Assembly (NCBI GenBank): GCA_018434355.1
Contig: JAHDPL010000010.1
Span: 137,164-201,163 of the forward strand
Source of the DNA: Sporomusaceae bacterium
GTDB lineage: Bacteria > Bacillota > Negativicutes > UBA1444
Reading direction: 5' to 3'
DNA length: 64,000 nt
A program made the translations under genes and the position numbers. The notes beneath the pieces are model-generated. The model had not been told where the DNA came from. It ran no database searches and worked only from the letters and a program-made list of their open reading frames with translations. Below are positions 1-64,000 of this stretch, one piece after another. Positions within the stretch are counted from its first letter, which is position 1, and each line of letters starts with the position of its first letter.

Positions 1-2
1 GC

Positions 3-1007
3 GAGGGGACGCCGTTGCTGAAGAATTTCCTGTTTGACATCTGCGGCTGCAAAGGCGACTGGAATATGGGCTCGTTCATCGATATGGCCGTGGCGAAAAT
101 CCGCGAACAGGTCGGAGACAAAAAAGTATTGTGCGGCCTGTCGGGCGGCGTCGATTCTTCGGTGGCGGCGGTATTGGTCCATCGGGCGGTTGGCGATCAG
201 CTGACCTGCGTGTTCGTCGATCACGGTTTCATGCGTAAGGATGAGGCGAAACAAGTGGTCCATACTTTCCGTGACGAGTTTCATATCAACCTAGTGCATG
301 TCGATGCGTCAGAGCGTTTTATGAATCGGGTCGCTGGCGTGACCGAACCGGAAAGCAAACGAAAGATCATCGGCGAGGAATTCATCCGGGTGTTTGAAAG
401 CGAAGCGGAAAAAATCGGCGCTTCCGACTTCCTGGTACAGGGGACCTTGTATCCGGACGTGATTGAGAGCGGTACCTCGACGGCGGCGGTGATCAAGAGC
501 CATCACAATGTCGGTGGGTTGCCGGAAGATATGAAATTTGCCCTGGTTGAACCGCTGCGGGAACTGTTCAAGGACGAGGTTCGCCTGCTAGGAGCGGAAC
601 TGGGGTTGTCGGAAGAGATCGTCCAGCGGCAGCCGTTTCCCGGCCCGGGTCTGGCGATCCGCATCATCGGCGAAATCACGGCGGAACGGCTGGAGATCCT
701 GCGGGAAGCCGATGCGATCGTGCGGGAAGAGATCCGTAACGCTGGGTTGCATCGCAAGATCTGGCAATCGTTCGCCGTTTTGCCGGCGCTCAAGAGTGTC
801 GGGGTCATGGGCGATGAACGGACCTACGCCTATACGGTCGGCATCCGGGCGGTGGAAAGCGAGGACGGCATGACGGCCGACTGGTCGCGAATGCCTTACG
901 AAGTCCTCGACAAGATGTCGCGCCGGATCGTCAACGAGGTCAAGGGGGTCAACCGGATCGTCTATGATGTGACTTCGAAACCTCCCTCGACGATTGAGTG
1001 GGAATAA
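3..1007 (+). CDS. guaA: GMP synthase (glutamine-hydrolysing), C-terminal part
   Basis: This is the 3' portion of a gene that begins before the window; the frame is open from base 3 and no start is present. GuaA aminates XMP to GMP using ATP and glutamine-derived ammonia. What remains is the ATP-pyrophosphatase domain, with the PP-loop GLSGGVDSS near the start, and the dimerisation domain ending in the typical KPPSTIEWE terminus. The amidotransferase domain must lie upstream. The gene precedes the purine operon but is separated from it by a promoter and riboswitch, so the two are probably regulated separately. Confidence 0.97.
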
Positions 1008-1055
1008 AATACCGAACGATTATTATTAAAATTTAATTAAAGTTCATATTTCGGG

Positions 1056-1085
1056 TTGACATGGTTTTCGGCTCACTGATACAAT
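1056..1085 (+). promoter_or_regulatory. Sigma-70 promoter of the purine operon
   Basis: TTGACA at 1056-1061 and TACAAT at 1080-1085 are separated by 18 bp. It lies directly upstream of the riboswitch, so transcription would begin near 1092 and include the whole aptamer. Confidence 0.8.
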
Positions 1086-1134
1086 GGTAATGCAATCATT
1101 ACCGCCGTATGTTTTTGAGCTGTCTCAAAAGTCT

Positions 1135-1280
1135 TACGTGCGAAAGTGCGCCTAGGGTTCCGCACGGCCGACGTTGCCCGTGCCGTTCAGTTTTGAACGG
1201 GTGAATGTTGGTGTGGCTGTGACCAAGTGGCGCAGGCGCCTATGCGCTACACCGAGGGGACAAAAGCCCGGGCGGGGAGG
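1135..1280 (+). ncRNA. ykkC-family riboswitch, probable PRPP (subtype 2b) class
   Basis: Two hallmark ykkC blocks are present. CTAGGGTTCCGC lies at 1152-1163. ACACCGAGGGGACAAAAG followed by CCCGGG lies at 1249-1272. Between them are hairpins, including GTGGCGCA paired with TGCGCTAC at 1227-1249. The canonical guanidine-I core block (CTGGTCCGAGAG) is absent. The RNA sits upstream of seven de novo purine genes. ykkC subtype 2b RNAs in front of purine genes are known to sense PRPP, the substrate of PurF, so that ligand is the best guess; ppGpp (subtype 2a) is the alternative. No guanine aptamer in tandem was recognised. Confidence 0.85.
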
Positions 1281-1321
1281 TTTCGCTGATTTAGTTACGC
1301 GAAGCTCCCCGCTCGTTTTTT
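1272..1321 (+). terminator. Intrinsic terminator forming the riboswitch expression platform
   Basis: GCGGGGAG (1272-1279) pairs with CTCCCCGC (1305-1312), extended by TTCGC (1282-1286) with GCGAA (1299-1303), and is followed by a T run from 1316. The 5' arm starts at the last conserved base of the aptamer, so ligand-dependent folding could exclude the terminator. PRPP riboswitches usually switch genes on when ligand is bound; that is inferred here. Confidence 0.85.
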
Positions 1322-1351
1322 ATCGCTAAAAATATTGAAGGAGGGTCAGTT

Positions 1352-1843
1352 GTGAAGGTTGCCGTTATCATGGGAAGCGATTCCGACTGGGATGTCATGG
1401 CCCCGGCAGTGGAAGTGTTGAAGGAGTTTGCGATCGAGACCGAAGTGGTCGTGGCCTCGGCCCATCGGACACCGGACAAAGTGCATGAATTTGCCGAAGG
1501 AGCGGCAGGGCGCGGCGTGGGAGTGATCATCGCGGCGGCTGGCGCCGCAGCGCACCTGCCGGGCGTGGTGGCCGCCTATACGACATTGCCGGTGATCGGT
1601 GTGCCGGTGAACAGCACTTCTCTCGGCGGCATGGATGCCCTGCTCAGCATCGCGCAGATGCCGGCGGGAATTCCGGTGGCATGCATGGCGATCAACGGGG
1701 CGAAAAACGCCGGACTGTTCGCTGCGCAGATCCTGTCGACTTCTTCGCCGAGCTTGCAACGCAAGTTCCGTGCTTACCGCAAAACGATGGCCGAACAGGT
1801 CGAGAAAAAAGCGCAGAAACTGGCGGCAAAGCTCGAAAGCTAG
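1352..1843 (+). CDS. purE: 5-(carboxyamino)imidazole ribonucleotide mutase PurE
   Basis: First gene of the operon. It starts at GTG after the strong ribosome site GAAGGAGGG (1337-1345). The 163-residue protein has the PurE Rossmann-like fold with GSDSDWDVM near residue 8, the SAHRTPD loop near residue 41 and LLSIAQMPAGIPV near residue 105. It looks like class I PurE, which rearranges N5-CAIR to CAIR and normally needs PurK; no purK is in the window. It acts in the cytoplasm at the carboxylation step of purine synthesis. Confidence 0.96.
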   Translation: MKVAVIMGSDSDWDVMAPAVEVLKEFAIETEVVVASAHRTPDKVHEFAEGAAGRGVGVIIAAAGAAAHLPGVVAAYTTLPVIGVPVNSTSLGGMDALLSIAQMPAGIPVACMAINGAKNAGLFAAQILSTSSPSLQRKFRAYRKTMAEQVEKKAQKLAAKLES

Positions 1844-1895
1844 GAAAATAATGATGTGATTAATTTTGAAAATCAAAATTTTGGAGGGTGACAGC

Positions 1896-2606
1896 ATGGA
1901 AGAGAAACAGTTGTACGAAGGAAAAGCGAAAAAGGTGTTCGCCACGGCGAATCCCGATGAATACCGCGTATATTTCAAGGACGACGCTACGGCATTCGAT
2001 GGAACCAAACGCGGCACCATCATCAACAAAGGCATCATCAACAACAAGGTGTCGGCCTTCTTCTTCAACCTGCTTGCCGAGCACGGAATTCCCCACCACT
2101 TTGTCAAACTTATCAGCGACCGCGAGATGATCGTCAAAACGCTGAAAATCCTTCAGGTCGAAGTGGTTGTGCGCAATGTGGCGGCCGGCAGCCTGGCCAA
2201 ACGGATCGGCTGGGAAGAGGGAACCAAGATGCCGATGCCGGTGCTGGAGCTATACTACAAAAACGACGAATTGCATGACCCGTTGATCAACGAATACCAC
2301 ATTCAGGCGATGGGGTTGGCGACACCGGAGCAGCTCAGCGAAATCAAAGCCTATGCGCTCAAAATCAATGACATCCTGTCCGCGTACCTGAAAACCAAAA
2401 ACGTCGAACTGATTGATTTCAAACTGGAATTCGGCGTGCACAAAGGGCAGGTCATCCTTGGCGACGAAATCTCGCCGGACACTTGCCGGCTGTGGGACAG
2501 CGAAACCAAGCAAAAACTGGACAAAGACCGTTTCCGCCGCGACCTCGGCAATGTGGAAGACGCCTACCGCGAAGTGCTGAAGCGGTTGACCGGCGAGGTC
2601 ATGTAA
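1896..2606 (+). CDS. purC: SAICAR synthetase PurC
   Basis: PurC condenses CAIR with aspartate in an ATP-dependent step. The start is the ATG at 1896, eight bases after GGAGG (1883-1887), giving [15 protein letters not shown] and 236 residues, the usual short bacterial length; an upstream TTG at 1866 lacks a ribosome site. Family blocks [23 protein letters not shown] and [11 protein letters not shown] are present. It lies between purE and purF with only four bases before purF, so it is clearly co-transcribed. Confidence 0.96.
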
Positions 2607-2610
2607 ACTG

Positions 2611-4071
2611 ATGAACGAGGATAAACTGCATGAAGAATGCGGGATTTTCGGCATCTATGCACCTGGAGTCGATGTAGCGCTTAACACCTATTGGGGTCTC
2701 TATGCCCTGCAGCATCGCGGCCAGGAAAGCGCCGGCATCTGCGTGGCCAATGGCTATGCGATGGACATCCGGCGCGGCATGGGGCTGGTCAACGAAGTGT
2801 TTCGCGATTCGCTGCCGGAAATGCCGGGTCATATCGCAATCGGTCATGTGCGCTACTCCACCACTGGTTCCAGCCTGGCGGCGAATATTCAGCCACTGTT
2901 GGTTTCCTACGCCGGCGGCCGCATCGCGATGGCGCACAACGGTAACCTGACCAATGCGCCGCTGCTGCGCAAAAAACTGGAACAGGGCGGCAGCGTATTT
3001 CAGACGACGGTCGACAGTGAAGTGATCGTCAACCTGATCGCCCGTTCCAAAAAGAAGAATGTCGAGGACCGGATTGCCGAAAGCATGAATCAGGTCGAAG
3101 GCGCCTACTGTCTGGTGATTATGACCGAAGACCGTTTGATCGGCGTGCGCGACCCGAACGGCTTCCGACCGCTCTGCCTGGGCCGGATGCCGGACGGCGG
3201 CTGGGTGTTTGCCTCGGAGTCCTGTGCGCTCGACGCGGTCGGCGCGATGATGATCCGCGATGTCGAACCCGGCGAGATGCTGATCGTCGATGGAAAAGAA
3301 CTGCGTTCGCGGCGTCTGGTTGCCGAGAAGCGACCGCCGGCGCTGTGCGTATTCGAATATATCTATTTCGCCCGACCAGACAGCGTGATCGACGGGCAGA
3401 GCGTTCATTTGGCCCGCTTGGCGATGGGGCGTCAATTGGCAATTGAAAGCGGCTTGAAAGCAGACATCGTCATTTCGGTGCCGGATTCCGGCACAACAGC
3501 CGCGCATGGCTTCAGTTCTCAATCCGGGATTCCATTTGCCGAGGGATTGATCAAAAACCGTTACATTGGGCGGACCTTTATTCAACCAGAGCAGAAAAAA
3601 CGCGACGCCGGCGTGCGGATCAAACTGAATGCGGTGGCGCCGGCAGTAGCAGGAAAATCCGTCATCATGGTCGACGATTCGATTGTCCGTGGCACGACCA
3701 GTGGCCGGATCGTGCGGATGCTGCGCGACGCCGGTGCGAAGAAAATTCATATGTGCGTCAGTTCGCCGCCGATCGTATATCCCTGCTATTATGGCATTGA
3801 CACCACCGCCCGCAAGGAGCTGATCGCCAGTTCCAAGACGATTGAGCAGATCCGCCGATACATCGGCGCCGATTCCCTATATTACTTGTCGCTGGAAGGC
3901 CTGCACAAAGCAGTGACGCAAGTGGCGCTGGGGGGGCTATGCTCCGCATGTTTCCACGGTGAATATCCGACCGAGGTCGCCTGCGCTAAGGAATTGGAAG
4001 GCTCAAAATTTGTCTTTGAAGAAACGGCTTGCGCCATGGGGCAAAAACCGAAAGGGAGGAAACGCCCGTGA
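2611..4071 (+). CDS. purF: Amidophosphoribosyltransferase PurF
   Basis: First committed enzyme: transfers glutamine ammonia to PRPP, giving phosphoribosylamine. It is 486 residues. A short N-terminal propeptide (MNEDKLHEE) precedes Cys10, the catalytic nucleophile of the class II glutaminase domain. The phosphoribosyltransferase half contains the PRPP loop VIMVDDSIVRGTT. Cysteines matching the [4Fe-4S] ligands of the Bacillus-type enzyme are visible in CVFEYIYF, YPCYYGI and GLCSACFHGEYPTEV, so it is probably the oxygen-sensitive Fe-S form. The stop codon overlaps the purM start. Its substrate PRPP is the likely ligand of the upstream riboswitch. Confidence 0.97.
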   Translation: MNEDKLHEECGIFGIYAPGVDVALNTYWGLYALQHRGQESAGICVANGYAMDIRRGMGLVNEVFRDSLPEMPGHIAIGHVRYSTTGSSLAANIQPLLVSYAGGRIAMAHNGNLTNAPLLRKKLEQGGSVFQTTVDSEVIVNLIARSKKKNVEDRIAESMNQVEGAYCLVIMTEDRLIGVRDPNGFRPLCLGRMPDGGWVFASESCALDAVGAMMIRDVEPGEMLIVDGKELRSRRLVAEKRPPALCVFEYIYFARPDSVIDGQSVHLARLAMGRQLAIESGLKADIVISVPDSGTTAAHGFSSQSGIPFAEGLIKNRYIGRTFIQPEQKKRDAGVRIKLNAVAPAVAGKSVIMVDDSIVRGTTSGRIVRMLRDAGAKKIHMCVSSPPIVYPCYYGIDTTARKELIASSKTIEQIRRYIGADSLYYLSLEGLHKAVTQVALGGLCSACFHGEYPTEVACAKELEGSKFVFEETACAMGQKPKGRKRP

Positions 4072-5135
4072 ACGAGAAACAACCGGAGCAGGGGCTGAGC
4101 TATCGTGACGCCGGGGTGGACATCGACGCGGGAAATCGTTCGGTTGACCTGATGAAAGCGCATGTCCGGGCCACCTTCCGCAAGGAAGTGTTGTCGGACA
4201 TCGGCGGTTTTGGTGGGCTGTTCGCCCTGGATATGAAAAAATACGCCGAACCGGTGCTGGTTTCCGGCACGGACGGCGTGGGAACGAAACTGAAACTGGC
4301 GTTCATGATGGACCGGCACGATACGATCGGCCAGGATGCGGTGGCGATGTGCGTCAACGATATTCTGGTGCAGGGTGCGGAGCCGCTGTTCTTCCTTGAC
4401 TATCTGGCGGTCGGCAAGCTGGAGCCGGAAAAAGTCGCCAATATCGTCAGCGGCGTGGCAAGGGCCTGCAAAGAGTCTGGTTGTTCCCTGATTGGCGGCG
4501 AGACGGCCGAGATGGCAGGTTTTTATCCGGATGGCGAATATGATGTGGCCGGGTTTGCTGTCGGCGTGGCCGAAAAATCACGCCTGATCACCGGCGAGAC
4601 GATTGCGTCCGGTGATGTATTGCTCGGTTTGCCTTCGACCGGCGTTCATTCCAACGGGTTCTCGTTAGTGCGCAAGATCTGTTTCGATCATCAGAAATTC
4701 ACGGTGGATACCCATGTGCCGGAACTCGGCAAGACATTGGGTGAAGAATTGCTGACACCGACGCGATTGTATCCGAAGGTTTGCCTACCGCTGATCGAAA
4801 ACTATCAGATCAAGGGAATGGTCCATATTACCGGCGGCGGATTTTACGACAATATTCCCCGGGTGTTGCCGGCAGGCTGCGGCGCGGTGGTCAATACGGA
4901 AAACTGGCCGCGTCCGGAAATCTTCTCTTTGTTGCAAAAGTGGGGTCAAGTGGCCTGGCCGGAGATGTACCGGACGTTCAATATGGGAATCGGCATGATC
5001 CTGGTTGTTTCCGAACAGACGGCGCCGCTGGTGCAACGGGCCCTGGCCGAGCAGAACGAGATCTGTTACCGGATCGGCCGGGTGGTGACCGGCGATCAGA
5101 CAGTAGAGCTGAAGGGAGGCGTGTTTGGTGCGTAA
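4068..5135 (+). CDS. purM: Phosphoribosylformylglycinamidine cyclo-ligase PurM
   Basis: PurM closes the imidazole ring of AIR using ATP. The GTG start at 4068 overlaps the purF stop and follows AAAGGGAGG; it yields LSYRDAGVDIDAGN, the conserved N-terminus. The 355-residue protein has the DGVGTKLKLA motif and GGETAEMAGFY of the AIR synthetase fold. The purL, purQ and purS genes for the preceding FGAM synthetase step are not in this window. Confidence 0.97.
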   Translation: MNEKQPEQGLSYRDAGVDIDAGNRSVDLMKAHVRATFRKEVLSDIGGFGGLFALDMKKYAEPVLVSGTDGVGTKLKLAFMMDRHDTIGQDAVAMCVNDILVQGAEPLFFLDYLAVGKLEPEKVANIVSGVARACKESGCSLIGGETAEMAGFYPDGEYDVAGFAVGVAEKSRLITGETIASGDVLLGLPSTGVHSNGFSLVRKICFDHQKFTVDTHVPELGKTLGEELLTPTRLYPKVCLPLIENYQIKGMVHITGGGFYDNIPRVLPAGCGAVVNTENWPRPEIFSLLQKWGQVAWPEMYRTFNMGIGMILVVSEQTAPLVQRALAEQNEICYRIGRVVTGDQTVELKGGVFGA

Positions 5136-5775
5136 AACGATTCTGGGCGTTCTGGTGTCAGGTCGCGGCAGCAACCTACAGGCGATTCTCGATGCGATCA
5201 ACGCAGACCGGCTGAATGCCAAGATCGGTGTGGTGATCTGCGACAATCCGGATGCCAATGCCTTGCGCAAAGTTGCCGGAACCGGCATCCCGACAGCTGT
5301 GATCGAACGCCGGAATTTTGCCGCCAAACAGGACTTTGAAGCGGCGGTCATTGCCCAACTCGACCTGCACCATGTCGAACTGGTGGTGCTGGCCGGATTC
5401 ATGCGGATTCTCAGCCCGCGTTTTATCAACCGGTTCCCGGCGCGGATCATGAATATTCACCCGGCGTTATTGCCGGCCTTCCCAGGCTTGGATGCGCAAA
5501 AGCAGGCGATAGAGTACGGCGTGAAAGTGTCGGGCGCGACGGTTCATTTCGTCGATGAAGGAATGGATTCCGGCCCGATTATTCTACAGGAAGCGGTGCC
5601 GGTCGAAACAGAGGACACGGTGGCAAGCCTGTCCGAGCGGATTCTGCATCTGGAGCATCGGCTCTATGTGCGGGCGATTCGGCTGTATTGCGAAGGCCGG
5701 ATCAGCATCGACGGCCGGGCGGTTAAGATTTTGCCGCCACGGCAAAAACCAAAGGAAGAAGGCGAGTTGCATTGA
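5128..5775 (+). CDS. purN: Phosphoribosylglycinamide formyltransferase PurN
   Basis: Transfers a formyl group from 10-formyl-tetrahydrofolate to GAR. It starts at GTG 5128, overlapping the last codons of purM, after GAAGGGAGG. The 215-residue protein has LVSGRGSNLQAI at the N-terminus, LAGFMRILSPRF and the catalytic block NIHPALLPAFPG, with His and Asp in place in HFVDEGMDSGPII. The stop overlaps the start of purH. Confidence 0.96.
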   Translation: MRKTILGVLVSGRGSNLQAILDAINADRLNAKIGVVICDNPDANALRKVAGTGIPTAVIERRNFAAKQDFEAAVIAQLDLHHVELVVLAGFMRILSPRFINRFPARIMNIHPALLPAFPGLDAQKQAIEYGVKVSGATVHFVDEGMDSGPIILQEAVPVETEDTVASLSERILHLEHRLYVRAIRLYCEGRISIDGRAVKILPPRQKPKEEGELH

Positions 5776-7313
5776 AGGCGAAACGGGCGTTGATCAGTGT
5801 ATCGGACAAGACAGGCGTGGTCGAGTTTGCCAAAGCGTTGACGGCGCTGGGAATCGAGATCGTCTCGACCGGCGGCACGATGCAGACGTTACAACAGGCA
5901 GGCATCCCTGTCATCTACATCAGCGATGTCACCGGCTTTCCCGAGATGATGGACGGACGGGTAAAGACTCTGAATCCCTATATCCATGGTGGAATCCTGG
6001 CGGTGCGCGACAACCCGGAACATGCGGCGGCGATGCAGGAACATGGAATCTGCCCGATCGACCTGGTGGTCGTAAATCTGTATCCGTTCCGGCAGACAAT
6101 TGCCAAACCGGGAGTGACCCAGGAGGATGCGGTAGAAAATATCGATATCGGCGGGCCGGCGATGGTTCGCAGCGCGGCGAAAAACTTCCGTTATGTGAGC
6201 GTGGTGGTCAACCCGGCCAGATATGACACGGTGCTGAAGGAATTGCAGGAGCAGGGCGAAGTGACGCTCGCGACCCGCATGGCGCTGGTCCGGGAGGCCT
6301 TTACCCATACCGCAGAATATGATGCGGCGATTTCCCGCTATTTCTCGCAACAGACCGGCGAAGGCGAGTATCCGTCGACGTTGATTTTGCCTTGGGAAAA
6401 ACTGCAGGATTTGCGATACGGCGAAAATCCCCATCAGACTGCCGCTTTTTATCGTGACAACGCGGCGACCGGCGGCGTTGCCCATGCCCGCCAACTGGCC
6501 GGCAAAGAGCTGTCTTTCAATAACATCGTCGATTTGGAAGCTGCGTATGCGATTGTCAGTGAATTTGCCAAACCGGCGGCGGCAGTGATCAAGCATACCA
6601 ACCCCTGCGGCACGGCTACTGCCGAAGACATTGCTACGGCCTACAAACTGGCTTATGAGGCGGATCCGGTCTCGGCATTCGGCGGCATTGTCGCACTGAA
6701 CCGACCGGTTGACGCTGCGACGGCGCAGCAACTGACGGCGATATTTCTTGAGGCGGTCATAGCGCCGGCTTTCGAAGCTGCGGCATTGGAGATTCTCACT
6801 GCCAAGAAGAATGTGCGGTTGTTGGAAGCGGCGTTGCCGCAGGCTGACGCCAAACAACGCTATGATATCAAGACCGTATCCGGCGGCATGCTGATTCAGT
6901 CTACAGATACAGCAGATGCGCTGCAAACTGAATGGAAAACCGTCAGCAAAAGACTGCCGACGCAAGCGGAACTGAAGGAATTGGAACTGGCCTGGAAAGT
7001 GGTCAAGCATGTGAAGTCGAACGCGATCGTGATTTCCCGGGATGGCAGGACGATCGGCGTGGGGGCCGGTCAGATGAACCGGGTCGGTTCGGCGGAAATC
7101 GCACTGAAACAAGCCGCTGAAGCGGCGCGCGGCGCTGTGATGTCGTCGGATGCGTTCTTCCCGTTCCGCGATACCGTGGATGCGGCTGCCAAGGCTGGAA
7201 TTACCGCAATTATTCAGCCGGGCGGCTCGATGCGCGATGAGGAGTCGATCGCTGCGGCCGATGAACACGGCATTGCGATGATTTTTACCGGGATGCGCCA
7301 TTTCAAACATTAA
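5772..7313 (+). CDS. purH: Bifunctional AICAR transformylase / IMP cyclohydrolase PurH
   Basis: Catalyses the last two steps to IMP. It is 513 residues, starting at TTG 5772 after AAGGAAGAAGG and overlapping the purN stop. The N-terminal cyclohydrolase domain starts [12 protein letters not shown] and contains STGGTMQTL. The C-terminal transformylase domain carries the KHTNPCG block and SDAFFPFRD, and ends MRHFKH. A 473-residue open frame runs antisense through the gene but has no family features. Confidence 0.97.
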
Positions 7314-7332
7314 GCGAACTGGAGGTTACGAC

Positions 7333-8604
7333 ATGCGAATCCTGGTCGTGGGCGGCGGCGGACGTGAACATGCCCTGGTGTGGAAGCTGGCCCAAAGCCC
7401 CCGAGTGACAAAAATATATTGTGCGCCAGGCAATCCGGGCATCGCTGCACTGGCGGAATGTGTAAACATCTCGACTGACAACGTCAAAGCACTGTGCGGT
7501 TTTGCTCAGGAACACAATATTGATTTGACGGTGGTCGGTCCAGAAAAACCGTTGACAGATGGAATCGTCGATTACTTTGCGGCGCGGGGCCTGAAGGTGT
7601 TCGGGCCCAGCCGGGAAGCGGCGCAGCTGGAAGGATCGAAGAGCTTTGCCAAGGAACGGATGCAAAAATATGGCGTTCCGACCGCTGAATTTGCGGTATT
7701 TGATTCGGCGGCGGCAGCCAGGGCTTATATTGAAGCAAAAGGGACCGGTATCGTGGTAAAAGCCGACGGCCTGGCTGCCGGTAAAGGCGTCGTGGTGGCG
7801 GAAACGGCGGCGGAAGCACTACAGGCGATTGACGAAATCATGTTGAAAAAAGTGCATGGCGACGCCGGTTGCCAGGTTGTGCTGGAAGAACGTCTGATTG
7901 GCGAAGAAGCTTCGTTGTTGGCCTTTACCGATGGGTTCACCGTGGTGCCGATGGTGGCGGCGCAGGACCACAAGCGGGTCGGCGATGGCGATACCGGGCC
8001 CAATACCGGCGGCATGGGCGCTTATGCGCCGGCGCCGGTGATGACGCCGGAACTGCTGTCCGAAGTGCAACAGACGATTCTGCAACCGATGATCGATGGT
8101 CTGCGCAACGAAGGCATCCTTTATCAGGGATGCTTGTATGCCGGATTGATGATGACGGCGACCGGTCCTAAGGTCATCGAGTTCAACGCCCGGTTCGGCG
8201 ATCCCGAAACGCAGGTGGTATTGCCGCTACTTGACGGCGATCTGCTGCCGGTGCTGGAGGCCTGTATCGATGGCGCCCTGGCGGAAACCGAGGTGCGTTG
8301 GCAAAACGGGGCCACGGTCTGTGTAGTGCTAGCGGCCGGCGGTTATCCCGGTGAATACCGCAAGGGCGACGCCATCGCCGGATTGGCGGCAGCTGAAGCA
8401 AAAGGGGCAATGGTTTTCCATGCCGGAACGGCACTGAACGGCGAGTCGGTTGTGACCAGTGGCGGGCGGGTGCTTGGCGTGACTGCGGTGGCGGAGGATA
8501 TCGCGGCAGCGGTGGCAAAAGTTTACCCCGCCGTGGAGCAGATCAAATTCGCTGGAATGCAATATCGTAAGGACATCGCCCACAGAGCGCTGAATAGGAA
8601 CTGA
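7333..8604 (+). CDS. purD: Phosphoribosylamine-glycine ligase PurD
   Basis: ATP-grasp enzyme joining glycine to phosphoribosylamine. It has 423 residues with ATG after GGAGG. N-terminal VLVVGGGGREHAL-type motif, ATP-grasp residues in VVKADGLAAGKGV, GPNTGGMGAYAP and the metal-binding EFNARFGDPE are all present. It is the last gene of the purine operon; a MITE-like element and then a terminator follow. Confidence 0.97.
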   Translation: MRILVVGGGGREHALVWKLAQSPRVTKIYCAPGNPGIAALAECVNISTDNVKALCGFAQEHNIDLTVVGPEKPLTDGIVDYFAARGLKVFGPSREAAQLEGSKSFAKERMQKYGVPTAEFAVFDSAAAARAYIEAKGTGIVVKADGLAAGKGVVVAETAAEALQAIDEIMLKKVHGDAGCQVVLEERLIGEEASLLAFTDGFTVVPMVAAQDHKRVGDGDTGPNTGGMGAYAPAPVMTPELLSEVQQTILQPMIDGLRNEGILYQGCLYAGLMMTATGPKVIEFNARFGDPETQVVLPLLDGDLLPVLEACIDGALAETEVRWQNGATVCVVLAAGGYPGEYRKGDAIAGLAAAEAKGAMVFHAGTALNGESVVTSGGRVLGVTAVAEDIAAAVAKVYPAVEQIKFAGMQYRKDIAHRALNRN

Positions 8605-8610
8605 GTTAAA

Positions 8611-8818
8611 GGAACCGCTGAATAATTCGTTTTCTGTTGATTGTCATCAAGATTCGCATCGACTTGCGACTGATTTTGTCGGTCGGCCAGAAAAGCTCCA
8701 TCCGTCGCTTCTAGCCTTAAATCAACATCCCTGTTGATTTAACCAGACAAAATTACGTCACTGCGTCGGCGAATTCTACGACTCCAATCCAAGGAAAACT
8801 GCTTTATTCAGCGGTTCC
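8611..8818. mobile_element. MITE-like palindromic element, 208 bp, non-coding
   Basis: Perfect 15-bp terminal inverted repeats GGAACCGCTGAATAA (8611-8625) and its complement (8804-8818) are flanked on both sides by TAAA (8607-8610 and 8819-8822), a possible 4-bp target duplication. The two halves are imperfect complements along most of their length (for example GATTTTGTC near 8672 with GACAAAATT near 8746). The centre holds a perfect 11-bp hairpin, TTAAATCAACA with TGTTGATTTAA (8717-8742). No reading frame is present, so any transposition would need a transposase in trans. Confidence 0.7.
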
Positions 8819-8831
8819 TAAAGACCTAAAG

Positions 8832-8873
8832 ACTGTTGCTGATCCAGGATTCTGGCTCGACAGCAGTTTTTTT
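8832..8873 (+). terminator. Terminator of the purine operon
   Basis: ACTGTTG (8832-8838) pairs with CAGCAGT (8861-8867) around an inner CCAG/CTGG stem, followed by seven T. It lies beyond the MITE-like element, so the element is inside the purD transcript. Confidence 0.75.
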
Positions 8874-8890
8874 CGTTACGCTGGATTCGG

Positions 8891-10294
8891 CTACTCTACG
8901 TCGAAGATTTTACCGGGATTCAGAATCAGATTGGGATCGAGTGCCAGCTTGATCCGGCGCATCATGTCCAGTTCCACCGGGTCGGTGAACTTCTGCATCA
9001 AGTCCTTGCGTTTGTAGCCGATGCCATGTTCGCCGGACAGGCGGCCGCCCAGCCGGTAAATGATTTCATACAGTTCATTTTCAAACCCGGTCAGACGCTG
9101 ATCCCACTCGTCTTCAGGCAATTCACCGCGGAATAAGGTCAGGTGGATATTACCGTCGCCAGCGTGGCTGACCATGCGGATCGCCAAGCCGTATTTGTTA
9201 GCGATGCGATTACTGACCGCCACCGCTTCGGGAATACGGTCAACCGGGACCACGATGTCTTCAAAGGATTGGACTGCGCTTTCCAGACGAGTCGCCTCGG
9301 TAAAAGCCTTGCGGGCTTTCCAGATCTTTTGCGAATCGGCGACCAGCACGGCAATTGCGCCATTTTCACTGCAAAGCTCATCCAGGGTTGCGGTTTTGTT
9401 TTCAAGATCTTGCTCGTTGTCCGCTTCCAACTGGATGATCATATAGTGCCCGTGTTCACTGTGAGGCAGTCTTTCCTGTAAAAAACGTTCGACGCTTTGT
9501 ACCGCCGCATTGTCCATGAATTCGACGCAGGTGGGCGTCAAGCCGGCCCGCAGCATCAGGCCGACGATGGCGATGGCGGAATCGACATCGGTAAAAACTG
9601 CTAATACATCAATGACCTGGGCGGGCAAAGGTTTAAGTTTTAACGTAGCCTGCGTGATGATGCCCAGCGTTCCTTCCGAGCCCATGACAAGCTGTTCCAG
9701 GCAATAACCGGTGGTGTTTTTGTTTAGGCGACTGCCAAGCCGCACGATTTCACCCAGCGGCATCACCACTTCAAATTCGTAGACCTGGTGCCGGGTAGTG
9801 CCATACTTCACGGCCCGGTTGCCCCCCGCATTGGTGGCAATGTTGCCGCCGATAAAGCAACTGTCGCCGCTACAGGGGTCGCCGGCATAAAACAGACCGA
9901 CCGCTTTGGCGGCTTTTTGCACTTCGTCAGTCCGGACCCCGGCCTGTACGGTCATATACATCGCTGTCGCGTTGACCTCGATGATCTGGTCAAACCTTTC
10001 CAGCGACAGTACTACGCCGCCGCCCACAGGAACCGCTCCGCAGGCAAGCCCGGTGCCGGCGCCGCGCGGCACGACCGGAAAATTAGCCCGATTGGCGAGT
10101 TTGACGACACGGGAGATCTGTTCGGTTGTCGCCGGCAATACGACTGCTTCCGGCAGACAGGCATATTTGCTGTCCGGCGTTTCATCATTCGCATAGTTGG
10201 CCAGTTTTTCCTCATCGGAAAAGCAATGTTTTTCGCCAACAATTAACTTTAATTCGGTAAGAATATCGGCAGTAATCGGGTTGTATTTTTTCAT
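8891..10294 (-). CDS. FAD-binding oxidase, GlcD / D-lactate dehydrogenase type
   Basis: Flavoprotein of 467 residues that oxidises a 2-hydroxy acid (glycolate, D-lactate or a longer homologue). The N-terminal PCMH-type FAD domain spans about residues 30-215, with VVPRGAGTGLACGAV and GGNIATNAGGNRAVKYG. The C-terminal FAD-oxidase domain has the metal or substrate histidine block SHAGDGNIHLT near residue 370 and SGEHGIGYKR near 425. The ATG follows AAAGGATGGGAG. No etfAB or GlcE/F partner is adjacent, so the electron acceptor is unknown. Convergent with purD. Confidence 0.9.
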   Translation of the reverse strand: MKKYNPITADILTELKLIVGEKHCFSDEEKLANYANDETPDSKYACLPEAVVLPATTEQISRVVKLANRANFPVVPRGAGTGLACGAVPVGGGVVLSLERFDQIIEVNATAMYMTVQAGVRTDEVQKAAKAVGLFYAGDPCSGDSCFIGGNIATNAGGNRAVKYGTTRHQVYEFEVVMPLGEIVRLGSRLNKNTTGYCLEQLVMGSEGTLGIITQATLKLKPLPAQVIDVLAVFTDVDSAIAIVGLMLRAGLTPTCVEFMDNAAVQSVERFLQERLPHSEHGHYMIIQLEADNEQDLENKTATLDELCSENGAIAVLVADSQKIWKARKAFTEATRLESAVQSFEDIVVPVDRIPEAVAVSNRIANKYGLAIRMVSHAGDGNIHLTLFRGELPEDEWDQRLTGFENELYEIIYRLGGRLSGEHGIGYKRKDLMQKFTDPVELDMMRRIKLALDPNLILNPGKIFDVE

Positions 10295-10403
10295 TGATTG
10301 CTCCCATCCTTTTTGTCAATTCATGGCTTACTTTTGTTACGCAAAGTCTCTATCACAGATTTTTTCATCAGCTACTATTCGCTGAACTTGCGCTCAAATC
10401 CTT

Positions 10404-10432
10404 TGTATAGGCTGTTTACGATGTTGTGACAA
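10404..10432 (-). promoter_or_regulatory. Sigma-70 promoter of the FAD-binding oxidase gene
   Basis: On the minus strand TTGTCA (10427-10432) and TATACA (10404-10409) are separated by 17 bp, about 110 bp upstream of the start codon. Confidence 0.6.
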
Positions 10433-10452
10433 CTAGAATAATAGACTAACTT

Positions 10453-10493
10453 TGCCAAATTGGCATTGAATTTTTGTAAAATAGTGTTATAAT
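10453..10493 (+). promoter_or_regulatory. Ferritin promoter with adjacent palindrome
   Basis: TATAAT at 10488-10493 and TTGAAT at 10466-10471 are 16 bp apart. Directly upstream is the perfect 13-bp palindrome TGCCAAATTGGCA (10453-10465), touching the -35 element. It does not match Fur or PerR boxes that I know, but its position suits an operator. Confidence 0.6.
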
Positions 10494-10545
10494 ACTAATA
10501 GGAATACGTACCAATTAAGAATAAATATAAATTAAAAAAGGGGCG

Positions 10546-11049
10546 ATGAAAATGTTGAGTAAAAAAATGCAAGACATGATGAATGATCAAATCCAGGCGG
10601 AGCTGTATTCGGCCCAATTGTATCTGTCGATGTCGGTTTACTGTTCGGCGGAAAATTATAAAGGCGCCGCCAGCTGGTTGAAACTGCAATATGAAGAGGA
10701 AACTTCCCACGGAATGAAGTTCCTTAACTATATTTTGGAGCGCGGTGGCGAAGTTGAATTGAAAGCTATCGAGGCGCCGCCGGTCAAATTTGGCTCAATG
10801 CTCAAATTGTTTGAAGAAGTTCTGGCGCATGAAATGAAAGTGACGGCGCTCATTAATAAGCTTTATGAGGCTGCTGTAAAAGAGAAGGATTATGCGGCGC
10901 AAATCTTCTTGCAATGGTTCATTGAAGAACAGGTGGAAGAGGAAGCCAATGCAACCGAAATTGTTGCTCAGTTGAAAATGATCGGCGAAAAGAGTCCGGG
11001 CGGGATGTTTTATCTGGATAAAGAACTTGGCAAGCGTGGCGCTGAATAG
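10546..11049 (+). CDS. Ferritin (non-haem iron storage protein)
   Basis: Protein of 167 residues forming a four-helix ferritin that oxidises and stores iron in the cytoplasm. Diiron ligands are visible in DQIQAELYSAQLY (helix A), YEEETSHGMKF (helix B, ExxH) and EEQVEEEANA. The length matches FtnA-type ferritin, not the shorter Dps. Two possible ATG starts (10546, 10552) follow AAGGGG. The gene stands alone between its own promoter and a strong terminator. Base composition around it is more AT-rich than neighbouring operons. Confidence 0.95.
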   Translation: MKMLSKKMQDMMNDQIQAELYSAQLYLSMSVYCSAENYKGAASWLKLQYEEETSHGMKFLNYILERGGEVELKAIEAPPVKFGSMLKLFEEVLAHEMKVTALINKLYEAAVKEKDYAAQIFLQWFIEEQVEEEANATEIVAQLKMIGEKSPGGMFYLDKELGKRGAE

Positions 11050-11068
11050 TCAATTGCACAACTAATCG

Positions 11069-11116
11069 CAAGGGACCGTCTCAAAATTGGTTTTGACCTT
11101 TTGAGACGGTCCCTTG
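11069..11116 (+). terminator. Terminator-like perfect hairpin after ferritin
   Basis: An 18-bp perfect stem: CAAGGGACCGTCTCAAAA (11069-11086) with its complement (11099-11116), loop of 12 bases. The T tail is weak, but A and T tracts at the stem base make it plausible in both directions. Confidence 0.6.
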
Positions 11117-11134
11117 TTCATTCTTCGCCGGTGA

Positions 11135-11164
11135 TTGACTGGGTCATTCTCTATCAAGTAAAAT
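11135..11164 (+). promoter_or_regulatory. Sigma-70 promoter of the flavoprotein gene
   Basis: TTGACT (11135-11140) and TAAAAT (11159-11164) are 18 bp apart. A hairpin CCCCCC (11180-11185) / GGGGGG (11192-11197) lies in the leader just before the ribosome site GGGAGG (11201-11206). Confidence 0.6.
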
Positions 11165-11216
11165 GGAATCAACAACATGCCCCCCGGTGGAGGGGGGATT
11201 GGGAGGTTGATGGTGC

Positions 11217-12968
11217 GTGGAGGAAAAGCAACCGGAGAATCGCAATATCGTAATCATCGGCGGTGTGGCAGCTGGGTTGAAATCGGCGGCTAAAGTGCGC
11301 AGAGGGGATCCGCGGGCGAAAATCACCGTGATCGAGCGCGGCGAGATCGTTTCCTACGGCGCCTGTGGCATGCCTTATGTCGTATCTGGAACCGTCGATT
11401 CGATCGATCATCTGATGATGACGCCAAATGGATCGCTGCGGAATCCTTCCTTTTTTAAGGCGACCAAGAACCTGGATATCCTGACCCGGACCGAGGCGCT
11501 TCGGATTGACCGCGCTGCCAAAACCGTGCAGGTAAAGAACCTTACAGACGGAGCGGAAAGTGAAATCCCTTATGACAAACTGGTGATTGCCACTGGCTCG
11601 ACGCCGGTGCGGATTCCGTTTCCCGGGCTGGAACTCGGCAATATATTCCCGATGTGGCATCCCTATGATGCCCAGGCGATCCGCGATTTACTGGAATCGG
11701 GCAAACTGAAAAATGCCGTGATCATCGGCGCGGGACTGGTCGGGATCGAAATGGCGGAAGCGTTCCATCGCTGGGGCGTCCATACCACGATTGTGGAAAT
11801 GCAGCAACATGTATTTCCCGCGTTTTTAGATCCGGAAATCGCACTGGCTGTTGAAAAATATGCCAGGGAACAAGGGATCGATATCCGAACGGAAGAAAAA
11901 GTCCAGCGATTTGAAGGCGATGGGGTTGTCCAGGCCGTTGTCACCGACAAGGGCAGCATCTCGGCCGATGTTGTCGTTTTGTCGGTCGGTGTGAAGCCAA
12001 CGGTGGCGCTGGCCCGCGACGCAGGTCTTGAGATCGGCGAATCTGGTGCGATCCGGGTCGACTCGCGGATGCGGACCAGCGATCCCGATATTTACGCCGG
12101 TGGGGATTGCGCCGAAAATATCCATGTTGTGACAGGCAAAAAGATGTTTGTCGCACTGGGGTCGATCGCCAACAAACATGGGCGGGTGATCGGCGAGAAC
12201 CTTTGCGGCGGCGATGTGAAGTTTCGCGGCATTCTCGGCACGGTTGTCGTCCGCTTGCTCGAGATGAATGTGGGGAAAACCGGCTTGACGGAGAAAGAGG
12301 CGCTGGCCGCTGGTTATGAAATTGTCACCACGATGACTACTGGCTATGACCGGGCGCATTATATGCCTGAATCACGGATGCTGACCATCAAATTGATCGC
12401 CGATGCCAACACCCGTCGGGTGTTGGGCATTCAAGCATTCGGCGCCGGCGACGTATCGAAACGGATCGATGTGGTGGCTGCGGTGCTGAATTTTGGCGGA
12501 ACGATCGACGATCTGTTTGATGTCGATCTGGCCTATGCGCCGCCGTTCAACAATCCGATCGATAATGCCGCGGTTGCGGCGAATACTTTGATGAACAAGA
12601 TCGCCGGCAAGTTCAAAGGCATTTCGACCATTGCCGCCAAAGAAAAACTCGCCTCTGACAAGACGGTATTCCTTGACCTGCGCAGTCCCGAGGAAACCAA
12701 GGCGGCCCGGATCGCCTCCTGCCGCAACGTAACCTATATTCCGCTAGACCAATTGCGCAGCAGGCTGGCCGAACTGGGCAAAGCGGACGAGATCGTCGCT
12801 TTCTGCAAGATCAGCCTTGATGGGTATGACGCGGAATGCATCCTGGAAGGAGAAGGGTTTGAAAACGTCAGGGTGATTGAGGGCGGCGTCGCCGCCTGGC
12901 CGTTTGCCTGTGAAGCAGACGATGAAAAAACGGAAACTGATGTAACAAAAACTGAGAAACAGGGCTAA
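11217..12968 (+). CDS. CoA-disulfide reductase-like flavoprotein with C-terminal rhodanese domain
   Basis: Pyridine nucleotide-disulfide oxidoreductase of 583 residues, starting at GTG. An N-terminal FAD site (IVIIGGVAAGLKSA, residues 11-24) is followed by Cys50 in SYGACGMPY, the place of the single redox cysteine of CoA-disulfide reductases and NADH oxidases. A second nucleotide site, AVIIGAGLVGIEMAE, lies near residue 165, and the dimerisation domain near 330-450. The C-terminal rhodanese domain (about 470-565) has a cysteine near 531 (AFCKISLDGYD). Family members reduce CoA disulfide, persulfide or polysulfide; the rhodanese fusion favours a sulfur-handling role, but the substrate cannot be read from sequence. 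Confidence 0.88.
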   Translation: MEEKQPENRNIVIIGGVAAGLKSAAKVRRGDPRAKITVIERGEIVSYGACGMPYVVSGTVDSIDHLMMTPNGSLRNPSFFKATKNLDILTRTEALRIDRAAKTVQVKNLTDGAESEIPYDKLVIATGSTPVRIPFPGLELGNIFPMWHPYDAQAIRDLLESGKLKNAVIIGAGLVGIEMAEAFHRWGVHTTIVEMQQHVFPAFLDPEIALAVEKYAREQGIDIRTEEKVQRFEGDGVVQAVVTDKGSISADVVVLSVGVKPTVALARDAGLEIGESGAIRVDSRMRTSDPDIYAGGDCAENIHVVTGKKMFVALGSIANKHGRVIGENLCGGDVKFRGILGTVVVRLLEMNVGKTGLTEKEALAAGYEIVTTMTTGYDRAHYMPESRMLTIKLIADANTRRVLGIQAFGAGDVSKRIDVVAAVLNFGGTIDDLFDVDLAYAPPFNNPIDNAAVAANTLMNKIAGKFKGISTIAAKEKLASDKTVFLDLRSPEETKAARIASCRNVTYIPLDQLRSRLAELGKADEIVAFCKISLDGYDAECILEGEGFENVRVIEGGVAAWPFACEADDEKTETDVTKTEKQG

Positions 12969-13034
12969 GGGCAGGGTTCAACTTGGCGTTTCAGACAAAT
13001 TTGTAAATTTAGTTTATGAAGGGGGAGGAAAACG

Positions 13035-13985
13035 ATGCGGCGTAGAGAATTTATTCAATGGGCAACATTAGGGTCGCTGGCTGTTTTGGGTCTGCCCGGT
13101 TGCGGCGGCAAATCAAGCGCCGATGTCGGGATTCCTCCGCAGCGTCAACCTGCTGCACAGCCAACTGCGCCGGTCGCCAGTTCCGGCAGTCCGGCGATGG
13201 TCGTCGTGAACGGCGCCGATCCGGACGAGTTGATCGAGCGAGGCTTGCAGGCGATGGGCGGTATCGGTCGTTTTGTAAAATCGGGCCAGAGCGTGGTGAT
13301 CAAACCGAACTTTAGTGTACCACGCACTCCGGATCAGGCGGCGACGACCAATCCGACGATGGTTGCGGCACTGGTCAAACGTTGCCAGGCTGCCGGCGCC
13401 AAGTCGGTCAAGGTGATCGATTATCCATTCACCAATGCTCAAATGTGTCTGGAAAACACCGGCATCCGTCGGGCAGTCGAGTCTGCCGGCGGCAAGGTTT
13501 ATGCGATCAATAAACTGTCTACAGAGTTTTATACGGCGTCGAATGCAGGCGGGTCGGTATTGCAGCAACTGCAGTATTCGCGGGATGTGCTTGAGGCCGA
13601 TGTGTTTATCAGTTTTCCGATTTTGAAGCACCATAACGGTACGGGATTGACAATGGGGCTCAAAAATATGATGGGGTTGGTATGGGACCGGGGCTTTTTC
13701 CACCGGACCGACTTGCACCAGACCATCGCTGAATTGGCGGCGTTCAAACGCCCCAACCTGGTCATCATGGACGCGGTCAGGGGCATCACTACCCATGGAC
13801 CGATGGGTCCCGGCACGATCAGGGAATATAACCAGCTGATTTTCAGCGTCGACCCGGTGGCCGCCGATGCGTACGGGGCGGAACTGTTCGGCATGAAAGC
13901 GGCGGATGTTCCTCATATCGGCATTGCCGCAGGATTGGGTGTAGGTACTGTCAACTGGAAAAGTCTCAATCCGGTTCGCGTATAA
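13035..13985 (+). CDS. DUF362 protein, exported lipoprotein with Tat-like signal
   Basis: Protein of 316 residues. The N-terminus RRREFIQWA followed by a hydrophobic stretch and the lipobox LPGC (Cys23) indicates export, probably by the Tat route, and lipid attachment. A low-complexity Pro/Ala/Gln linker (about 36-50) leads to a DUF362 domain with KPNFSVPR and FPILKHH and a C-terminal DPVAADAYGAELFG block. DUF362 proteins are often linked to Fe-S or redox proteins, but this one has no ferredoxin motif. Ribosome site GGGGGAGG precedes the ATG. It lies 66 bp after the flavoprotein gene. Function unknown. Confidence 0.8.
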   Translation: MRRREFIQWATLGSLAVLGLPGCGGKSSADVGIPPQRQPAAQPTAPVASSGSPAMVVVNGADPDELIERGLQAMGGIGRFVKSGQSVVIKPNFSVPRTPDQAATTNPTMVAALVKRCQAAGAKSVKVIDYPFTNAQMCLENTGIRRAVESAGGKVYAINKLSTEFYTASNAGGSVLQQLQYSRDVLEADVFISFPILKHHNGTGLTMGLKNMMGLVWDRGFFHRTDLHQTIAELAAFKRPNLVIMDAVRGITTHGPMGPGTIREYNQLIFSVDPVAADAYGAELFGMKAADVPHIGIAAGLGVGTVNWKSLNPVRV

Positions 13986-14051
13986 CCGGAGGCGGTTTGC
14001 ACAAGGAGGGGGAGCGGGGCGATCAGCACAGAATTTCTGTGGGTTTGTTTT

Positions 14052-14504
14052 TTGCTGTCCGCTGCGGCGGCAATATTACTGTATCAAAGACGTCGGTTTG
14101 AAAAAACGGTGATCCATTGGCCGCAATGCGTGGCGCGTGTGACCCCTGGCTCAATCCGGCTGGAACCGGCTGGTTGGCAGCCGGGCACTAGGCAGCGCGG
14201 TTGGCGGATTGCCGAGATCGAGTTTGCATATGAACAGAACGGGTTGGCTTATCTGAGCCGCAAAATGTTACCGGTAAACTGGACACTCCGTGCCGGGGAA
14301 CAGGAACGAGTGATCCGGGAACTGGAAACTTTTGCGGTCGCATTTTGCAATCCGGCGAATCCCGGCGAGGCATATCTTGACATTCCCGACCGTTGGCAGC
14401 GCGGCAGCATCAGCTGGCTGACCGTGGCGCTGGCGGTAACGGGTTCGGTTGCGGTTGTCAGTGGGAGATTCTTGTTGGCAGCTTATTTAGGATCAGGAGG
14501 GTAG
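14052..14504 (+). CDS. Small membrane protein, DUF3592-like, function unknown
   Basis: About 150 residues with a membrane helix at the start (LLSAAAAILLYQRRR), a soluble middle resembling DUF3592 domains, and a second helix near the C-terminus (SWLTVALAVTGSVAVVSGRF). The only conventional start in frame is TTG 14052, which cuts into the first helix and has no ribosome site. A strong AAGGAGGGGG (14003-14012) lies further up, and the frame is open to 13986 with ATC at 14022 as a possible rare start. The gene ends just before nuoA and is probably co-transcribed with it. Confidence 0.6.
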   Translation: MLSAAAAILLYQRRRFEKTVIHWPQCVARVTPGSIRLEPAGWQPGTRQRGWRIAEIEFAYEQNGLAYLSRKMLPVNWTLRAGEQERVIRELETFAVAFCNPANPGEAYLDIPDRWQRGSISWLTVALAVTGSVAVVSGRFLLAAYLGSGG

Positions 14505-14508
14505 TTTC

Positions 14509-14865
14509 ATGTTGGAACAGTATGGGGCCATTGCAATTTTGGCCGGGGTGGCATTTATCTTTCCTTTTATTCCGCTGATTGCGTCGGCGATGATTCACAT
14601 CCGCCGGCCGACCCACGAAAAACTGTTGGCCTATGAGTGCGGCATCGACACCATCGGTCGTTCTTGGGTCCAGTTCAAAAGCAGTTATTTTTTGTATGCA
14701 CTGGCGTTTGTCCTATTTGATGTGGAGACCGCTTTTCTTTATCCGTGGGCGGTCGTGTTTCGCAGCATGAATGCGCCGGCGTTTCTGGCGATGTTCGTGT
14801 TCATGGCGATTCTGCTGTTGGGATTGTGGTACGCCTGGAAGAAGGGGGCGCTCGAATGGAAGTGA
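14509..14865 (+). CDS. nuoA: NADH-quinone oxidoreductase subunit A
   Basis: Membrane subunit of complex I, 118 residues with three helices: residues 5-27, about 62-82, and 88-108. The family block YECGIDTIG (around residue 43) and [11 protein letters not shown] are clear. The ATG follows AGGAGGG. It opens the eleven-gene block nuoABCDHIJKLMN; nuoB overlaps its end. Confidence 0.95.
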
Positions 14866-15377
14866 CAACCGAAAATCCGGTCGCGCAGAGCCGGCTGTCC
14901 GGACTGCTGGGACCGGAAAATGTTATTGTGACCACTGTGGAACAACTTTTTGCCTGGGCGCAGGGGCATTCGTTCTGGCCGCTGACTTCGGGCCTGGCCT
15001 GTTGCGCGCTGGAAATGATGGCCTGCGGCGCCGGACGTTTCGACCTGGCCCGTTTCGGCTATGAAGTGTTTCGGCCCTCGCCGCGTCATGCCGATTTGTT
15101 GATCGTAGCCGGCACCTTGACCTGGAAAATGGCGCCGCCTCTGGTACGCCTCTACGAACAGATGCCGGAGTCGAAATGGGTGATTGCGATGGGCAGTTGC
15201 GCCAGCGGCGGCGGTCCGTTTGTCGATTCGTACTCGGTCGTGCAGGGGGTCGACAAGATTTTGCCGGTGGACGTTTACATCCCCGGTTGCCCGCCGCGTC
15301 CGGAAGCCTTGATGCATGGCATGCTGACGCTGAAGGAAAAAGTGATGGCAGCCAAGAGACGAGGTGGCAAAAAATGA
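14856..15377 (+). CDS. nuoB: NADH-quinone oxidoreductase subunit B
   Basis: Peripheral-arm subunit carrying the terminal N2 [4Fe-4S] cluster that reduces quinone. The 173-residue protein starts at ATG 14856, overlapping the nuoA stop. Cluster ligands are Cys49-Cys50 ([11 protein letters not shown]), Cys115 (MGSCASGGG) and Cys145 (PGCPPRPEA). Its stop overlaps the nuoC start. Confidence 0.96.
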
Positions 15378-15787
15378 ATCAGGTAATGATTGAAACCGGA
15401 GTTGTGGAATCGACGCCGGCAGCCTTGCTGGCTGATCTGCAGGAACTGCGGGACAATGCCGCCTATCGGTTCGACCGGTTGCTGGATGTGACCGCCGTCG
15501 ACCGCGGCGAGACCCTGGAATTGGTTTACCGTTTGCATTCGCTGCAAACGAATTGCGACCTGGTGGTGAAAGCGTCGGTTGATTCGGCCAAACCGGAGAT
15601 CGCTTCGGTGTCCGGACTCTGGGAAGCAGCGTTGTTTGGCGAACGCGAAGTGCAGGATATGTTCGGCGTCGTGTTTATCGGTCATCCCGATCCGCGACCG
15701 CTTTTGGCGCCGGAAGACGGCTTCGGCTTTTTCCCGCTGCGAAAGAACTATAAACTACCCGGACGCTCCGGTCAGGCGGGGAGGTAA
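15374..15787 (+). CDS. nuoC: NADH-quinone oxidoreductase subunit C
   Basis: Peripheral-arm 30-kDa-type subunit, 137 residues, short but normal for Firmicute complexes with separate nuoC and nuoD. The family signature [19 protein letters not shown] lies near residue 80 and is followed by [11 protein letters not shown]. The ATG at 15374 overlaps the nuoB stop. Confidence 0.94.
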
Positions 15788-15791
15788 CGAA

Positions 15792-16925
15792 ATGGCGCAG
15801 CTTAAACTGGAACACAATGGCGTTACTGCCTGCGGTACCGAACTATATCTGTTGAATATGGGCCCGCAGCATCCCAGCACGCACGGCGTGCTACGGGTAC
15901 TGCTGGAACTCGATGGCGAAACTGTGGTTCAGGCGACGCCGGTGATGGGCTATTTGCACCGGGGCCTGGAGAAACTGGCTGAAGCCCGGACTTATCCTCA
16001 ATTTATTCCTTATACCGACCGGTTGGATTATGTTTCCTCGATGTGCAACAACCTGGCTTATTGTCAGGCGGTAGAGAAGCTGATTGGCGCGGAAGTGCCG
16101 GAACGGGCCGAGTATATCCGGGTCATCATGGCTGAACTCAACCGTATCGCCAGCCACATGCTTTTCATCGGCGCCACGGCTCTCGACTTGGGCGGCATGA
16201 GCGGTATGATGTACACGTTCCGCGACCGTGAATACATTCTGGACCTGTTCAATCTGGCCTCAGGTTCGCGGCTGACCTATTCCTACGTGCGGATCGGCGG
16301 CGTGATGAATGACATTTCAGTGGAATTCATCGAACTGCTGCGCAAATTTCTCGCTGATTTGCCGGGGATGCTCACCGAATACGACAACCTGATCAACGGC
16401 AATGAGATTTTTCAGGCCCGCTTGAAAGGCGTTTCGATCGTGCCGGCCGACCGACTGATTTCGCAGGGTGTGACCGGTCCGGTGTTGCGGGCCTCAGGGA
16501 TTGACTATGACCTGCGGGTCAAAAAACCATATGGCATTTACGACCGGTTCAAGTTCGCGGTGCCCACAGGCAGCGTCGGCGACAACTGGGAGCGCTATCT
16601 GATGCGGGTGCTGGAAATCAGCGAAAGCGCCAAAATCATTGCCCAAGCGCTGGAGAATCTGCCGGAAGGGCCGGTGATGGCGAAGATTCCGAAAGTGATC
16701 AAGCCGCCGGTCGGCGAAGTGTATCACGCGAACGAAACACCGCGCGGCGAGCTGGGATTCCATATCGTCAGCGACGGATCGACCAAGCCGTACCGGCTGC
16801 ATATCCGTCGGCCGACCTTTTACAACCTGGGTTGCGTGAATGCGCTCTGCCAGGGGGTAAAGATCGCCGACGTCGCTGCTGTTCTGGCGGTTCTTGATCC
16901 CTGCATGGGAGAAGCCGATGCATAG
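15792..16925 (+). CDS. nuoD: NADH-quinone oxidoreductase subunit D
   Basis: The 49-kDa-type subunit, related to the large subunit of NiFe hydrogenases and forming the quinone cavity with NuoB. It has 377 residues with the ATG after GGGGAGG. Conserved blocks are [13 protein letters not shown] near the N-terminus, HRGLEKLAE and RIASHMLF. The C-terminal DPCMGEADA lacks the CxxC nickel ligands of hydrogenases, as expected for a true NuoD. Confidence 0.96.
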
Positions 16926-16940
16926 GAAGGTGGATATTTG

Positions 16941-17984
16941 ATGCAAGAGTCTGCAAGCCTCTGGGTAGGACTGGGACGGGCGATCAAACAGGCGGTGCTG
17001 GCAGCGACCGGCGCGCCATGGGTCGCTGAGCTCGTTCATACGCTGGCCGGAGTCGTTGGTATTTTATCGATCATTTTATTATCTGCGCTGGTCCTGGTGT
17101 ATCTGGAACGCAAAGTCTGCGCCTGGATGCAGATGCGGCTGGGACCGAACCGATTGGGTCCGTACGGGATTTTCCAAACGATCGCCGACATCATCAAACT
17201 GATGACCAAGGAAGACATCCAGCCGGCCCAGGTTTCCCCGGTGATGTGGGGACTGGCCCCGGTGTTGCTGTTTATGGCGGCGATGACGACCTATGCGGTA
17301 ATTCCGTTTGATGCCGGCGTAATTTTCGCCGATCTAAACATCGGTATCTTCTTCTTTGTTGCGGTCGGTTCGCAGGCGACACTGCCGATGCTGATGGCTG
17401 GCTGGGCGTCCAACAACAAGTATGCGATGGTTGGCGGCATGCGGACTGTCGCCCAGATGATTTCTTATGAGATTCCGCTGGTATTTTCGCTGCTTGGTGT
17501 GGTGATGATCACCGGCTCGATGAAAATGAGCGATATTGTCAAAGCCCAGGAAGGGCTCTGGTTCATTGTGACCCAGCCGATCGCCTTTGTGGTTTATCTG
17601 ATCGCGTCGGTAGCCGAGACCAACCGGACCCCGTTCGACCTGGTGGAAGCCGAGTCAGAACTGGTGGCCGGGCCGTTCACCGAATACAGCGGCATGCGTT
17701 GGGCCTATTTTTTCCTGGCGGAATATGCGTTCATGGTCGGTGCATCCTGCATCGCGGCCACGTTATTCCTTGGCGGTTGGAACGGACCGTTCCTGCCGGG
17801 TTGGATCTGGTTCTTCATCAAGGTGGCGGCGATGATTTTCCTGTTCATGTGGTTCCGCTGGACATTCCCGCGGATTCGGGTAGACCAACTGATGTCGTTC
17901 GGCTGGAAGGTGCTGCTGCCGCTGTCGATTGTAAACGTAGTGGTGACAGGCATTGGATTATGGCTGTTCTTCCCGTTGGTTTGA
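16941..17984 (+). CDS. nuoH: NADH-quinone oxidoreductase subunit H
   Basis: Membrane subunit linking the peripheral arm to the proton pumps, 347 residues with about eight helices. Signatures: RKVCAWMQMRLGPNRLGPYG near residue 60, and ETNRTPFDLVEAESELVAGP near 225, carrying the conserved acidic residues of the quinone channel. ATG 16941 follows AGGAAGGTGG. Confidence 0.96.
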   Translation: MQESASLWVGLGRAIKQAVLAATGAPWVAELVHTLAGVVGILSIILLSALVLVYLERKVCAWMQMRLGPNRLGPYGIFQTIADIIKLMTKEDIQPAQVSPVMWGLAPVLLFMAAMTTYAVIPFDAGVIFADLNIGIFFFVAVGSQATLPMLMAGWASNNKYAMVGGMRTVAQMISYEIPLVFSLLGVVMITGSMKMSDIVKAQEGLWFIVTQPIAFVVYLIASVAETNRTPFDLVEAESELVAGPFTEYSGMRWAYFFLAEYAFMVGASCIAATLFLGGWNGPFLPGWIWFFIKVAAMIFLFMWFRWTFPRIRVDQLMSFGWKVLLPLSIVNVVVTGIGLWLFFPLV

Positions 17985-17997
17985 GAGGGGTGATGTT

Positions 17998-18393
17998 GTG
18001 TTTGGCATAGGATTGATTAAAGGACTCAGCGTTACACTGCGACGTTGTTTTTCCAAACCGAATACGGTCGAATATCCAGAGCAGCGTTTGCCGGTCGGGC
18101 CGATGTTTCGCGGCGGAACCCTGGACCTGAGCCAGGAAAAATGTATTGCCTGCGGTCTATGTGCGCTGGCCTGCCCCAATAACGCGATCGAACTGGCGAC
18201 AGAAAAAACCGAGAGCGGCAAAAAAGCGCTTACATTATACCGCCATCACATGCCGGTGTGCCTGTTCTGCAATTATTGCGTGGAAGCCTGCCCGACGCAG
18301 GCGATTCACTGGACGCAAAACTACGAAATGAGTTCTCTGACTTATGATGAACAGATTATCGACTGCATGGCAACGAAGGGAGGTGCACGCTGA
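17998..18393 (+). CDS. nuoI: NADH-quinone oxidoreductase subunit I
   Basis: Ferredoxin-like subunit holding clusters N6a and N6b, 131 residues. Two motifs are seen: Cys49-x2-Cys52-x2-Cys55-x3-Cys59 followed by Pro, and Cys88-x2-Cys91-x2-Cys94-x3-Cys98 followed by Pro. The GTG at 17998 follows GAGAGGGG. The stop overlaps nuoJ. In complexes without NuoEFG this subunit is the probable entry point for electrons from a soluble ferredoxin or flavodoxin. Confidence 0.95.
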   Translation: MFGIGLIKGLSVTLRRCFSKPNTVEYPEQRLPVGPMFRGGTLDLSQEKCIACGLCALACPNNAIELATEKTESGKKALTLYRHHMPVCLFCNYCVEACPTQAIHWTQNYEMSSLTYDEQIIDCMATKGGAR

Positions 18394-18902
18394 TGGAAAA
18401 TGGCGGCCTGATGCATACGTTGGCATTCTTCCTGTTGTCGGGCATTACCCTGGCAGCGGCCATGGGAGTGGTATTCAAACGAAATTTGGTTCACAGCGCG
18501 TTCTTGCTATCGGTGACGTTCTTGGGTGTTGCCGGTTTGTACATGACCTTGCAGGCCGAATTCATGGCGGCGGTACAGGCGCTCGTCTATAGCGGCGCAG
18601 TGGCCGTTCTGGTGGTTATCGGCGTGATGTTGACGCATCGCCAGCAGATGTCGCGTTCCAATCCGCCGAATAAAATGCTGCTCGTAGGTGCTTTGGCTGC
18701 TTTGTCAGTTGTCGGGGCGATCGTCTGGGCGATTCTGGCTACCCCGTGGAAAGTTGGCAAAGGCAGTGTCGTGACGGCTGGCGATATCGGACGACGTTTT
18801 TTGACGGACTTTGCTCCGCCGTTTGAGGCGGTGGCGTTATTGCTATTGGCGGCGCTGATCGGCGCAGTCGTATTGTTTAAAGGGGGCAAGGCGCAATCAT
18901 GA
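18393..18902 (+). CDS. nuoJ: NADH-quinone oxidoreductase subunit J
   Basis: Membrane subunit of 169 residues with five predicted helices, including the conserved [19 protein letters not shown] region around residues 53-72 (helix 3, with a pi-bulge in known structures). The ATG overlaps the nuoI stop and its own stop overlaps nuoK. Confidence 0.94.
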
Positions 18903-19207
18903 TTGGACTTTCGCATTATTTGCTGGTAGGCGCCGCATTGTTCGGCCTGGGCCTGTTCGGCCTGCTGACCAAGCGAAACTTGATTGCCGTACTGATGTCC
19001 ATCGAACTGATGCTGAACTCGGTGAATATCAACCTGGTGGCATTTTCTCGTTTTTCCGCGACAGATGCGGCGGCAGGCCAGGTATTTTCCCTGTTCATCA
19101 TCGCTGTCGCTGCAGCTGAAGTGGCTGTGGGACTGGCTTTGGCCTATGCCATCTATCGCGGCCGGGATACCGTGTCGGTCGATGAGATGAACTGGCTGAA
19201 GTGGTAA
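18899..19207 (+). CDS. nuoK: NADH-quinone oxidoreductase subunit K
   Basis: MrpC-like membrane subunit of 102 residues with three helices. The conserved helix-2 and helix-3 glutamates of the proton path are visible in [13 protein letters not shown] and [12 protein letters not shown]. It overlaps nuoJ by four bases. Confidence 0.95.
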
Positions 19208-19224
19208 GGGGGAGGTGATGAAAC

Positions 19225-21120
19225 ATGTGGGCTGATTTTTCCTTGCACCATGCCTGGCTGATCCCTTTGTTGCCGGCATTGGCGTTTGCAATCATTTCGT
19301 TTTTTCTGTTGCGATCCCCCTGGTTGGCTGCGCGGCTGGCGATAGCAGCGATGGGGACCGCATTCCTGATCGCACTGGGCGTTGTTTGGGCGGTAGGTTC
19401 AAAAGGCATTACGGTGGAAGCTCCATTTGTCATGAAGACCGTTTGGTTTTCGATGCCTGGGCTGGTTGCCAGCATGGGGGTTCTGGTCGACCCTATCGCA
19501 GCAATGATGCTGTTTGTGGTTTCATTGATTTCTTTGCTGGTGTTGATCTATTCCACGGGTTATATGACCGGAGACCCCGGCTATGCCCGATTCTTTGCCT
19601 TTATGTCACTGTTTGCGGCTTCGATGTTGGCGATGGTCATCGCGACAAACTTCCTGCAAATGTTCGTCTTCTGGGAACTAGTGGGACTTTGTTCTTATCT
19701 GTTGATCGGTTGGTATTTCTTCAAGATTTCGGCCCGCGAGGCGGCAAAAAAGGCATTCATGACGACACGGATCGGCGATTTCGGAATACTGCTGGGAATC
19801 CTGTTTTTGCAGATCGCATTCGGCACGCTGGATTTTGGCGAACTGGCGGTGAAAGTGCCGGCCTATGTGCAGCAGAACGGCGTGGCGTTGCTCACCTGCG
19901 TGGCGCTGCTGCTGTTTGCCGGACCGATTGCCAAGTCAGGTCAGTTTCCGTTGCATGTATGGTTGCCTGATGCGATGGAAGGTCCGACGCCTGTGTCGGC
20001 GCTGATTCATGCGGCGACGATGGTCGTGGCCGGAGTATATTTGGTGGCCAGAGCCTTTGCGATTTTCAGCGTACTGCCTGGCGCGATGACGGTCATCGCC
20101 TGGCTGGGTTGCTTCACCGCCCTGTTTGCGGCGGCAATTGCCCTGACGCAACGCGAAATCAAACGAATTCTGGCTTTTTCCACGATCAGCCAACTGGGCT
20201 ACATGATGCTGGCGCTTGGTGTCGGCAGTCTCACTGCCTCGATGTTTCATCTGATGACGCACGCTTTTTTCAAAGCGTTGTTATTCCTTGGCGCCGGTTC
20301 GATTCTGCATGCGTTGCATGACAAAGCCGATATTTTTGAGATGGGCGGGCTGCGCAAATCCATGCCGGCCACCTGCGCGATGATGGGGATCGCCGTGCTG
20401 GCGATCGCTGGTATCCCGCCGTTTGCCGGTTTCTTCTCCAAGGATGAAATTCTGGTGGCGGCGGCGCATGTTTCAACGCCGCTCTATATCGGGGCTTCCT
20501 TCACCGCGTTTCTGACTGCTTTCTACATGGCCCGGCTGTTCCTGGTCGCTTTCTTTGGCGAGGAAAATCCGCACAACCATGCCCATGAGTCCGGTCTGGC
20601 GATGTTGGCGCCGATGGGCGTGCTGGCCGTATTCAGCATCATTGCTGGTATTGTTCCTTTTACTATGGGCTTCGGCGACTGGGTCCGGTTCGGTCCGGCC
20701 CACCATGCTGGCATCGACTGGGGAATTGCTTCTGCTTCCACACTGATTGCACTGGCGGGTTTTGGCCTGGCCTGGGCGATTTATGGTAACGGGGCAAGAC
20801 GATCGGATGCGATCGTCAAACAGGTGGGAGTCCTGTATTCGCTGAGTTTGAACAAGTTCTACATTGATGAAATTTACCAATGGTTCAACCGCAATATCGT
20901 CACAGGATTGGCTAGGGTGCTGTATTGGGTCGATCTGAATGTCGTGGACGGGATTGTCGACGGAGCAGCACAGAAGAGCGGCGCGGTCGGAAACATCCTG
21001 CGGCGGTTCCAGACAGGGCAGACGCAGCACTATGCCGCGCTGATGCTGATGGCGACGGTAATGATGACCCTGATACTGGCGATTACGGCCGGTGCGGTCG
21101 CCGGGGGAGGGAAAATCTGA
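19225..21120 (+). CDS. nuoL: NADH-quinone oxidoreductase subunit L
   Basis: Largest antiporter-like proton-pumping subunit, 631 residues with many membrane helices. The key glutamate is in FVFWELVGLCSYLLIG near residue 150. WLPDAMEGPTPVSALIHAATMV (near 250) and the discontinuous helices around the Lys-rich region are conserved. The C-terminal amphipathic arm region is present. ATG follows GGGGGAGGTG; the stop overlaps nuoM. Confidence 0.96.
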   Translation: MWADFSLHHAWLIPLLPALAFAIISFFLLRSPWLAARLAIAAMGTAFLIALGVVWAVGSKGITVEAPFVMKTVWFSMPGLVASMGVLVDPIAAMMLFVVSLISLLVLIYSTGYMTGDPGYARFFAFMSLFAASMLAMVIATNFLQMFVFWELVGLCSYLLIGWYFFKISAREAAKKAFMTTRIGDFGILLGILFLQIAFGTLDFGELAVKVPAYVQQNGVALLTCVALLLFAGPIAKSGQFPLHVWLPDAMEGPTPVSALIHAATMVVAGVYLVARAFAIFSVLPGAMTVIAWLGCFTALFAAAIALTQREIKRILAFSTISQLGYMMLALGVGSLTASMFHLMTHAFFKALLFLGAGSILHALHDKADIFEMGGLRKSMPATCAMMGIAVLAIAGIPPFAGFFSKDEILVAAAHVSTPLYIGASFTAFLTAFYMARLFLVAFFGEENPHNHAHESGLAMLAPMGVLAVFSIIAGIVPFTMGFGDWVRFGPAHHAGIDWGIASASTLIALAGFGLAWAIYGNGARRSDAIVKQVGVLYSLSLNKFYIDEIYQWFNRNIVTGLARVLYWVDLNVVDGIVDGAAQKSGAVGNILRRFQTGQTQHYAALMLMATVMMTLILAITAGAVAGGGKI

Positions 21121-22646
21121 TGTCGTTTCCTGTATTGTCCACGATTCTATTCGCGCCAATTGCCGGTGCTGCCGCGATAACCTTTCTGCCGACGACGGCT
21201 GGTTCGACAATAAAAAAAGTCAGTGCGGCTTCGATGGGAATCTCGTTCCTGTTGTCACTGATGGTGTTCTTTGGCTACAACTGGCAGACCGGCGGCATGC
21301 AATTCGTTGAGACGCTGACCTGGTTGCCGGAAATGGGAGCTTCCTACAGCTTGGGCGTCGATGGGCTATCTGCGCCAATGATTCTGCTCACCGCCTTGAT
21401 TGGCTTTGCCGGTGTCTTTGCTTCCTGGCGGGTGGATGAGCGGCCAAAAGAGTTCTTCATCCTGTTTCTGCTGCTGGTGGCCGGCGTTGCCGGAACTTTC
21501 GTAGCCCGTGACCTGTTCCTGTTCCTGCTCTGCTATGAGGTCGTAGTCATTCCGATCTATATCATGATCATCCTCTGGGGATCAAGCAAGCGGGTTACCA
21601 AAGAGTATGCCGCCATGAAGCTGACGATCTATCTGTTGCTCGGCTCGGCGTTTCTGCTCGCCGGCATCCTGATGCTGTATCTGAATGCTTATCCCGCCGG
21701 TGCGCGGACGTTTTCGATGGAAGCGCTGGCGAAGGCCGCCTCCAGCGGCGCCTTGTCGCCGGAGTTCCAAAAATTCGCCTTCTTTTTCGTGATGCTTGGC
21801 TTTGGATCTCTGCTTTCGATGTGGCCGTTCCACTCCTGGTCGCCTGATGGTTACGCCGGCGCGCCGACGGCAGTATCGATGGTTCACGCCGGAGTGTTGA
21901 AGAAAATCGGCGGCTATGGCCTGATCCGGATCGGTCTGCTCATGTTGCCGCTGGGCTTTAAATTCTGGGCGCCGCTGATCGCAGCGTTTGGCGTGGCTAA
22001 TGTCGCTTATGCCGCATTCATTGCTCTGGTGCAAAAAGACATGAAATACGTGGTCGGTTATTCTTCGGTGTCGCATATGGGCTATGTGTTGATCGGAATC
22101 GCTGCGGCGGATGTCATCGGCATCAACGGCGCAGTGGCCAACATGTTCGCGCATGGCGTGATGTCGGCTCTGTTCTTTGCGATGATCGGCCATATCTATC
22201 ATGCGACGCATACGCGGCACATTCCTGATCTGGGCGGATTGGCGCACCAGATGCCGCGGGCGACCGTCGGCTTTTTCCTGGCCGGCATGGCCTCACTGGG
22301 CTTGCCTGGATTGATCAGTTTCGTGCCGGAATTTACGATCTTCGTCGGTTCATTCAAGGCGTTTCCGTTGTTTGCAGTGCTGGCGATCGCCGGAATTATT
22401 CTGACCGCGCTGTATGTGCTGCGGGTGCTGGCTGATGTGTTGTTCGGGCCACGTCGCAGTGAATGGGATGGCGTGCACGATTTGCATGGCGCGGACTGGG
22501 TGCCGTTGGTCGTGCTCGGCGCGTTTCTGATCGGGTTCGGTTTCTTCCCGTCGCTACTTATGGATGTAGTCAATAGCGGGATCGAACCTTTGACGCCGCT
22601 GCTTGTGAAGATCAAAACCGCGGCGACGCTGTGGGGAGGGCTGTAA
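21120..22646 (+). CDS. nuoM: NADH-quinone oxidoreductase subunit M
   Basis: Antiporter-like proton pump subunit of 508 residues. The start ATG overlaps the nuoL stop and gives MSFPVLSTILFAPIAGA. The conserved CYEVVVIPIYIMI segment (Glu of helix 5, near 140) and the FHSWSPDGYAGAPTAVSMVHAGVLKK-type block near 240 (Lys channel residue) are recognisable. Confidence 0.95.
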   Translation: MSFPVLSTILFAPIAGAAAITFLPTTAGSTIKKVSAASMGISFLLSLMVFFGYNWQTGGMQFVETLTWLPEMGASYSLGVDGLSAPMILLTALIGFAGVFASWRVDERPKEFFILFLLLVAGVAGTFVARDLFLFLLCYEVVVIPIYIMIILWGSSKRVTKEYAAMKLTIYLLLGSAFLLAGILMLYLNAYPAGARTFSMEALAKAASSGALSPEFQKFAFFFVMLGFGSLLSMWPFHSWSPDGYAGAPTAVSMVHAGVLKKIGGYGLIRIGLLMLPLGFKFWAPLIAAFGVANVAYAAFIALVQKDMKYVVGYSSVSHMGYVLIGIAAADVIGINGAVANMFAHGVMSALFFAMIGHIYHATHTRHIPDLGGLAHQMPRATVGFFLAGMASLGLPGLISFVPEFTIFVGSFKAFPLFAVLAIAGIILTALYVLRVLADVLFGPRRSEWDGVHDLHGADWVPLVVLGAFLIGFGFFPSLLMDVVNSGIEPLTPLLVKIKTAATLWGGL

Positions 22647-22648
22647 GC

Positions 22649-24067
22649 ATGAATTTCGATGCACTGATGCTGGAAATGGCGGTCGCCCTGCTGGCGCTGC
22701 TGATCCTGGTGGCGGACCTGCTGATGGAACCCGGCCAGTCCCGCCGCAAACTCGGTTATTTGGCGATTGCCGGCCTGACCGGCTTGCTGCTGGTTTCACT
22801 GGGGCGTTATGGAATGCAGGGCGCGTTTTTCAACGGCCTGTTTTTACAGGATGACTATGCGCTGTTCTTTAAACAGACCTTTTTGATCGGCGCAATCCTG
22901 GTTTGTCTGTTTTCTCTGGATACGGTTGACAACTTGCCGCACTCCAGAGCCGAGTTTTATGTATTACTGCTGTTTGCCGTTGTGGGGATGATGATCCTCG
23001 CCTCGGCCAACGACCTGATTACGCTGTATGTGGGCATCGAACTGATGACGTTCAGCTTTTTCATACTGGTTGGCTATGTGTTGTGTGAAACGAAATCGAC
23101 AGAAGCGGCGATCAAGTATTTGGTGCTGGCTTCTGCCGCATCGGCCGTGATGCTGTACGGTATGAGCCTGTTGTTCGGTATTGCCGGCCAGCTCAGCTAC
23201 AACGCGCTGGCCAAAGGTCTGACCGCTTCGCCGGCGCTGATTGTGGGGGGCGTGATGGTGCTATCCGGTTTTGCCTTCAAAATTGCCGCGCCACCTTTCC
23301 ATATGTGGGCGCCGGATGTTTATGAAGGAGCGCCGATTCCGGTGACCGCGTTGCTCGCAATGGGGTCGAAGGCGGCCGGTTTTGCCGCGATGGTCAGGAT
23401 TTTTGCCGAAGTATTCCCGGGGACCGGATATCCCTGGCCCTTGTTATTGCTGCTGTTGTCCGGCGCTGCGATGCTTGTCGGCAACCTGGCGGCCATCCCT
23501 CAGACCAATCTGAAACGGATGCTGGCCTATTCGTCGGTGGCGCAAGCCGGCTATCTGTTGACCGGAATGTTGTCAGGCGGCTTTGCCGGCGTCAAAGGCG
23601 TCCTGTTCTATCTGATGATCTATGTATTCGCAAATGTCGGTGCTTTTGCCGTACTTACCGCGGTGAGCCGGCATCGTAACGGCGAAACCATCGGTGATAT
23701 TGCCGGCCTTTCACGCAAAGCACCAGTGTTGGCAGTGGTCATGACAGTTTCTCTGTTGTCGATGGCAGGGATTCCGCCGCTGGCTGGTTTCGTCGGCAAG
23801 TTCTTCCTGTTCTCATCGGCGATTGACGCCGGCTATCTCTGGATTGCCGTACTCGGATTTGTCCTGTCGATGGTATCGGTGTATTACTACCTCAATGTGG
23901 TCAAGTCGATGTATCTGGGAGCGCCAGCGGATGACCGTCCGTTTGAAATCGCCATGCCGGTTCGCGTGACTGCCGTCTTCGCAATGGCGGCAACGTTGGC
24001 GATGGGTGTATATCCGGGTCCGTTGTCTCAATTGGCTGAAACAGCAGCTAAAACAGTATTTAAATAG
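22649..24067 (+). CDS. nuoN: NADH-quinone oxidoreductase subunit N
   Basis: Third antiporter-like subunit, 472 residues, start ATG 22649 after GGGGAGG. Blocks LYVGIELMTFSFFILVGYV (near 125) and FHMWAPDVYEGAPIPVTALL (near 215) carry the expected glutamate and channel residues. It closes the nuo operon; a strong terminator lies 83 bp on. No nuoE, nuoF or nuoG is present. Confidence 0.95.
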   Translation: MNFDALMLEMAVALLALLILVADLLMEPGQSRRKLGYLAIAGLTGLLLVSLGRYGMQGAFFNGLFLQDDYALFFKQTFLIGAILVCLFSLDTVDNLPHSRAEFYVLLLFAVVGMMILASANDLITLYVGIELMTFSFFILVGYVLCETKSTEAAIKYLVLASAASAVMLYGMSLLFGIAGQLSYNALAKGLTASPALIVGGVMVLSGFAFKIAAPPFHMWAPDVYEGAPIPVTALLAMGSKAAGFAAMVRIFAEVFPGTGYPWPLLLLLLSGAAMLVGNLAAIPQTNLKRMLAYSSVAQAGYLLTGMLSGGFAGVKGVLFYLMIYVFANVGAFAVLTAVSRHRNGETIGDIAGLSRKAPVLAVVMTVSLLSMAGIPPLAGFVGKFFLFSSAIDAGYLWIAVLGFVLSMVSVYYYLNVVKSMYLGAPADDRPFEIAMPVRVTAVFAMAATLAMGVYPGPLSQLAETAAKTVFK

Positions 24068-24150
24068 TAGTTTGATTAGCTAAAATAAATTAAAATAAGT
24101 TAATTAAACATGTAGAATATAATTAAGTGTATTTCAAACCGTAAAACACT

Positions 24151-24203
24151 AAAACCGGACTGCGGAGGAGCGATTGTTATCGTCAACCCCATAGTCCGGT
24201 TTT
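24151..24203. terminator. Bidirectional terminator between nuoN and the rhomboid gene
   Basis: AAAACCGGACT (24151-24161) pairs with AGTCCGGTTTT (24193-24203), with A and T tracts on the two sides. It serves convergent genes. Confidence 0.8.
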
Positions 24204-24227
24204 ATTTCGTATGTTTTTTGTCGGTTC

Positions 24228-24893
24228 TTAGCTGCGTTGAATCAGAAAACGGTTCATCAAAACGCCGGCGAGAAATCCTCCGACATGCGCCCACCAGGCG
24301 ATGCCGCTGCCGGCCATCCCCAACGAGGCAGCGCCGCTTTGCAGTTGATAGATGAACCAGAGGCCCAAAAACAACATCGCGGGGATTTCAATAATCGTAA
24401 AGATGAAAAAGATCGGCAACAGCGTCTGGATCTTGGCCCGGGGGAAACAGATTGCATAGGCGCCCAAGATGCCGGAGACCGCACCGCTGGCGCCGATGAC
24501 CGGAATGGTGGAAGTCGGGTCAAAAGCCAGCTGGGTCAGGTTGGCGATGATGCCGCAGGCAAGGTAGAACAATAGGAACCGACCATGTCCCAGGCAATAC
24601 TCGACGCTGTAGCCGAACAGCCAGAGGAACCAGACGTTGCCGATCAGATGCAACCAACCGCCATGTAGGAACAAACTGCTGAACAGACTAAACAGGGCGT
24701 CAGGGTCAAGAACACCATTGGTAACCATTTGGTTCAGTCGCGCCGGCACCATGCCAAATTGCCCCACCCAAGCATGCAGCTGAGCTGGTGAAAGCAGCAA
24801 TTCGCTGATGAATACGCCGATGTTGGCGCAAACCAGGGCGACGGTGACGAAGGGAAGGATGTTTGGCCTGACATTGTCGCGAAGTGGTATCAT
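24228..24893 (-). CDS. Rhomboid-family intramembrane serine protease
   Basis: Membrane protein of 221 residues with about six helices. The catalytic serine motif GASGAVSG lies near residue 136 and the paired histidine in WWAHVGGFLAG near residue 205. FLHGGWLHLIGNVWFLW is the typical loop and helix 2. It is the last gene of a minus-strand operon and overlaps the adaptor gene by four bases, so it is translationally coupled to an export system. Its substrate is unknown; membrane protein quality control or processing of an exported product are possibilities. Confidence 0.92.
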   Translation of the reverse strand: MIPLRDNVRPNILPFVTVALVCANIGVFISELLLSPAQLHAWVGQFGMVPARLNQMVTNGVLDPDALFSLFSSLFLHGGWLHLIGNVWFLWLFGYSVEYCLGHGRFLLFYLACGIIANLTQLAFDPTSTIPVIGASGAVSGILGAYAICFPRAKIQTLLPIFFIFTIIEIPAMLFLGLWFIYQLQSGAASLGMAGSGIAWWAHVGGFLAGVLMNRFLIQRS

Positions 24894-25951
24894 TCGGACC
24901 CTTCTTTCTTTTGTTCCGGTTTTGCGTTGACCCTGCCGTTTTCTTTAAGGCCGGACGGGGAAAGGATGACCTGATCCCCTTGTTTCAAACCAGACAGGAT
25001 TTCAATTTTTCTGCCGTCACGCAAGCCGGTTTTGACGAGTTTCTTAGTTGCCTGGTTATTGCTGACAATCCATACCGTTGTTCCCTCCACCACGGCATTG
25101 GCGGGGACCAGCAGCGCCTTGGCCTTCTCCTGCACCAGAATGTTCAGCTCGGCAGACATGCCGGGTCGTACCGGCATGTCTGCCGGCAGGTCGATCTTGA
25201 TTTTAAAGGATTTGGTCGCATAGTCGACTCGTGGCGCCAGAGAACGGATGGCTCCTTCAAATACTTTTCCGGGCAGACTATCCAGGCTCAGCAGCACTTT
25301 CTGCCCGACCCGGACTCTGTCGGCATCGAGCTCGTCAACTTTCCCCTCGATACTCATCGCTTGCGAAGTTGCCATAGCCAGAATGCCGTCGGTGTTGGTT
25401 ACCATGGAGCCCTTGTCGAGCAATTTCTCCAAGATCAGCCCGTCAAACGGACTAACTAGGGAATAGTCGGCCGTACGGGCCTGAAATGCCTCAACATTGG
25501 CCCGGGCACGGTTTAGGGCGTTTTCCGCCGACAGCAGCAAAGAAAGGGCGTTGTCATGTTCGCGCAATGAAACGGCCTGTTGCGCATAGAGCTTTTGGAT
25601 GCGAGTATATTCGCGGCGTTTATAGCCGGTATCGGTTTCCAGCTGAGCCAATTCTGCACTGGCAGCGCTTAATTGCGCCATTGCTTCGTCTGATTCCAGA
25701 CTGACCAACAAATCGCCTTTTTTTACCTGCTGCCCCTCTTCCACATGAAAACGGGCGATGCGTGCCACGGTCTTGCTGCGCAGGTTGATTTTTTCCTCAG
25801 GTACAACCTGCCCCGAAGCATAGACAAACAAGGCGGCTGAGCCATAGTCGGCTGTTGCTGTTTTGACCGGGACCGGTCGCATGGCGAACCAAATGGTTCC
25901 TGCCGACAGAAGGATGACTGTGAATGCAAGCAGAAGTTTATTGCGGCTCAT
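24890..25951 (-). CDS. HlyD/MacA-type periplasmic adaptor subunit of an ABC exporter
   Basis: Protein of 353 residues. One N-terminal membrane anchor (residues 5-24) is followed by a lipoyl-like half-motif, a coiled-coil hairpin (about 95-155, rich in Ala/Leu/Glu), the second lipoyl half (SPFDGLILEKLLDKGSMV) and a beta-barrel with a C-terminal extension ending in charged residues. These adaptors bridge inner-membrane ABC permeases to the cell surface or outer membrane. The gene overlaps the ATPase gene by four bases. Confidence 0.88.
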   Translation of the reverse strand: MSRNKLLLAFTVILLSAGTIWFAMRPVPVKTATADYGSAALFVYASGQVVPEEKINLRSKTVARIARFHVEEGQQVKKGDLLVSLESDEAMAQLSAASAELAQLETDTGYKRREYTRIQKLYAQQAVSLREHDNALSLLLSAENALNRARANVEAFQARTADYSLVSPFDGLILEKLLDKGSMVTNTDGILAMATSQAMSIEGKVDELDADRVRVGQKVLLSLDSLPGKVFEGAIRSLAPRVDYATKSFKIKIDLPADMPVRPGMSAELNILVQEKAKALLVPANAVVEGTTVWIVSNNQATKKLVKTGLRDGRKIEILSGLKQGDQVILSPSGLKENGRVNAKPEQKKEGSE

Positions 25952-26712
25952 GCAGGTTGACCTCCAGGCGAAAGATTTGATTCGGAACTAGCGATAGGAC
26001 CTCGTCGGTCATGGATCACTTTTCCGTCAGAGATCTCGATGATCCGGTCACAGTCTTGGACAAAACCGACTGTATGCGTGACGACCAGAAAGGTCTGTCC
26101 TGTCTCTTGGTTTAACTTGCGGAAGTAATCAAAGACAATTTTCGAATTGGCGCTGTCAAGATTTCCGGTCGGTTCGTCAGCGAGAACGATCAGCGGCTGG
26201 TTGGCCAAGGCGCGGGCGATGGCGACCCGCTGCAGTTGACCGCCGGAAAGTTGCGACGGGTAATAGTTTCTGCGCTCGGCAAGCCCCAACTGATCGAGCA
26301 GCATCATTGCCCGCTCACGCTGTTGCGCCTTGGACAGACGGGCGGCAACCATCATCGGCAGCATGACGTTTTCCAGTGCGGTGAATTCCGGCAAGATATA
26401 ATGAAACTGAAAGACAAAGCCCAGTTTTTCATTGCGGAGTTTTGCCAGTTCCCGGTTGTCCAGTGCACCGGTATCAATACCGTCAAGCAGGATCTTACCG
26501 TCGCTGGGCGAATCCAGGATGCCGAGCAAGTAGAGCAGGGTGCTTTTTCCTGAGCCGGAATTGCCGACGATGGCGCAAAAATCGCCCTGATAGAAGTCCA
26601 GATTCACCGCATCAAGGATGGTTGTCCAGGAATCGCCGGACTTCAACCTTTTGGATACTTCCCGCAACTCGAGGATTTTTTTGCCGGCGGCTGGTTTGCA
26701 AAACTCAACCAT
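25948..26712 (-). CDS. ABC transporter ATPase, MacB/LolD type
   Basis: Nucleotide-binding subunit of 254 residues. Walker A GNSGSGKST near residue 50, Q-loop FVFQFHYILPEF near 100, signature LSGGQLQRVAIARAL near 155 and Walker B LIVLADEPTGNLD near 180, then an H-loop VTHT. The closest families move lipoproteins (LolD) or export peptides and drugs (MacB). The C-terminal tail beyond the domain is short and Ser-rich. It overlaps the neighbouring permease gene by eight bases. Confidence 0.93.
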   Translation of the reverse strand: MVEFCKPAAGKKILELREVSKRLKSGDSWTTILDAVNLDFYQGDFCAIVGNSGSGKSTLLYLLGILDSPSDGKILLDGIDTGALDNRELAKLRNEKLGFVFQFHYILPEFTALENVMLPMMVAARLSKAQQRERAMMLLDQLGLAERRNYYPSQLSGGQLQRVAIARALANQPLIVLADEPTGNLDSANSKIVFDYFRKLNQETGQTFLVVTHTVGFVQDCDRIIEISDGKVIHDRRGPIASSESNLSPGGQPA

Positions 26713-27934
26713 TGCGAATAACCTCCGCTGGTTTGAATCGACTGGCCCGCCAGGCCGGTACGGAACTGGCGGCTAAGCCGCAAAAAATGCCGACCGCTGC
26801 GGGAATCAGAAAAAGCTGCCAGGCCCAGACCATGGGAAAGCCTTGGCGGGTAATTGTCGCCGTAAAACTTACCGGCAGCACGGATAAAGCATAAATCAAC
26901 ACGGCGCCGGACAGCATGCCGCCCAAAGCACCCAACAGGCCGAGGATCAGTCCTTGCATGAGATAGATGGCAGACAGAGCCGTTCTGTTGACTCCGAAGG
27001 CCTGCATGATCGCAATGTCGCGCTTTTTGTTCATCACGCTCATCAGCATGATATTGGTGATGCCAAACGCAGACACGACAAAAATCGTGCCAACGATCCC
27101 CAGGTTGATCATGCGGCGCCGGTTAAGTTCGCCGCGGATGTTCTCATTTTCAGAAATCCAGTCGCGGCTTTCCAGGCCGGTCAGGGACCTTGTCAAGGCG
27201 GCAACCCGTTCGGCGGAGTTGGGATCCTCGAGCTTCAGGTTGAATTCGTTGGGGCCGCTGGCGCCAAAGAAGGCTTCGGCGTTTTTGAGCAATATGAACA
27301 GAGTCCGATTGTCATAGGCTGTGATGCCGGATTGATAGAGATCAATGATTCGGAACAACTCGCGATTACCGGTCTCGCCGATCAGTGTGACCGTGTCACC
27401 GGGTTTGGCGGCCAAACGGCGGGCGATGCCGCTGCCCAGGATGATTCCGTTGGGCGCGGTGGCAAAGTGCTCCATACGTCCCAATCTCAGCTTGTCACCC
27501 AGGCCGTTGATCCTGTTTTCCTGTACGGGGTCGACGCCGCGAATGACCACTGCCTGATCCTTGTTGCCAAAAGAAATCAGGCCCTGGCCGGTATAGGATG
27601 CACTGATGTCCGTGACTCCGGGCAGTCCGGCCAGAGTCTCCCGCCAGAACCCGGCGCCGTTGATTGTCATCGGTTTGTCGAAAGCGCGGATGCGTTCGAC
27701 TCGGGAAAGTTCGTAGCGATCGCGGCCCAGTTCGGGGCGGGGGCGCAATCGCTCCGAGGTGATCTGCACATGTGGCGTGACGGCGATGATCCGTTCGACA
27801 AAATCATTTTCAAAGCCAAGCTGCATGCTGGCCATCATGATGGACAGTCCGACGCCGATCGTCACGCTGGCGATACTGGCGACGGTCTGCTTTTTGCGAT
27901 GCCGGATCTGGCGCCAGGCAGAAAAGAGAATCAT
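26705..27934 (-). CDS. ABC transporter permease, FtsX/MacB-type, first copy
   Basis: Membrane protein of 409 residues: one N-terminal helix (about 18-40), a large extracytoplasmic MacB_PCD-like domain (about 45-270) and three C-terminal helices forming the FtsX domain. The N-terminal cytoplasmic start WRQIRHRKKQT is typical. The second permease gene ends three bases upstream. The two permeases may form a heterodimer, as LolC/LolE do. Confidence 0.9.
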   Translation of the reverse strand: MILFSAWRQIRHRKKQTVASIASVTIGVGLSIMMASMQLGFENDFVERIIAVTPHVQITSERLRPRPELGRDRYELSRVERIRAFDKPMTINGAGFWRETLAGLPGVTDISASYTGQGLISFGNKDQAVVIRGVDPVQENRINGLGDKLRLGRMEHFATAPNGIILGSGIARRLAAKPGDTVTLIGETGNRELFRIIDLYQSGITAYDNRTLFILLKNAEAFFGASGPNEFNLKLEDPNSAERVAALTRSLTGLESRDWISENENIRGELNRRRMINLGIVGTIFVVSAFGITNIMLMSVMNKKRDIAIMQAFGVNRTALSAIYLMQGLILGLLGALGGMLSGAVLIYALSVLPVSFTATITRQGFPMVWAWQLFLIPAAVGIFCGLAASSVPAWRASRFKPAEVIRNG

Positions 27935-27937
27935 TCG

Positions 27938-29191
27938 TCATCCTCCCCGGATAACTTCGACCGGATTGACCTTGCCGGCGCGCCAGGCAGGAAGTAAGGC
28001 CGAAATAAGGGATAGAAACATTCCCAGCCCCAGGCTGCCGGCATACAGCCACCAGACTTGCAACATGTTGAAACCGCCACCGCTGACAGGGCGTTGTTCG
28101 CCGGTCGTGCCAAAGCTGAGCGAGGCAAGCCATTCAATCAGGAGCTGTCCGAGTAACAGACCGGCCAGGCTGCCGATCAGTCCGACCAACAGCCCCTGGA
28201 TCAAAAAACTTTGCATCAATAATTTGCGGCCGACGCCGATGGCTTGCAGGATGGCAAGGTCGCGTTGCCGGTCGATCACTGACATTGAAAAAACGTTGAA
28301 GATGCCAAACCCGGCCGCTAATATCAGGCCGCCGAGCACAAAGTAAATGTTGGCGAAAATGATGACCAACAGGCTCAGAATATTGGCGTTTGTCTCCTGC
28401 CAGGGTTCGGCTCGGTAAGCATAACGCTCGGTCAATTCGGCTGCAACGGTTTCCGCTGTTTCGTAATTTGCGATTTTGAGGCCGATTTCGCTAAGCTCAT
28501 TGTAACGTCCGGCAAGGGTCTGAGCATCTTTGAGATTGACCCACAGACGGGAGCTGTCGATAGAGGTCACGCCGGTTGAGATGATGGCAACCAGACGGAA
28601 AAGGTAACTATTTCCGTCACGGGCTGTCAACTGGATCGTGTTGCCGACTTCCAGTCCCATTTTTTCCGCTATCGCTTTTCCCATGGCCAGTCCCTTATCC
28701 TGTGTCTTTAGGTCGCCGACACTCCCCACGATGGCTTTTTCATAGAGTCCGTTCAATTTGTTTTCTTCTTCGGGGACGATGCCTAACAAGGTAGCCGGAT
28801 AGCTCACCGCACCGTAACGCAAAATGACGTTGGTGCTGATTGCCGGAGAGATTGCCAAGATTTCGGGGCTGCGCTGCAACGATGCGAGGATTTCGCGATG
28901 GCCGCGGATTTTTTCCGGCAGGTCTGGGGGCTTGACGTTTTCGAGCGCAGTCAGCGAATGGGTGGCAGACAGCAATGCCGGTTGCGGTTGCTGTTGTCCG
29001 GTTTCTGTTGTAATCCGGATATGGGCTGAAGCATTGACCGTCTTGCTGATGAATTCTTGGCGAAAACCGAATAATAGAGAGGACATGGTCAAAACGACGC
29101 CTACCGCCAGGGTGATGCTGGCGGTAACAATCAGCGAGGTTCTCAGGTTGGCCCGGACTGAGCGGATGCCGAGGTAAAGCGGTAAGTTCAT
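27938..29191 (-). CDS. ABC transporter permease, FtsX/MacB-type, second copy
   Basis: Membrane protein of 417 residues with the same layout: helix near 20-42, extracytoplasmic domain to about 285 and three C-terminal helices ending in PAWRAGKVNPVEVIRGG, a close match to the end of the first permease. It is the first gene of the operon. No convincing ribosome site precedes its ATG (upstream bases are AT-rich), so the start or a leaderless mode of initiation is uncertain. Divergent from the PHP gene. Confidence 0.88.
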   Translation of the reverse strand: MNLPLYLGIRSVRANLRTSLIVTASITLAVGVVLTMSSLLFGFRQEFISKTVNASAHIRITTETGQQQPQPALLSATHSLTALENVKPPDLPEKIRGHREILASLQRSPEILAISPAISTNVILRYGAVSYPATLLGIVPEEENKLNGLYEKAIVGSVGDLKTQDKGLAMGKAIAEKMGLEVGNTIQLTARDGNSYLFRLVAIISTGVTSIDSSRLWVNLKDAQTLAGRYNELSEIGLKIANYETAETVAAELTERYAYRAEPWQETNANILSLLVIIFANIYFVLGGLILAAGFGIFNVFSMSVIDRQRDLAILQAIGVGRKLLMQSFLIQGLLVGLIGSLAGLLLGQLLIEWLASLSFGTTGEQRPVSGGGFNMLQVWWLYAGSLGLGMFLSLISALLPAWRAGKVNPVEVIRGG

Positions 29192-29277
29192 AAGAATAAT
29201 ATTCCACGAAACCGCAAGAAGTTCCTTCCGACAAGCTGTGGCTGAGGATAGCCCTATTTAATGAGTAGCGGATGCTG

Positions 29278-29283
29278 TATAAT
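29278..29283 (+). promoter_or_regulatory. Possible -10 element for the PHP-rapZ-yvcK-whiA operon
   Basis: A perfect TATAAT lies 26 bp before the PHP start codon. The matching -35 region near 29255-29260 (TATTTA) is weak, so activation or an unusual promoter is possible. Confidence 0.4.
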
Positions 29284-29308
29284 TAATAAGATGAGAAGAG
29301 GTGAAACG

Positions 29309-30040
29309 ATGCGGTTGGTTGCTGATTTACATGTTCATACCGTGGCCAGCGGTCACGCCTACAGCACGGTAGCTGAAATTGCCCGTGTCGCTGCAGATAA
29401 GGGATTGGCCCTGATTGCGCTGACAGATCATGGCCCGGCAATGCCAGGCGGGCCGCATGCTTATCATTTTTCCAACCAAACGGCTATTCCGGATCTGCTA
29501 TTTGGCGTGCGGGTGCTAAAAGGTATTGAAGCGAATGTGATGGACAGGCGGGGTCGGCTCGACCTCGACGAGTTTCGTTTGTCAAAGCTCGATATTGTGG
29601 CGGTCGGTCTACATTCGGTCTGTTCGCCGTATGGCTCGAAAAAAGAAAACACTACGATGATGGTAGAAGCAATGCAGAACCCTTTCGTCGATATCGTGGT
29701 CCATCCGGGCAATCCGGAATATCCGGTCGATGAGGAAACGATCGTCAAGGCGGCGGCCTGCTATGACGTGGCGCTGGAAGTCAACAACAGTTCGCTGACT
29801 GTTTCGCGTAAAGGAAGTTTGCCGCATTGCGACCATATCGTCAGCCTGGCGAAAACTTTTGGAACCAAATTGGTTGTCGGTTCAGACAGTCACTATTGCG
29901 AAACGGTCGGGGAGTTCTCCGTGGCCGCTGAACTCTTGCATAAACATGGAATCCTGCCGGAGCAGGTATTGAATACATCGTTGGAAAAGGTGCTGGCGCA
30001 TTTAAACCGTCGGAGCAACCACAACAAAGTGAAAATCTGA
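29309..30040 (+). CDS. PHP-domain metal-dependent phosphoesterase, YcdX-like
   Basis: Protein of 243 residues; ATG 29309 after AGAGGTG gives MRLVADLHVHT. PHP metal-ligand motifs in order: DLHVHT, TDHGPAMPGGPH, HPGNPEYP near 130 and GSDSHYCE near 190. YcdX-like enzymes are trinuclear zinc phosphatases with broad substrates; the physiological substrate here is unknown. It heads a run of closely spaced genes with rapZ, yvcK and whiA, a common arrangement in Firmicutes. Confidence 0.88.
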   Translation: MRLVADLHVHTVASGHAYSTVAEIARVAADKGLALIALTDHGPAMPGGPHAYHFSNQTAIPDLLFGVRVLKGIEANVMDRRGRLDLDEFRLSKLDIVAVGLHSVCSPYGSKKENTTMMVEAMQNPFVDIVVHPGNPEYPVDEETIVKAAACYDVALEVNNSSLTVSRKGSLPHCDHIVSLAKTFGTKLVVGSDSHYCETVGEFSVAAELLHKHGILPEQVLNTSLEKVLAHLNRRSNHNKVKI

Positions 30041-30053
30041 GGGGGCGGTTAGA

Positions 30054-30932
30054 TTGGATACTTCAAGGCTTGTAATCATTACCGGTATGTCCGGAGCCGG
30101 CAAGACGCAGGTCGTGCATATCATGGAGGATCTGGGTTATTTTTGCGTCGATAACCTGCCGCCGGCATTGATCCCCAAATTTGCCGAACTGTGCGCCCAA
30201 TCAGCCGGCCGGGTCAGCCGGATCGCCTTGGTTGTCGATATCCGCGGCGGCGAATTTTTTGATGAACTGATGCATGTGTTGGGAGAAATGGACCGGGAAG
30301 CGGTGATGGCCGAGGTGTTGTTTCTCGAAGCTTCCGATTCCACCTTGATTCAACGTTACAAAGAAACCCGCCGCCGTCATCCGCTAGCGCCGCAGGGTCG
30401 GATCAGCGAAGGCATCCGTTTGGAACGCGACCGGCTGGAGTATGTGCGTGGCAGGGCCACTCATATTATCGATACATCAAACTTGAGTACACAACAACTC
30501 AAAGACCGGATCACCGAGCTTTACGGCGGAGAGAGCGAACAGGCCAAACTCAGCGTAAATGTAGTTTCATTCGGCTTCAAGTACGGCATTCCGCTTGACG
30601 CAGACATGGTGTTTGATGTGAGATTTTTGCCCAATCCTTTTTATGTCGAGCCGCTGCGCTGCAAAACCGGCGAAAACCCTGAGGTGCGTGAATACATCAA
30701 CAAATGGCCGGTAACCCATCAGTTTTTGAAACGGTTGCAGTCTTTCATTGATTTTTTGATTCCCCACTACGCCAAAGAAGGAAAGAGTCAGCTGGTGATC
30801 GCCATCGGCTGCACCGGCGGCATGCACCGCTCGGTTTTCGTCTCGGGCAAAGTCGCCGAAGCTTTGCGCGAGCAGGGTTACCGGGTGGCGATTGAACATC
30901 GGGACATCAAGCACAACAAGGTCGTTGAGTGA
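30054..30932 (+). CDS. rapZ: RNase adapter / nucleotide-binding protein RapZ (YvcJ)
   Basis: P-loop protein of 292 residues, TTG start after GAGGGGG. Walker A GMSGAGKT near residue 11, VDIRGG near 62 and the C-terminal block GIPLDADMVFDVRFLPNPFY to GCTGGMHRSVF. In Gram-negatives RapZ steers RNase E in amino-sugar control; the Bacillus homologue YvcJ binds nucleotides and affects competence. Role here unresolved. Confidence 0.95.
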   Translation: MDTSRLVIITGMSGAGKTQVVHIMEDLGYFCVDNLPPALIPKFAELCAQSAGRVSRIALVVDIRGGEFFDELMHVLGEMDREAVMAEVLFLEASDSTLIQRYKETRRRHPLAPQGRISEGIRLERDRLEYVRGRATHIIDTSNLSTQQLKDRITELYGGESEQAKLSVNVVSFGFKYGIPLDADMVFDVRFLPNPFYVEPLRCKTGENPEVREYINKWPVTHQFLKRLQSFIDFLIPHYAKEGKSQLVIAIGCTGGMHRSVFVSGKVAEALREQGYRVAIEHRDIKHNKVVE

Positions 30933-30933
30933 T

Positions 30934-32277
30934 ATGGCTCTGTTGAAGTGGCTCTATCCGGGGATGCGGGTCAAGCGATGGTTTTTCCTGTTTACCGGCG
31001 GGGTAGTAGCTTCCGGTTTCAGTTTGGCGCTCTTGCTCAACTACAAGTTTATCGGCGCGGTGGAAGGGACCTTGTTCAGTTTGATCTACCAGACCACCGG
31101 CACCTATTATGGCTGGGTGCCGACCTTGGTCGGCGCGGTGGTGCTGGCTCTCGGCCTGACGATGATGGGTTACGCGATGCGCCGGATCATCCGTTCGATT
31201 GTCGAGGTGGTGGCGCCGGGAGGCACAGATCGGCTGGTTGATATCATCTACCAGAAGCGCCGTCTGAACCGGGGGCCTTCGGTCGTCGTGATCGGCGGCG
31301 GCACCGGTCTTTCCACCTTGTTGCGCGGACTCAAGGTGCGGTCGAGCAATCTGACGGCGATTGTCACGGTCGCTGATGACGGAGGCTCTTCCGGACGGTT
31401 GCGCCAGGATCTGGGCATCGTGCCGCCGGGCGATCTACGTAGCTGTCTGGTGGCGCTGGCTGATACCGAGCCGTTGATGGAAAAATTGTTTCAATACCGA
31501 TTTGCCGGCGAGGGAGACCTGGCTGGGCATAGTTTCGGCAATCTGTTTATTGCGGCGATGACCCAGGTGGTGGGCGGCGACATCGAACAAGCGCTCCAGC
31601 AGTCAAGCAAAGTGCTGGCTGTGCGCGGCCATGTGCTGCCATCGGCGAATTGCTCGGTCCGGCTGTCGGCTGAGATGGATGACGGAAGCATCGTTCACGG
31701 TGAATCGGCGATTCCGTTATCCGGCAAATCGATTCGCCGGGTGATGATTGAGCCGGCGGATGTCAGCGCCGTCAAGGCGGCGGTCGAGGCGATCCTCGAA
31801 GCCGATGCCGTGGTGCTGGGCCCAGGCAGCTTGTATACCAGCGTGCTCCCAAATCTGCTGGTAAAGGAGATTGCGGCGGCGATAAAACAAACCAGAGCCC
31901 TGCGTATGTATGTCTGCAATGTGATGACCCAACCCGGTGAGACAACTGGCTACAAAGCCTCGGATCATCTGCAGGCGTTGTTTGATCATGCCGGGCCGGG
32001 AATTGTCGATTGCGTTTTGGTCAATGTGGAGGAAGTCGGCAGCTGCCTGCTGGACCAATATGCCAGAGAGGGCGCTTGCCCGGTCGAGGCCGATATTCGG
32101 ACCTTGGAGGGCATGGGAGTCAGAGTGGTTCCGGCTCAACTTGTCAGTGCTACCAACTGGGTTCGCCATAATCCGGTGCGGTTGGCCCGCCTGATTCTGA
32201 CAACGCTGGGCGAGCGGCGGCAGGGCGCGATGGTGGTTGAAAAGCGCAAGACAGCAGTGATAGAAAGTGAAAGCTGA
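30934..32277 (+). CDS. yvcK: Gluconeogenesis factor YvcK with N-terminal membrane domain
   Basis: Protein of 447 residues starting at ATG 30934, just after the rapZ stop. Two membrane helices (about 15-38 and 60-85) precede the CofD/YvcK-like domain, with GGGTGLSTLL near 122 and ADDGGSSGRLR near 147. Soluble YvcK proteins bind UDP-sugars and support growth on gluconeogenic carbon and cell-wall synthesis. The extra membrane anchor suggests a role at the membrane; such long forms occur in several Firmicutes. Confidence 0.93.
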   Translation: MALLKWLYPGMRVKRWFFLFTGGVVASGFSLALLLNYKFIGAVEGTLFSLIYQTTGTYYGWVPTLVGAVVLALGLTMMGYAMRRIIRSIVEVVAPGGTDRLVDIIYQKRRLNRGPSVVVIGGGTGLSTLLRGLKVRSSNLTAIVTVADDGGSSGRLRQDLGIVPPGDLRSCLVALADTEPLMEKLFQYRFAGEGDLAGHSFGNLFIAAMTQVVGGDIEQALQQSSKVLAVRGHVLPSANCSVRLSAEMDDGSIVHGESAIPLSGKSIRRVMIEPADVSAVKAAVEAILEADAVVLGPGSLYTSVLPNLLVKEIAAAIKQTRALRMYVCNVMTQPGETTGYKASDHLQALFDHAGPGIVDCVLVNVEEVGSCLLDQYAREGACPVEADIRTLEGMGVRVVPAQLVSATNWVRHNPVRLARLILTTLGERRQGAMVVEKRKTAVIESES

Positions 32278-32310
32278 TGCATGGCTAGTTAAACAAGGGG
32301 TGGGTTGGGG

Positions 32311-33252
32311 TTGTCTTTTTCCACGGATGTAAAAAACGAACTGGTGCGACTGGAAGAGTCGAGCGGTTGTTGTATTCGCTCGGAATTGGCGGCATTGCTC
32401 TGGATGGGCGGCGTGGTGTCTTTTGGCGGACAGCGGATGCTTGGGCTGAAGTTTGTTACCGAGAGTGCTGCTGTGGCGCGCAAAGTCTTGCGCGCGTTCA
32501 AAAAGGAAGAAATCAGCGAAACCGAAGTCAAAGTGATCCGCGCCTTGCGGCTTAAGAAGAACAATTCCTATGAACTGCGGGCGGCTCCTTCGCTGGCGGT
32601 AGTCAACTTTTTGACCCGGATGGGGATTTTGGCTGATGGAGTTCTGCTGGATCGCCCGGACAATCCGCCACGAAAATCCTGTTGCCGCAAAGCCTGGTTA
32701 CGCGGTGCTTTTCTTGGCGGCGGCTCGATCAACCGGCCGGAAGTGGAGTATCATCTGGAACTGGTGTCGCAAAACGAGGGATTTGCCGAAACGTTGGTGC
32801 AGACCTTGCGTTCGTTCAGTCTGCATGCGGGGTTGACCAGCCGAAAGCAGGACTATGTGGTGTATATGAAGGAAGGCAATGCGATCACCTCTTTCCTGGG
32901 AATCGTCGGCGCACACAATGCGCTGATGGAGTTTGAAAACGTGCGGATCGTCAAAGGCATGCGCAACCAGGTGAACCGCCTGGTCAACTGCGAGACCGCA
33001 AATCTGGCCAAAACAGTGAATGCGGCAGTGCGACAGGTGGAGTTGATCCGTTGGATTGCCAGTCAACGGGGAATCGCCTCGTTGCCCCGGACACTCAGGG
33101 AAGTGGCGGAACTGCGTCTGGCGAATCCTGAGGCAACCTTGCAGGAATTGGTCGACGCGTTTGATGGCAAGATCAGCCGGTCGGGAATGAGTCATCGGCT
33201 ACGGGCGCTGGAACGTTTCGGCGAAGAATTGCAGGCGGGAGAAGCGCAATGA
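32311..33252 (+). CDS. whiA: DNA-binding protein WhiA
   Basis: Protein of 313 residues with an N-terminal LAGLIDADG-like homing-endonuclease fold (GAFLGGGSINRPE near 130) and a C-terminal helix-turn-helix (LREVAELRLANPEATLQEL, near 265). TTG 32311 is preferred over TTG 32305 because it follows AAGGGGTGG at seven bases and gives the usual SFSTDVKNEL start. WhiA controls sporulation genes in actinomycetes and chromosome or division functions in Bacillus. It overlaps the next gene by four bases. Confidence 0.93.
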   Translation: MSFSTDVKNELVRLEESSGCCIRSELAALLWMGGVVSFGGQRMLGLKFVTESAAVARKVLRAFKKEEISETEVKVIRALRLKKNNSYELRAAPSLAVVNFLTRMGILADGVLLDRPDNPPRKSCCRKAWLRGAFLGGGSINRPEVEYHLELVSQNEGFAETLVQTLRSFSLHAGLTSRKQDYVVYMKEGNAITSFLGIVGAHNALMEFENVRIVKGMRNQVNRLVNCETANLAKTVNAAVRQVELIRWIASQRGIASLPRTLREVAELRLANPEATLQELVDAFDGKISRSGMSHRLRALERFGEELQAGEAQ

Positions 33253-34010
33253 AACGCCGCATTATTCTTTATATACTCGTTTTATTTGCGGCGGTATTTT
33301 CGGTTCTGGCGTGGCTCGGTTCGGCCAGCTCGGGGATTCCGGTACTGACATACCATCATATCGGTTCAGGTAATGATTGGTTGTATGTGAGTGAAGCCGA
33401 CTTTGAAAAGCAGTTGGTTTATTTGCGAGAACGCGGCTATACGACGATCAGCGTGGCGGAACTGGCGGAAGGGCTGTCCGGCCGGACCAAGCTGCCGACT
33501 CGGCCGATCGTGTTGACTTTTGACGATGGATATGACGACAACTATCAGGCGGCATTGCCGGTACTGCTGCGGCAGGGAATGCGGGCCAGTTTTTTTGTTG
33601 TGACCGGAAAAATGGGGCAACCGGGTTATATGTCCTGGGCGCAGGCGGCGAAAATGCGTGCACAGGGAATGGAGATCGGTTCACACACGGTCCATCATTA
33701 TACATTGACAGAGATCAACCTGAAAGAAATGGAACGCGAATTGCGGGGATCGCGGCTGATGCTTGAAAGCAACCTGTCGATAACGACAGCGGTATTTGCC
33801 AATCCGTTTGGTGAAACCGCGCCAGCGGTGGTGGAGTTGCTGGAAAAAACCGGCTATCAGGCAGCCTGTTCCTCGGTAGTCGGGCTCAACAGACCGGGGG
33901 GAAACCTGTTCATGATTCGTCGGATGAGTGTGCCGCGTGCCAAATTCGGCTTATGGGATTTCCGGTTGCGCCTGTGGTGGCTGAATATGCTGGATCGATT
34001 GGAGTTGTAG
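33249..34010 (+). CDS. Membrane-anchored polysaccharide deacetylase
   Basis: Protein of 253 residues with an N-terminal anchor or uncleaved signal (residues 5-24) and a NodB domain. VLTFDDGYDDN near 95 holds the catalytic Asp and metal Asp; GSHTVHHYTL near 145 holds the HxxxH-type metal ligands; FANPFGE near 185 matches the third motif. It probably removes acetyl groups from peptidoglycan or another cell-surface glycan. Translationally coupled to whiA. Confidence 0.9.
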   Translation: MKRRIILYILVLFAAVFSVLAWLGSASSGIPVLTYHHIGSGNDWLYVSEADFEKQLVYLRERGYTTISVAELAEGLSGRTKLPTRPIVLTFDDGYDDNYQAALPVLLRQGMRASFFVVTGKMGQPGYMSWAQAAKMRAQGMEIGSHTVHHYTLTEINLKEMERELRGSRLMLESNLSITTAVFANPFGETAPAVVELLEKTGYQAACSSVVGLNRPGGNLFMIRRMSVPRAKFGLWDFRLRLWWLNMLDRLEL

Positions 34011-34012
34011 CT

Positions 34013-35065
34013 GTGAAGAGATTTGTCGGACTGCTGCTGGCGGTGCTGATGGCGTGGACTGGAACGGCGGCTGCAATGCCGCTGAGCCTGCGGGATATGG
34101 CCGATGTCTTGCCGGAGTGGCCGGTGACCACTTCGGAAGCCGGTGGCCTGTTCGTTTTTTCCGATAGCCCGGAAGAGTTTTTTAGCGAAGGGATTCTGTA
34201 TCAAGATCAGGTCAAGGGCGACGCCCGCCTGTTTTTTCATCATGTGAACGGGACTCCGGACAAGAAACGTGTGGCGGTAATACTGACCAACCACGGCGAA
34301 AAACCGGCTCAAATCGAAGTCGCCCGATATGGCGTGAGCAAGCCGGACCATGATTATCTGCGCGCCGGTCGGGCGATTCAGGCAGATTATTTTAAGGGAG
34401 GCAAGCCTTTTAAACTGCAGGTTGCAGCGAAAAGCAGCGTACTGCTGCAGGAGCAGAAACTGGTTCCGGTTTTGCCGCCGACGGCGATTTTAACCGGCAT
34501 GATTGATTTTCACAGCGATCGGCCTTTGCAACTTACAGTTGCAGCAATCGGTGAGCAAGGCGATCCGTTGGTTTTGGTCAAAAACCTTTTGGTGTTGCCG
34601 CCCGGCAAGCCCCATCTGCGCGGAACTTTTCAACGCGCCGACCGCCTGATGCTCGGCAAGCGGCCTTATGACCCCGGCCAGGACGGGGCGGTATCGGTGA
34701 CGCTGGGCGATGGTGAACTCGATCCATTTTTGACCGGCTGGGATGCGACCAATCGGTTGGCAGTAAAGAATGCCGGCAATTATGGCGTGGTGTATCGTGT
34801 GCTTTTGCCGACGACCGGCAAGGGAAAGATCCGCTGTTACTTCAACCCGCGCGGCGGGGTCTACGCCGGTTGGCTACGGGTGAAAACAAAAGCGGAGAGC
34901 CGGATGGTGGGGACGCCGGCCAAGGGAATCTCGTTCGGACATCAGACGTTGGCCGATTTTGAATTGTTGGCCGAATTTTCGGCCGGTGAATCGCTATGGG
35001 TCACTTTTTCACCGCCAGGCGCTTCCAATCTGCCTGTGCGACTGGTGTTGATGCCGGCAAACTGA
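34013..35065 (+). CDS. Secreted protein of unknown function
   Basis: Protein of 350 residues starting at GTG 34013, two bases after the deacetylase stop. A clear signal peptide (residues 1-21, ending TAAA) precedes an all-beta-looking mature part with several stretches of alternating hydrophobic residues, for example VAVILTNHGEKPAQIEVARYG. No cysteines, metal motifs or repeats stand out, and I recognise no family. Its position after a polysaccharide deacetylase suggests a cell-envelope role; this is inference only. Confidence 0.75.
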   Translation: MKRFVGLLLAVLMAWTGTAAAMPLSLRDMADVLPEWPVTTSEAGGLFVFSDSPEEFFSEGILYQDQVKGDARLFFHHVNGTPDKKRVAVILTNHGEKPAQIEVARYGVSKPDHDYLRAGRAIQADYFKGGKPFKLQVAAKSSVLLQEQKLVPVLPPTAILTGMIDFHSDRPLQLTVAAIGEQGDPLVLVKNLLVLPPGKPHLRGTFQRADRLMLGKRPYDPGQDGAVSVTLGDGELDPFLTGWDATNRLAVKNAGNYGVVYRVLLPTTGKGKIRCYFNPRGGVYAGWLRVKTKAESRMVGTPAKGISFGHQTLADFELLAEFSAGESLWVTFSPPGASNLPVRLVLMPAN

Positions 35066-35082
35066 AACGCATGGCAAGCCTC

Positions 35083-35111
35083 TTGCCTGTCCTGGCAAAA
35101 CGCGATAAAAT
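35083..35111 (+). promoter_or_regulatory. Promoter of scfA
   Basis: TTGCCT (35083-35088) and TAAAAT (35106-35111) are 17 bp apart. The -35 element sits in the inverted repeat GGCAAG cct CTTGCC (35073-35087), which could be an operator or part of a terminator for the upstream gene. Confidence 0.55.
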
Positions 35112-35145
35112 AACATATATGATGAACCGGGGAGGGAAAGATACT

Positions 35146-35286
35146 ATGGGAAAACACATTCAAACGATCAATAATGCTCCGCTGACCAAGACTGCGTTGA
35201 CCGGCGGTTGCGGCGAATGCCAGACTTCCTGCCAGTCGGCCTGCAAAACTTCGTGCACGGTGGGAAATCAAAGCTGCCAGAAGTGA
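35146..35286 (+). CDS. scfA: Six-cysteine peptide SCIFF (ranthipeptide precursor)
   Basis: Peptide of 46 residues. The C-terminal half carries the hallmark six-cysteine pattern, CGECQTSCQSACKTSC then C near the end, with TVGNQ between, very close to known SCIFF peptides. The ATG follows GGGGAGGG. Radical-SAM enzyme ScfB links cysteine sulfur to the backbone of neighbouring residues. No dedicated exporter or protease is directly adjacent. SCIFF is almost universal in Clostridia; its biological role is still poorly defined. Confidence 0.95.
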   Translation: MGKHIQTINNAPLTKTALTGGCGECQTSCQSACKTSCTVGNQSCQK

Positions 35287-35329
35287 TATCAGCACCTGTC
35301 ATTGCGTAGATAGTAAAATTTTTTTGGCG

Positions 35330-35362
35330 CCCCTGGTGAATTGCTGCCGGGGGTTTGCTTTT
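35330..35362 (+). terminator. Terminator-like hairpin between scfA and scfB
   Basis: CCCCTGG (35330-35336) pairs with CCGGGGG (35347-35353) with one G-T wobble, followed by TTTGCTTTT. If it works partially it would make more precursor than maturase mRNA. Confidence 0.55.
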
Positions 35363-35379
35363 GTCGGGGGAGAATTTTC

Positions 35380-36741
35380 ATGGATATTCATAAGTTTGTT
35401 GTTAACGGGGAATATATTTTACTGGATGTGAACAGCGGTTCGGTACATGTGCTCGACCCGGTCGCCTACCGGATCCTCGATGTTTTTAACGGGGCGAACG
35501 ATGTGGCGGTCATCGCGGAGTATGCGGCTGAATTCGGTGAAACCGCGGTGTGCGAAACACTGGAAGAATTGCATGAACTGATGGCTGTCGGACAATTGTT
35601 TTCGCCTGATGCCGAGATTCCGCCGGTTTTTGCCGCCAAGCCGATCGTGAAATCGCTTTGCCTGCATATAGCGCATGACTGTAATCTACGTTGCGGCTAC
35701 TGTTTTGCCTCGACCGGTTCATTTGGCCATGACCGGGGACTAATGTCGCCGGAAGTCGCCTGTAGGGCAGTCGATTTTCTGCTGGAGCATGGCGGGAGCC
35801 GCAAACATGCCGAAATTGATTTTTTTGGCGGCGAACCGCTGTTGAACATGGCTACGGTGCGGGCGGCGGTGGAACATATCCGCAGACGCGAGGCTGAAAC
35901 CGGCAAGATCTTCAATCTGACGCTGACGACCAACGCAGTGCTGCTCAACCAGGAGATTCTCGATTTTTTGAATCAGGAAAATATCCAGCTGATTCTCAGC
36001 ATCGACGGGCGGCGGGAAGTACATGACAGGATGCGTCCTTTTGCCGGCGGCGCCGGTAGTTACGACGTAGTGATCGCCAATATGCACAAGGCCGTTGATT
36101 CGCGCCAGGGCGCAAATTATTACGCGCGCGGCACCTACACCGCCTACAACCTCGATTTTGCCGCAGATGTGCTGGCGCTGGCCGATGAAGGTTTTGGCCG
36201 CCTGTCGGTGGAACCCGTTGTTGCCAAAGATGCGCCGTATGGGCTATGTGAAGACCAATTGCCGGATATGTTCGCGCAATACGACCTGCTGGCGGCGGAA
36301 TACCTGCGTCGGCACAGGGACGGGAACGGGTTTGACTTTTTCCATTTCAACGTGGACCTGGAGAACGGACCCTGCCTGACCAAACGCCTGAGTGGCTGCG
36401 GCGCCGGGCATGAATACTATGCTGTGACGCCGGAAGGCGATCTGTATCCCTGCCACCAGTTCGTCGGCCGTGATGACTTCAAAGTCGGCACGGTGTTTGC
36501 AGGAATCGACAAACCGGATTTGTGTGATGAATTTCGTCAGGCGCATGTGTTGACGAAACCGGAATGTCGGCGTTGTTGGGCCCGTTTTTATTGCAGCGGC
36601 GGTTGCCATGCCAATGCCGAGGCGTTTCATGGCTCGATTCATCAGCCTTATGAGCTTGGCTGCGAACTGCAGAAAAAACGACTGGAATGCGCCATTGCCG
36701 TGCAAATCGGCTTGAAAAGGATCGCCGCCGACAAAAATTAA
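35380..36741 (+). CDS. scfB: SCIFF radical-SAM maturase
   Basis: Protein of 453 residues with ATG after CGGGGGAGA. The N-terminal RiPP recognition-like region (1-85) starts with IHKFVVNGEYILLDVNSGSVHVLD. The radical-SAM motif CNLRCGYC lies near residue 100, and a C-terminal SPASM domain has many cysteines (GPCLTKRLSGCGAG, YPCHQF, PECRRCWARFYCSGGC, GCELQ). It uses S-adenosylmethionine to form thioether links in ScfA. Confidence 0.95.
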   Translation: MDIHKFVVNGEYILLDVNSGSVHVLDPVAYRILDVFNGANDVAVIAEYAAEFGETAVCETLEELHELMAVGQLFSPDAEIPPVFAAKPIVKSLCLHIAHDCNLRCGYCFASTGSFGHDRGLMSPEVACRAVDFLLEHGGSRKHAEIDFFGGEPLLNMATVRAAVEHIRRREAETGKIFNLTLTTNAVLLNQEILDFLNQENIQLILSIDGRREVHDRMRPFAGGAGSYDVVIANMHKAVDSRQGANYYARGTYTAYNLDFAADVLALADEGFGRLSVEPVVAKDAPYGLCEDQLPDMFAQYDLLAAEYLRRHRDGNGFDFFHFNVDLENGPCLTKRLSGCGAGHEYYAVTPEGDLYPCHQFVGRDDFKVGTVFAGIDKPDLCDEFRQAHVLTKPECRRCWARFYCSGGCHANAEAFHGSIHQPYELGCELQKKRLECAIAVQIGLKRIAADKN

Positions 36742-36823
36742 CAAAAGGATTTTTGCAAACTGTTGTCGAAATATTACGGATATGCGAAGAACGATGAGTG
36801 AGTGAACCGAAAGGGGGATTTGG

Positions 36824-38206
36824 ATGCACCTTGACATGGGATTGAACCTGGACCTGTCACAGAAGCTTGTCATGACGCCGCAGCTCTGTCAGGCCATCAC
36901 GATTCTCCAATTATCTGCGTTGGATCTGGCGGAATTGGTGCAACAGGAATTGTTGGACAATCCTGTACTGGATCAACTGGATTTGCCGGTCAAGGACGTT
37001 GTATTGCCAGTGGCGCAGGAGGTGGCTCCAGCGCCGGCGCCCGACTATTTTGACTGGGCTGACTACTTTAGTGAAGGCGGCAGCCGCGGGATGTACACCA
37101 GGCAGGACTCCGGCGAAGCGGAGCCGAGAGATGTCGCCGCCTGCGGCATGTCTTTGCATGAACATCTCGAACTGCAGCTGGATTTTTGCAACCTGAGCCA
37201 ACAGGAACGTTTGCAAGGACGCTATTTGATCGGTTGCATCGATAACAATGGCTATTTCACCGGCACCTTGGAAGACGCTGCGGTAGCGCTGAATTGCTCT
37301 CAGGAGTCGGTGGAATCGTTGCTATTGTTGATTCAGGGGTTTGATCCGGCCGGAGTCGGCGCGCGCAATTTGCAGGAATGCCTGCGGATTCAGCTGCGGC
37401 AACGTGGCGTGCAGGACCCGCTGATTGACTGTTTGATTGATGAATATCTGGAAGCAGCCGCTTCCGGTCGATACGCCTGGATCGCCGGAAAAATCGGTGT
37501 GACGGCCGAAGAAGTACGCAAGGCGATGCAGCTGATTCGGACGCTGAACCCCAAACCGGGGTCGGCGGTGTCGGCGGACGGGCCTTGTAGCTATGTCGTA
37601 CCGGACATCACGGTGCGAAAAATCGACGGCGAATATCTGATTCTGATCAATGACACGCAGGTGCCGGGCCTGCGGGTCAACCCTTACTATAAACGGATGG
37701 CCAAGGAAGCGGACGGTGATGCGCGGCGCTTCATAGAAGGGCGAATTGGCAGCGCGCTTTGGCTGATCCGCAGTATTGAGCAACGCCGCCAGACATTGCA
37801 AAAAGTGATGCAGACGATCATCGAGGTGCAGCCGGACTTTTTTGATAAAGGGTCGCGACATTTGTTGCCGATGACGATGAAACAAGTGGCTGACCGGGTC
37901 GGGGTGCACGAGTCCACCGTCAGCCGGGCGACTGCCAACAAGTATGTGGCGACGGCGCATGGACTGTTTAGCCTCAGGTCGTTCTTTTCCGCCGGCGTTT
38001 CGGCTGTCGATGGCAGTACGATGTCGGCAACCCGTGTCAAACGGGAAATCCGTGAACTGGTGGCAGCGGAAGACCCGCTGCATCCCCTGAGCGACCAGGC
38101 GCTGACAGAGCAACTGACCAAAAAAGGGATCGCGGTTTCGCGGCGCACGGTTGCCAAATACCGTGAGGAGCTGGAAATCATGCCGTCCTGTCGCCGCAAA
38201 AAATGA
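36824..38206 (+). CDS. rpoN: RNA polymerase sigma-54 factor RpoN
   Basis: Protein of 460 residues. Region I (LSQKLVMTPQLCQAI) interacts with activators. The core-binding region follows, then the central helix-turn-helix (ADRVGVHESTVSRATANKYV, near 360), and the RpoN box near 440 (SRRTVAKYREEL). The ATG at 36824 follows AAGGGGG. A sigma-54 activator and a matching -24/-12 promoter occur 11 kb downstream in this window. The glpP gene starts 11 bases after its stop. Confidence 0.97.
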   Translation: MHLDMGLNLDLSQKLVMTPQLCQAITILQLSALDLAELVQQELLDNPVLDQLDLPVKDVVLPVAQEVAPAPAPDYFDWADYFSEGGSRGMYTRQDSGEAEPRDVAACGMSLHEHLELQLDFCNLSQQERLQGRYLIGCIDNNGYFTGTLEDAAVALNCSQESVESLLLLIQGFDPAGVGARNLQECLRIQLRQRGVQDPLIDCLIDEYLEAAASGRYAWIAGKIGVTAEEVRKAMQLIRTLNPKPGSAVSADGPCSYVVPDITVRKIDGEYLILINDTQVPGLRVNPYYKRMAKEADGDARRFIEGRIGSALWLIRSIEQRRQTLQKVMQTIIEVQPDFFDKGSRHLLPMTMKQVADRVGVHESTVSRATANKYVATAHGLFSLRSFFSAGVSAVDGSTMSATRVKREIRELVAAEDPLHPLSDQALTEQLTKKGIAVSRRTVAKYREELEIMPSCRRKK

Positions 38207-38217
38207 GGAGTGAACTT

Positions 38218-38796
38218 TTGAACCAGCAAAATGAATCTTTACAATGGCTTTGTACCGGCAATGTGATTCCGGCCTGCCGCAACGAGGAGGAGTTTTCCTG
38301 CGCGCTGCAACTGCAGCAGGCACCCAGCCTGATCATCCTGTTCGGCGACATCAACAGTTTGCCGGAGCTGATTCGGCGGGCCGAAGAAGCAGGAAAACTG
38401 CTGCTTTTGCATTTGGATCTGGTTGGCGGCATTGGTCGCGACCGGGCCGGCATACAGTATTTGGCCAAATTGGGGCTGAAAGGGTTGATCACTACCAAGC
38501 CGCAGCTGGCCAAAATGGCCCGCCAGGAAGGGTTGCGGGTGATTCAACGGATGTTTCTGGTCGATTCCGAATCGCTGAAAACCGGAATCAGCCTGCTGAA
38601 GGGCTTTCGGCCAGATGCGATCGAGGCATTGCCGGCTTCGACGCCGGCTAGTGTGCTGGCGGAGTTGAAGGCAGCGACGGATGTGCCGATATTGGTTGGC
38701 GGGTTGGTCCGTTCGGCAAACGACGTGACGCAGGCTGTCGCTAACGGAGCCTGTGCGGTGAGCACCAGTCGCCGCGATTTGTGGAATATGGGCTGA
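38218..38796 (+). CDS. glpP: Glycerol-3-phosphate responsive antiterminator GlpP
   Basis: TIM-barrel-like RNA-binding regulator of 192 residues. It binds glycerol-3-phosphate and prevents termination in the glp leader. TTG 38218 follows GAGGAG at seven bases. Conserved parts: LHLDLVGGIGRDRAGIQYL near 64, GLITTK, QRMFLVDSES and DVPILVGGLV. It directly precedes glpABC, with a promoter and leader hairpin between. Confidence 0.93.
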   Translation: MNQQNESLQWLCTGNVIPACRNEEEFSCALQLQQAPSLIILFGDINSLPELIRRAEEAGKLLLLHLDLVGGIGRDRAGIQYLAKLGLKGLITTKPQLAKMARQEGLRVIQRMFLVDSESLKTGISLLKGFRPDAIEALPASTPASVLAELKAATDVPILVGGLVRSANDVTQAVANGACAVSTSRRDLWNMG

Positions 38797-38810
38797 AGCG
38801 GGCATAATGA

Positions 38811-38839
38811 TTGACGAACGGTCCGACGCGGCGTACAAT
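38811..38839 (+). promoter_or_regulatory. Sigma-70 promoter of glpABC
   Basis: TTGACG (38811-38816) and TACAAT (38834-38839) with a 17-bp spacer. Confidence 0.75.
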
Positions 38840-38876
38840 AGACTTGTCGGAGTCTTAGAGATGAAGAGATGGTCCT

Positions 38877-38924
38877 GACGCGTTTTTGTGCCATGCGCAA
38901 AACGGGTCGGGGCTATTATTTTTT
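38877..38924 (+). promoter_or_regulatory. glpA leader hairpin, candidate GlpP-controlled terminator
   Basis: An imperfect stem of about 14 bp spans 38877-38908 (CGTTTT with AAAACG, GTGC with GCGC) and is followed after some GC bases by a T-rich run (38915-38924). Its place between the promoter and glpA, next to glpP, fits GlpP antitermination. The gap between stem and T run makes this uncertain. Confidence 0.45.
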
Positions 38925-38952
38925 GCCTTGCAGAAGTAGGGGAGGGGAACCA

Positions 38953-40566
38953 ATGAAAAAAACTACGGCGGTGATTATCGGCGGCGGCGCTACCGGCGTC
39001 GGCATCTTGCGCGATTTGTCGATGCGCGGGGTGGCGGCGGTTTTGTTGGAGCAGCGCGATCTGGCCTATGGGGCGAGTTCGCGGTTTCACGGGCTGCTGC
39101 ACAGCGGCGGACGTTATGCGGTGAAAGATGCGGAGGCGGCGCGGGAGTGCGCCGAGGAAAATGCAGTGTTGCGTAAAATCGGCCGGCACTGTGTGGAGTC
39201 GACGACCGGTTATTTTGTCCGGTTGCCGGAAGACGACCCGGCCTACGAAGCAAAATGGGTAGTGGCCTGTCAGGCGGCGGGGATTCCGGTCGAACCGGTC
39301 GACTTGGCGAGGGCGCACCGGTTGGAGCCGCATTTCAGCGAACGGGCGGCGGCGGTGTACGAGGTTCCTGATGCGGCGATCGACGGTTTCCGTCTGTGCC
39401 GTCAGAACGTGCTGTCGGCGAAACGCTACGGCGGCAAGATGATGAATTATACCGAAGTAACCAGCATCGAACAGCAAAACGGCCAGGTGACCGCCGTGAA
39501 AACCCGCAACACATTGACGGGTGAACTTGGCAGCATCGAATGCGATATCGTCGTGAATGCGGCGGGCTCCTGGGTGGGACAAGTTGCCGGACTGGCCGGC
39601 ATCAAGATCAATGTCATCCCGGACCGTGGCACGCTGATCGCGTTTAACCATCGGTTTACCGACCGCATCATGAATCGGCTGCGGCCGCCGGCCAACGCCG
39701 ATATCTTCGTGCCGCACGGCTCGGTGACGCTGCTGGGCACGACCTCTTCGCCGACGGAACGGCCTGATGATTTCACGCCGACGACGGAGGAAGTGCTGGC
39801 GTTGATTGACGAGGGAAAAGAGTTGTTTGACGAGTTGCCGCGATACCGACTGCTAAGGGCATATACCGGAACCCGGCCGCTCTACTGCGCCGATCCGACT
39901 GCAGCCACGCGGGAAATCTCGCGTAATTTTGTCATACTGGACCATGCCAAAGAAGGACTGGACGGGCTGATCAGCATTGTCGGCGGCAAATTGACCACCT
40001 ACCGGTTGATGGCGGAAAAAATCAGCGATGCAATTTGCGGCAAGCTTTCGGTGCAAGCGCCCTGCCGAACCGCGGAGGAAGCGTTGGTCGACGACATTGC
40101 GCCGGAACTGATGCAGCAAGCCAAAAAGTTCTTTCCGACCGCGGGCGTGGAACTGGCCGCATCGAGGTTGGGGCCGGACCTGGCTGAGACAGTGCAGCGG
40201 ATTCAGGCCAATCCGGCAAAGAAAGAACTGGTCTGTGAATGCGAGCTGGTCACGTTGGCGGAAGTGGAAACCGTGGCGCATGACGACACCACGTTCACGA
40301 TGAGTGACATTCGCCGCCGTACCCGCATGGGGATGGGAACCTGCCAGGGCACTTACTGCGGACTGCGCGGTCTCGGCATGATGGTTGACAATGATTTGGC
40401 GCGGGGGATGACTACGGAAAATTTGCTGCGTGAATTTCTTGAAACCCGTTGGAACGGCATTCGGCCGATCCTGTGGGGACAACAGATGCGGGAAGTCGAA
40501 CTGACCCGGGGAATATACGGGGCGGGACTGAATATGGACGGGGCGGTGCCAGATGAGACAGAATGA
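38953..40566 (+). CDS. glpA: Anaerobic glycerol-3-phosphate dehydrogenase subunit A
   Basis: FAD-dependent catalytic subunit, 537 residues, oxidising glycerol-3-phosphate to DHAP. ATG 38953 follows AGGGGAGGGG. N-terminal FAD motif VIIGGGATGVG; DAO fold to about residue 380; C-terminal BFD-like [2Fe-2S] domain with CEC near 426 and CQGTYC near 462. Electrons pass through GlpB and GlpC to menaquinone. It overlaps glpB by 14 bases. Confidence 0.95.
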   Translation: MKKTTAVIIGGGATGVGILRDLSMRGVAAVLLEQRDLAYGASSRFHGLLHSGGRYAVKDAEAARECAEENAVLRKIGRHCVESTTGYFVRLPEDDPAYEAKWVVACQAAGIPVEPVDLARAHRLEPHFSERAAAVYEVPDAAIDGFRLCRQNVLSAKRYGGKMMNYTEVTSIEQQNGQVTAVKTRNTLTGELGSIECDIVVNAAGSWVGQVAGLAGIKINVIPDRGTLIAFNHRFTDRIMNRLRPPANADIFVPHGSVTLLGTTSSPTERPDDFTPTTEEVLALIDEGKELFDELPRYRLLRAYTGTRPLYCADPTAATREISRNFVILDHAKEGLDGLISIVGGKLTTYRLMAEKISDAICGKLSVQAPCRTAEEALVDDIAPELMQQAKKFFPTAGVELAASRLGPDLAETVQRIQANPAKKELVCECELVTLAEVETVAHDDTTFTMSDIRRRTRMGMGTCQGTYCGLRGLGMMVDNDLARGMTTENLLREFLETRWNGIRPILWGQQMREVELTRGIYGAGLNMDGAVPDETE

Positions 40567-41797
40567 TGTGATTGTAATCGGTGGCGGACTGGCCGGTTTA
40601 TTTGCCGCCATCACCGCAGCCAAGCGGGGCCGGCAGGTGATGCTCGTGACGAAAGGCGTCGGCGCGATTGCGATCGGCGGCGGTTCGATCGATGTGCTTG
40701 GATATGATGCCACAGGCAAGCCTGTCCGCGACCCATCGGCAGCGTTGGGCGGCCTTGCCGCGGACCATCCGTTCGCGATTCTCGGCCAGCAACGGGTGGA
40801 GACGGCTGTGCAGACATTTTTGGGCTTGTGCGAGGCCGAAGGCTATCCCTACCAGGGCGATCTGCAGCACAACCAATGGATTCCGACGGCGCTCGGCCGG
40901 TTGAAACCGACCTGTCTGACGCCGCTGACGATGAACTCGGCTATCCTGAAAGCGGCGACCGACGTAACGGTCGTGGAATTCGAAGGACTGAAGGATTACA
41001 GCGGTCGGGTAATGGTGGACGGATTGCGCCAGTGTCCCGGCTATGCGAAAAATTACTCGCTGGTGTCGCTGAAGACTGATATTAATGACGGCAGAGACCT
41101 GACAGCGCTCGATGTGGCGCGCTGGCTGGATTCGGATTCCGGCCAGGCGGCGTTTATCGAACGGTTGACGGCTGCCGTCCGTCCGGGCAGCGTGATTCTG
41201 TTGCCACCAGTACTTGGCACAAAGCCGGACTATCGTTTATTCCATGCTCTGGAACAGGCGACCGGCTGCAAACTGGTAGAAACAGTCGGCTTGCCGCCGG
41301 CGGTCACTGGTTACCGGCTACGTCGGTTGCTGGTCAATTGTCTTGGCAAACTAAATGTGAAAATGATTGAGCAGGCCAATGTGGTGCGAGGAATCGTGGA
41401 AAATGGCCGCTGCACAGGCATTGTCACCGGCAATCTGGATCGGGAACGGACCTACCGGGCCGAATCTTTCATTCTTGCCAGCGGCGGTTTCTTTGGCGGC
41501 GGCTTGCAGGCTGAAGCGGGACGGGCGCGCGAAGTAGTGTTCGACTTGCCGATAACAGTTCCGGCCAATTCGGCGGACTGGAGCAAGGAAAAACTGTTTT
41601 TTGCCGGCAGCCAGCCATTTGCCAAATTCGGTCTGCAGGTAGATGGCAAGCTGCGTCCGGTCGATGCGAGCGGCAAGTTGCTGTTGGAAAATGTCTATGT
41701 CGCCGGCAAGAGCCTGGCTGGTTACGATTATTGCGTGGAAAAATCGGGAAATGGAGTAGCGCTGGCGACTGCCTATCAAGCGGGCGCCGAAGCGTAG
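40553..41797 (+). CDS. glpB: Anaerobic glycerol-3-phosphate dehydrogenase subunit B
   Basis: Flavin-containing subunit of 414 residues. The dinucleotide-binding motif VIVIGGGLAGLFAAI is at the N-terminus, with IAIGGGSIDVLGYD near 45 and a C-terminal VAGKSLAGYDYCVEKSGNGVALATAY flavin-binding end. It lies between glpA (overlap) and glpC (9-bp gap). Confidence 0.94.
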   Translation: MRQNDVIVIGGGLAGLFAAITAAKRGRQVMLVTKGVGAIAIGGGSIDVLGYDATGKPVRDPSAALGGLAADHPFAILGQQRVETAVQTFLGLCEAEGYPYQGDLQHNQWIPTALGRLKPTCLTPLTMNSAILKAATDVTVVEFEGLKDYSGRVMVDGLRQCPGYAKNYSLVSLKTDINDGRDLTALDVARWLDSDSGQAAFIERLTAAVRPGSVILLPPVLGTKPDYRLFHALEQATGCKLVETVGLPPAVTGYRLRRLLVNCLGKLNVKMIEQANVVRGIVENGRCTGIVTGNLDRERTYRAESFILASGGFFGGGLQAEAGRAREVVFDLPITVPANSADWSKEKLFFAGSQPFAKFGLQVDGKLRPVDASGKLLLENVYVAGKSLAGYDYCVEKSGNGVALATAYQAGAEA

Positions 41798-41806
41798 GAG
41801 GAAGAC

Positions 41807-43003
41807 ATGAAAAAACATCATTACAACCCGGACAGTTGCATCGCCTGCACTTCCTGCGTCGCCTACTGTCCGGTATCTGCCGCCACCCGCAAGTTTGCCG
41901 GACCCAAGATGATGGGCCCGGCGCTGGAGCGCTTTCGCGGCGGCGAGACCAATACCGATTTCTCATTGGATTATTGCGCGAACTGCAAGAACTGTGACAT
42001 CTCCTGTCCTTCCGGCGTGCCGATCTCGACGCTGAACATGCTGGCCCGGGCCAAACAATACAAGAACAAGCGGCGCAGCCTGCTCGACTGGATGATGTCC
42101 CATTCCGACCTCATGTCCAAGCTGGCTAGTCCGATAGCGGCCCTGTCCAATTTTGGCATGGCCAATCCATTGACCAAGATGATTTTGAAGCAGGTAGGCA
42201 TCACTGATAAGATGAGTTTGCCGAAATACGCCAGCAAGACTTTCCTTCAGCAGTTTCGTGCGTTCAAACAGCAGAGCTTTCCTGACAAAGTCGTGTTCTT
42301 TTCCGGTTGCTTCATCAACTACTATGCACCGGAGGTCGGCATGGACCTGGTGGCGGTGATGCAACGCAACAAGCGGGAAGTGATCGTGCCGGAGGGTCTG
42401 GATTGCTGCGGTTCACCGCTCGTCGGCAAGGGGTATCTGGATGAAGCGGTGGAAAAAGCCCGCACGAATATTGCGGCGCTGAAGCACTGGTTTGAACAAG
42501 GGATTCCTGTGCTTACCTGCTGCACCAGTTGCGGCCTGATGCTGAAAATGGAGATCCAGGAGATGATGGATCTCGAGCTTATGGAACAGTTGGCGGCGTA
42601 TACTTACGATGCATCCGAATATCTGTTGGAACTCCATGCGCAGGGAAAACTGAGTACCGAATTTGCGCCGGTTGCCGGCTGCTACATCTACCATACGCCT
42701 TGCCACCTGCGGGCGCAGGGAATCGGAAAACCCAGCTTGGAGCTTTTGTCGATGATCCCCGGATTTCAGATCGAGGACGCCGATGCCGGTTGCTGCGGGC
42801 AGTCCGGCACCTATGGTTTTGAAGTCGCCAAGCACGACATCGCGATGGCGGTTGCCGAGCCCGTGTTAAAGCGGATACGCGAGTTTCAGCCCGATTTCAT
42901 TGTCTCCGACTGCAGCGGCTGCCGACTGCAGCTCAGTCAAGGGACAGGGTTTCCGGCACTACATCCGTTGACGTTGCTGCGGCGAGCATACGAAGGAAAA
43001 TAG
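41807..43003 (+). CDS. glpC: Anaerobic glycerol-3-phosphate dehydrogenase subunit C
   Basis: Fe-S membrane-anchor subunit of 398 residues. Two [4Fe-4S] motifs lie near the N-terminus (CIACTSCVAYCP and CANCKNCDISCP), and two CCG domains follow (CCGSPLVGKG near 199, CCGQSGTYGFE near 328), as in heterodisulfide reductase-type proteins that pass electrons to menaquinone. The ATG follows TAGGAGGA. A terminator ends the operon. Confidence 0.95.
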   Translation: MKKHHYNPDSCIACTSCVAYCPVSAATRKFAGPKMMGPALERFRGGETNTDFSLDYCANCKNCDISCPSGVPISTLNMLARAKQYKNKRRSLLDWMMSHSDLMSKLASPIAALSNFGMANPLTKMILKQVGITDKMSLPKYASKTFLQQFRAFKQQSFPDKVVFFSGCFINYYAPEVGMDLVAVMQRNKREVIVPEGLDCCGSPLVGKGYLDEAVEKARTNIAALKHWFEQGIPVLTCCTSCGLMLKMEIQEMMDLELMEQLAAYTYDASEYLLELHAQGKLSTEFAPVAGCYIYHTPCHLRAQGIGKPSLELLSMIPGFQIEDADAGCCGQSGTYGFEVAKHDIAMAVAEPVLKRIREFQPDFIVSDCSGCRLQLSQGTGFPALHPLTLLRRAYEGK

Positions 43004-43009
43004 ACATAA

Positions 43010-43048
43010 AAAAGCCAGGCGCCGATTTGCTTCGATCGCCTGGCTTTT
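43010..43048. terminator. Bidirectional terminator between glpC and the cyclophilin gene
   Basis: AAAAGCCAGGCG (43010-43021) pairs with CGCCTGGCTTTT (43037-43048). Confidence 0.85.
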
Positions 43049-43090
43049 CTCAATGATACGCGTAATTGAGAAATCGGGGCCTGTCCCCAA

Positions 43091-43696
43091 TTATTCGACG
43101 GTGACTTTTTTCATCACGACGTCTTGCAACGGGCGGTCGGCAGGGCCGGTGGCGGTTTTACCGATCGTTTTGACAACGTCAAGGCCTTCGATGACTTTGC
43201 CAAAAACGGCGTGCCGGTTGTTCAGGTGCGGCGTGGGGCCAAGCGTGATGAAGAACTGTGAGCCGCCGGTATTGGGGCCGGCGTTGGCCATCGACAGGAT
43301 GCCGGCGCCGTCATGTTTGAGGTCCGGATGGAACTCGTCGGGGATCTTGTAGCCGGGGCCGCCACGACCGGTGCCGGTCGGGTCGCCACCCTGGATCATG
43401 AAACCGTCGATGACCCGGTGGAAAATGACACCGTCATAAAAGCCTTTGCTTGCCAGGTCGATGAAGTTTTTCGTGGTGATCGGCGCTTTGTCTTCAAACA
43501 TTTCGATCCGAATGACGCCTTTGTTGGTTTCGACCCTAACAACCCTGTTTTTGGCGGTTGCGGCCGGCTTTTGCCCGTCGGCGCTGGGGGCGGGTTTGTC
43601 CGCCGGAGCAGGGGTGCTGCTGCTACCGGAACAACCGGTCATCAGTAGCATCGATGCCGATAGCATCAGCAACATCGTCTGAATTTTTTTTCCCAT
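43091..43696 (-). CDS. Cyclophilin-type peptidyl-prolyl isomerase, lipoprotein
   Basis: Protein of 201 residues. The ATG at 43696 follows GGAGG on the minus strand; a signal peptide ends in the lipobox MTGC (Cys22), then a Ser/Pro/Ala linker leads to a cyclophilin domain with FHRVIDGFMIQGGDP near 115 and AGPNTGGSQFFI near 155. It probably catalyses proline isomerisation in exported proteins outside the cytoplasmic membrane. Confidence 0.94.
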   Translation of the reverse strand: MGKKIQTMLLMLSASMLLMTGCSGSSSTPAPADKPAPSADGQKPAATAKNRVVRVETNKGVIRIEMFEDKAPITTKNFIDLASKGFYDGVIFHRVIDGFMIQGGDPTGTGRGGPGYKIPDEFHPDLKHDGAGILSMANAGPNTGGSQFFITLGPTPHLNNRHAVFGKVIEGLDVVKTIGKTATGPADRPLQDVVMKKVTVE

Positions 43697-43745
43697 GGTG
43701 ATGATTCCTCCGTCTCTGTTTTTCATTCTGTTGGCGTGCCATTGT

Positions 43746-43774
43746 ATTGTATCGTAAATGCCGATTTGCAGCAA
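43746..43774 (-). promoter_or_regulatory. Promoter of the cyclophilin gene
   Basis: On the minus strand TTGCTG (43769-43774) and TACAAT (43746-43751) are 17 bp apart. The rest of the divergent spacer to dctP holds an inverted repeat, ACGGCAG (43816-43822) with CTGCCGT (43844-43850), and no clear dctP promoter. Confidence 0.6.
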
Positions 43775-43933
43775 CTGCCCGGCAGGGATTCGGCAACCAT
43801 TGTCGAAATAATATGACGGCAGTAACAACGGGCGGAAAAACGCCTGCCGTGAATTCAGTCGGGGGTGATACCTCAACGTAAGGGGAAACGCAACATCTTA
43901 AACAGACAAAGAGGAAAAAGAGGGGGAACATTC

Positions 43934-44977
43934 ATGAAAAAACTGTTGTCACTGGGTATGGTTCTGATCGTAGGCTTGGCTCTGCTATTGACCGGTTGCG
44001 GCGGCGACAAAAAAGCGGAGCAGGCAAAACCGGCTGCGCCGCAGAAAAAAGTCATCCGGGTTGCATTCGGACTGAATGACAAGTCTCCTTCGTTCGTCGG
44101 CATGACCAAATTCAAAGAAATTATTGCCGAGAAATCCAAAGGTCGTTATGAAGTACAGATTTTCCATAGCTCGCAACTTGGCGACGACCTCGGTTTGATG
44201 GAAAAACTCAAGATGGGAACACTGGAAATGACTTTCCCGTCGACCTCGCCGATTGCTTCGTTCGACAAACGGTTCATGGTGTTTGACTTCCCGTTCCTGT
44301 TCAAGAATGAAGCGGTGGTCGACAAGGTGTTGGCCGGTCCGTTCGGTCAAAAAATGCTGAAGAATCTTTCTGATAACGGCATCGTCGGTTTGACGTTCTC
44401 GGAGAATGGCTTCCGCGATCTGACCAACTCCAAGCGCGAAGTCGCCAAACTTGAGGACTTTAAAGGCCTGAAGATCCGTACCATGCAAAATCCGATTCAC
44501 CTCGAAGTGTTCAAACTGTTAGGCGCCAACCCCACGCCGATGGCATTCGGCGAAGTTTTCCCGGCGTTGCAGCAGGGGACGATCGATGGACAAGAGAATC
44601 CGATCGCCACGATTCACGCCAACAAGTTTTATGAAGTCCAGAAACACCTGACACTCAGTCATCATGTCTATACCCCGTTCATCCTGATGTATTCGAAGAA
44701 ACTTTGGGACCAGCTGCCGCCGGAAGATCAGAAGATGATTCAGGAAGCAGCCATTGAAGGCGCCAAAGTGACAACGGCGACCAACCGCAAGCAAGCTGGC
44801 GAAATGATTCCCGACCTGGAGAAAAAAGGCATGAAGATAGCCAAGATCAGCGATGCCGACCTGGCCAAAATCCAGGAAGCAATCAAGCCGGTGTATGACA
44901 AGTATAAAGCGCAAGTCGGCGCTCCGTTGTTCGATGAAATGATGGCGGAGATCAAAAAGGCCGAAGCGGCGAAATAA
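43934..44977 (+). CDS. dctP: TRAP transporter substrate-binding protein DctP family
   Basis: Extracytoplasmic solute receptor of 347 residues, lipid-anchored (lipobox LTGC, Cys22). The DctP domain runs from about 40 to 335, with GLKIRTMQNP near 180, whose Arg normally binds a substrate carboxylate, and FPALQQGTIDGQENP near 215. Substrates of the family are carboxylates such as C4-dicarboxylates or sugar acids; the exact ligand is unknown. The ATG follows AGAGGGGGAA. Confidence 0.94.
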   Translation: MKKLLSLGMVLIVGLALLLTGCGGDKKAEQAKPAAPQKKVIRVAFGLNDKSPSFVGMTKFKEIIAEKSKGRYEVQIFHSSQLGDDLGLMEKLKMGTLEMTFPSTSPIASFDKRFMVFDFPFLFKNEAVVDKVLAGPFGQKMLKNLSDNGIVGLTFSENGFRDLTNSKREVAKLEDFKGLKIRTMQNPIHLEVFKLLGANPTPMAFGEVFPALQQGTIDGQENPIATIHANKFYEVQKHLTLSHHVYTPFILMYSKKLWDQLPPEDQKMIQEAAIEGAKVTTATNRKQAGEMIPDLEKKGMKIAKISDADLAKIQEAIKPVYDKYKAQVGAPLFDEMMAEIKKAEAAK

Positions 44978-44983
44978 CCCCTG

Positions 44984-45026
44984 AGTTGTCAGCGGGCGTT
45001 TCCTCAGTGGAAACGCCCGCTGACAA
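44984..45026 (+). repeat. Perfect 19-bp inverted repeat between dctP and dctQ
   Basis: GTTGTCAGCGGGCGTTTCC (44984-45002), a 5-base loop, then its exact complement (45008-45026). No T tail follows. Such intercistronic hairpins often protect the upstream mRNA and keep binding-protein levels high. Confidence 0.7.
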
Positions 45027-45066
45027 CGCCATTTGCGAGTTCAAAGAAGGAATGGAGAGCTGCCGT

Positions 45067-45543
45067 ATGTCGTGGTGGAAAAAACTGGACGACAATTTCG
45101 AAGAATACCTTGTGATGTTTTTAATGCTGGTGATGATCATTACCGCGTTTGCCCAGGTTATCTTTCGATTCGTTATCCAGATGTCGCTGGATTGGTCGGA
45201 AGAGCTGGCTCGTTACGCATTTCTCTGGTGCATGTTCATTTCGGCCGGTATGGCAGTGAAACACCGCCGCCATATCAAAGTGGAATTCATCATGGAAATG
45301 TTGCCGAAAAAAGTGCGGTTTGGCTTGGAAATCATTTCAGATTTAATCTGGATGGCATTTTGCCTGTTGTTGGTCAAAGACGGGATCGGGCTATTGGAAT
45401 TTGTCAAAACGCAAGTTTCACCCTCGATGGAAGTTCCCTTCAAATATATTTATACCAGTCTGCCGGTCGGCGCCGCATTGATGTTCCTGCGTCTGGTGCA
45501 ACAGATGGTTCGTAGGTTCCGGGGAGGTGCTGCTGGTGTCTGA
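45067..45543 (+). CDS. dctQ: TRAP transporter small permease DctQ family
   Basis: Membrane protein of 158 residues with four helices. The ATG 45067 follows GGAG at nine bases. The motif SLDWSEELARYAFLWCMFI near 45 and HRRHIKVEFI near 70 are typical. It partners DctM and its end overlaps dctM. Confidence 0.93.
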   Translation: MSWWKKLDDNFEEYLVMFLMLVMIITAFAQVIFRFVIQMSLDWSEELARYAFLWCMFISAGMAVKHRRHIKVEFIMEMLPKKVRFGLEIISDLIWMAFCLLLVKDGIGLLEFVKTQVSPSMEVPFKYIYTSLPVGAALMFLRLVQQMVRRFRGGAAGV

Positions 45544-46837
45544 GGCCGGAATGGTTGCTGCCATCTTGCTTGGCGGCTTTAGCGTATTATTCCTGATCGG
45601 GGTTCCGATTGCGATTTCCCTTGGCGTGGCGACGGTTCTGGCGCTGATGTATCTGGGAACGCCGACAATGGAACTGGTGCAGGGCGCGATGATCGCCTCA
45701 GATTCGTTCCCGTTCCTGGCGGTTCCCTTCTTTATTCTGGCCGGACAACTGATGGAAACCGGCGGTCTGTCGAGGCGGTTGATCGGCGTTGCTTCTTCGC
45801 TGATGGGCCATGTGACCGGCGGACTGGCGATGGTTACGATCATGGCCTGCGCGTTTTTTGCCGCAATATCCGGTTCTGGTCCGGCAACGACCGCTGCGAT
45901 CGGTTCGATCATGATCCCGGCCATGCTCAAGCGTGGCTATACGAGAGAGTTTGCCGGCGCAGTCAGTTCATCGGGCGGTACGCTGGGAATCCTGATCCCG
46001 CCAAGTATTCCGATGGTCGTGTATGGCATTGTAGGCAACGTGTCGATCACCGATATGTTCTTGGCCGGCATTATCCCTGGCATACTTGTTGCTGTTGCCT
46101 TTATGGTAACTGCTTGGCTGATATCTCGAAAGAACGGCTTTCATGGTACAGGGGAACCATTTTCCGCGATGAAGTTTCTGAAAGCGCTGAACGAAGCAAA
46201 AGCCGCGCTAATGGCGCCGTTGATCATCCTCGGCGGCATCTACGGCGGAATCTTTACGCCGACGGAAGCGGCGGTGGTGGCGGTTGTCTATGGCATGCTG
46301 TGCGGATTTTTCATTTACCGAGAACTAAAGATATCCGACGTGCCGAGAATGTTGATGGAAACAGCGATGATTACCGGTAGCGTCATGATTATCATCGGTT
46401 TTGCCACCGCGTTCGGCCGTCTGATGACAATGTACCAGATTCCGCAGATGGTGGCGACTTGGATGCAAGGCGTGACCAACGATAAATTCCTGCTATTGAT
46501 GATTATTAACGTATTTTTGCTGTTTGTCGGCATGTTCATGGAGACGGTGGCTCAAATCATCATCCTGACGCCATTATTTATGCCGATGGCTTCTAAGCTC
46601 GGTATTGACCCGATCCAGCTCGGCATCGTGTTCGTTATCAACTGCGAACTTGGCTTTTTGACGCCGCCGGTCGGTGTAAACCTGTTTGTCGCGTCAAATA
46701 TTGCCAAGGTATCGATTGAGCGGTTGAGCAAAGCGGTAATCCCGTTCATCATTGCGCTGTTCGTCAGTGTGGCGGTGATTTCCTATTTTCCGGACATCGC
46801 CCTGTGGTTGCCGAAATATTTGAAGTCGATCCGATAG
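45536..46837 (+). CDS. dctM: TRAP transporter large permease DctM family
   Basis: Transport subunit of 433 residues with about twelve helices; the GTG at 45536 is eight bases after GGGGAGG, inside the dctQ end. Family motifs include FFAAISGSGPATTAAIGSIMIP near 105, GGTLGILIPPSIPMV near 145 and LGFLTPPVGVNLFVA near 375. It uses an ion gradient, commonly sodium. Terminator follows. Confidence 0.95.
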   Translation: MSEAGMVAAILLGGFSVLFLIGVPIAISLGVATVLALMYLGTPTMELVQGAMIASDSFPFLAVPFFILAGQLMETGGLSRRLIGVASSLMGHVTGGLAMVTIMACAFFAAISGSGPATTAAIGSIMIPAMLKRGYTREFAGAVSSSGGTLGILIPPSIPMVVYGIVGNVSITDMFLAGIIPGILVAVAFMVTAWLISRKNGFHGTGEPFSAMKFLKALNEAKAALMAPLIILGGIYGGIFTPTEAAVVAVVYGMLCGFFIYRELKISDVPRMLMETAMITGSVMIIIGFATAFGRLMTMYQIPQMVATWMQGVTNDKFLLLMIINVFLLFVGMFMETVAQIIILTPLFMPMASKLGIDPIQLGIVFVINCELGFLTPPVGVNLFVASNIAKVSIERLSKAVIPFIIALFVSVAVISYFPDIALWLPKYLKSIR

Positions 46838-46894
46838 GAAGTGCAGCCAAGCTATTTACACCGGTGAAATGCACAATAATTGCAGCGATGAAGA

Positions 46895-46934
46895 AAAGCA
46901 GCATCCCAGTCGTAAAGACAAGGGGTGCTGCTTT
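46895..46934 (+). terminator. Terminator of the TRAP operon
   Basis: AAAGCAGCATCCC (46895-46907) pairs with GGGGTGCTGCTTT (46922-46934), one G-T wobble, with a short T-rich tail. Confidence 0.75.
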
Positions 46935-47011
46935 ATACTTTCAACTGCACTTATCAAGCTGTTGGGGTCACGCTGTGTAGCGAATCGACAACACTGCACG
47001 GATTTTTTTGA

Positions 47012-47041
47012 TTGACGCGGTGATTTTAATCAGAGTATAGT
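47012..47041 (+). promoter_or_regulatory. Sigma-70 promoter of the sigma-54 activator gene
   Basis: TTGACG (47012-47017) and TATAGT (47036-47041) are 18 bp apart. A half-site TGTAGCG (46976-46982), the same motif as the paired sites after the gene, lies about 30 bp upstream, so autoregulation is possible. Confidence 0.6.
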
Positions 47042-47113
47042 TAATTACAGCCTATGCGGATGCAGGGTTGAAATGATTCGGTGCAAAGCACTAGTCGGAA
47101 AGAAGGGTGAACC

Positions 47114-48490
47114 ATGGATCGCCTGAGCGAAACGTACAAAGAGTTTTTGGAAACGGTGCTGGAACAAGTCGATGGAACCATTGTCACCGATTACGAAGGG
47201 CGAGTTGTCTATCTCAATAAAAAATACGCCGAAATGCTCGGCGTTGATGTGGCAGCATCCCTTGGCAAACATGTTCGAGAAATCATTCCGCAAACCCGCA
47301 TGGATATCGTGGCCAAAACCGGGCAAGAGGAAATTGGCTCGGTTCATATGATCAACGGCATTACCCCGGTTGTCTGCAATCGGATTCCGCTGGTCAAAGA
47401 GGGAAAAACGATCGGGGCGGTAGCTTTTACGACGTTTCGCAAGTTGGATGAAGTCGCGGGCTTGTTCAGTGAAATCAATCGTCTCAACCTGGAGCTCAAG
47501 GAGTACAAATCCGAACTGATCAAATTGCGGGAAACGAAGTACACGCTGGACCAAATTGTTGGTTCTTCTGTTCAATTGAATGCCGTCAAGGAAATTATCA
47601 AAAAAGTGGCGCCATCCAAACTGACTGTTCTCATCAGCGGCGAAACCGGTACCGGCAAGGAGCTTTTTGCCCAAGCGATCCATCAATTGAGTCCGCGAAA
47701 ACATAAACCATTCATCCGCATTAACTGCGCAGCAATCCCCAAAGACCTTTTGGAATCGGAACTGTTCGGCTACGAGGAAGGCGCGTTCAGCGGAGCGAAA
47801 AAGGGTGGTAAACCGGGGAAATTTGAATTGGCCAATAGCGGTACGTTGCTGTTGGATGAAATCAACGAGTTGCCGGTTTATCTACAGTCGAAGCTCTTGC
47901 GCATCATTCAGGAACAGGAAATTGAACGAGTCGGCGGCGTAAAGACGATCGCACTGGACGTGCGATTGATATGCACGACCAACCGAAATATGCAGGAATT
48001 GGTCGCTAATGGCGAATTTCGCGAAGACCTGTTCTACCGGATCAATGTGGTCGAAGTGGCGATTCCGGCCTTGCGTGAGCGCAGTGAAGACATCAGCGAG
48101 CTGACGCAACATTTTATCAAAAAAATCAATAGCAATCACGGCTTGGGGATTTCCGGCATCCAGGAAGATGTCCTCAAACTGTTTGCCGCATACAAATGGC
48201 CGGGCAATATCCGCGAGCTCGAACATGTCATGGAACGGGCGGCTGTCATGGCTATTTCCGGCGAACTGAATTCCCAGCATTTCGATTATCTGATGCCTCG
48301 ATTGATCGGTGATATTAGTGTTGAATCCGGAAAAACGGCTGGGTTGGAGCGTGTAAAAACCATAGCGGAAAAGCAGGCGATCCTCAATGCGTTGGCAAAT
48401 CATCACGGCAATAAAACGCTCGCAGCGAAAGAACTAAATATTCACCGCACAGTGCTTTATAGCAAACTAAAAAAGTACGGCATCGTGTAG
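47114..48490 (+). CDS. Sigma-54-dependent transcriptional activator (PAS, AAA+, Fis HTH)
   Basis: Enhancer-binding protein of 458 residues. An N-terminal PAS sensor (about 8-110, GTIVTDYEGRVVYLNKKYAE) is followed by a coiled linker (120-145). The AAA+ domain has Walker A GETGTGKE near 175, the sigma-54 contact loop as GAFSGA near 222 (Ser in place of the usual Thr) and Walker B TLLLDEINELP near 245. A C-terminal Fis-type helix-turn-helix (NKTLAAKELNIHRTVLYSKLKK) ends the protein. It very likely drives the adjacent sigma-54 promoter; the PAS ligand is unknown. Confidence 0.94.
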   Translation: MDRLSETYKEFLETVLEQVDGTIVTDYEGRVVYLNKKYAEMLGVDVAASLGKHVREIIPQTRMDIVAKTGQEEIGSVHMINGITPVVCNRIPLVKEGKTIGAVAFTTFRKLDEVAGLFSEINRLNLELKEYKSELIKLRETKYTLDQIVGSSVQLNAVKEIIKKVAPSKLTVLISGETGTGKELFAQAIHQLSPRKHKPFIRINCAAIPKDLLESELFGYEEGAFSGAKKGGKPGKFELANSGTLLLDEINELPVYLQSKLLRIIQEQEIERVGGVKTIALDVRLICTTNRNMQELVANGEFREDLFYRINVVEVAIPALRERSEDISELTQHFIKKINSNHGLGISGIQEDVLKLFAAYKWPGNIRELEHVMERAAVMAISGELNSQHFDYLMPRLIGDISVESGKTAGLERVKTIAEKQAILNALANHHGNKTLAAKELNIHRTVLYSKLKKYGIV

Positions 48491-48526
48491 CGAACCCGCT
48501 ACATCGGTGCAGCGACATCACTACAC
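48486..48526 (+). promoter_or_regulatory. Paired upstream activator sites for the sigma-54 regulator
   Basis: Site 1 is TGTAGCG-N4-CGCTACA (48486-48503), a perfect inverted repeat overlapping the regulator stop codon. Site 2 is TGCAGCG-N4-CACTACA (48508-48525), an imperfect copy. Their centres are 22 bp apart, two helical turns, so both face the same side of the DNA. They lie roughly 90 bp upstream of the -24/-12 promoter. Confidence 0.75.
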
Positions 48527-48527
48527 A

Positions 48528-48573
48528 AAAACCTCCTTTAACGGCTAAAAACAGCCATTAAAGGGGGTTTTTT
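48528..48573 (+). terminator. Terminator of the activator gene
   Basis: AACCTCCTTTAA and GGCT pair with AGCC and TTAAAGGGGGTT, then a run of six T. It lies between the activator sites and the sigma-54 promoter. Confidence 0.85.
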
Positions 48574-48576
48574 CAT

Positions 48577-48592
48577 TGGCACGCAAATTGCA
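48577..48592 (+). promoter_or_regulatory. Sigma-54 (-24/-12) promoter
   Basis: TGGCACGCAAATTGCA is an exact match to the consensus TGGCACG-N4-TTGCA. It is preceded by an activator gene and paired binding sites, and followed by the BKACE gene with an 80-90 base leader. Confidence 0.92.
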
Positions 48593-48680
48593 ATATAGGA
48601 AAAAGAACAAGCAAGGAGATAGCACAACGCAAAGATTCTTCGTGTTCAATACGTTCAATGAAAAAGGAGAAGATCAAAGA

Positions 48681-49604
48681 ATGGCGCAAAAACTAATTAT
48701 TACCGCAGCGGTGACCGGGGCGGTCCACGTCCCCAGCATGACACCCTATCTACCGATTACCCCGGAACAGATTGTTGATGATGCGGTTGCCGCAGGGGAG
48801 GCCGGCGCTGCCGTTGTCCACATTCATGCCCGTAACCCGGAGACCGGTCGACCGACCAGCGATTTGAAACTTATGGCTGACATTGTCTCCGGAATCAAAA
48901 AACGCTCGGAAATCGTCATTTGCATTACCACCGGCGGACAACTGGGAATGACGCTGGAGGAGAGGATCGCCCCGGTATCGGTGTTCAAACCGGAGCTTGC
49001 CTCCTGCAATGCCGGTTCGGTTAACTTTGTATTATCGCCGGCGGCCGAAAAAATCAAGCAACCGATTTATGATTGGGAGATCCCTTTTCTGGCGGGGACG
49101 TACGATTTGGTATTCGCCAATACCTTCAAAGGTCTGGAGTATTATGTGACAACCATGAATCAACATGGAACTTTGCCCGAGTTTGAAGTATATGACGTGG
49201 GCATGATCAATAACATCGCTTATTTCATCAAGCAAGGCATCGTAAAAAAACCGGTCTATATCCAGTTTGTCATGGGAATACTCGGCGGTATCCCCGCGAC
49301 AATAGACAATCTGAACTTTTTGGTCAAAACGGCGAAAGAACAAATCGGCGAATTTGAGTGGTCATGCGCTGCAGCCGGCCGCCGTCAAATGCCGCTGACC
49401 ACTGCTGCTGTGGCGATGGGCGGCAATGTCCGGGTCGGTCTGGAAGACAATATTTTCATAAAGCCGGGAGTTCTGGCCAAATCCAGCAGAGAGCAAGTGG
49501 CGTTGATACGAAGCGTTGCAGACGCTCTTGGCAGAGATATCGCCTCCCCTGCCGAAGCGAGAAGCATTTTAAGACTAAAAGGAAATGAAAATGTCGGTTT
49601 TTAG
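48681..49604 (+). CDS. BKACE-family beta-keto acid cleavage enzyme (DUF849)
   Basis: TIM-barrel enzyme of 307 residues; ATG after AAAGGAGA. The zinc histidine pair is in VVHIHARNPETGRP near 48, with GSVNFVLS near 113 and a C-terminal GLEDNIFIKPGVLA. The family condenses a beta-keto acid with acetyl-CoA, giving acetoacetate and a new acyl-CoA; the founding member is 3-keto-5-aminohexanoate cleavage enzyme of lysine fermentation. Other lysine genes (kamA, kdd, kal) are absent here, so the substrate may be another beta-keto acid. It is the first gene under the sigma-54 promoter. Confidence 0.92.
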   Translation: MAQKLIITAAVTGAVHVPSMTPYLPITPEQIVDDAVAAGEAGAAVVHIHARNPETGRPTSDLKLMADIVSGIKKRSEIVICITTGGQLGMTLEERIAPVSVFKPELASCNAGSVNFVLSPAAEKIKQPIYDWEIPFLAGTYDLVFANTFKGLEYYVTTMNQHGTLPEFEVYDVGMINNIAYFIKQGIVKKPVYIQFVMGILGGIPATIDNLNFLVKTAKEQIGEFEWSCAAAGRRQMPLTTAAVAMGGNVRVGLEDNIFIKPGVLAKSSREQVALIRSVADALGRDIASPAEARSILRLKGNENVGF

Positions 49605-49643
49605 CAATAGGATGAAATTTACTAGATAAGGGGATCGACAAAG

Positions 49644-51101
49644 ATGATGCGAAAAATCGGCATAATCGGCGCGGGAACGATGGGGCATGGCATTGCCGAG
49701 TCCTTTGCGATGCATGGATACGAGGTGAATTTGTTCGATGTTCACCTTGACGCGTTGGAAAAAGCACAGTCCTTGATCGAACAAGAACTGGCGATGTTAG
49801 CGGAAGAGGGCTTGATCGTTCAAGCCGAATTGCCAAAAATCCTGGGGAAAATCAAACTGTTTACCGACCTGAAGCAAACGGTCGGAGACCGCGACTATGT
49901 CATAGAATGTGCGCCGGAAAATATGGAACTGAAGAAAAACCTGTTCAAGCAATTGGACGAACTGTGTCCGGCCAAGACCATCCTGGCCAAGCGGTTTTAT
50001 CTGGTATTTTTAGGCGCTTCTCTATTTGCCAAATACATGGATGATTCCGGCGCGGCCAAAAAGATCGCCCTGGCCATCATGAGCCGGGTGGGCAAAGACA
50101 AGCCATTTCCCATGTTGGTGGCGATATGGGTGATTACCTCCATCCTGACCTATGGCGGAGTAAATTTGTGGGTGGTTGCTTTTGCACTGATTCCAATCGC
50201 TTTGCCTATTTTTAAAGAAATGAATTTACCCTGGCATCTGTGCCTTGCCCCCTTCATGCTCGGCCTGGGGACGGCTACCATGACGATGTTCCCCGGCACT
50301 CCGGCGATTCAGAATATCATGCCGACAAAGTATTTGGGAACGACTGCCGCTGCCGCTCCGCTGATCGGTGTGGTTTCTTCCGTCATTTGTTCTGTCCTTG
50401 GGCTGTATTACACCAAATGGGCTTTGAAGAAAACGCAACAGCGCGGCGAATCCTTTGCTCAACCCGATAATTTGACGATTGGCAATGTGGATAAAGTCGA
50501 ACTGCCCTCGCTGTTGGTATCGATTATTCCACCAGCAGCACTGTTGATTATTCTAAACGTTTTTAAAATCGATATTGTGTATTCGCTGCTTGCGGGGACA
50601 CTTCTGTGCATCGTATTGTTTTATAAACATATTGGCAACCACTTGGATACTCTGAACAAAGGGGCGGTAAATACTATCCTGCCCCTGGTAAACACCTGCG
50701 CCGACGTTGGGTTTGGCAAGGTAGTCGCCGCAACAACCGGTTTTACCATCGCGGTGAATGCCTTGATGGATATTCCCGGACATCCGCTGATTTCGATGGC
50801 CGTCGCCACCAATTTGCTTGCGGGATTGACCGGTTCGGGGTCCGGCGGTTTGGGTATCGCCCTGGAAGTGTTGATTCCCAAGTATCAGGCATTAGGGATT
50901 AATCCGGAAATCATTCACCGAATTGCCTCCATGTCTTGCGGCGGCTTGGACACTATGCCGCACAATGGCGCAGTAATAACCATCCTGGCGGTATTCGGAT
51001 TAACTCATAAAACCGGATACAAGCACATGTTCGCCACTTGCGTGGTCGTACCGCTTATAACGCTGGTTCCGGCGATTATGATGGCGATACTGTTTTATTA
51101 A
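49644..51101 (+). CDS. Fusion: truncated 3-hydroxyacyl-CoA dehydrogenase joined to N-truncated GntP permease
   Basis: One open frame of 485 residues. Residues 1 to about 114 match the NAD-binding start of 3-hydroxybutyryl-CoA dehydrogenase (KIGIIGAGTMGHGIAESFA; VIECAPENMELKKNLF; ELCPAKTILA). The catalytic His/Glu part and C-terminal domain are missing. From about residue 115 (KRFYLVFLGASLFAKYMDDSGAAKK) it is a GntP-family permease, with about 370 of the usual 440-460 residues and lacking the first membrane helices. At the junction near 49970-49992 the heptamer GGCCAAG occurs twice. The simplest reading is an in-frame deletion between two adjacent genes. A functional product is doubtful. Ribosome site AAGGGG precedes the ATG. 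Confidence 0.8.
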   Translation: MMRKIGIIGAGTMGHGIAESFAMHGYEVNLFDVHLDALEKAQSLIEQELAMLAEEGLIVQAELPKILGKIKLFTDLKQTVGDRDYVIECAPENMELKKNLFKQLDELCPAKTILAKRFYLVFLGASLFAKYMDDSGAAKKIALAIMSRVGKDKPFPMLVAIWVITSILTYGGVNLWVVAFALIPIALPIFKEMNLPWHLCLAPFMLGLGTATMTMFPGTPAIQNIMPTKYLGTTAAAAPLIGVVSSVICSVLGLYYTKWALKKTQQRGESFAQPDNLTIGNVDKVELPSLLVSIIPPAALLIILNVFKIDIVYSLLAGTLLCIVLFYKHIGNHLDTLNKGAVNTILPLVNTCADVGFGKVVAATTGFTIAVNALMDIPGHPLISMAVATNLLAGLTGSGSGGLGIALEVLIPKYQALGINPEIIHRIASMSCGGLDTMPHNGAVITILAVFGLTHKTGYKHMFATCVVVPLITLVPAIMMAILFY

Positions 51102-51126
51102 AAATATCTTGCTGCCGATATGAATG

Positions 51127-51191
51127 AAAAATGATAGAGACTTGCATTGCATACCTTGGTGGGGATTGCATGGCAAGTCTCTGTCATTTTT
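51127..51191 (+). terminator. Terminator after the fusion gene
   Basis: AAAAATGATAGAGACTTGC (51127-51145) pairs with its complement (51173-51191) over 19 bp with one wobble, ending in five T. Confidence 0.8.
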
Positions 51192-51327
51192 AAGAATCGC
51201 TTAAAGTTTTGAGACTAAATGAAATTGGTGGTGATGGCTTTGTTGAGCAGGGATTTTTTCGGCAACGCAGAACATTGAAATGCATAGGATAAGTCCAGTG
51301 TCTCGTAATTAAGGGGAATGCTTTGAG

Positions 51328-52884
51328 ATGGATGCCATAAAACCGGAATATTATAAAACAGGGGCAGTCTTCAACAACGTGCTGATTATGCTGGGAATCA
51401 TGACGGCGGCGACAATGTTGTCGTTTTTTTTCCGGCATGTTGATTTTCACGAATCCAACATCATTATGGTTTATATCTTGGGCGTACTGTTGGTGGCAAA
51501 GCAAACGGACGGGCATTTTTACGGCATCTTCGCATCGATCATCGGTGTGCTAACTTTTAATTTCTTTTTTACCGAGCCTTATTATACGTTTAACGTGTAT
51601 CGACCTGATTACCCGGTAACGTTTGCGATCATGCTGATTGTAGCGGTGATTACCAGTACCCTGACATCGCGAGTCAAACGGGAATTGCAGAACACTTCGC
51701 TGCGGGAACAGCGGACGCAAACACTGTATCAAATAGCGGCGAATTTGATCAAAGTGCGCAGTATCAGCCAAATCATCGATGTTGGCAGCAACGGTATCGC
51801 TACGATGTTTGGTCGCTCCGTGGTCGTATATGCAGAAGCTACGATCGAGCAGCAGGGGGCGCCGTTTGTTTGCGCGTATCAAAACGATGAACGGGCGGCT
51901 GTGCTATCTTCGCATAACGAAGTGCAAGTCGCGGCTGAAACGATGAAAACCGGTGTAATGAGTGGCGCCGGGACCGTCCATTGTCCCGATTCCGTCGCCT
52001 GTTACTTGCCGATTAAGGGGCAAAGCGGCGTGCTTGGAGTGATTGGGGTCGATTGTTTCAATAAGACTTTTTTATCTGAAGAACAAAAAAGCCTTTTTGA
52101 GGCAGCCACTTCACAAATTGCGCTGGCCCTTGAGCGGGACAGGCTATCGGAAAAGCAACAGAAGGCAAAACTGGACATGGAGCGGGAACGTCTGCGCGGC
52201 AATTTATTGCGGGCGATTTCCCATGATTTGCGAACTCCGCTGGCGGGGATCATGGGCGCAACGGCAACGATTCTCAATAATGGAGCGAGGATTGACCCAG
52301 CCGTTACCAAAGAATTGTTGCAGAATGTGTATGAAGACGCAGGCTGGCTGGTTCACACGGTGGAAAACATTTTAAGCATCACCCGGATTGATGAAGGCAG
52401 GATGGAGATCAAGCCCGCGTTGGAAGCGGTGGAAGAGATTGTATCAGAGGCGCTCTCTCGCGTAAAAAAAATAGCTGGGCAGCATCAGATTGAGGTCGCT
52501 ATTCCTGATGAACTGCTGCTGCTGCCGATGGATGGGCTGCTGATTGAACAGGTGCTGGTGAATTTGCTGGACAATGCGATCAAATACACGCCGGAAGGAT
52601 CAATCATCACGTTGCAGGTGAAACGGCATGACGGGGAAATGGTGTTTGAGGTTGCCGATAATGGGCCTGGAATTCCTGAGGAAAACCTGACACAGGTATT
52701 CGATCGTTTCTTTACCGCGACGGTGGAAAAGGGGGCAGGGCGACGCGGGACCGGCTTGGGACTGGCGATCTGCAAGTCGATCATCAGGGCGCACGGCGGT
52801 GAAATTATTGCATTCAACAATCCGGCGGGCGGAGCGACGTTTCGCTTCTGGTTGCCGCTAAAGGAGCAACAAGATGGACAATAA
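51328..52884 (+). CDS. KdpD-like sensor histidine kinase lacking the KdpD N-terminus
   Basis: Membrane kinase of 518 residues. A DUF4118 four-helix membrane domain (about 15-110, with FNFFFTEPYYTF) leads to a GAF-like domain (about 130-275). HisKA follows with phospho-acceptor His in AISHDLRTPLAGI near 298, then HATPase with NLLDNAIKYTP near 411, VADNGPGIPEE and GTGLGLAICKSI. The large cytoplasmic KdpD and universal-stress domains of classical KdpD are absent, so this is the short form. It overlaps the response regulator gene by 11 bases and lies upstream of trk genes. Confidence 0.92.
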   Translation: MDAIKPEYYKTGAVFNNVLIMLGIMTAATMLSFFFRHVDFHESNIIMVYILGVLLVAKQTDGHFYGIFASIIGVLTFNFFFTEPYYTFNVYRPDYPVTFAIMLIVAVITSTLTSRVKRELQNTSLREQRTQTLYQIAANLIKVRSISQIIDVGSNGIATMFGRSVVVYAEATIEQQGAPFVCAYQNDERAAVLSSHNEVQVAAETMKTGVMSGAGTVHCPDSVACYLPIKGQSGVLGVIGVDCFNKTFLSEEQKSLFEAATSQIALALERDRLSEKQQKAKLDMERERLRGNLLRAISHDLRTPLAGIMGATATILNNGARIDPAVTKELLQNVYEDAGWLVHTVENILSITRIDEGRMEIKPALEAVEEIVSEALSRVKKIAGQHQIEVAIPDELLLLPMDGLLIEQVLVNLLDNAIKYTPEGSIITLQVKRHDGEMVFEVADNGPGIPEENLTQVFDRFFTATVEKGAGRRGTGLGLAICKSIIRAHGGEIIAFNNPAGGATFRFWLPLKEQQDGQ

Positions 52885-53575
52885 ACCTGTAATCCTGGTT
52901 GTGGAGGATGATAAGCCGATACGCAAATTTATCGGCGTTTCGCTGGAAACGCAAGGGTATCGCTGCATCGCCGCCGAAAACGGAAAAACGGCGATTTCGT
53001 TGGTGTTTTCGCATAACCCGGACTTGGTGATATTGGATTTGGGTTTGCCTGATATCGATGGGATCGCTGTAATCGAAACGATTCGACCCATTACCAAAGC
53101 GCCGATCATCGTGGTTTCGGCGCGCGGGAGAGAACGGGAGAAGGTTGAGGCGCTTGACTGTGGTGCGGACGATTATCTGACCAAGCCCTTCAGTGTGGAA
53201 GAGCTGTTGGCGCGAATCAGGGTCGCGTTTCGACACGCAAACCAGAATCAGCATGGCGATGTGCATGCGACAGAAAAATTTCGGGTTGGCGAATTGGAAA
53301 TTGACCTGGAAAAACGACGCGTGTTTATGGAAAATGAAGAAGTTCACTTGACACCGATCGAATATAAGCTCATGGTGTTGATGGCCAAGCATGCGGGACG
53401 CGTGTTGACGCATAATTATATTTTGAACGAAATCTGGGGTAGTTACGCCGGCGGTGACGTTCAGTCCTTGCGGGTGTTCATGGCAAATATGCGCCGAAAA
53501 ATCGAAAAATACCCGGCGCAACCGAGGTATATCCTGACGGAAGTCGGGGTGGGATACCGCCTGGCGGATGAATAG
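52874..53575 (+). CDS. KdpE-like OmpR-family response regulator
   Basis: Protein of 233 residues with a receiver domain (phospho-Asp in VILDLGLPDIDG near 55, Lys in YLTKPFSVEELLARI near 104) and a C-terminal winged helix (LTPIEYKLMVLMAKHAGRVLTHNYIL). It is the partner of the overlapping kinase. The target is probably the trk operon that follows, since no kdpFABC is in the window. Terminator after the gene. Confidence 0.94.
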   Translation: MDNKPVILVVEDDKPIRKFIGVSLETQGYRCIAAENGKTAISLVFSHNPDLVILDLGLPDIDGIAVIETIRPITKAPIIVVSARGREREKVEALDCGADDYLTKPFSVEELLARIRVAFRHANQNQHGDVHATEKFRVGELEIDLEKRRVFMENEEVHLTPIEYKLMVLMAKHAGRVLTHNYILNEIWGSYAGGDVQSLRVFMANMRRKIEKYPAQPRYILTEVGVGYRLADE

Positions 53576-53606
53576 AACCGGCTGCTAGCAAATAACTGAA
53601 CTGCAG

Positions 53607-53637
53607 GAAACCTTGCCAAGAGGTTTCTTTTTTTTTT
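53607..53637 (+). terminator. Terminator after the response regulator gene
   Basis: GAAACCT (53607-53613) pairs with AGGTTTC (53621-53627), followed by ten T. Confidence 0.8.
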
Positions 53638-53758
53638 GCAAATCTTCATGCGGTCTTTATGTCCGTCAGGCGGTTCTTAACGCCATTTTAATCGGAAGTC
53701 TGCTACGATGAATCTGAAAACAGTTACGCCACGAACAGGCGAAATCAAGGGAGGGCAT

Positions 53759-54157
53759 ATGACGGACAGGACGGTTGCACAGGCAACTTATAAGGAGAAA
53801 ATTAGCCGAGCGATTCATGCAATGCGGGACAAGGAGTACCAGTTGGCACAACTATTGATCGCAGATGCGATGCGGGACGACGCCGCCGCGCCGGCGGCGC
53901 ACAATCTGTTGGGCGTGTTGGCCGAACTGGGGGGCGAAACGGCTTTGGCAGGAAAACACTACCGGGCGGCTTATGCGCTCGAGCCGTCGTATAAACCGGC
54001 AGCGCGCAATTTGGACCGCATTACCTCCATCCGCTACAGAATGGATGACGTTGCGCCAGACTATGGCGATGGCGTGGAAACAGTCGAAGAGAACAACGGC
54101 TATATCATCGAATACGATGACAAAAACATTGGCCGCTTGAAAAAGAAGGGGATATGA
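53759..54157 (+). CDS. Small TPR-like protein heading the trk operon
   Basis: Cytoplasmic protein of 132 residues; ATG 53759 after AAGGGAGG. Two TPR-like helical hairpins (about 12-45 and 47-85: AHNLLGVLAELGGETALAGKHYRAAYALEPSYKPAARNLDRI) are followed by an acidic tail (YGDGVETVEENNGYIIEYDD). It overlaps the first trkA gene by four bases. Function unknown; the coupling suggests a regulatory or assembly partner for the potassium system. Confidence 0.75.
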   Translation: MTDRTVAQATYKEKISRAIHAMRDKEYQLAQLLIADAMRDDAAAPAAHNLLGVLAELGGETALAGKHYRAAYALEPSYKPAARNLDRITSIRYRMDDVAPDYGDGVETVEENNGYIIEYDDKNIGRLKKKGI

Positions 54158-54594
54158 TGAAAAACCATGACGCGAGCTATGTATTAGTCGCCGGCTGCGG
54201 CCGACTCGGTGCGAATATTGCTTCGGTATTATCGGCGCAGGGGAAAGACGTGGTTGTGTTGGACGTTGCAAGTACAGCGTTTCGCAAGTTGTCACCGGAC
54301 TATGGCGGCTTTTCGATTGAAGGCGATGCAACGGATCTGGCTACATTGGAAAGAGCCGGCATAGAAAAAGCCGGAATTGTTGTCGCTGCTACCAACGATG
54401 ACAACACCAATGTTATGATCGCGCAAATTGCCAGCAAGATTTTTGCGGTTCCCAAAGTTATTTCGCGACTCTATGACACGGAAAAGGAAATCGTGTATCA
54501 AGACTATCCGATTCGGTTGATCTATCCGTCCAGGTTGTCGATTAGCGAATTTGAAAAACTAATGGCGTGTGCAGAAACGGCGGTGTTGAAATGA
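54154..54594 (+). CDS. TrkA-type nucleotide-binding protein, N domain only
   Basis: Protein of 146 residues forming one RCK/KTN Rossmann domain. The glycine motif AGCGRLGANIA (near 14) and DVAS after strand 2 fit NAD(H) or ATP binding; GDATDLATLERAGI and AATNDDNTNVMIAQ are typical. There is no TrkA_C domain. It overlaps the TPR gene and the second TrkA gene by four bases each. It probably forms a mixed gating ring with the second protein. Confidence 0.88.
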   Translation: MMKNHDASYVLVAGCGRLGANIASVLSAQGKDVVVLDVASTAFRKLSPDYGGFSIEGDATDLATLERAGIEKAGIVVAATNDDNTNVMIAQIASKIFAVPKVISRLYDTEKEIVYQDYPIRLIYPSRLSISEFEKLMACAETAVLK

Positions 54595-55259
54595 ACATAG
54601 TCTTGGTCGGCGGACGTAGGCGGGTTGATTTTTTGGCAAAATCGCTTTTGGCCAAAGGGCACCGCATCACAATCGTTCATGATGATGAGTCGTTTTGCAA
54701 ATTTTTGTCTCGCACACATGATGCGACGGTGGTTTGTGGTGATGGCAGCAAACCTTACATTCTGACGGACGCAAATATCGAAGGCGCCGATGTTTTGATT
54801 GCATTGACCCCCAAAGACGCCGACAACTTGGTCATCTGTGAATTGGCAAAAAAAGTGTACAGCGTCAAGCGAGCTTTTTCCACCGTCAGCAACCCGCGTA
54901 GCGTGGAAGTGTTTAAGAAACTTGGCATCAATACGGTAATCAGCGCAACGCATATCGTGGCGGAGATCATCGAACAGATGGCGGCGATCAACGAAATCGC
55001 CAATTTTATCCCGCTCGAACAGGGGCAGATCGTGTTGATGGAGATCATGGTGCGGGCAAACTCGCCGATTTGCGGAAAGTCGATCGCCGATATCGGAATT
55101 CCCGAACAGGCGATCATCGGTTGCATTTTACGCGGGGCAAATACCATCATTCCGCGCGGCAAAACTACCGTTACGGCGGAAGACAAGCTGATAATATTGT
55201 CACCGCCGCAAATCCAGCAAGAAATCATCAAGCTGGTTGTGGGGAGAACTGATATCTGA
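54591..55259 (+). CDS. TrkA-type regulator, N and C domains, degenerate glycine motif
   Basis: Protein of 222 residues: a Rossmann domain (1-135) and a TrkA_C ligand-binding domain (about 140-220, IMVRANSPICGKSIADIGIPEQ). The expected GxGxxG is replaced by VGGRRRVDFLA, so nucleotide binding by this copy is doubtful. GDGSKPYILTDANIEGADVLIALT keeps the rest of the fold. It overlaps trkH by one base, so TrkH, this protein and the N-domain protein are probably made together. Confidence 0.88.
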   Translation: MNIVLVGGRRRVDFLAKSLLAKGHRITIVHDDESFCKFLSRTHDATVVCGDGSKPYILTDANIEGADVLIALTPKDADNLVICELAKKVYSVKRAFSTVSNPRSVEVFKKLGINTVISATHIVAEIIEQMAAINEIANFIPLEQGQIVLMEIMVRANSPICGKSIADIGIPEQAIIGCILRGANTIIPRGKTTVTAEDKLIILSPPQIQQEIIKLVVGRTDI

Positions 55260-56731
55260 TGAATGTGAATAAGCGGATTGTCGAAAGCTATCGAATTGTG
55301 TTTGGCTACATCGGTGTAATTGTGATGATTCTTGCCGGAATCTTGTTGTTGCCGCTGCTGGTTTTGTTGGTCTATCCGGAAGAAATGGAGTATGCGATTC
55401 ATTTCGTGGTCCCGGCGGCGACGGCGTTGATTTCGGGATTGCTGCTCAGTCTTTTTTTGCGAGGCCAAAGCGATGGTCGGCTAACGCAAAGACAAGATGC
55501 GATTATTGTGCTGGCTGTTTGGATCGCGGCGGTGGTTTTGTCTGCCGCGCCGTTTATGTTGTCGAAACAGCTGAACTTTACGCAGGCGATTTTTGAAGCA
55601 GTCAGCGGCTGGACGACGACCGGATTGTCCGTTGTTGATGTTGCCGTGACGCCTAAAGTTTTCTTGATGCACAGAAGTATCATGCAGTTTTTTGGCGGAG
55701 TCGGCATCGTGTTGGTGATGCTCTCAGCACTGTCAGGCACCTATGGCATGCGATTGTATTGCGCCGAAGGGCATGCCGACAAGCTGTTGCCCAACCTGGC
55801 CAAGTCGGCTCGGCTGATTTTATCGATTTATGCAGGATATGTTCTGTCCGGCACACTATTATACGTGGCATTTGATATGCCGCTGTTTGATGCGATCAAC
55901 CATTCCATCGCGGCGCTGTCTACCGGCGGATTTTCAACCAAAACCGACAGTATTGGCGCATATAAAAGCCTGCCGATCGAATTGACCACGATCATTCTGA
56001 TGCTGCTCGGGACGACAAATTTTGCCGCCCACCTGCTGTTGTTACGGGGCAATATCAAGAAGTTCTTTCTGATAGGTGAAATTCGCTTTATGCTGATTTT
56101 ACTGGCCTTTTCGATTCCGTTGGTCGCTTTCGTCGGCTTGAACGATCTTTACGGCAATGCGTCGCAGGGAATCAGGATTGCCGCATTTGAATTCGTTTCC
56201 GCTCTGACTACGACCGGGTTTTCCACGGTTTCCTACAGTGATTGGCCGCCGTTTGCGATTTTTGTCATGATTTTACTAATGCTGGTCGGTGGCGGTACGG
56301 GTTCAACCGCTGGCGGTCTGAAGCAAAATCGGATCTACCTGATGGGAAAGGCTTTCTACTGGAATCTGACGAAAAACTTCCAACCTGAGCATGTAGTCAG
56401 GGAACGCTATATTTACCGACCGGAAGGCAGGGTCTATATTGAAGACAAACAACTAACCGAGACGTTCAACTTCGCGTTTCTATATATGGTGCTGTACTTT
56501 GCCGGAGTGGCGATTTTGTTGTCGCATGGTTACCCGCTGCAGGATTCCTTGTTTGAGTACGCTTCGGCAATTGGTACGGTTGGCCTGTCGGTGGGTTTAA
56601 CGACCGCAGATGCGCCACCACTTGTTTTGTGGGCGGAAATCATCGGGATGTTTGTCGGTCGGCTGGAGATTTATGTGATTTTTGTCGCTGTAATAAAGCT
56701 TTATAAAGACGCGAAGCATGTATTGGAGTGA
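55259..56731 (+). CDS. trkH: Trk-type potassium uptake membrane protein TrkH
   Basis: Membrane protein of 490 residues with about ten helices and four pore repeats. Selectivity-filter loops are seen near SGWTTTGLSVVD, LSTGGFSTKTDS, LTTTGFSTVSYSD and SAIGTVGLSVGLT. GGGTGSTAGGLKQNR near 350 is the intramembrane loop that gates the pore. It takes up potassium (with H+ or Na+) under control of the two TrkA-type proteins. A bidirectional terminator follows. Confidence 0.95.
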   Translation: MNVNKRIVESYRIVFGYIGVIVMILAGILLLPLLVLLVYPEEMEYAIHFVVPAATALISGLLLSLFLRGQSDGRLTQRQDAIIVLAVWIAAVVLSAAPFMLSKQLNFTQAIFEAVSGWTTTGLSVVDVAVTPKVFLMHRSIMQFFGGVGIVLVMLSALSGTYGMRLYCAEGHADKLLPNLAKSARLILSIYAGYVLSGTLLYVAFDMPLFDAINHSIAALSTGGFSTKTDSIGAYKSLPIELTTIILMLLGTTNFAAHLLLLRGNIKKFFLIGEIRFMLILLAFSIPLVAFVGLNDLYGNASQGIRIAAFEFVSALTTTGFSTVSYSDWPPFAIFVMILLMLVGGGTGSTAGGLKQNRIYLMGKAFYWNLTKNFQPEHVVRERYIYRPEGRVYIEDKQLTETFNFAFLYMVLYFAGVAILLSHGYPLQDSLFEYASAIGTVGLSVGLTTADAPPLVLWAEIIGMFVGRLEIYVIFVAVIKLYKDAKHVLE

Positions 56732-56792
56732 TGAAAAAAGTCTTTTGGGAATAAAAATGACTGCTTATGAAACCGACTGCATAGTCGATACA

Positions 56793-56826
56793 AAAAGCCG
56801 ACCAGGCAATCGACTGGTCGGCTTTT
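56793..56826. terminator. Bidirectional terminator after trkH
   Basis: AAAAGCCGACCAG (56793-56805) pairs with CTGGTCGGCTTTT (56814-56826). It serves the convergent trkH and phosphodiesterase genes. Confidence 0.85.
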
Positions 56827-56872
56827 CAATAAAGCAAGTCACATTCTATCGAGATTGCAACGCTAAGCAGAT

Positions 56873-57586
56873 TCAAATTATGCCGACAAAGCGGTCGGGA
56901 TAATCGGTGATGATGCCATCGACATCCAGTGCCTTGATATGTTCCCATTCACGCATTTCGTTCACGGTCCAGGTAAAGATCTTTGCACCATGCGGTCGGG
57001 TGCTGGAGACCCAGTCCGCATCGAGGTAGTGCCAGACCGGATGCAGATTATCCGTGTCGGTCACCCGAAGCTGCAGCCAGGGATCGACCGGACGTGAGGC
57101 ATATAGCAGGCCGGTCTTGATCATCGGGTCCAATTGTTTCATCCTAAGTAGTGTCGGATGATAAAACGACGATACGATTACGCGGTCGACCATTCGGCTT
57201 TCGCGAATCAACGCCGCAACCTTTTCCTCGATTTTTTCGTGGATGACCGGACCGTTCTTGATTTCGATGTTTACCAACAATTTGGTCGGCGCCGCCCATT
57301 GTAGGACTTCACGCAAGGTAGGGATTTTTTCGCCGGCGAACTGCGGGGCAAACCAACCGCCAAAGTCCAGTTGGAACAATTCCTCGCGCGTGTGTTCGCT
57401 CAGCCAGCCTTTGCCGTTGCTGACCCGTTCCAGCGCATGGTCATGGCACACGACCACTTTGCCGTCCTTGGTCTGCTGCACGTCCAGTTCGATGCCGTCG
57501 ACACCCATTTCCAGTGCGGTACGAAAGGACGCCATGGTATTTTCCGGCGCATGTCCCCGGGCGCCCCGGTGGCCAAATATCAACAT
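56873..57586 (-). CDS. Glycerophosphodiester phosphodiesterase
   Basis: TIM-barrel enzyme of 237 residues hydrolysing glycerophosphodiesters to glycerol-3-phosphate and an alcohol. Catalytic His and metal ligands are in GHRGARGHAPENT (residue 5 on), GIELDVQQTKDGKVVVCHD near 36, and NIEIKNGP near 106. There is no signal peptide, so it is cytoplasmic. The product could feed GlpABC in this window. The ATG follows GAGGAGG. Confidence 0.94.
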   Translation of the reverse strand: MLIFGHRGARGHAPENTMASFRTALEMGVDGIELDVQQTKDGKVVVCHDHALERVSNGKGWLSEHTREELFQLDFGGWFAPQFAGEKIPTLREVLQWAAPTKLLVNIEIKNGPVIHEKIEEKVAALIRESRMVDRVIVSSFYHPTLLRMKQLDPMIKTGLLYASRPVDPWLQLRVTDTDNLHPVWHYLDADWVSSTRPHGAKIFTWTVNEMREWEHIKALDVDGIITDYPDRFVGII

Positions 57587-57630
57587 GGCAGGACCTCCTC
57601 ATTTGTAATATTTATCGTAATGCTTTTGGC

Positions 57631-58425
57631 TTACAACGCAATTTCGGCCAGTTGGTCGACAAAATCGACCAAAGCTGCGCGGCAGGCGGAGTCAGGCAGG
57701 TTTTTCAGGCATTCCTTGGCCAGAATCCGATGCCGCTCGATCTGACCGGCAAAGTGATAGTTCTTTACCGGGGCATCGCCATCTTGCCAGTCATCGACGA
57801 GCTGATATAAAAAACCAAACCGTCGACCGAACTCACGGAACGCAGCGACAGTTTCCGGGGCGGCGCCGGCGCGCAGGGCGCCGACTTCGCAGCAGGCCGA
57901 CATCAGTCTGGCGGTTTTGCTTTCAATAATTTTGAAATAAAGTTCCTCGGTCATGGTATTCAGACGCAGTTGGTAGATTTCCCCCATACACATCTGTTTG
58001 GTAACATCCAGAATGATCTGGAATGTAGGAACATCATCCGACAGCATTAAAAAGGCCTGGGCATAGAGAATGTCGCCGGCCAGAACGGCGACGGTATTTC
58101 CAAAGCGACCATTGACGGTAGCTACATTGCGACGGGAATCAGCGGCATCGATGACGTCATCATGGACCAGACTGGCGCTGTGCACCAGCTCAAAGGCGGC
58201 GGCGGCGTTGACCAGCGAGGCGGCTGAAGCCCGCGAGTCGGGATTGCCTGCTCCGGCAGCGAGAAATAACAGGGCGGGGCGGATTCGTTTGCCGGGGTGA
58301 TTGAGAAACTGGCCGAGCACCTCGCGCACTTCCGGCTCGGCGAACTCTTTAGCCATGTTGGCGATTTCCTGCTCCGTCAGCTCCAGCAGCGACTGAACCG
58401 GGGCATAGATGGGCGATAAATTCAT
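57631..58425 (-). CDS. Polyprenyl diphosphate synthase
   Basis: Trans-prenyltransferase of 264 residues; ATG 58425 follows AAAGGAGA and gives MNLSPIYAPVQSLL. Motifs: GKRIRPALLFL near 47, first Asp-rich HDDVIDAA near 85, and second Asp-rich YQLVDDWQDGD near 195. It is shorter than typical 320-residue heptaprenyl synthases. Neighbouring UbiA/MenA-like prenyltransferase suggests it makes the menaquinone side chain. Confidence 0.9.
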   Translation of the reverse strand: MNLSPIYAPVQSLLELTEQEIANMAKEFAEPEVREVLGQFLNHPGKRIRPALLFLAAGAGNPDSRASAASLVNAAAAFELVHSASLVHDDVIDAADSRRNVATVNGRFGNTVAVLAGDILYAQAFLMLSDDVPTFQIILDVTKQMCMGEIYQLRLNTMTEELYFKIIESKTARLMSACCEVGALRAGAAPETVAAFREFGRRFGFLYQLVDDWQDGDAPVKNYHFAGQIERHRILAKECLKNLPDSACRAALVDFVDQLAEIAL

Positions 58426-58445
58426 GCGGTAGTTCTCCTTTAACT

Positions 58446-59051
58446 TTACATTACAGGCAGTAAGATAAAGATAGTGACTGTCCAGAGGCAATGGGAAATG
58501 ATGCAGGGAACCAAGTTTTGTTCCCGTTGATAAAGCCAGCCCCAGAACAGACCGGCTGTAAACGCCGCCATGGTCAGCATGAAATTGCCGGAAGCGATAT
58601 GCACTGCGGCGTAAATGACGGAAGCCAACAGCCAACCGCGCCGGGCGCCGAAGCGCAGGACCAGTCTTTTTTGCACAAAACCGCGCCAAAATATTTCTTC
58701 GCCGGGGCTGGTGACAAACAGTAGGATTGAGGCAATCGCTATCGCCTCACCCTGGGTGCGGATGTCGTAAATCGAGGAGATTTGCGGATGGGCAAACGGA
58801 AACAACAGCTGCGACAGACTGTTACCGATCCAGAAGATGGCATATAACGACGCAGCGGCGGCAATGCCGGAAAAAATCGCCCGCCAGTTCCAATCCTTGC
58901 GGCGCCAAGGCAGCCCGCCGAAACGCAGGGCTAATATTGTCAAGGTAGTGACGGCTACGCTCATTGATAGCCAAAAATTAAACAGTTTCAACGAAAAGGT
59001 GACCACCCAGAACAATGCGGCAAGCAGTAGTGAAAAAAACAATGCAGGCAT
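58446..59051 (-). CDS. CPBP-family intramembrane metalloprotease
   Basis: Membrane protein of 201 residues with about six helices. The CPBP/Abi motifs are present: PGEEIFWRGFV near 117 (EExxxR), AAVHIAS near 147 and a C-terminal ISHCLWT near 185. Related to the Rce1 CAAX protease; bacterial members process membrane or peptide substrates, mostly unknown. It sits between the prenyltransferase and polyprenyl synthase genes with very short gaps. Confidence 0.9.
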   Translation of the reverse strand: MPALFFSLLLAALFWVVTFSLKLFNFWLSMSVAVTTLTILALRFGGLPWRRKDWNWRAIFSGIAAAASLYAIFWIGNSLSQLLFPFAHPQISSIYDIRTQGEAIAIASILLFVTSPGEEIFWRGFVQKRLVLRFGARRGWLLASVIYAAVHIASGNFMLTMAAFTAGLFWGWLYQREQNLVPCIISHCLWTVTIFILLPVM

Positions 59052-59053
59052 GT

Positions 59054-59956
59054 TTATAGCCCTTTCCCGACCAACCGATGCAAAGCGACTCCGGCGGTAA
59101 GCAAGATTCCGAATTGAAAATGAAACCCGGCCGCCATGGCTTCCAGTTGCAGCAACGCAGTCTGTTTGCCTGCGGCAGCTTCGCCAATCGTCTGCAAAGC
59201 CTTTTTTAGCGGCGGTAGCAGCAGTAGCGGCAACAAAGCCGTTAATGGCAGTAAACCGAATGCAATCAAAACGACTAACGATATGAAGGCCGCCAGATAC
59301 AAAAACCGTTGCAAGCCAAGGCCGGACAATGAGCCAAACTCGGTCGCCGGGGTGATTATGCCGGCTGCCCGATCGTGGGCAATATCACGAACATCATTGC
59401 CGTTGAGAATGGCAGAGACCAGAAACCCGACCGGTAGTGAAACCAGCACAGGCAACCAGCTATATTGTCCGGTCTGGATGAACCAGGCAGGCCAGACCAT
59501 CAGCGGACCCATTAGAAAAAACACGGCGACCGAACCGGCGCCCTTGTATTTGTAAGGAATAGGACCGGCTGTATAGGTGTAGCCGCCAATGATGCCGAGC
59601 AGTCCGACGGCAAGGATCTCCAAACCGCGCAGCCAAGCCAGCGTCAGTCCAATGACTGCGGCAAGAGAAAAAGCAATCAGACCGGCCCGCTTCATCGCGA
59701 CCGGGCGCATGGCGCCGGTAACCAACTGCGGGCAGGTGTGCGCCGACTCGACCGTGTCCACCCCTGAGCGGTAGTCGCCATAAGTGTTGATAAAATTGGT
59801 GCCTGCCTGTACGCAGATACCGCCGATGGCAGTTAGCAAAAACAGACCCGGATGAAAATAACCCTGATCCCAGGCCAGTGCAGTTCCCAACGCGACAGGG
59901 ACAAACGCTGCGGTGAACGACCAGGGGCGCATCGCCATAAACCAAGCTTTCAGCAT
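59054..59956 (-). CDS. menA: UbiA-family prenyltransferase, probable 1,4-dihydroxy-2-naphthoate polyprenyltransferase
   Basis: Membrane enzyme of 300 residues with about nine helices. Asp-rich motif 1 is NFINTYGDYRSGVD near 55, motif 2 is NDVRDIAHDRAAG near 190. The MenA-like motif order and the adjacent polyprenyl synthase favour menaquinone synthesis, which fits the complex I and GlpABC in this window. Motif 1 has Asn where many MenA proteins have NDxxD, so another aromatic acceptor cannot be excluded. ATG follows GGAAAGGAA. Confidence 0.82.
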   Translation of the reverse strand: MLKAWFMAMRPWSFTAAFVPVALGTALAWDQGYFHPGLFLLTAIGGICVQAGTNFINTYGDYRSGVDTVESAHTCPQLVTGAMRPVAMKRAGLIAFSLAAVIGLTLAWLRGLEILAVGLLGIIGGYTYTAGPIPYKYKGAGSVAVFFLMGPLMVWPAWFIQTGQYSWLPVLVSLPVGFLVSAILNGNDVRDIAHDRAAGIITPATEFGSLSGLGLQRFLYLAAFISLVVLIAFGLLPLTALLPLLLLPPLKKALQTIGEAAAGKQTALLQLEAMAAGFHFQFGILLTAGVALHRLVGKGL

Positions 59957-60077
59957 AAATCATTCCTTTCCATTCTATCATATTATTCGCCGGAAGCTGG
60001 AAGAATCCTTGTGCCCAAACTGACGAAACGGTGTTTTTTTGGCAGGACATCGCCCGACCGACAGCGAAAATTCTTTT

Positions 60078-61094
60078 ATGGCTTATTTTACAATCGCTGA
60101 AGACCGTTGCCTGAATTATAATTATAAGAAGACCAGCTGTCGACGTTGTCACGATATTTGTCCGCATCACTGCTGGGATGATAACGGCAATCCTTTGCCG
60201 GAGCGTTGCGATGGCTGCGGTCTTTGTCAGTCGGCTTGTCCGGTCGATGCCATCGGGGTCGAAGGTCAACCGGCCGGCGCTTGGGCGGAGATCATGCAAA
60301 ACGAGGGCGGCGAGCTGCATCTTTCCTGCCGTAAATTCGGCGCCGGACCATGGTCGTGCCTGGGTTTTTTAAATGCCCGCGACTTGGTGGCGTTAGCTAT
60401 GCGTCATACAAGTCCATCGCCGCAAACCGTTTTTGTCCATACCCGAAAATGTGGAACCTGCCGGGAGTCTGTTGACCGGCATTTGATGCAGGAAATCGCC
60501 CGTGCCCGCCAGTTTTTGGCATCCGTGTCATCGGCAGCGATTCGTGAAGACGGCGAAACGCCCAAGGATTATCGGGAGGCAAAACGCATGGACCGGCGCG
60601 GCTTTTTTGGCGCCTTGTTGTCGACAGGCGTGGAAACGGCGCAAAATGTGTTATGGCCGGAGCAGGGTGTGCGACCGCTCGAAAAGTCCAAATGGCGGGC
60701 GCGCCTGCTCAGGGACCGTCCGGCGGTAGAACTGTCAGTGGAGCAGGATTTTTTTCCGGTGTTGTCAATCGATGCGTCCTGCATTGCCTGTGGCTTGTGT
60801 GCCAAGATTTGTCCGATTCAGGCGATGACGGCCGAGGAGACGCCGCTGGCGCTGGAATTGTCGCATCAGCCGCTGGTTTGCACCGGCTGCGGCCTTTGTC
60901 TGGAGCACTGCCCGACCGGTTCGATTCAGCGTGAAGCGAGCGGAGTCGTGACTGCGAAAAAATTGATTGTCAAAGAGTTTCCCCGCTGCAATGAATGCGG
61001 TGAAGTATTTAAACCGGCAGGTAGACAACTGACTTGTTTTGACTGTTTGCTGAAAGGCAGACAAAGCGTGTTTGGTCCGGCGACACCGGAATGA
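60078..61094 (+). CDS. Multi-cluster 4Fe-4S protein with C-terminal zinc-ribbon-like motif
   Basis: Protein of 338 residues, ATG 60078 without a strong ribosome site. The N-terminal part has Cys21-x2-Cys24-x3-Cys28-x3-Cys32 and Cys44-x2-Cys47-x2-Cys50-x3-Cys54-Pro. A cysteine pair CGTC lies near 130. An internal twin-arginine-like segment DRRGFFGALLS lies near 174. Two further ferredoxin motifs are at about 235 (CIACGLCAKICP) and 270 (CTGCGLCLEHCP), and CNEC...CFDC near the end looks like a zinc ribbon. It directly precedes two moeA genes, which suggests work with a molybdo-enzyme, perhaps electron transfer or maturation. No exact family recognised. Confidence 0.8.
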   Translation: MAYFTIAEDRCLNYNYKKTSCRRCHDICPHHCWDDNGNPLPERCDGCGLCQSACPVDAIGVEGQPAGAWAEIMQNEGGELHLSCRKFGAGPWSCLGFLNARDLVALAMRHTSPSPQTVFVHTRKCGTCRESVDRHLMQEIARARQFLASVSSAAIREDGETPKDYREAKRMDRRGFFGALLSTGVETAQNVLWPEQGVRPLEKSKWRARLLRDRPAVELSVEQDFFPVLSIDASCIACGLCAKICPIQAMTAEETPLALELSHQPLVCTGCGLCLEHCPTGSIQREASGVVTAKKLIVKEFPRCNECGEVFKPAGRQLTCFDCLLKGRQSVFGPATPE

Positions 61095-61107
61095 AGGGAG
61101 CACTTTC

Positions 61108-62379
61108 ATGAAAGCATGGAACCTGATATCGCTGGCTGAAGCCAGACGATTGGCAATCGATGCGCTTGCCGCCGCGCCGCGGCAGACGGAACAAGTGGGT
61201 CTCAGGCAAGCACTGGGGCGGATTGCCGCTTGCGACATGGTGAATACCGAAGATAATCCAGCGTTTGACCGATCGACGGTCGATGGCTATGCCGTTCGCT
61301 CAGAAGACCTGGCACCCGCCTCCGCAACCTCGCCGGCAACATTGCGCCTTGTCGGTGAAGTGAGAATGGGGCGGGGTTACGGCGAAAAAATCTCTACGGG
61401 AGAGGCTGTGCGGATTCCAACCGGCGGGATGTTGCCTGATGGCGCAGACGCCGTATTGATGCAGGAATATACTGCTGCCGGTCCAGCGGGAACCGTCCTT
61501 GCTGGCCGATCGGTGGTCAGGCGCGAAAATATGGTCGTGCGCGGCGATGATGTCACCGCCGGGGCTGTTTTACTTGCCGCCGGCTCGAAAATCGGCGTGC
61601 CTGACCTTGGCGTGCTGGCTTCCTGCGGTTTTGCCTGTGTGCCTGTAATCAAGAAACCGGTGGTCACGGTTGTAACGACCGGCGATGAGATCATACCGCC
61701 GGAGTCGACGCCGCTGCCCGGTCAGATCAGGGACGTGAATTCTTTTACTTTGGCGGCGCTGGCAGAGTTGGCAGGCTGCGAGGTGATCCAGGCTGAGCGG
61801 GTCGCCGACTCGCAAGAAGGGTTGACGGCAGTGTTGCAGGCGGCGCTGGCCACGTCCGATCTGATTCTGGTGTCCGGTGGCAGTTCGGTGGGAGATCGCG
61901 ACTACACGACTGTCGCGGTAGAAAGTCTGCCGGGGGCGAAAACCCTGTTTCACGGCGTGGCGCTGAAACCTGGCAAGCCGACATTGCTGGCGATGGTCGG
62001 ACATACTGCGCTATTTGGTATCCCCGGCCATACCGTCGCTGCGATGACCGTATTCCATGAAATCGTTAAACCGGCGCTAGCAGCGCGGCAAGGGATGTCG
62101 GTTGACGATGGTCATTTTGTCATACAGGCCCGGTTGGGGACCGAATTGCGACCGGACGCCGAGCGGGATGAAATCTTTCGTGTACGGCTCGAACAAACCG
62201 AATCAGGCGTGATTGCTTGGCCTTTGCCTGCCAAATCCGGGCTGGTGACGGTGATGACCCGGGCGCATGGCATGATTTATCTTCCGGCTGGTCATACAAA
62301 ACTCCAGGCAGGCGATCCGGTGGATGTGCAATTGCTGGTGGAGCGGCTTGGCGGGAATTGGCAGGGGAGAGTGCGATGA
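61108..62379 (+). CDS. moeA: Molybdopterin molybdenumtransferase MoeA, first paralogue
   Basis: Protein of 423 residues; ATG 61108 after GAAGGGAG. Inserts molybdate (or tungstate) into adenylylated molybdopterin. N-terminal domain with FDRSTVDGYAVRSEDL near 53, the MoCF domain with VTTGDEIIPP near 190 and VSGGSSVGDRDYTT near 258, and PGHTVAAM near 310. A C-terminal domain IV is present. The moeA2 start overlaps its stop. Confidence 0.94.
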   Translation: MKAWNLISLAEARRLAIDALAAAPRQTEQVGLRQALGRIAACDMVNTEDNPAFDRSTVDGYAVRSEDLAPASATSPATLRLVGEVRMGRGYGEKISTGEAVRIPTGGMLPDGADAVLMQEYTAAGPAGTVLAGRSVVRRENMVVRGDDVTAGAVLLAAGSKIGVPDLGVLASCGFACVPVIKKPVVTVVTTGDEIIPPESTPLPGQIRDVNSFTLAALAELAGCEVIQAERVADSQEGLTAVLQAALATSDLILVSGGSSVGDRDYTTVAVESLPGAKTLFHGVALKPGKPTLLAMVGHTALFGIPGHTVAAMTVFHEIVKPALAARQGMSVDDGHFVIQARLGTELRPDAERDEIFRVRLEQTESGVIAWPLPAKSGLVTVMTRAHGMIYLPAGHTKLQAGDPVDVQLLVERLGGNWQGRVR

Positions 62380-63590
62380 AGCAATTGATGGCGGACCCTT
62401 CCAGAACCGAGGCGCTGTCGCGGTGGCGAGACTGTCTGGAGCAGGAGGGATGGATGACTTCCTGCAGGCACGAGGATTGCCCAATCATCGATGCGCTGGG
62501 CAGGGTCATTGCCGAGCCGGTATTTGCGTTTCGCTCGGTGCCGCATTATGTTGGCGCGGCAATGGATGGCTTTGCGGTGCGGGCGGATGATACGACGGGT
62601 CTGTTGCCGGGAGAAGGCAGGCGCTTGTCAGTATTGCCGCCGGGTTCGCCTTGGCGGCCGCAGACGGCCGTGGTCGTTGATACGGGCGATGCCTTGCCGG
62701 ACGGCACGGATAGTGTGATTATGAAAGAGCATGTTGTGTTCGATGCGCAGCGGATCGAATTTCGGTCGTCGGTATCACCGGGACAACATGTACGAAAAGT
62801 CGGCGAAGATATGCTGCAGGGGCAGTTGGTTTTACCGGCGGAGCGGGTTGTCAGTCCGGCCGATCTTGCCGCCTGCCTTGCTGTGGGCGCGGATCGGGTC
62901 AGGGTTTTTGCCAGGCCCAGAATTTGCGTTATCCCTACAGGTTCGGAAATCGTCGATTCATCGGATGAATTGCCGTCCGGTTCGATCCGGGATATCAATT
63001 CGTACATGCTTGCCGCGTTGTTCGGCAGCTGGGGCGCAGTCGTTAAGCGGCATCCGGTGGTCGCTGACGACCGGGAAGGCTTGTGGCAGGCAATTTCCAA
63101 GGTATTGCCGGAAAATGACATGGTTGTAATTAACGCAGGAACCTCCAGCGGCACCGAAGATTTTACCGCGACAGTACTGGCTGGGCTTGGCCGGGTTTGT
63201 TGCCACGGCGTTGCGATACGTCCGGGCCGTCCGGTGATTTTGGCAGTGGTGCAGGGAAACCCGGTCGTGGGGCTACCGGGCTATCCGGTCTCCTGCATGT
63301 TGACGGCAGAACTGTTTACACAGGAATTGATATATCAATATCAACGCAAGTCAATTCCGCCAAAGCAAACCGTGCAAGCAAAACTGGGCAAGGCTGTTGA
63401 ATCTCGCCTCGGCGTTGAAGAATTTTTGCGGGTGAGTCTAGATCGTGGATTGCCGCTTCCGCAGGCAATGCCACTAGCCCGCGGCGCCAGTCTGATTTCG
63501 ACATTGACCCAGGCGCAAGGGTTGTTGCGAATCGGTCCGGATACTGATAAGCTTAGTGCCGGAGAAATTGTTGCGATTGAATTGTTTTGA
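62376..63590 (+). CDS. MoeA-family protein, second paralogue
   Basis: Protein of 404 residues, start ATG overlapping the previous stop, after CAGGGGAGAG. Same fold: VPHYVGAAMDGFAVRADDT near 50, IPTGSEIVDSSDELPSGSIRDINSYM near 190 and NAGTSSGTEDFTATVLAG near 250, PGYPVSCM near 305. The loop NAGTSSGTED replaces the usual SGGxSxGDxD, so the active site differs from the first copy. Paired MoeA proteins are often used to split molybdenum and tungsten or two enzyme classes; here this is inference. Confidence 0.9.
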   Translation: MKQLMADPSRTEALSRWRDCLEQEGWMTSCRHEDCPIIDALGRVIAEPVFAFRSVPHYVGAAMDGFAVRADDTTGLLPGEGRRLSVLPPGSPWRPQTAVVVDTGDALPDGTDSVIMKEHVVFDAQRIEFRSSVSPGQHVRKVGEDMLQGQLVLPAERVVSPADLAACLAVGADRVRVFARPRICVIPTGSEIVDSSDELPSGSIRDINSYMLAALFGSWGAVVKRHPVVADDREGLWQAISKVLPENDMVVINAGTSSGTEDFTATVLAGLGRVCCHGVAIRPGRPVILAVVQGNPVVGLPGYPVSCMLTAELFTQELIYQYQRKSIPPKQTVQAKLGKAVESRLGVEEFLRVSLDRGLPLPQAMPLARGASLISTLTQAQGLLRIGPDTDKLSAGEIVAIELF

Positions 63591-63599
63591 GAGGGATCG

Positions 63600-64000
63600 T
63601 TGCGGTTGGGTTATGACAGAATCGTTCTGCTGATTGTTGTTGCCACTTCGTTTATGACTCCGGTGATGGGGAGTGCCCTGAATATTGCTATCCCGTCGAT
63701 CGGACGGGAATTTTCCGCCAGCGCCACGATGCTGAGCTGGATCGCTACCGGCTATATCCTGGCCACAGCCAGCTGTCTGCTACCTGCCGGCCGTTTTGCC
63801 GATATTCGGGGACGTAGCCGGATTTACACGGCAGGTATCCTGCTGTTCAGCGCTGCGACGCTGTTGTGTGGCTTAGTCAGTTCAATCGAAATGTTGATTT
63901 TCATGCGGGTGATCCAGGGAATCGGCGCCTCGTTCATCTTTAGCACCGGCATAGCGATCCTGGCGAGCGTTTACCCGCCGGAGCGCCGTGGCCGGGCGCT
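63600..64000 (+). CDS. MFS transporter, DHA2-like, N-terminal part (runs off the window)
   Basis: Open frame from TTG 63600, after GAGAGGG, to the window end. The visible 133 residues contain about four membrane helices. GSALNIAIPSIGREF near 28, the motif-A region LPAGRFADIRGRSRIY near 70 and RVIQGIGASFIF near 107 fit drug:H+ antiporters of the 14-helix type. Substrate unknown. It follows moeA2 closely and may be co-transcribed. Confidence 0.88.
   Translation, partial: MRLGYDRIVLLIVVATSFMTPVMGSALNIAIPSIGREFSASATMLSWIATGYILATASCLLPAGRFADIRGRSRIYTAGILLFSAATLLCGLVSSIEMLIFMRVIQGIGASFIFSTGIAILASVYPPERRGRA

Follow-up and report, generated by a model that had tools for sequence, protein, structure and literature searches.

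A keto-acid operon of a Sporomusaceae bacterium carries an open reading frame that joins the amino terminus of a 3-hydroxyacyl-CoA dehydrogenase to a GntP-like permease deprived of its first membrane helices. The frame lies in a stretch of 64,000 nucleotides (the window), and a complete version of the same operon is found on another contig of the genome, C33. It is probable that the fusion reflects a recent loss by deletion in a redundant operon copy and that the fused product is without dehydrogenase or transport activity.

Organization of the operon and of the fused reading frame

The features of the window operon, all on the forward strand, are the following.

47006..47044, +, sigma-70-type promoter TTGACG-18-TATAGT of the regulator gene (consensus scan; 92% identity upstream of the C33 regulator)
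47114..48490, +, PAS / sigma-54-dependent (PrdR-like) activator, 458 aa, intact (88% amino acid identity to the C33 copy)
48576..48591, +, predicted sigma-54 -24/-12 promoter TTGGCACGCAAATTGC upstream of BKACE (sole match in the window; equivalents in all four operons compared)
48672..49604, +, BKACE, intact (NF053538, 3,5-dioxohexanoate:acetyl-CoA acetone transferase; PF05853; 435.5 bits)
49644..51101, +, fusion ORF, 485 aa (ORF list)
49644..49989, +, dehydrogenase amino-terminal part, a Rossmann fragment without catalytic residues (aligns to C33 (L010) up to position 8655; PF02737)
49986..49989, +, deletion junction at the microhomology GCCA, where the window operon is 813 bp shorter than that of C33 (both L010 alignment blocks contain these bases)
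49986..51101, +, permease residues 60-430, a part that lacks TM1, TM2 and one half of helix 3 (gap-free alignment to L010 9465-10584; intact-permease model)
51138..51190, +, inverted repeat AGAGACTTGC...GCAAGTCTCT resembling an intrinsic terminator, with a T run after it (read from the sequence; a terminator-like site overlaps the 3' arm)

The fusion ORF starts at an ATG and runs as one unbroken frame of 485 codons. Residues 4-115 match 3HCDH_N (PF02737, 4.2e-32) and feature the Rossmann NAD-binding motif GxGxxG (GIIGAGTMGHGIA) in the amino terminus; the match covers profile positions 1-111 and ends there, at 111 of 180. The best NCBIfam matches of the fusion are dehydrogenases, nearly all of which stop near residue 115, and the carboxyl-terminal 3HCDH domain (PF00725), present in the C33 paralog, was not found in the fusion by profile search. 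Residues 114-485 have 95% identity to the intact 430-aa permease of the same genome (371 residues) and 84-88% identity to two permeases in other genomes, while more distant permeases are 49-52% identical, the homology extending over the transport core. The reading frame, the PF02737 match and the paralog alignment bear out the original prediction of an in-frame fusion between these two partners. The switch, expected near residue 114, is placed at residue 115 by the paralog alignment.

The permease had been assigned to the GntP family and described as lacking its first membrane helices. The latter holds, as 59 residues are missing, and the family name has to be weakened: neither the fusion nor the intact C33 paralog gave a match to PF02447 (Pfam GntP) in profile searches. 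The label "GntP-like" is kept because the intact C33 permease has ~37% identity, over the full length, to another protein of this genome that PF02447 does match. For the permease (L010 9288-10580) and its homologs the Pfam and NCBIfam models all stay below cut-off, even though this permease travels with BKACE genes.

The regulator promoter is kept in both operon copies and, together with the -24/-12 element, suggests that the window operon is probably still transcribed. The inverted repeat at 51138..51190 is probably the operon end, in a region where terminator-like sites are no commoner than chance. Directly upstream of the operon (44986-46837) the window codes, as judged by eye, for the small and large membrane subunits of a TRAP transporter that is not found beside the C33 copy. 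The downstream segment (51328-56731, also by eye) codes for a KdpD-like sensor histidine kinase, a response regulator, two TrkA-like proteins and a TrkH-like potassium transporter.

The window BKACE clears the NF053538 cut-off of 430 bits only narrowly. It is one of four close BKACE genes in the genome (C33:42348-43268, which is L010 2346-3317 on the minus strand; C33:47346-48266; C36:148505-149422; window 48672-49604) that have 67-100% identity to the C33 copy, two of them being ~4 kb apart on C33. A more distant fifth BKACE, next to genes for a regulator and a dehydrogenase, is found on C16 (L062). Keto-acid cleavage seems to be expanded in this genome.

The intact operon copy and the deletion junction

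Contig C33 codes for a sigma-54 activator of 458 aa, a BKACE of 307 aa, a dehydrogenase of 313-321 aa, depending on the start codon, and a permease of 430 aa, all complete. Their order is that of the window operon, with which they are co-linear gene for gene before and after the junction. The tetranucleotide signatures of C33 and the window agree (r 0.94-0.97), so C33 probably belongs to the same organism.

In the DNA alignment to C33, window positions 47097-49989 align at 80.6% and the alignment resumes over 49986-51105 at 82.7%, while the C33 coordinates skip from 8655 to 9465. The window is without exactly 813 bp (271 codons) of the C33 operon. It retains the dehydrogenase codons through Ala114 and the permease codons from Ala60; the lost segment comprises 199 dehydrogenase codons (residues 115-313) with the stop, the 33-bp gap, in which the ribosome-binding site of the permease gene lies, and the first 59 codons of that gene. 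The deletion of a dehydrogenase carboxyl terminus and a permease amino terminus from a BKACE operon, as originally proposed, is thus supported by the C33 paralog, and also by two further genomes (see below). The only places in the genome where the missing segment was detected are C33 itself and C16, the latter with a dehydrogenase of 70% similarity; relocation of the 813 bp was rejected as no relocated copy is found.

Both alignment blocks include the bases GCCA at 49986-49989, which defines, as judged from the paralog, a microhomology of 4 bp at the junction. The heptamer GGCCAAG had been proposed as the recombination repeat. Two copies are indeed present, at 49970 and 49985, but only the second overlaps the true junction. 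The first lies 15 bp inside the dehydrogenase, in retained sequence where C33 has GGCCAAA, and is ordinary dehydrogenase sequence; the heptamers were therefore rejected as recombination sites, the paralog placing the exchange at GCCA. A deletion mediated by a repeat would leave one repeat copy, not two.

Occurrence in other genomes

Two genomes from another family of the class (G322 and G319) have the same four-gene operon with dehydrogenase and permease intact. The operons of C33, G322 and G319 share with the window the genes for the PrdR-like sigma-54 activator, BKACE, 3-hydroxyacyl-CoA dehydrogenase and GntP-like permease, their order and strand, and the sigma-54 promoter. Comparison of the operon in relatives, suggested with the original prediction, reveals two complete genes in these operons where the window copy, minus 813 bp, has one fused ORF.

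No other fusion was found in three overlapping sets of genomes, namely 60 relatives, 380 members of the class and 398 members of the phylum, together at most ~840, and the window itself was the only end-to-end alignment. Identical fusions across many species, envisaged at the outset as the mark of an established architecture, are not observed in these genomes, and a conserved fusion family was rejected on that basis. The only same-genus genome compared (G001, 73% complete) has no close relatives of the fused protein or of BKACE, and nothing relevant on a matching fusion was found in the literature.

The Deltaproteobacteria contig L039, where residues 2-485 of the fusion are seemingly covered, was rejected as a second case since it carries two separate genes in permease-dehydrogenase order. 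The association of permease and dehydrogenase as separate genes is wider, being found for example on L039, with BKACE, and on L011. L039 also has one frame (2255-4237) that leads from a ketopantoate-reductase-like domain to a BKACE-like domain, with at least 661 aa before it runs off the contig; this is apparently a fusion of two pathway enzymes.

Structure and topology of the fused protein

The fused polypeptide could in principle be functional and kept by selection, as a truncated permease that is anchored in the membrane or senses NAD. This is unlikely, as no relative searched carries the fusion and parts of both halves are gone. The AlphaFold2 model of the fusion is good for both halves (mean pLDDT 86), which would favour function, though such models of truncated proteins are no proof of folding. 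The junction residues 111-116, with pLDDT below 50, are the least confident part of the model and speak against function.

The first 113 residues of the model superpose at 1.1-1.2 A on 3-hydroxybutyryl-CoA dehydrogenases (PF02737 + PF00725; PDB access codes 6aa8 and 4kue). Compared to these enzymes the fusion is without the second part of the NAD domain, the catalytic residues and the carboxyl-terminal domain. The lost region holds, by alignment, the catalytic Ser/His/Glu/Asn region, which is established for the 3-hydroxyacyl-CoA dehydrogenase family. The loss of this catalytic half argues against a functional fusion.

The intact permease model (pLDDT 85) matches the ion-transporter fold (MleN model, INDY, TRAP) and has helices at residues 3-20, 25-40 and 44-79; after the deletion the first two are gone and the third starts only at residue 60. 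The permease part of the fusion shares the fold match of GntP-like permeases of the ion-transporter fold (MleN, INDY, TRAP-M) and differs from them in lacking helices 1 and 2 and half of helix 3. The lost part includes A19, G22 and P30, which do not vary among 28 homologs, and the absence of scaffold helices with such residues is a further point against function. Residues 75-98, after helix 3, are rich in Lys/Arg (4.1 per sequence), which by the positive-inside rule places the start of helix 3 outside. No signal sequence is evident in the dehydrogenase fragment. The charge distribution suggests that this cytosolic fragment would attach on the wrong membrane side, which also disfavours a functional fusion.

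Selection and age of the deletion

The open frame, the constraint on both halves and the intact promoter and regulator are what a functional fusion would be expected to display, but the constraint is explained equally by a recent deletion. There are no stops or frameshifts in the 371 permease codons or the 115 dehydrogenase codons of the fusion. The dN/dS values of the window relative to C33 are 0.083 for the regulator, 0.034 for BKACE, 0.070 for the dehydrogenase part and 0.023 for the permease part. Synonymous divergence between the two operon copies is ~0.9-1.8, so they are old. It is comparable for the regulator, BKACE and both halves of the fusion, and a mixed origin of the halves is unsupported.

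Amino acid changes found only in the window or only in C33, counted at positions where G322 and G319 agree, number 11:12 in the regulator, 10:3 in BKACE, 6:3 in the dehydrogenase and 8:2 in the permease. In the last three genes together the window has 24 unique changes versus 8 in C33, while four-fold site changes are 21 versus 24; four-fold third-position changes over all genes are 30 versus 36. Constraint on the structural genes may be slightly weaker in the window copy, for BKACE as much as for the fusion. The dN/dS comparison of the four operons shows no accelerated decay of the dehydrogenase fragment, an idea rejected because the dehydrogenase is variable in all four (G322-G319 dN/dS 0.105).

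In simulations of neutral drift the permease half, which has no stop and no more than 12 changes specific to the window, fits neutrality for at most roughly the last 4% of the window branch since the two operons separated, a rough figure that takes half of the pairwise dS as branch length. If the fused product is useless the deletion must consequently be recent, as both halves are open and look constrained. Either the deletion took place recently or selection still acts on the fused protein, two options that one genome does not separate; the choice leans towards recent and broken.

Origin of the fused gene

An error of assembly or binning, in which the assembler dropped 813 bp of an intact second operon or C33 comes from another organism, is about as unlikely as a maintained protein. 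The genome is a draft of 55 contigs in which the 16S gene was not detected, but the operon copies differ by 17-24% in DNA while collapse requires near-identical repeats. The collapse of two genes raised in the original prediction is hence very unlikely for the window operon and C33. The only tract shared at the junction is 4 bp long, the reading frame is exactly kept, and the agreement in composition argues against a binning error. The least probable reading is a young selected chimera in which the truncated NAD-binding domain replaces the first permease helices and alters, rather than abolishes, the transport or sensing role.

The preferred explanation is loss by deletion. The window holds a second copy of a keto-acid operon under sigma-54 control that codes for the regulator, BKACE, 3-hydroxyacyl-CoA dehydrogenase and permease. 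A deletion at GCCA removed dehydrogenase residues 115-313, the gap and permease residues 1-59. As the lost length, 813 bp, is divisible by 3 and the two genes shared a frame, what is left reads as a single ORF; the frame is kept by chance in 1 of 3 deletions. The operon and the deletion are read directly from the alignments, whereas loss of function and redundancy are what we infer: the product most likely has neither activity, and the loss would have been tolerated because the intact C33 operon supplies both functions. The case shares short microhomology, in-frame joining of neighbours and a spare copy with deletion-generated chimeric genes and fusion pseudogenes in redundant operons, from which no difference was found. 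Most likely this is a recent and ordinary case of gene breakage and not a novel type of protein.

Within a single genome the states before and after are both preserved here, and they document cleanly how two neighbouring genes of an operon become an in-frame chimera through a short deletion. From ORFs of this kind, annotation can wrongly derive a "dehydrogenase-permease" domain architecture. If the product were functional, which the present evidence does not favour, this would be a gene fusion caught at birth.
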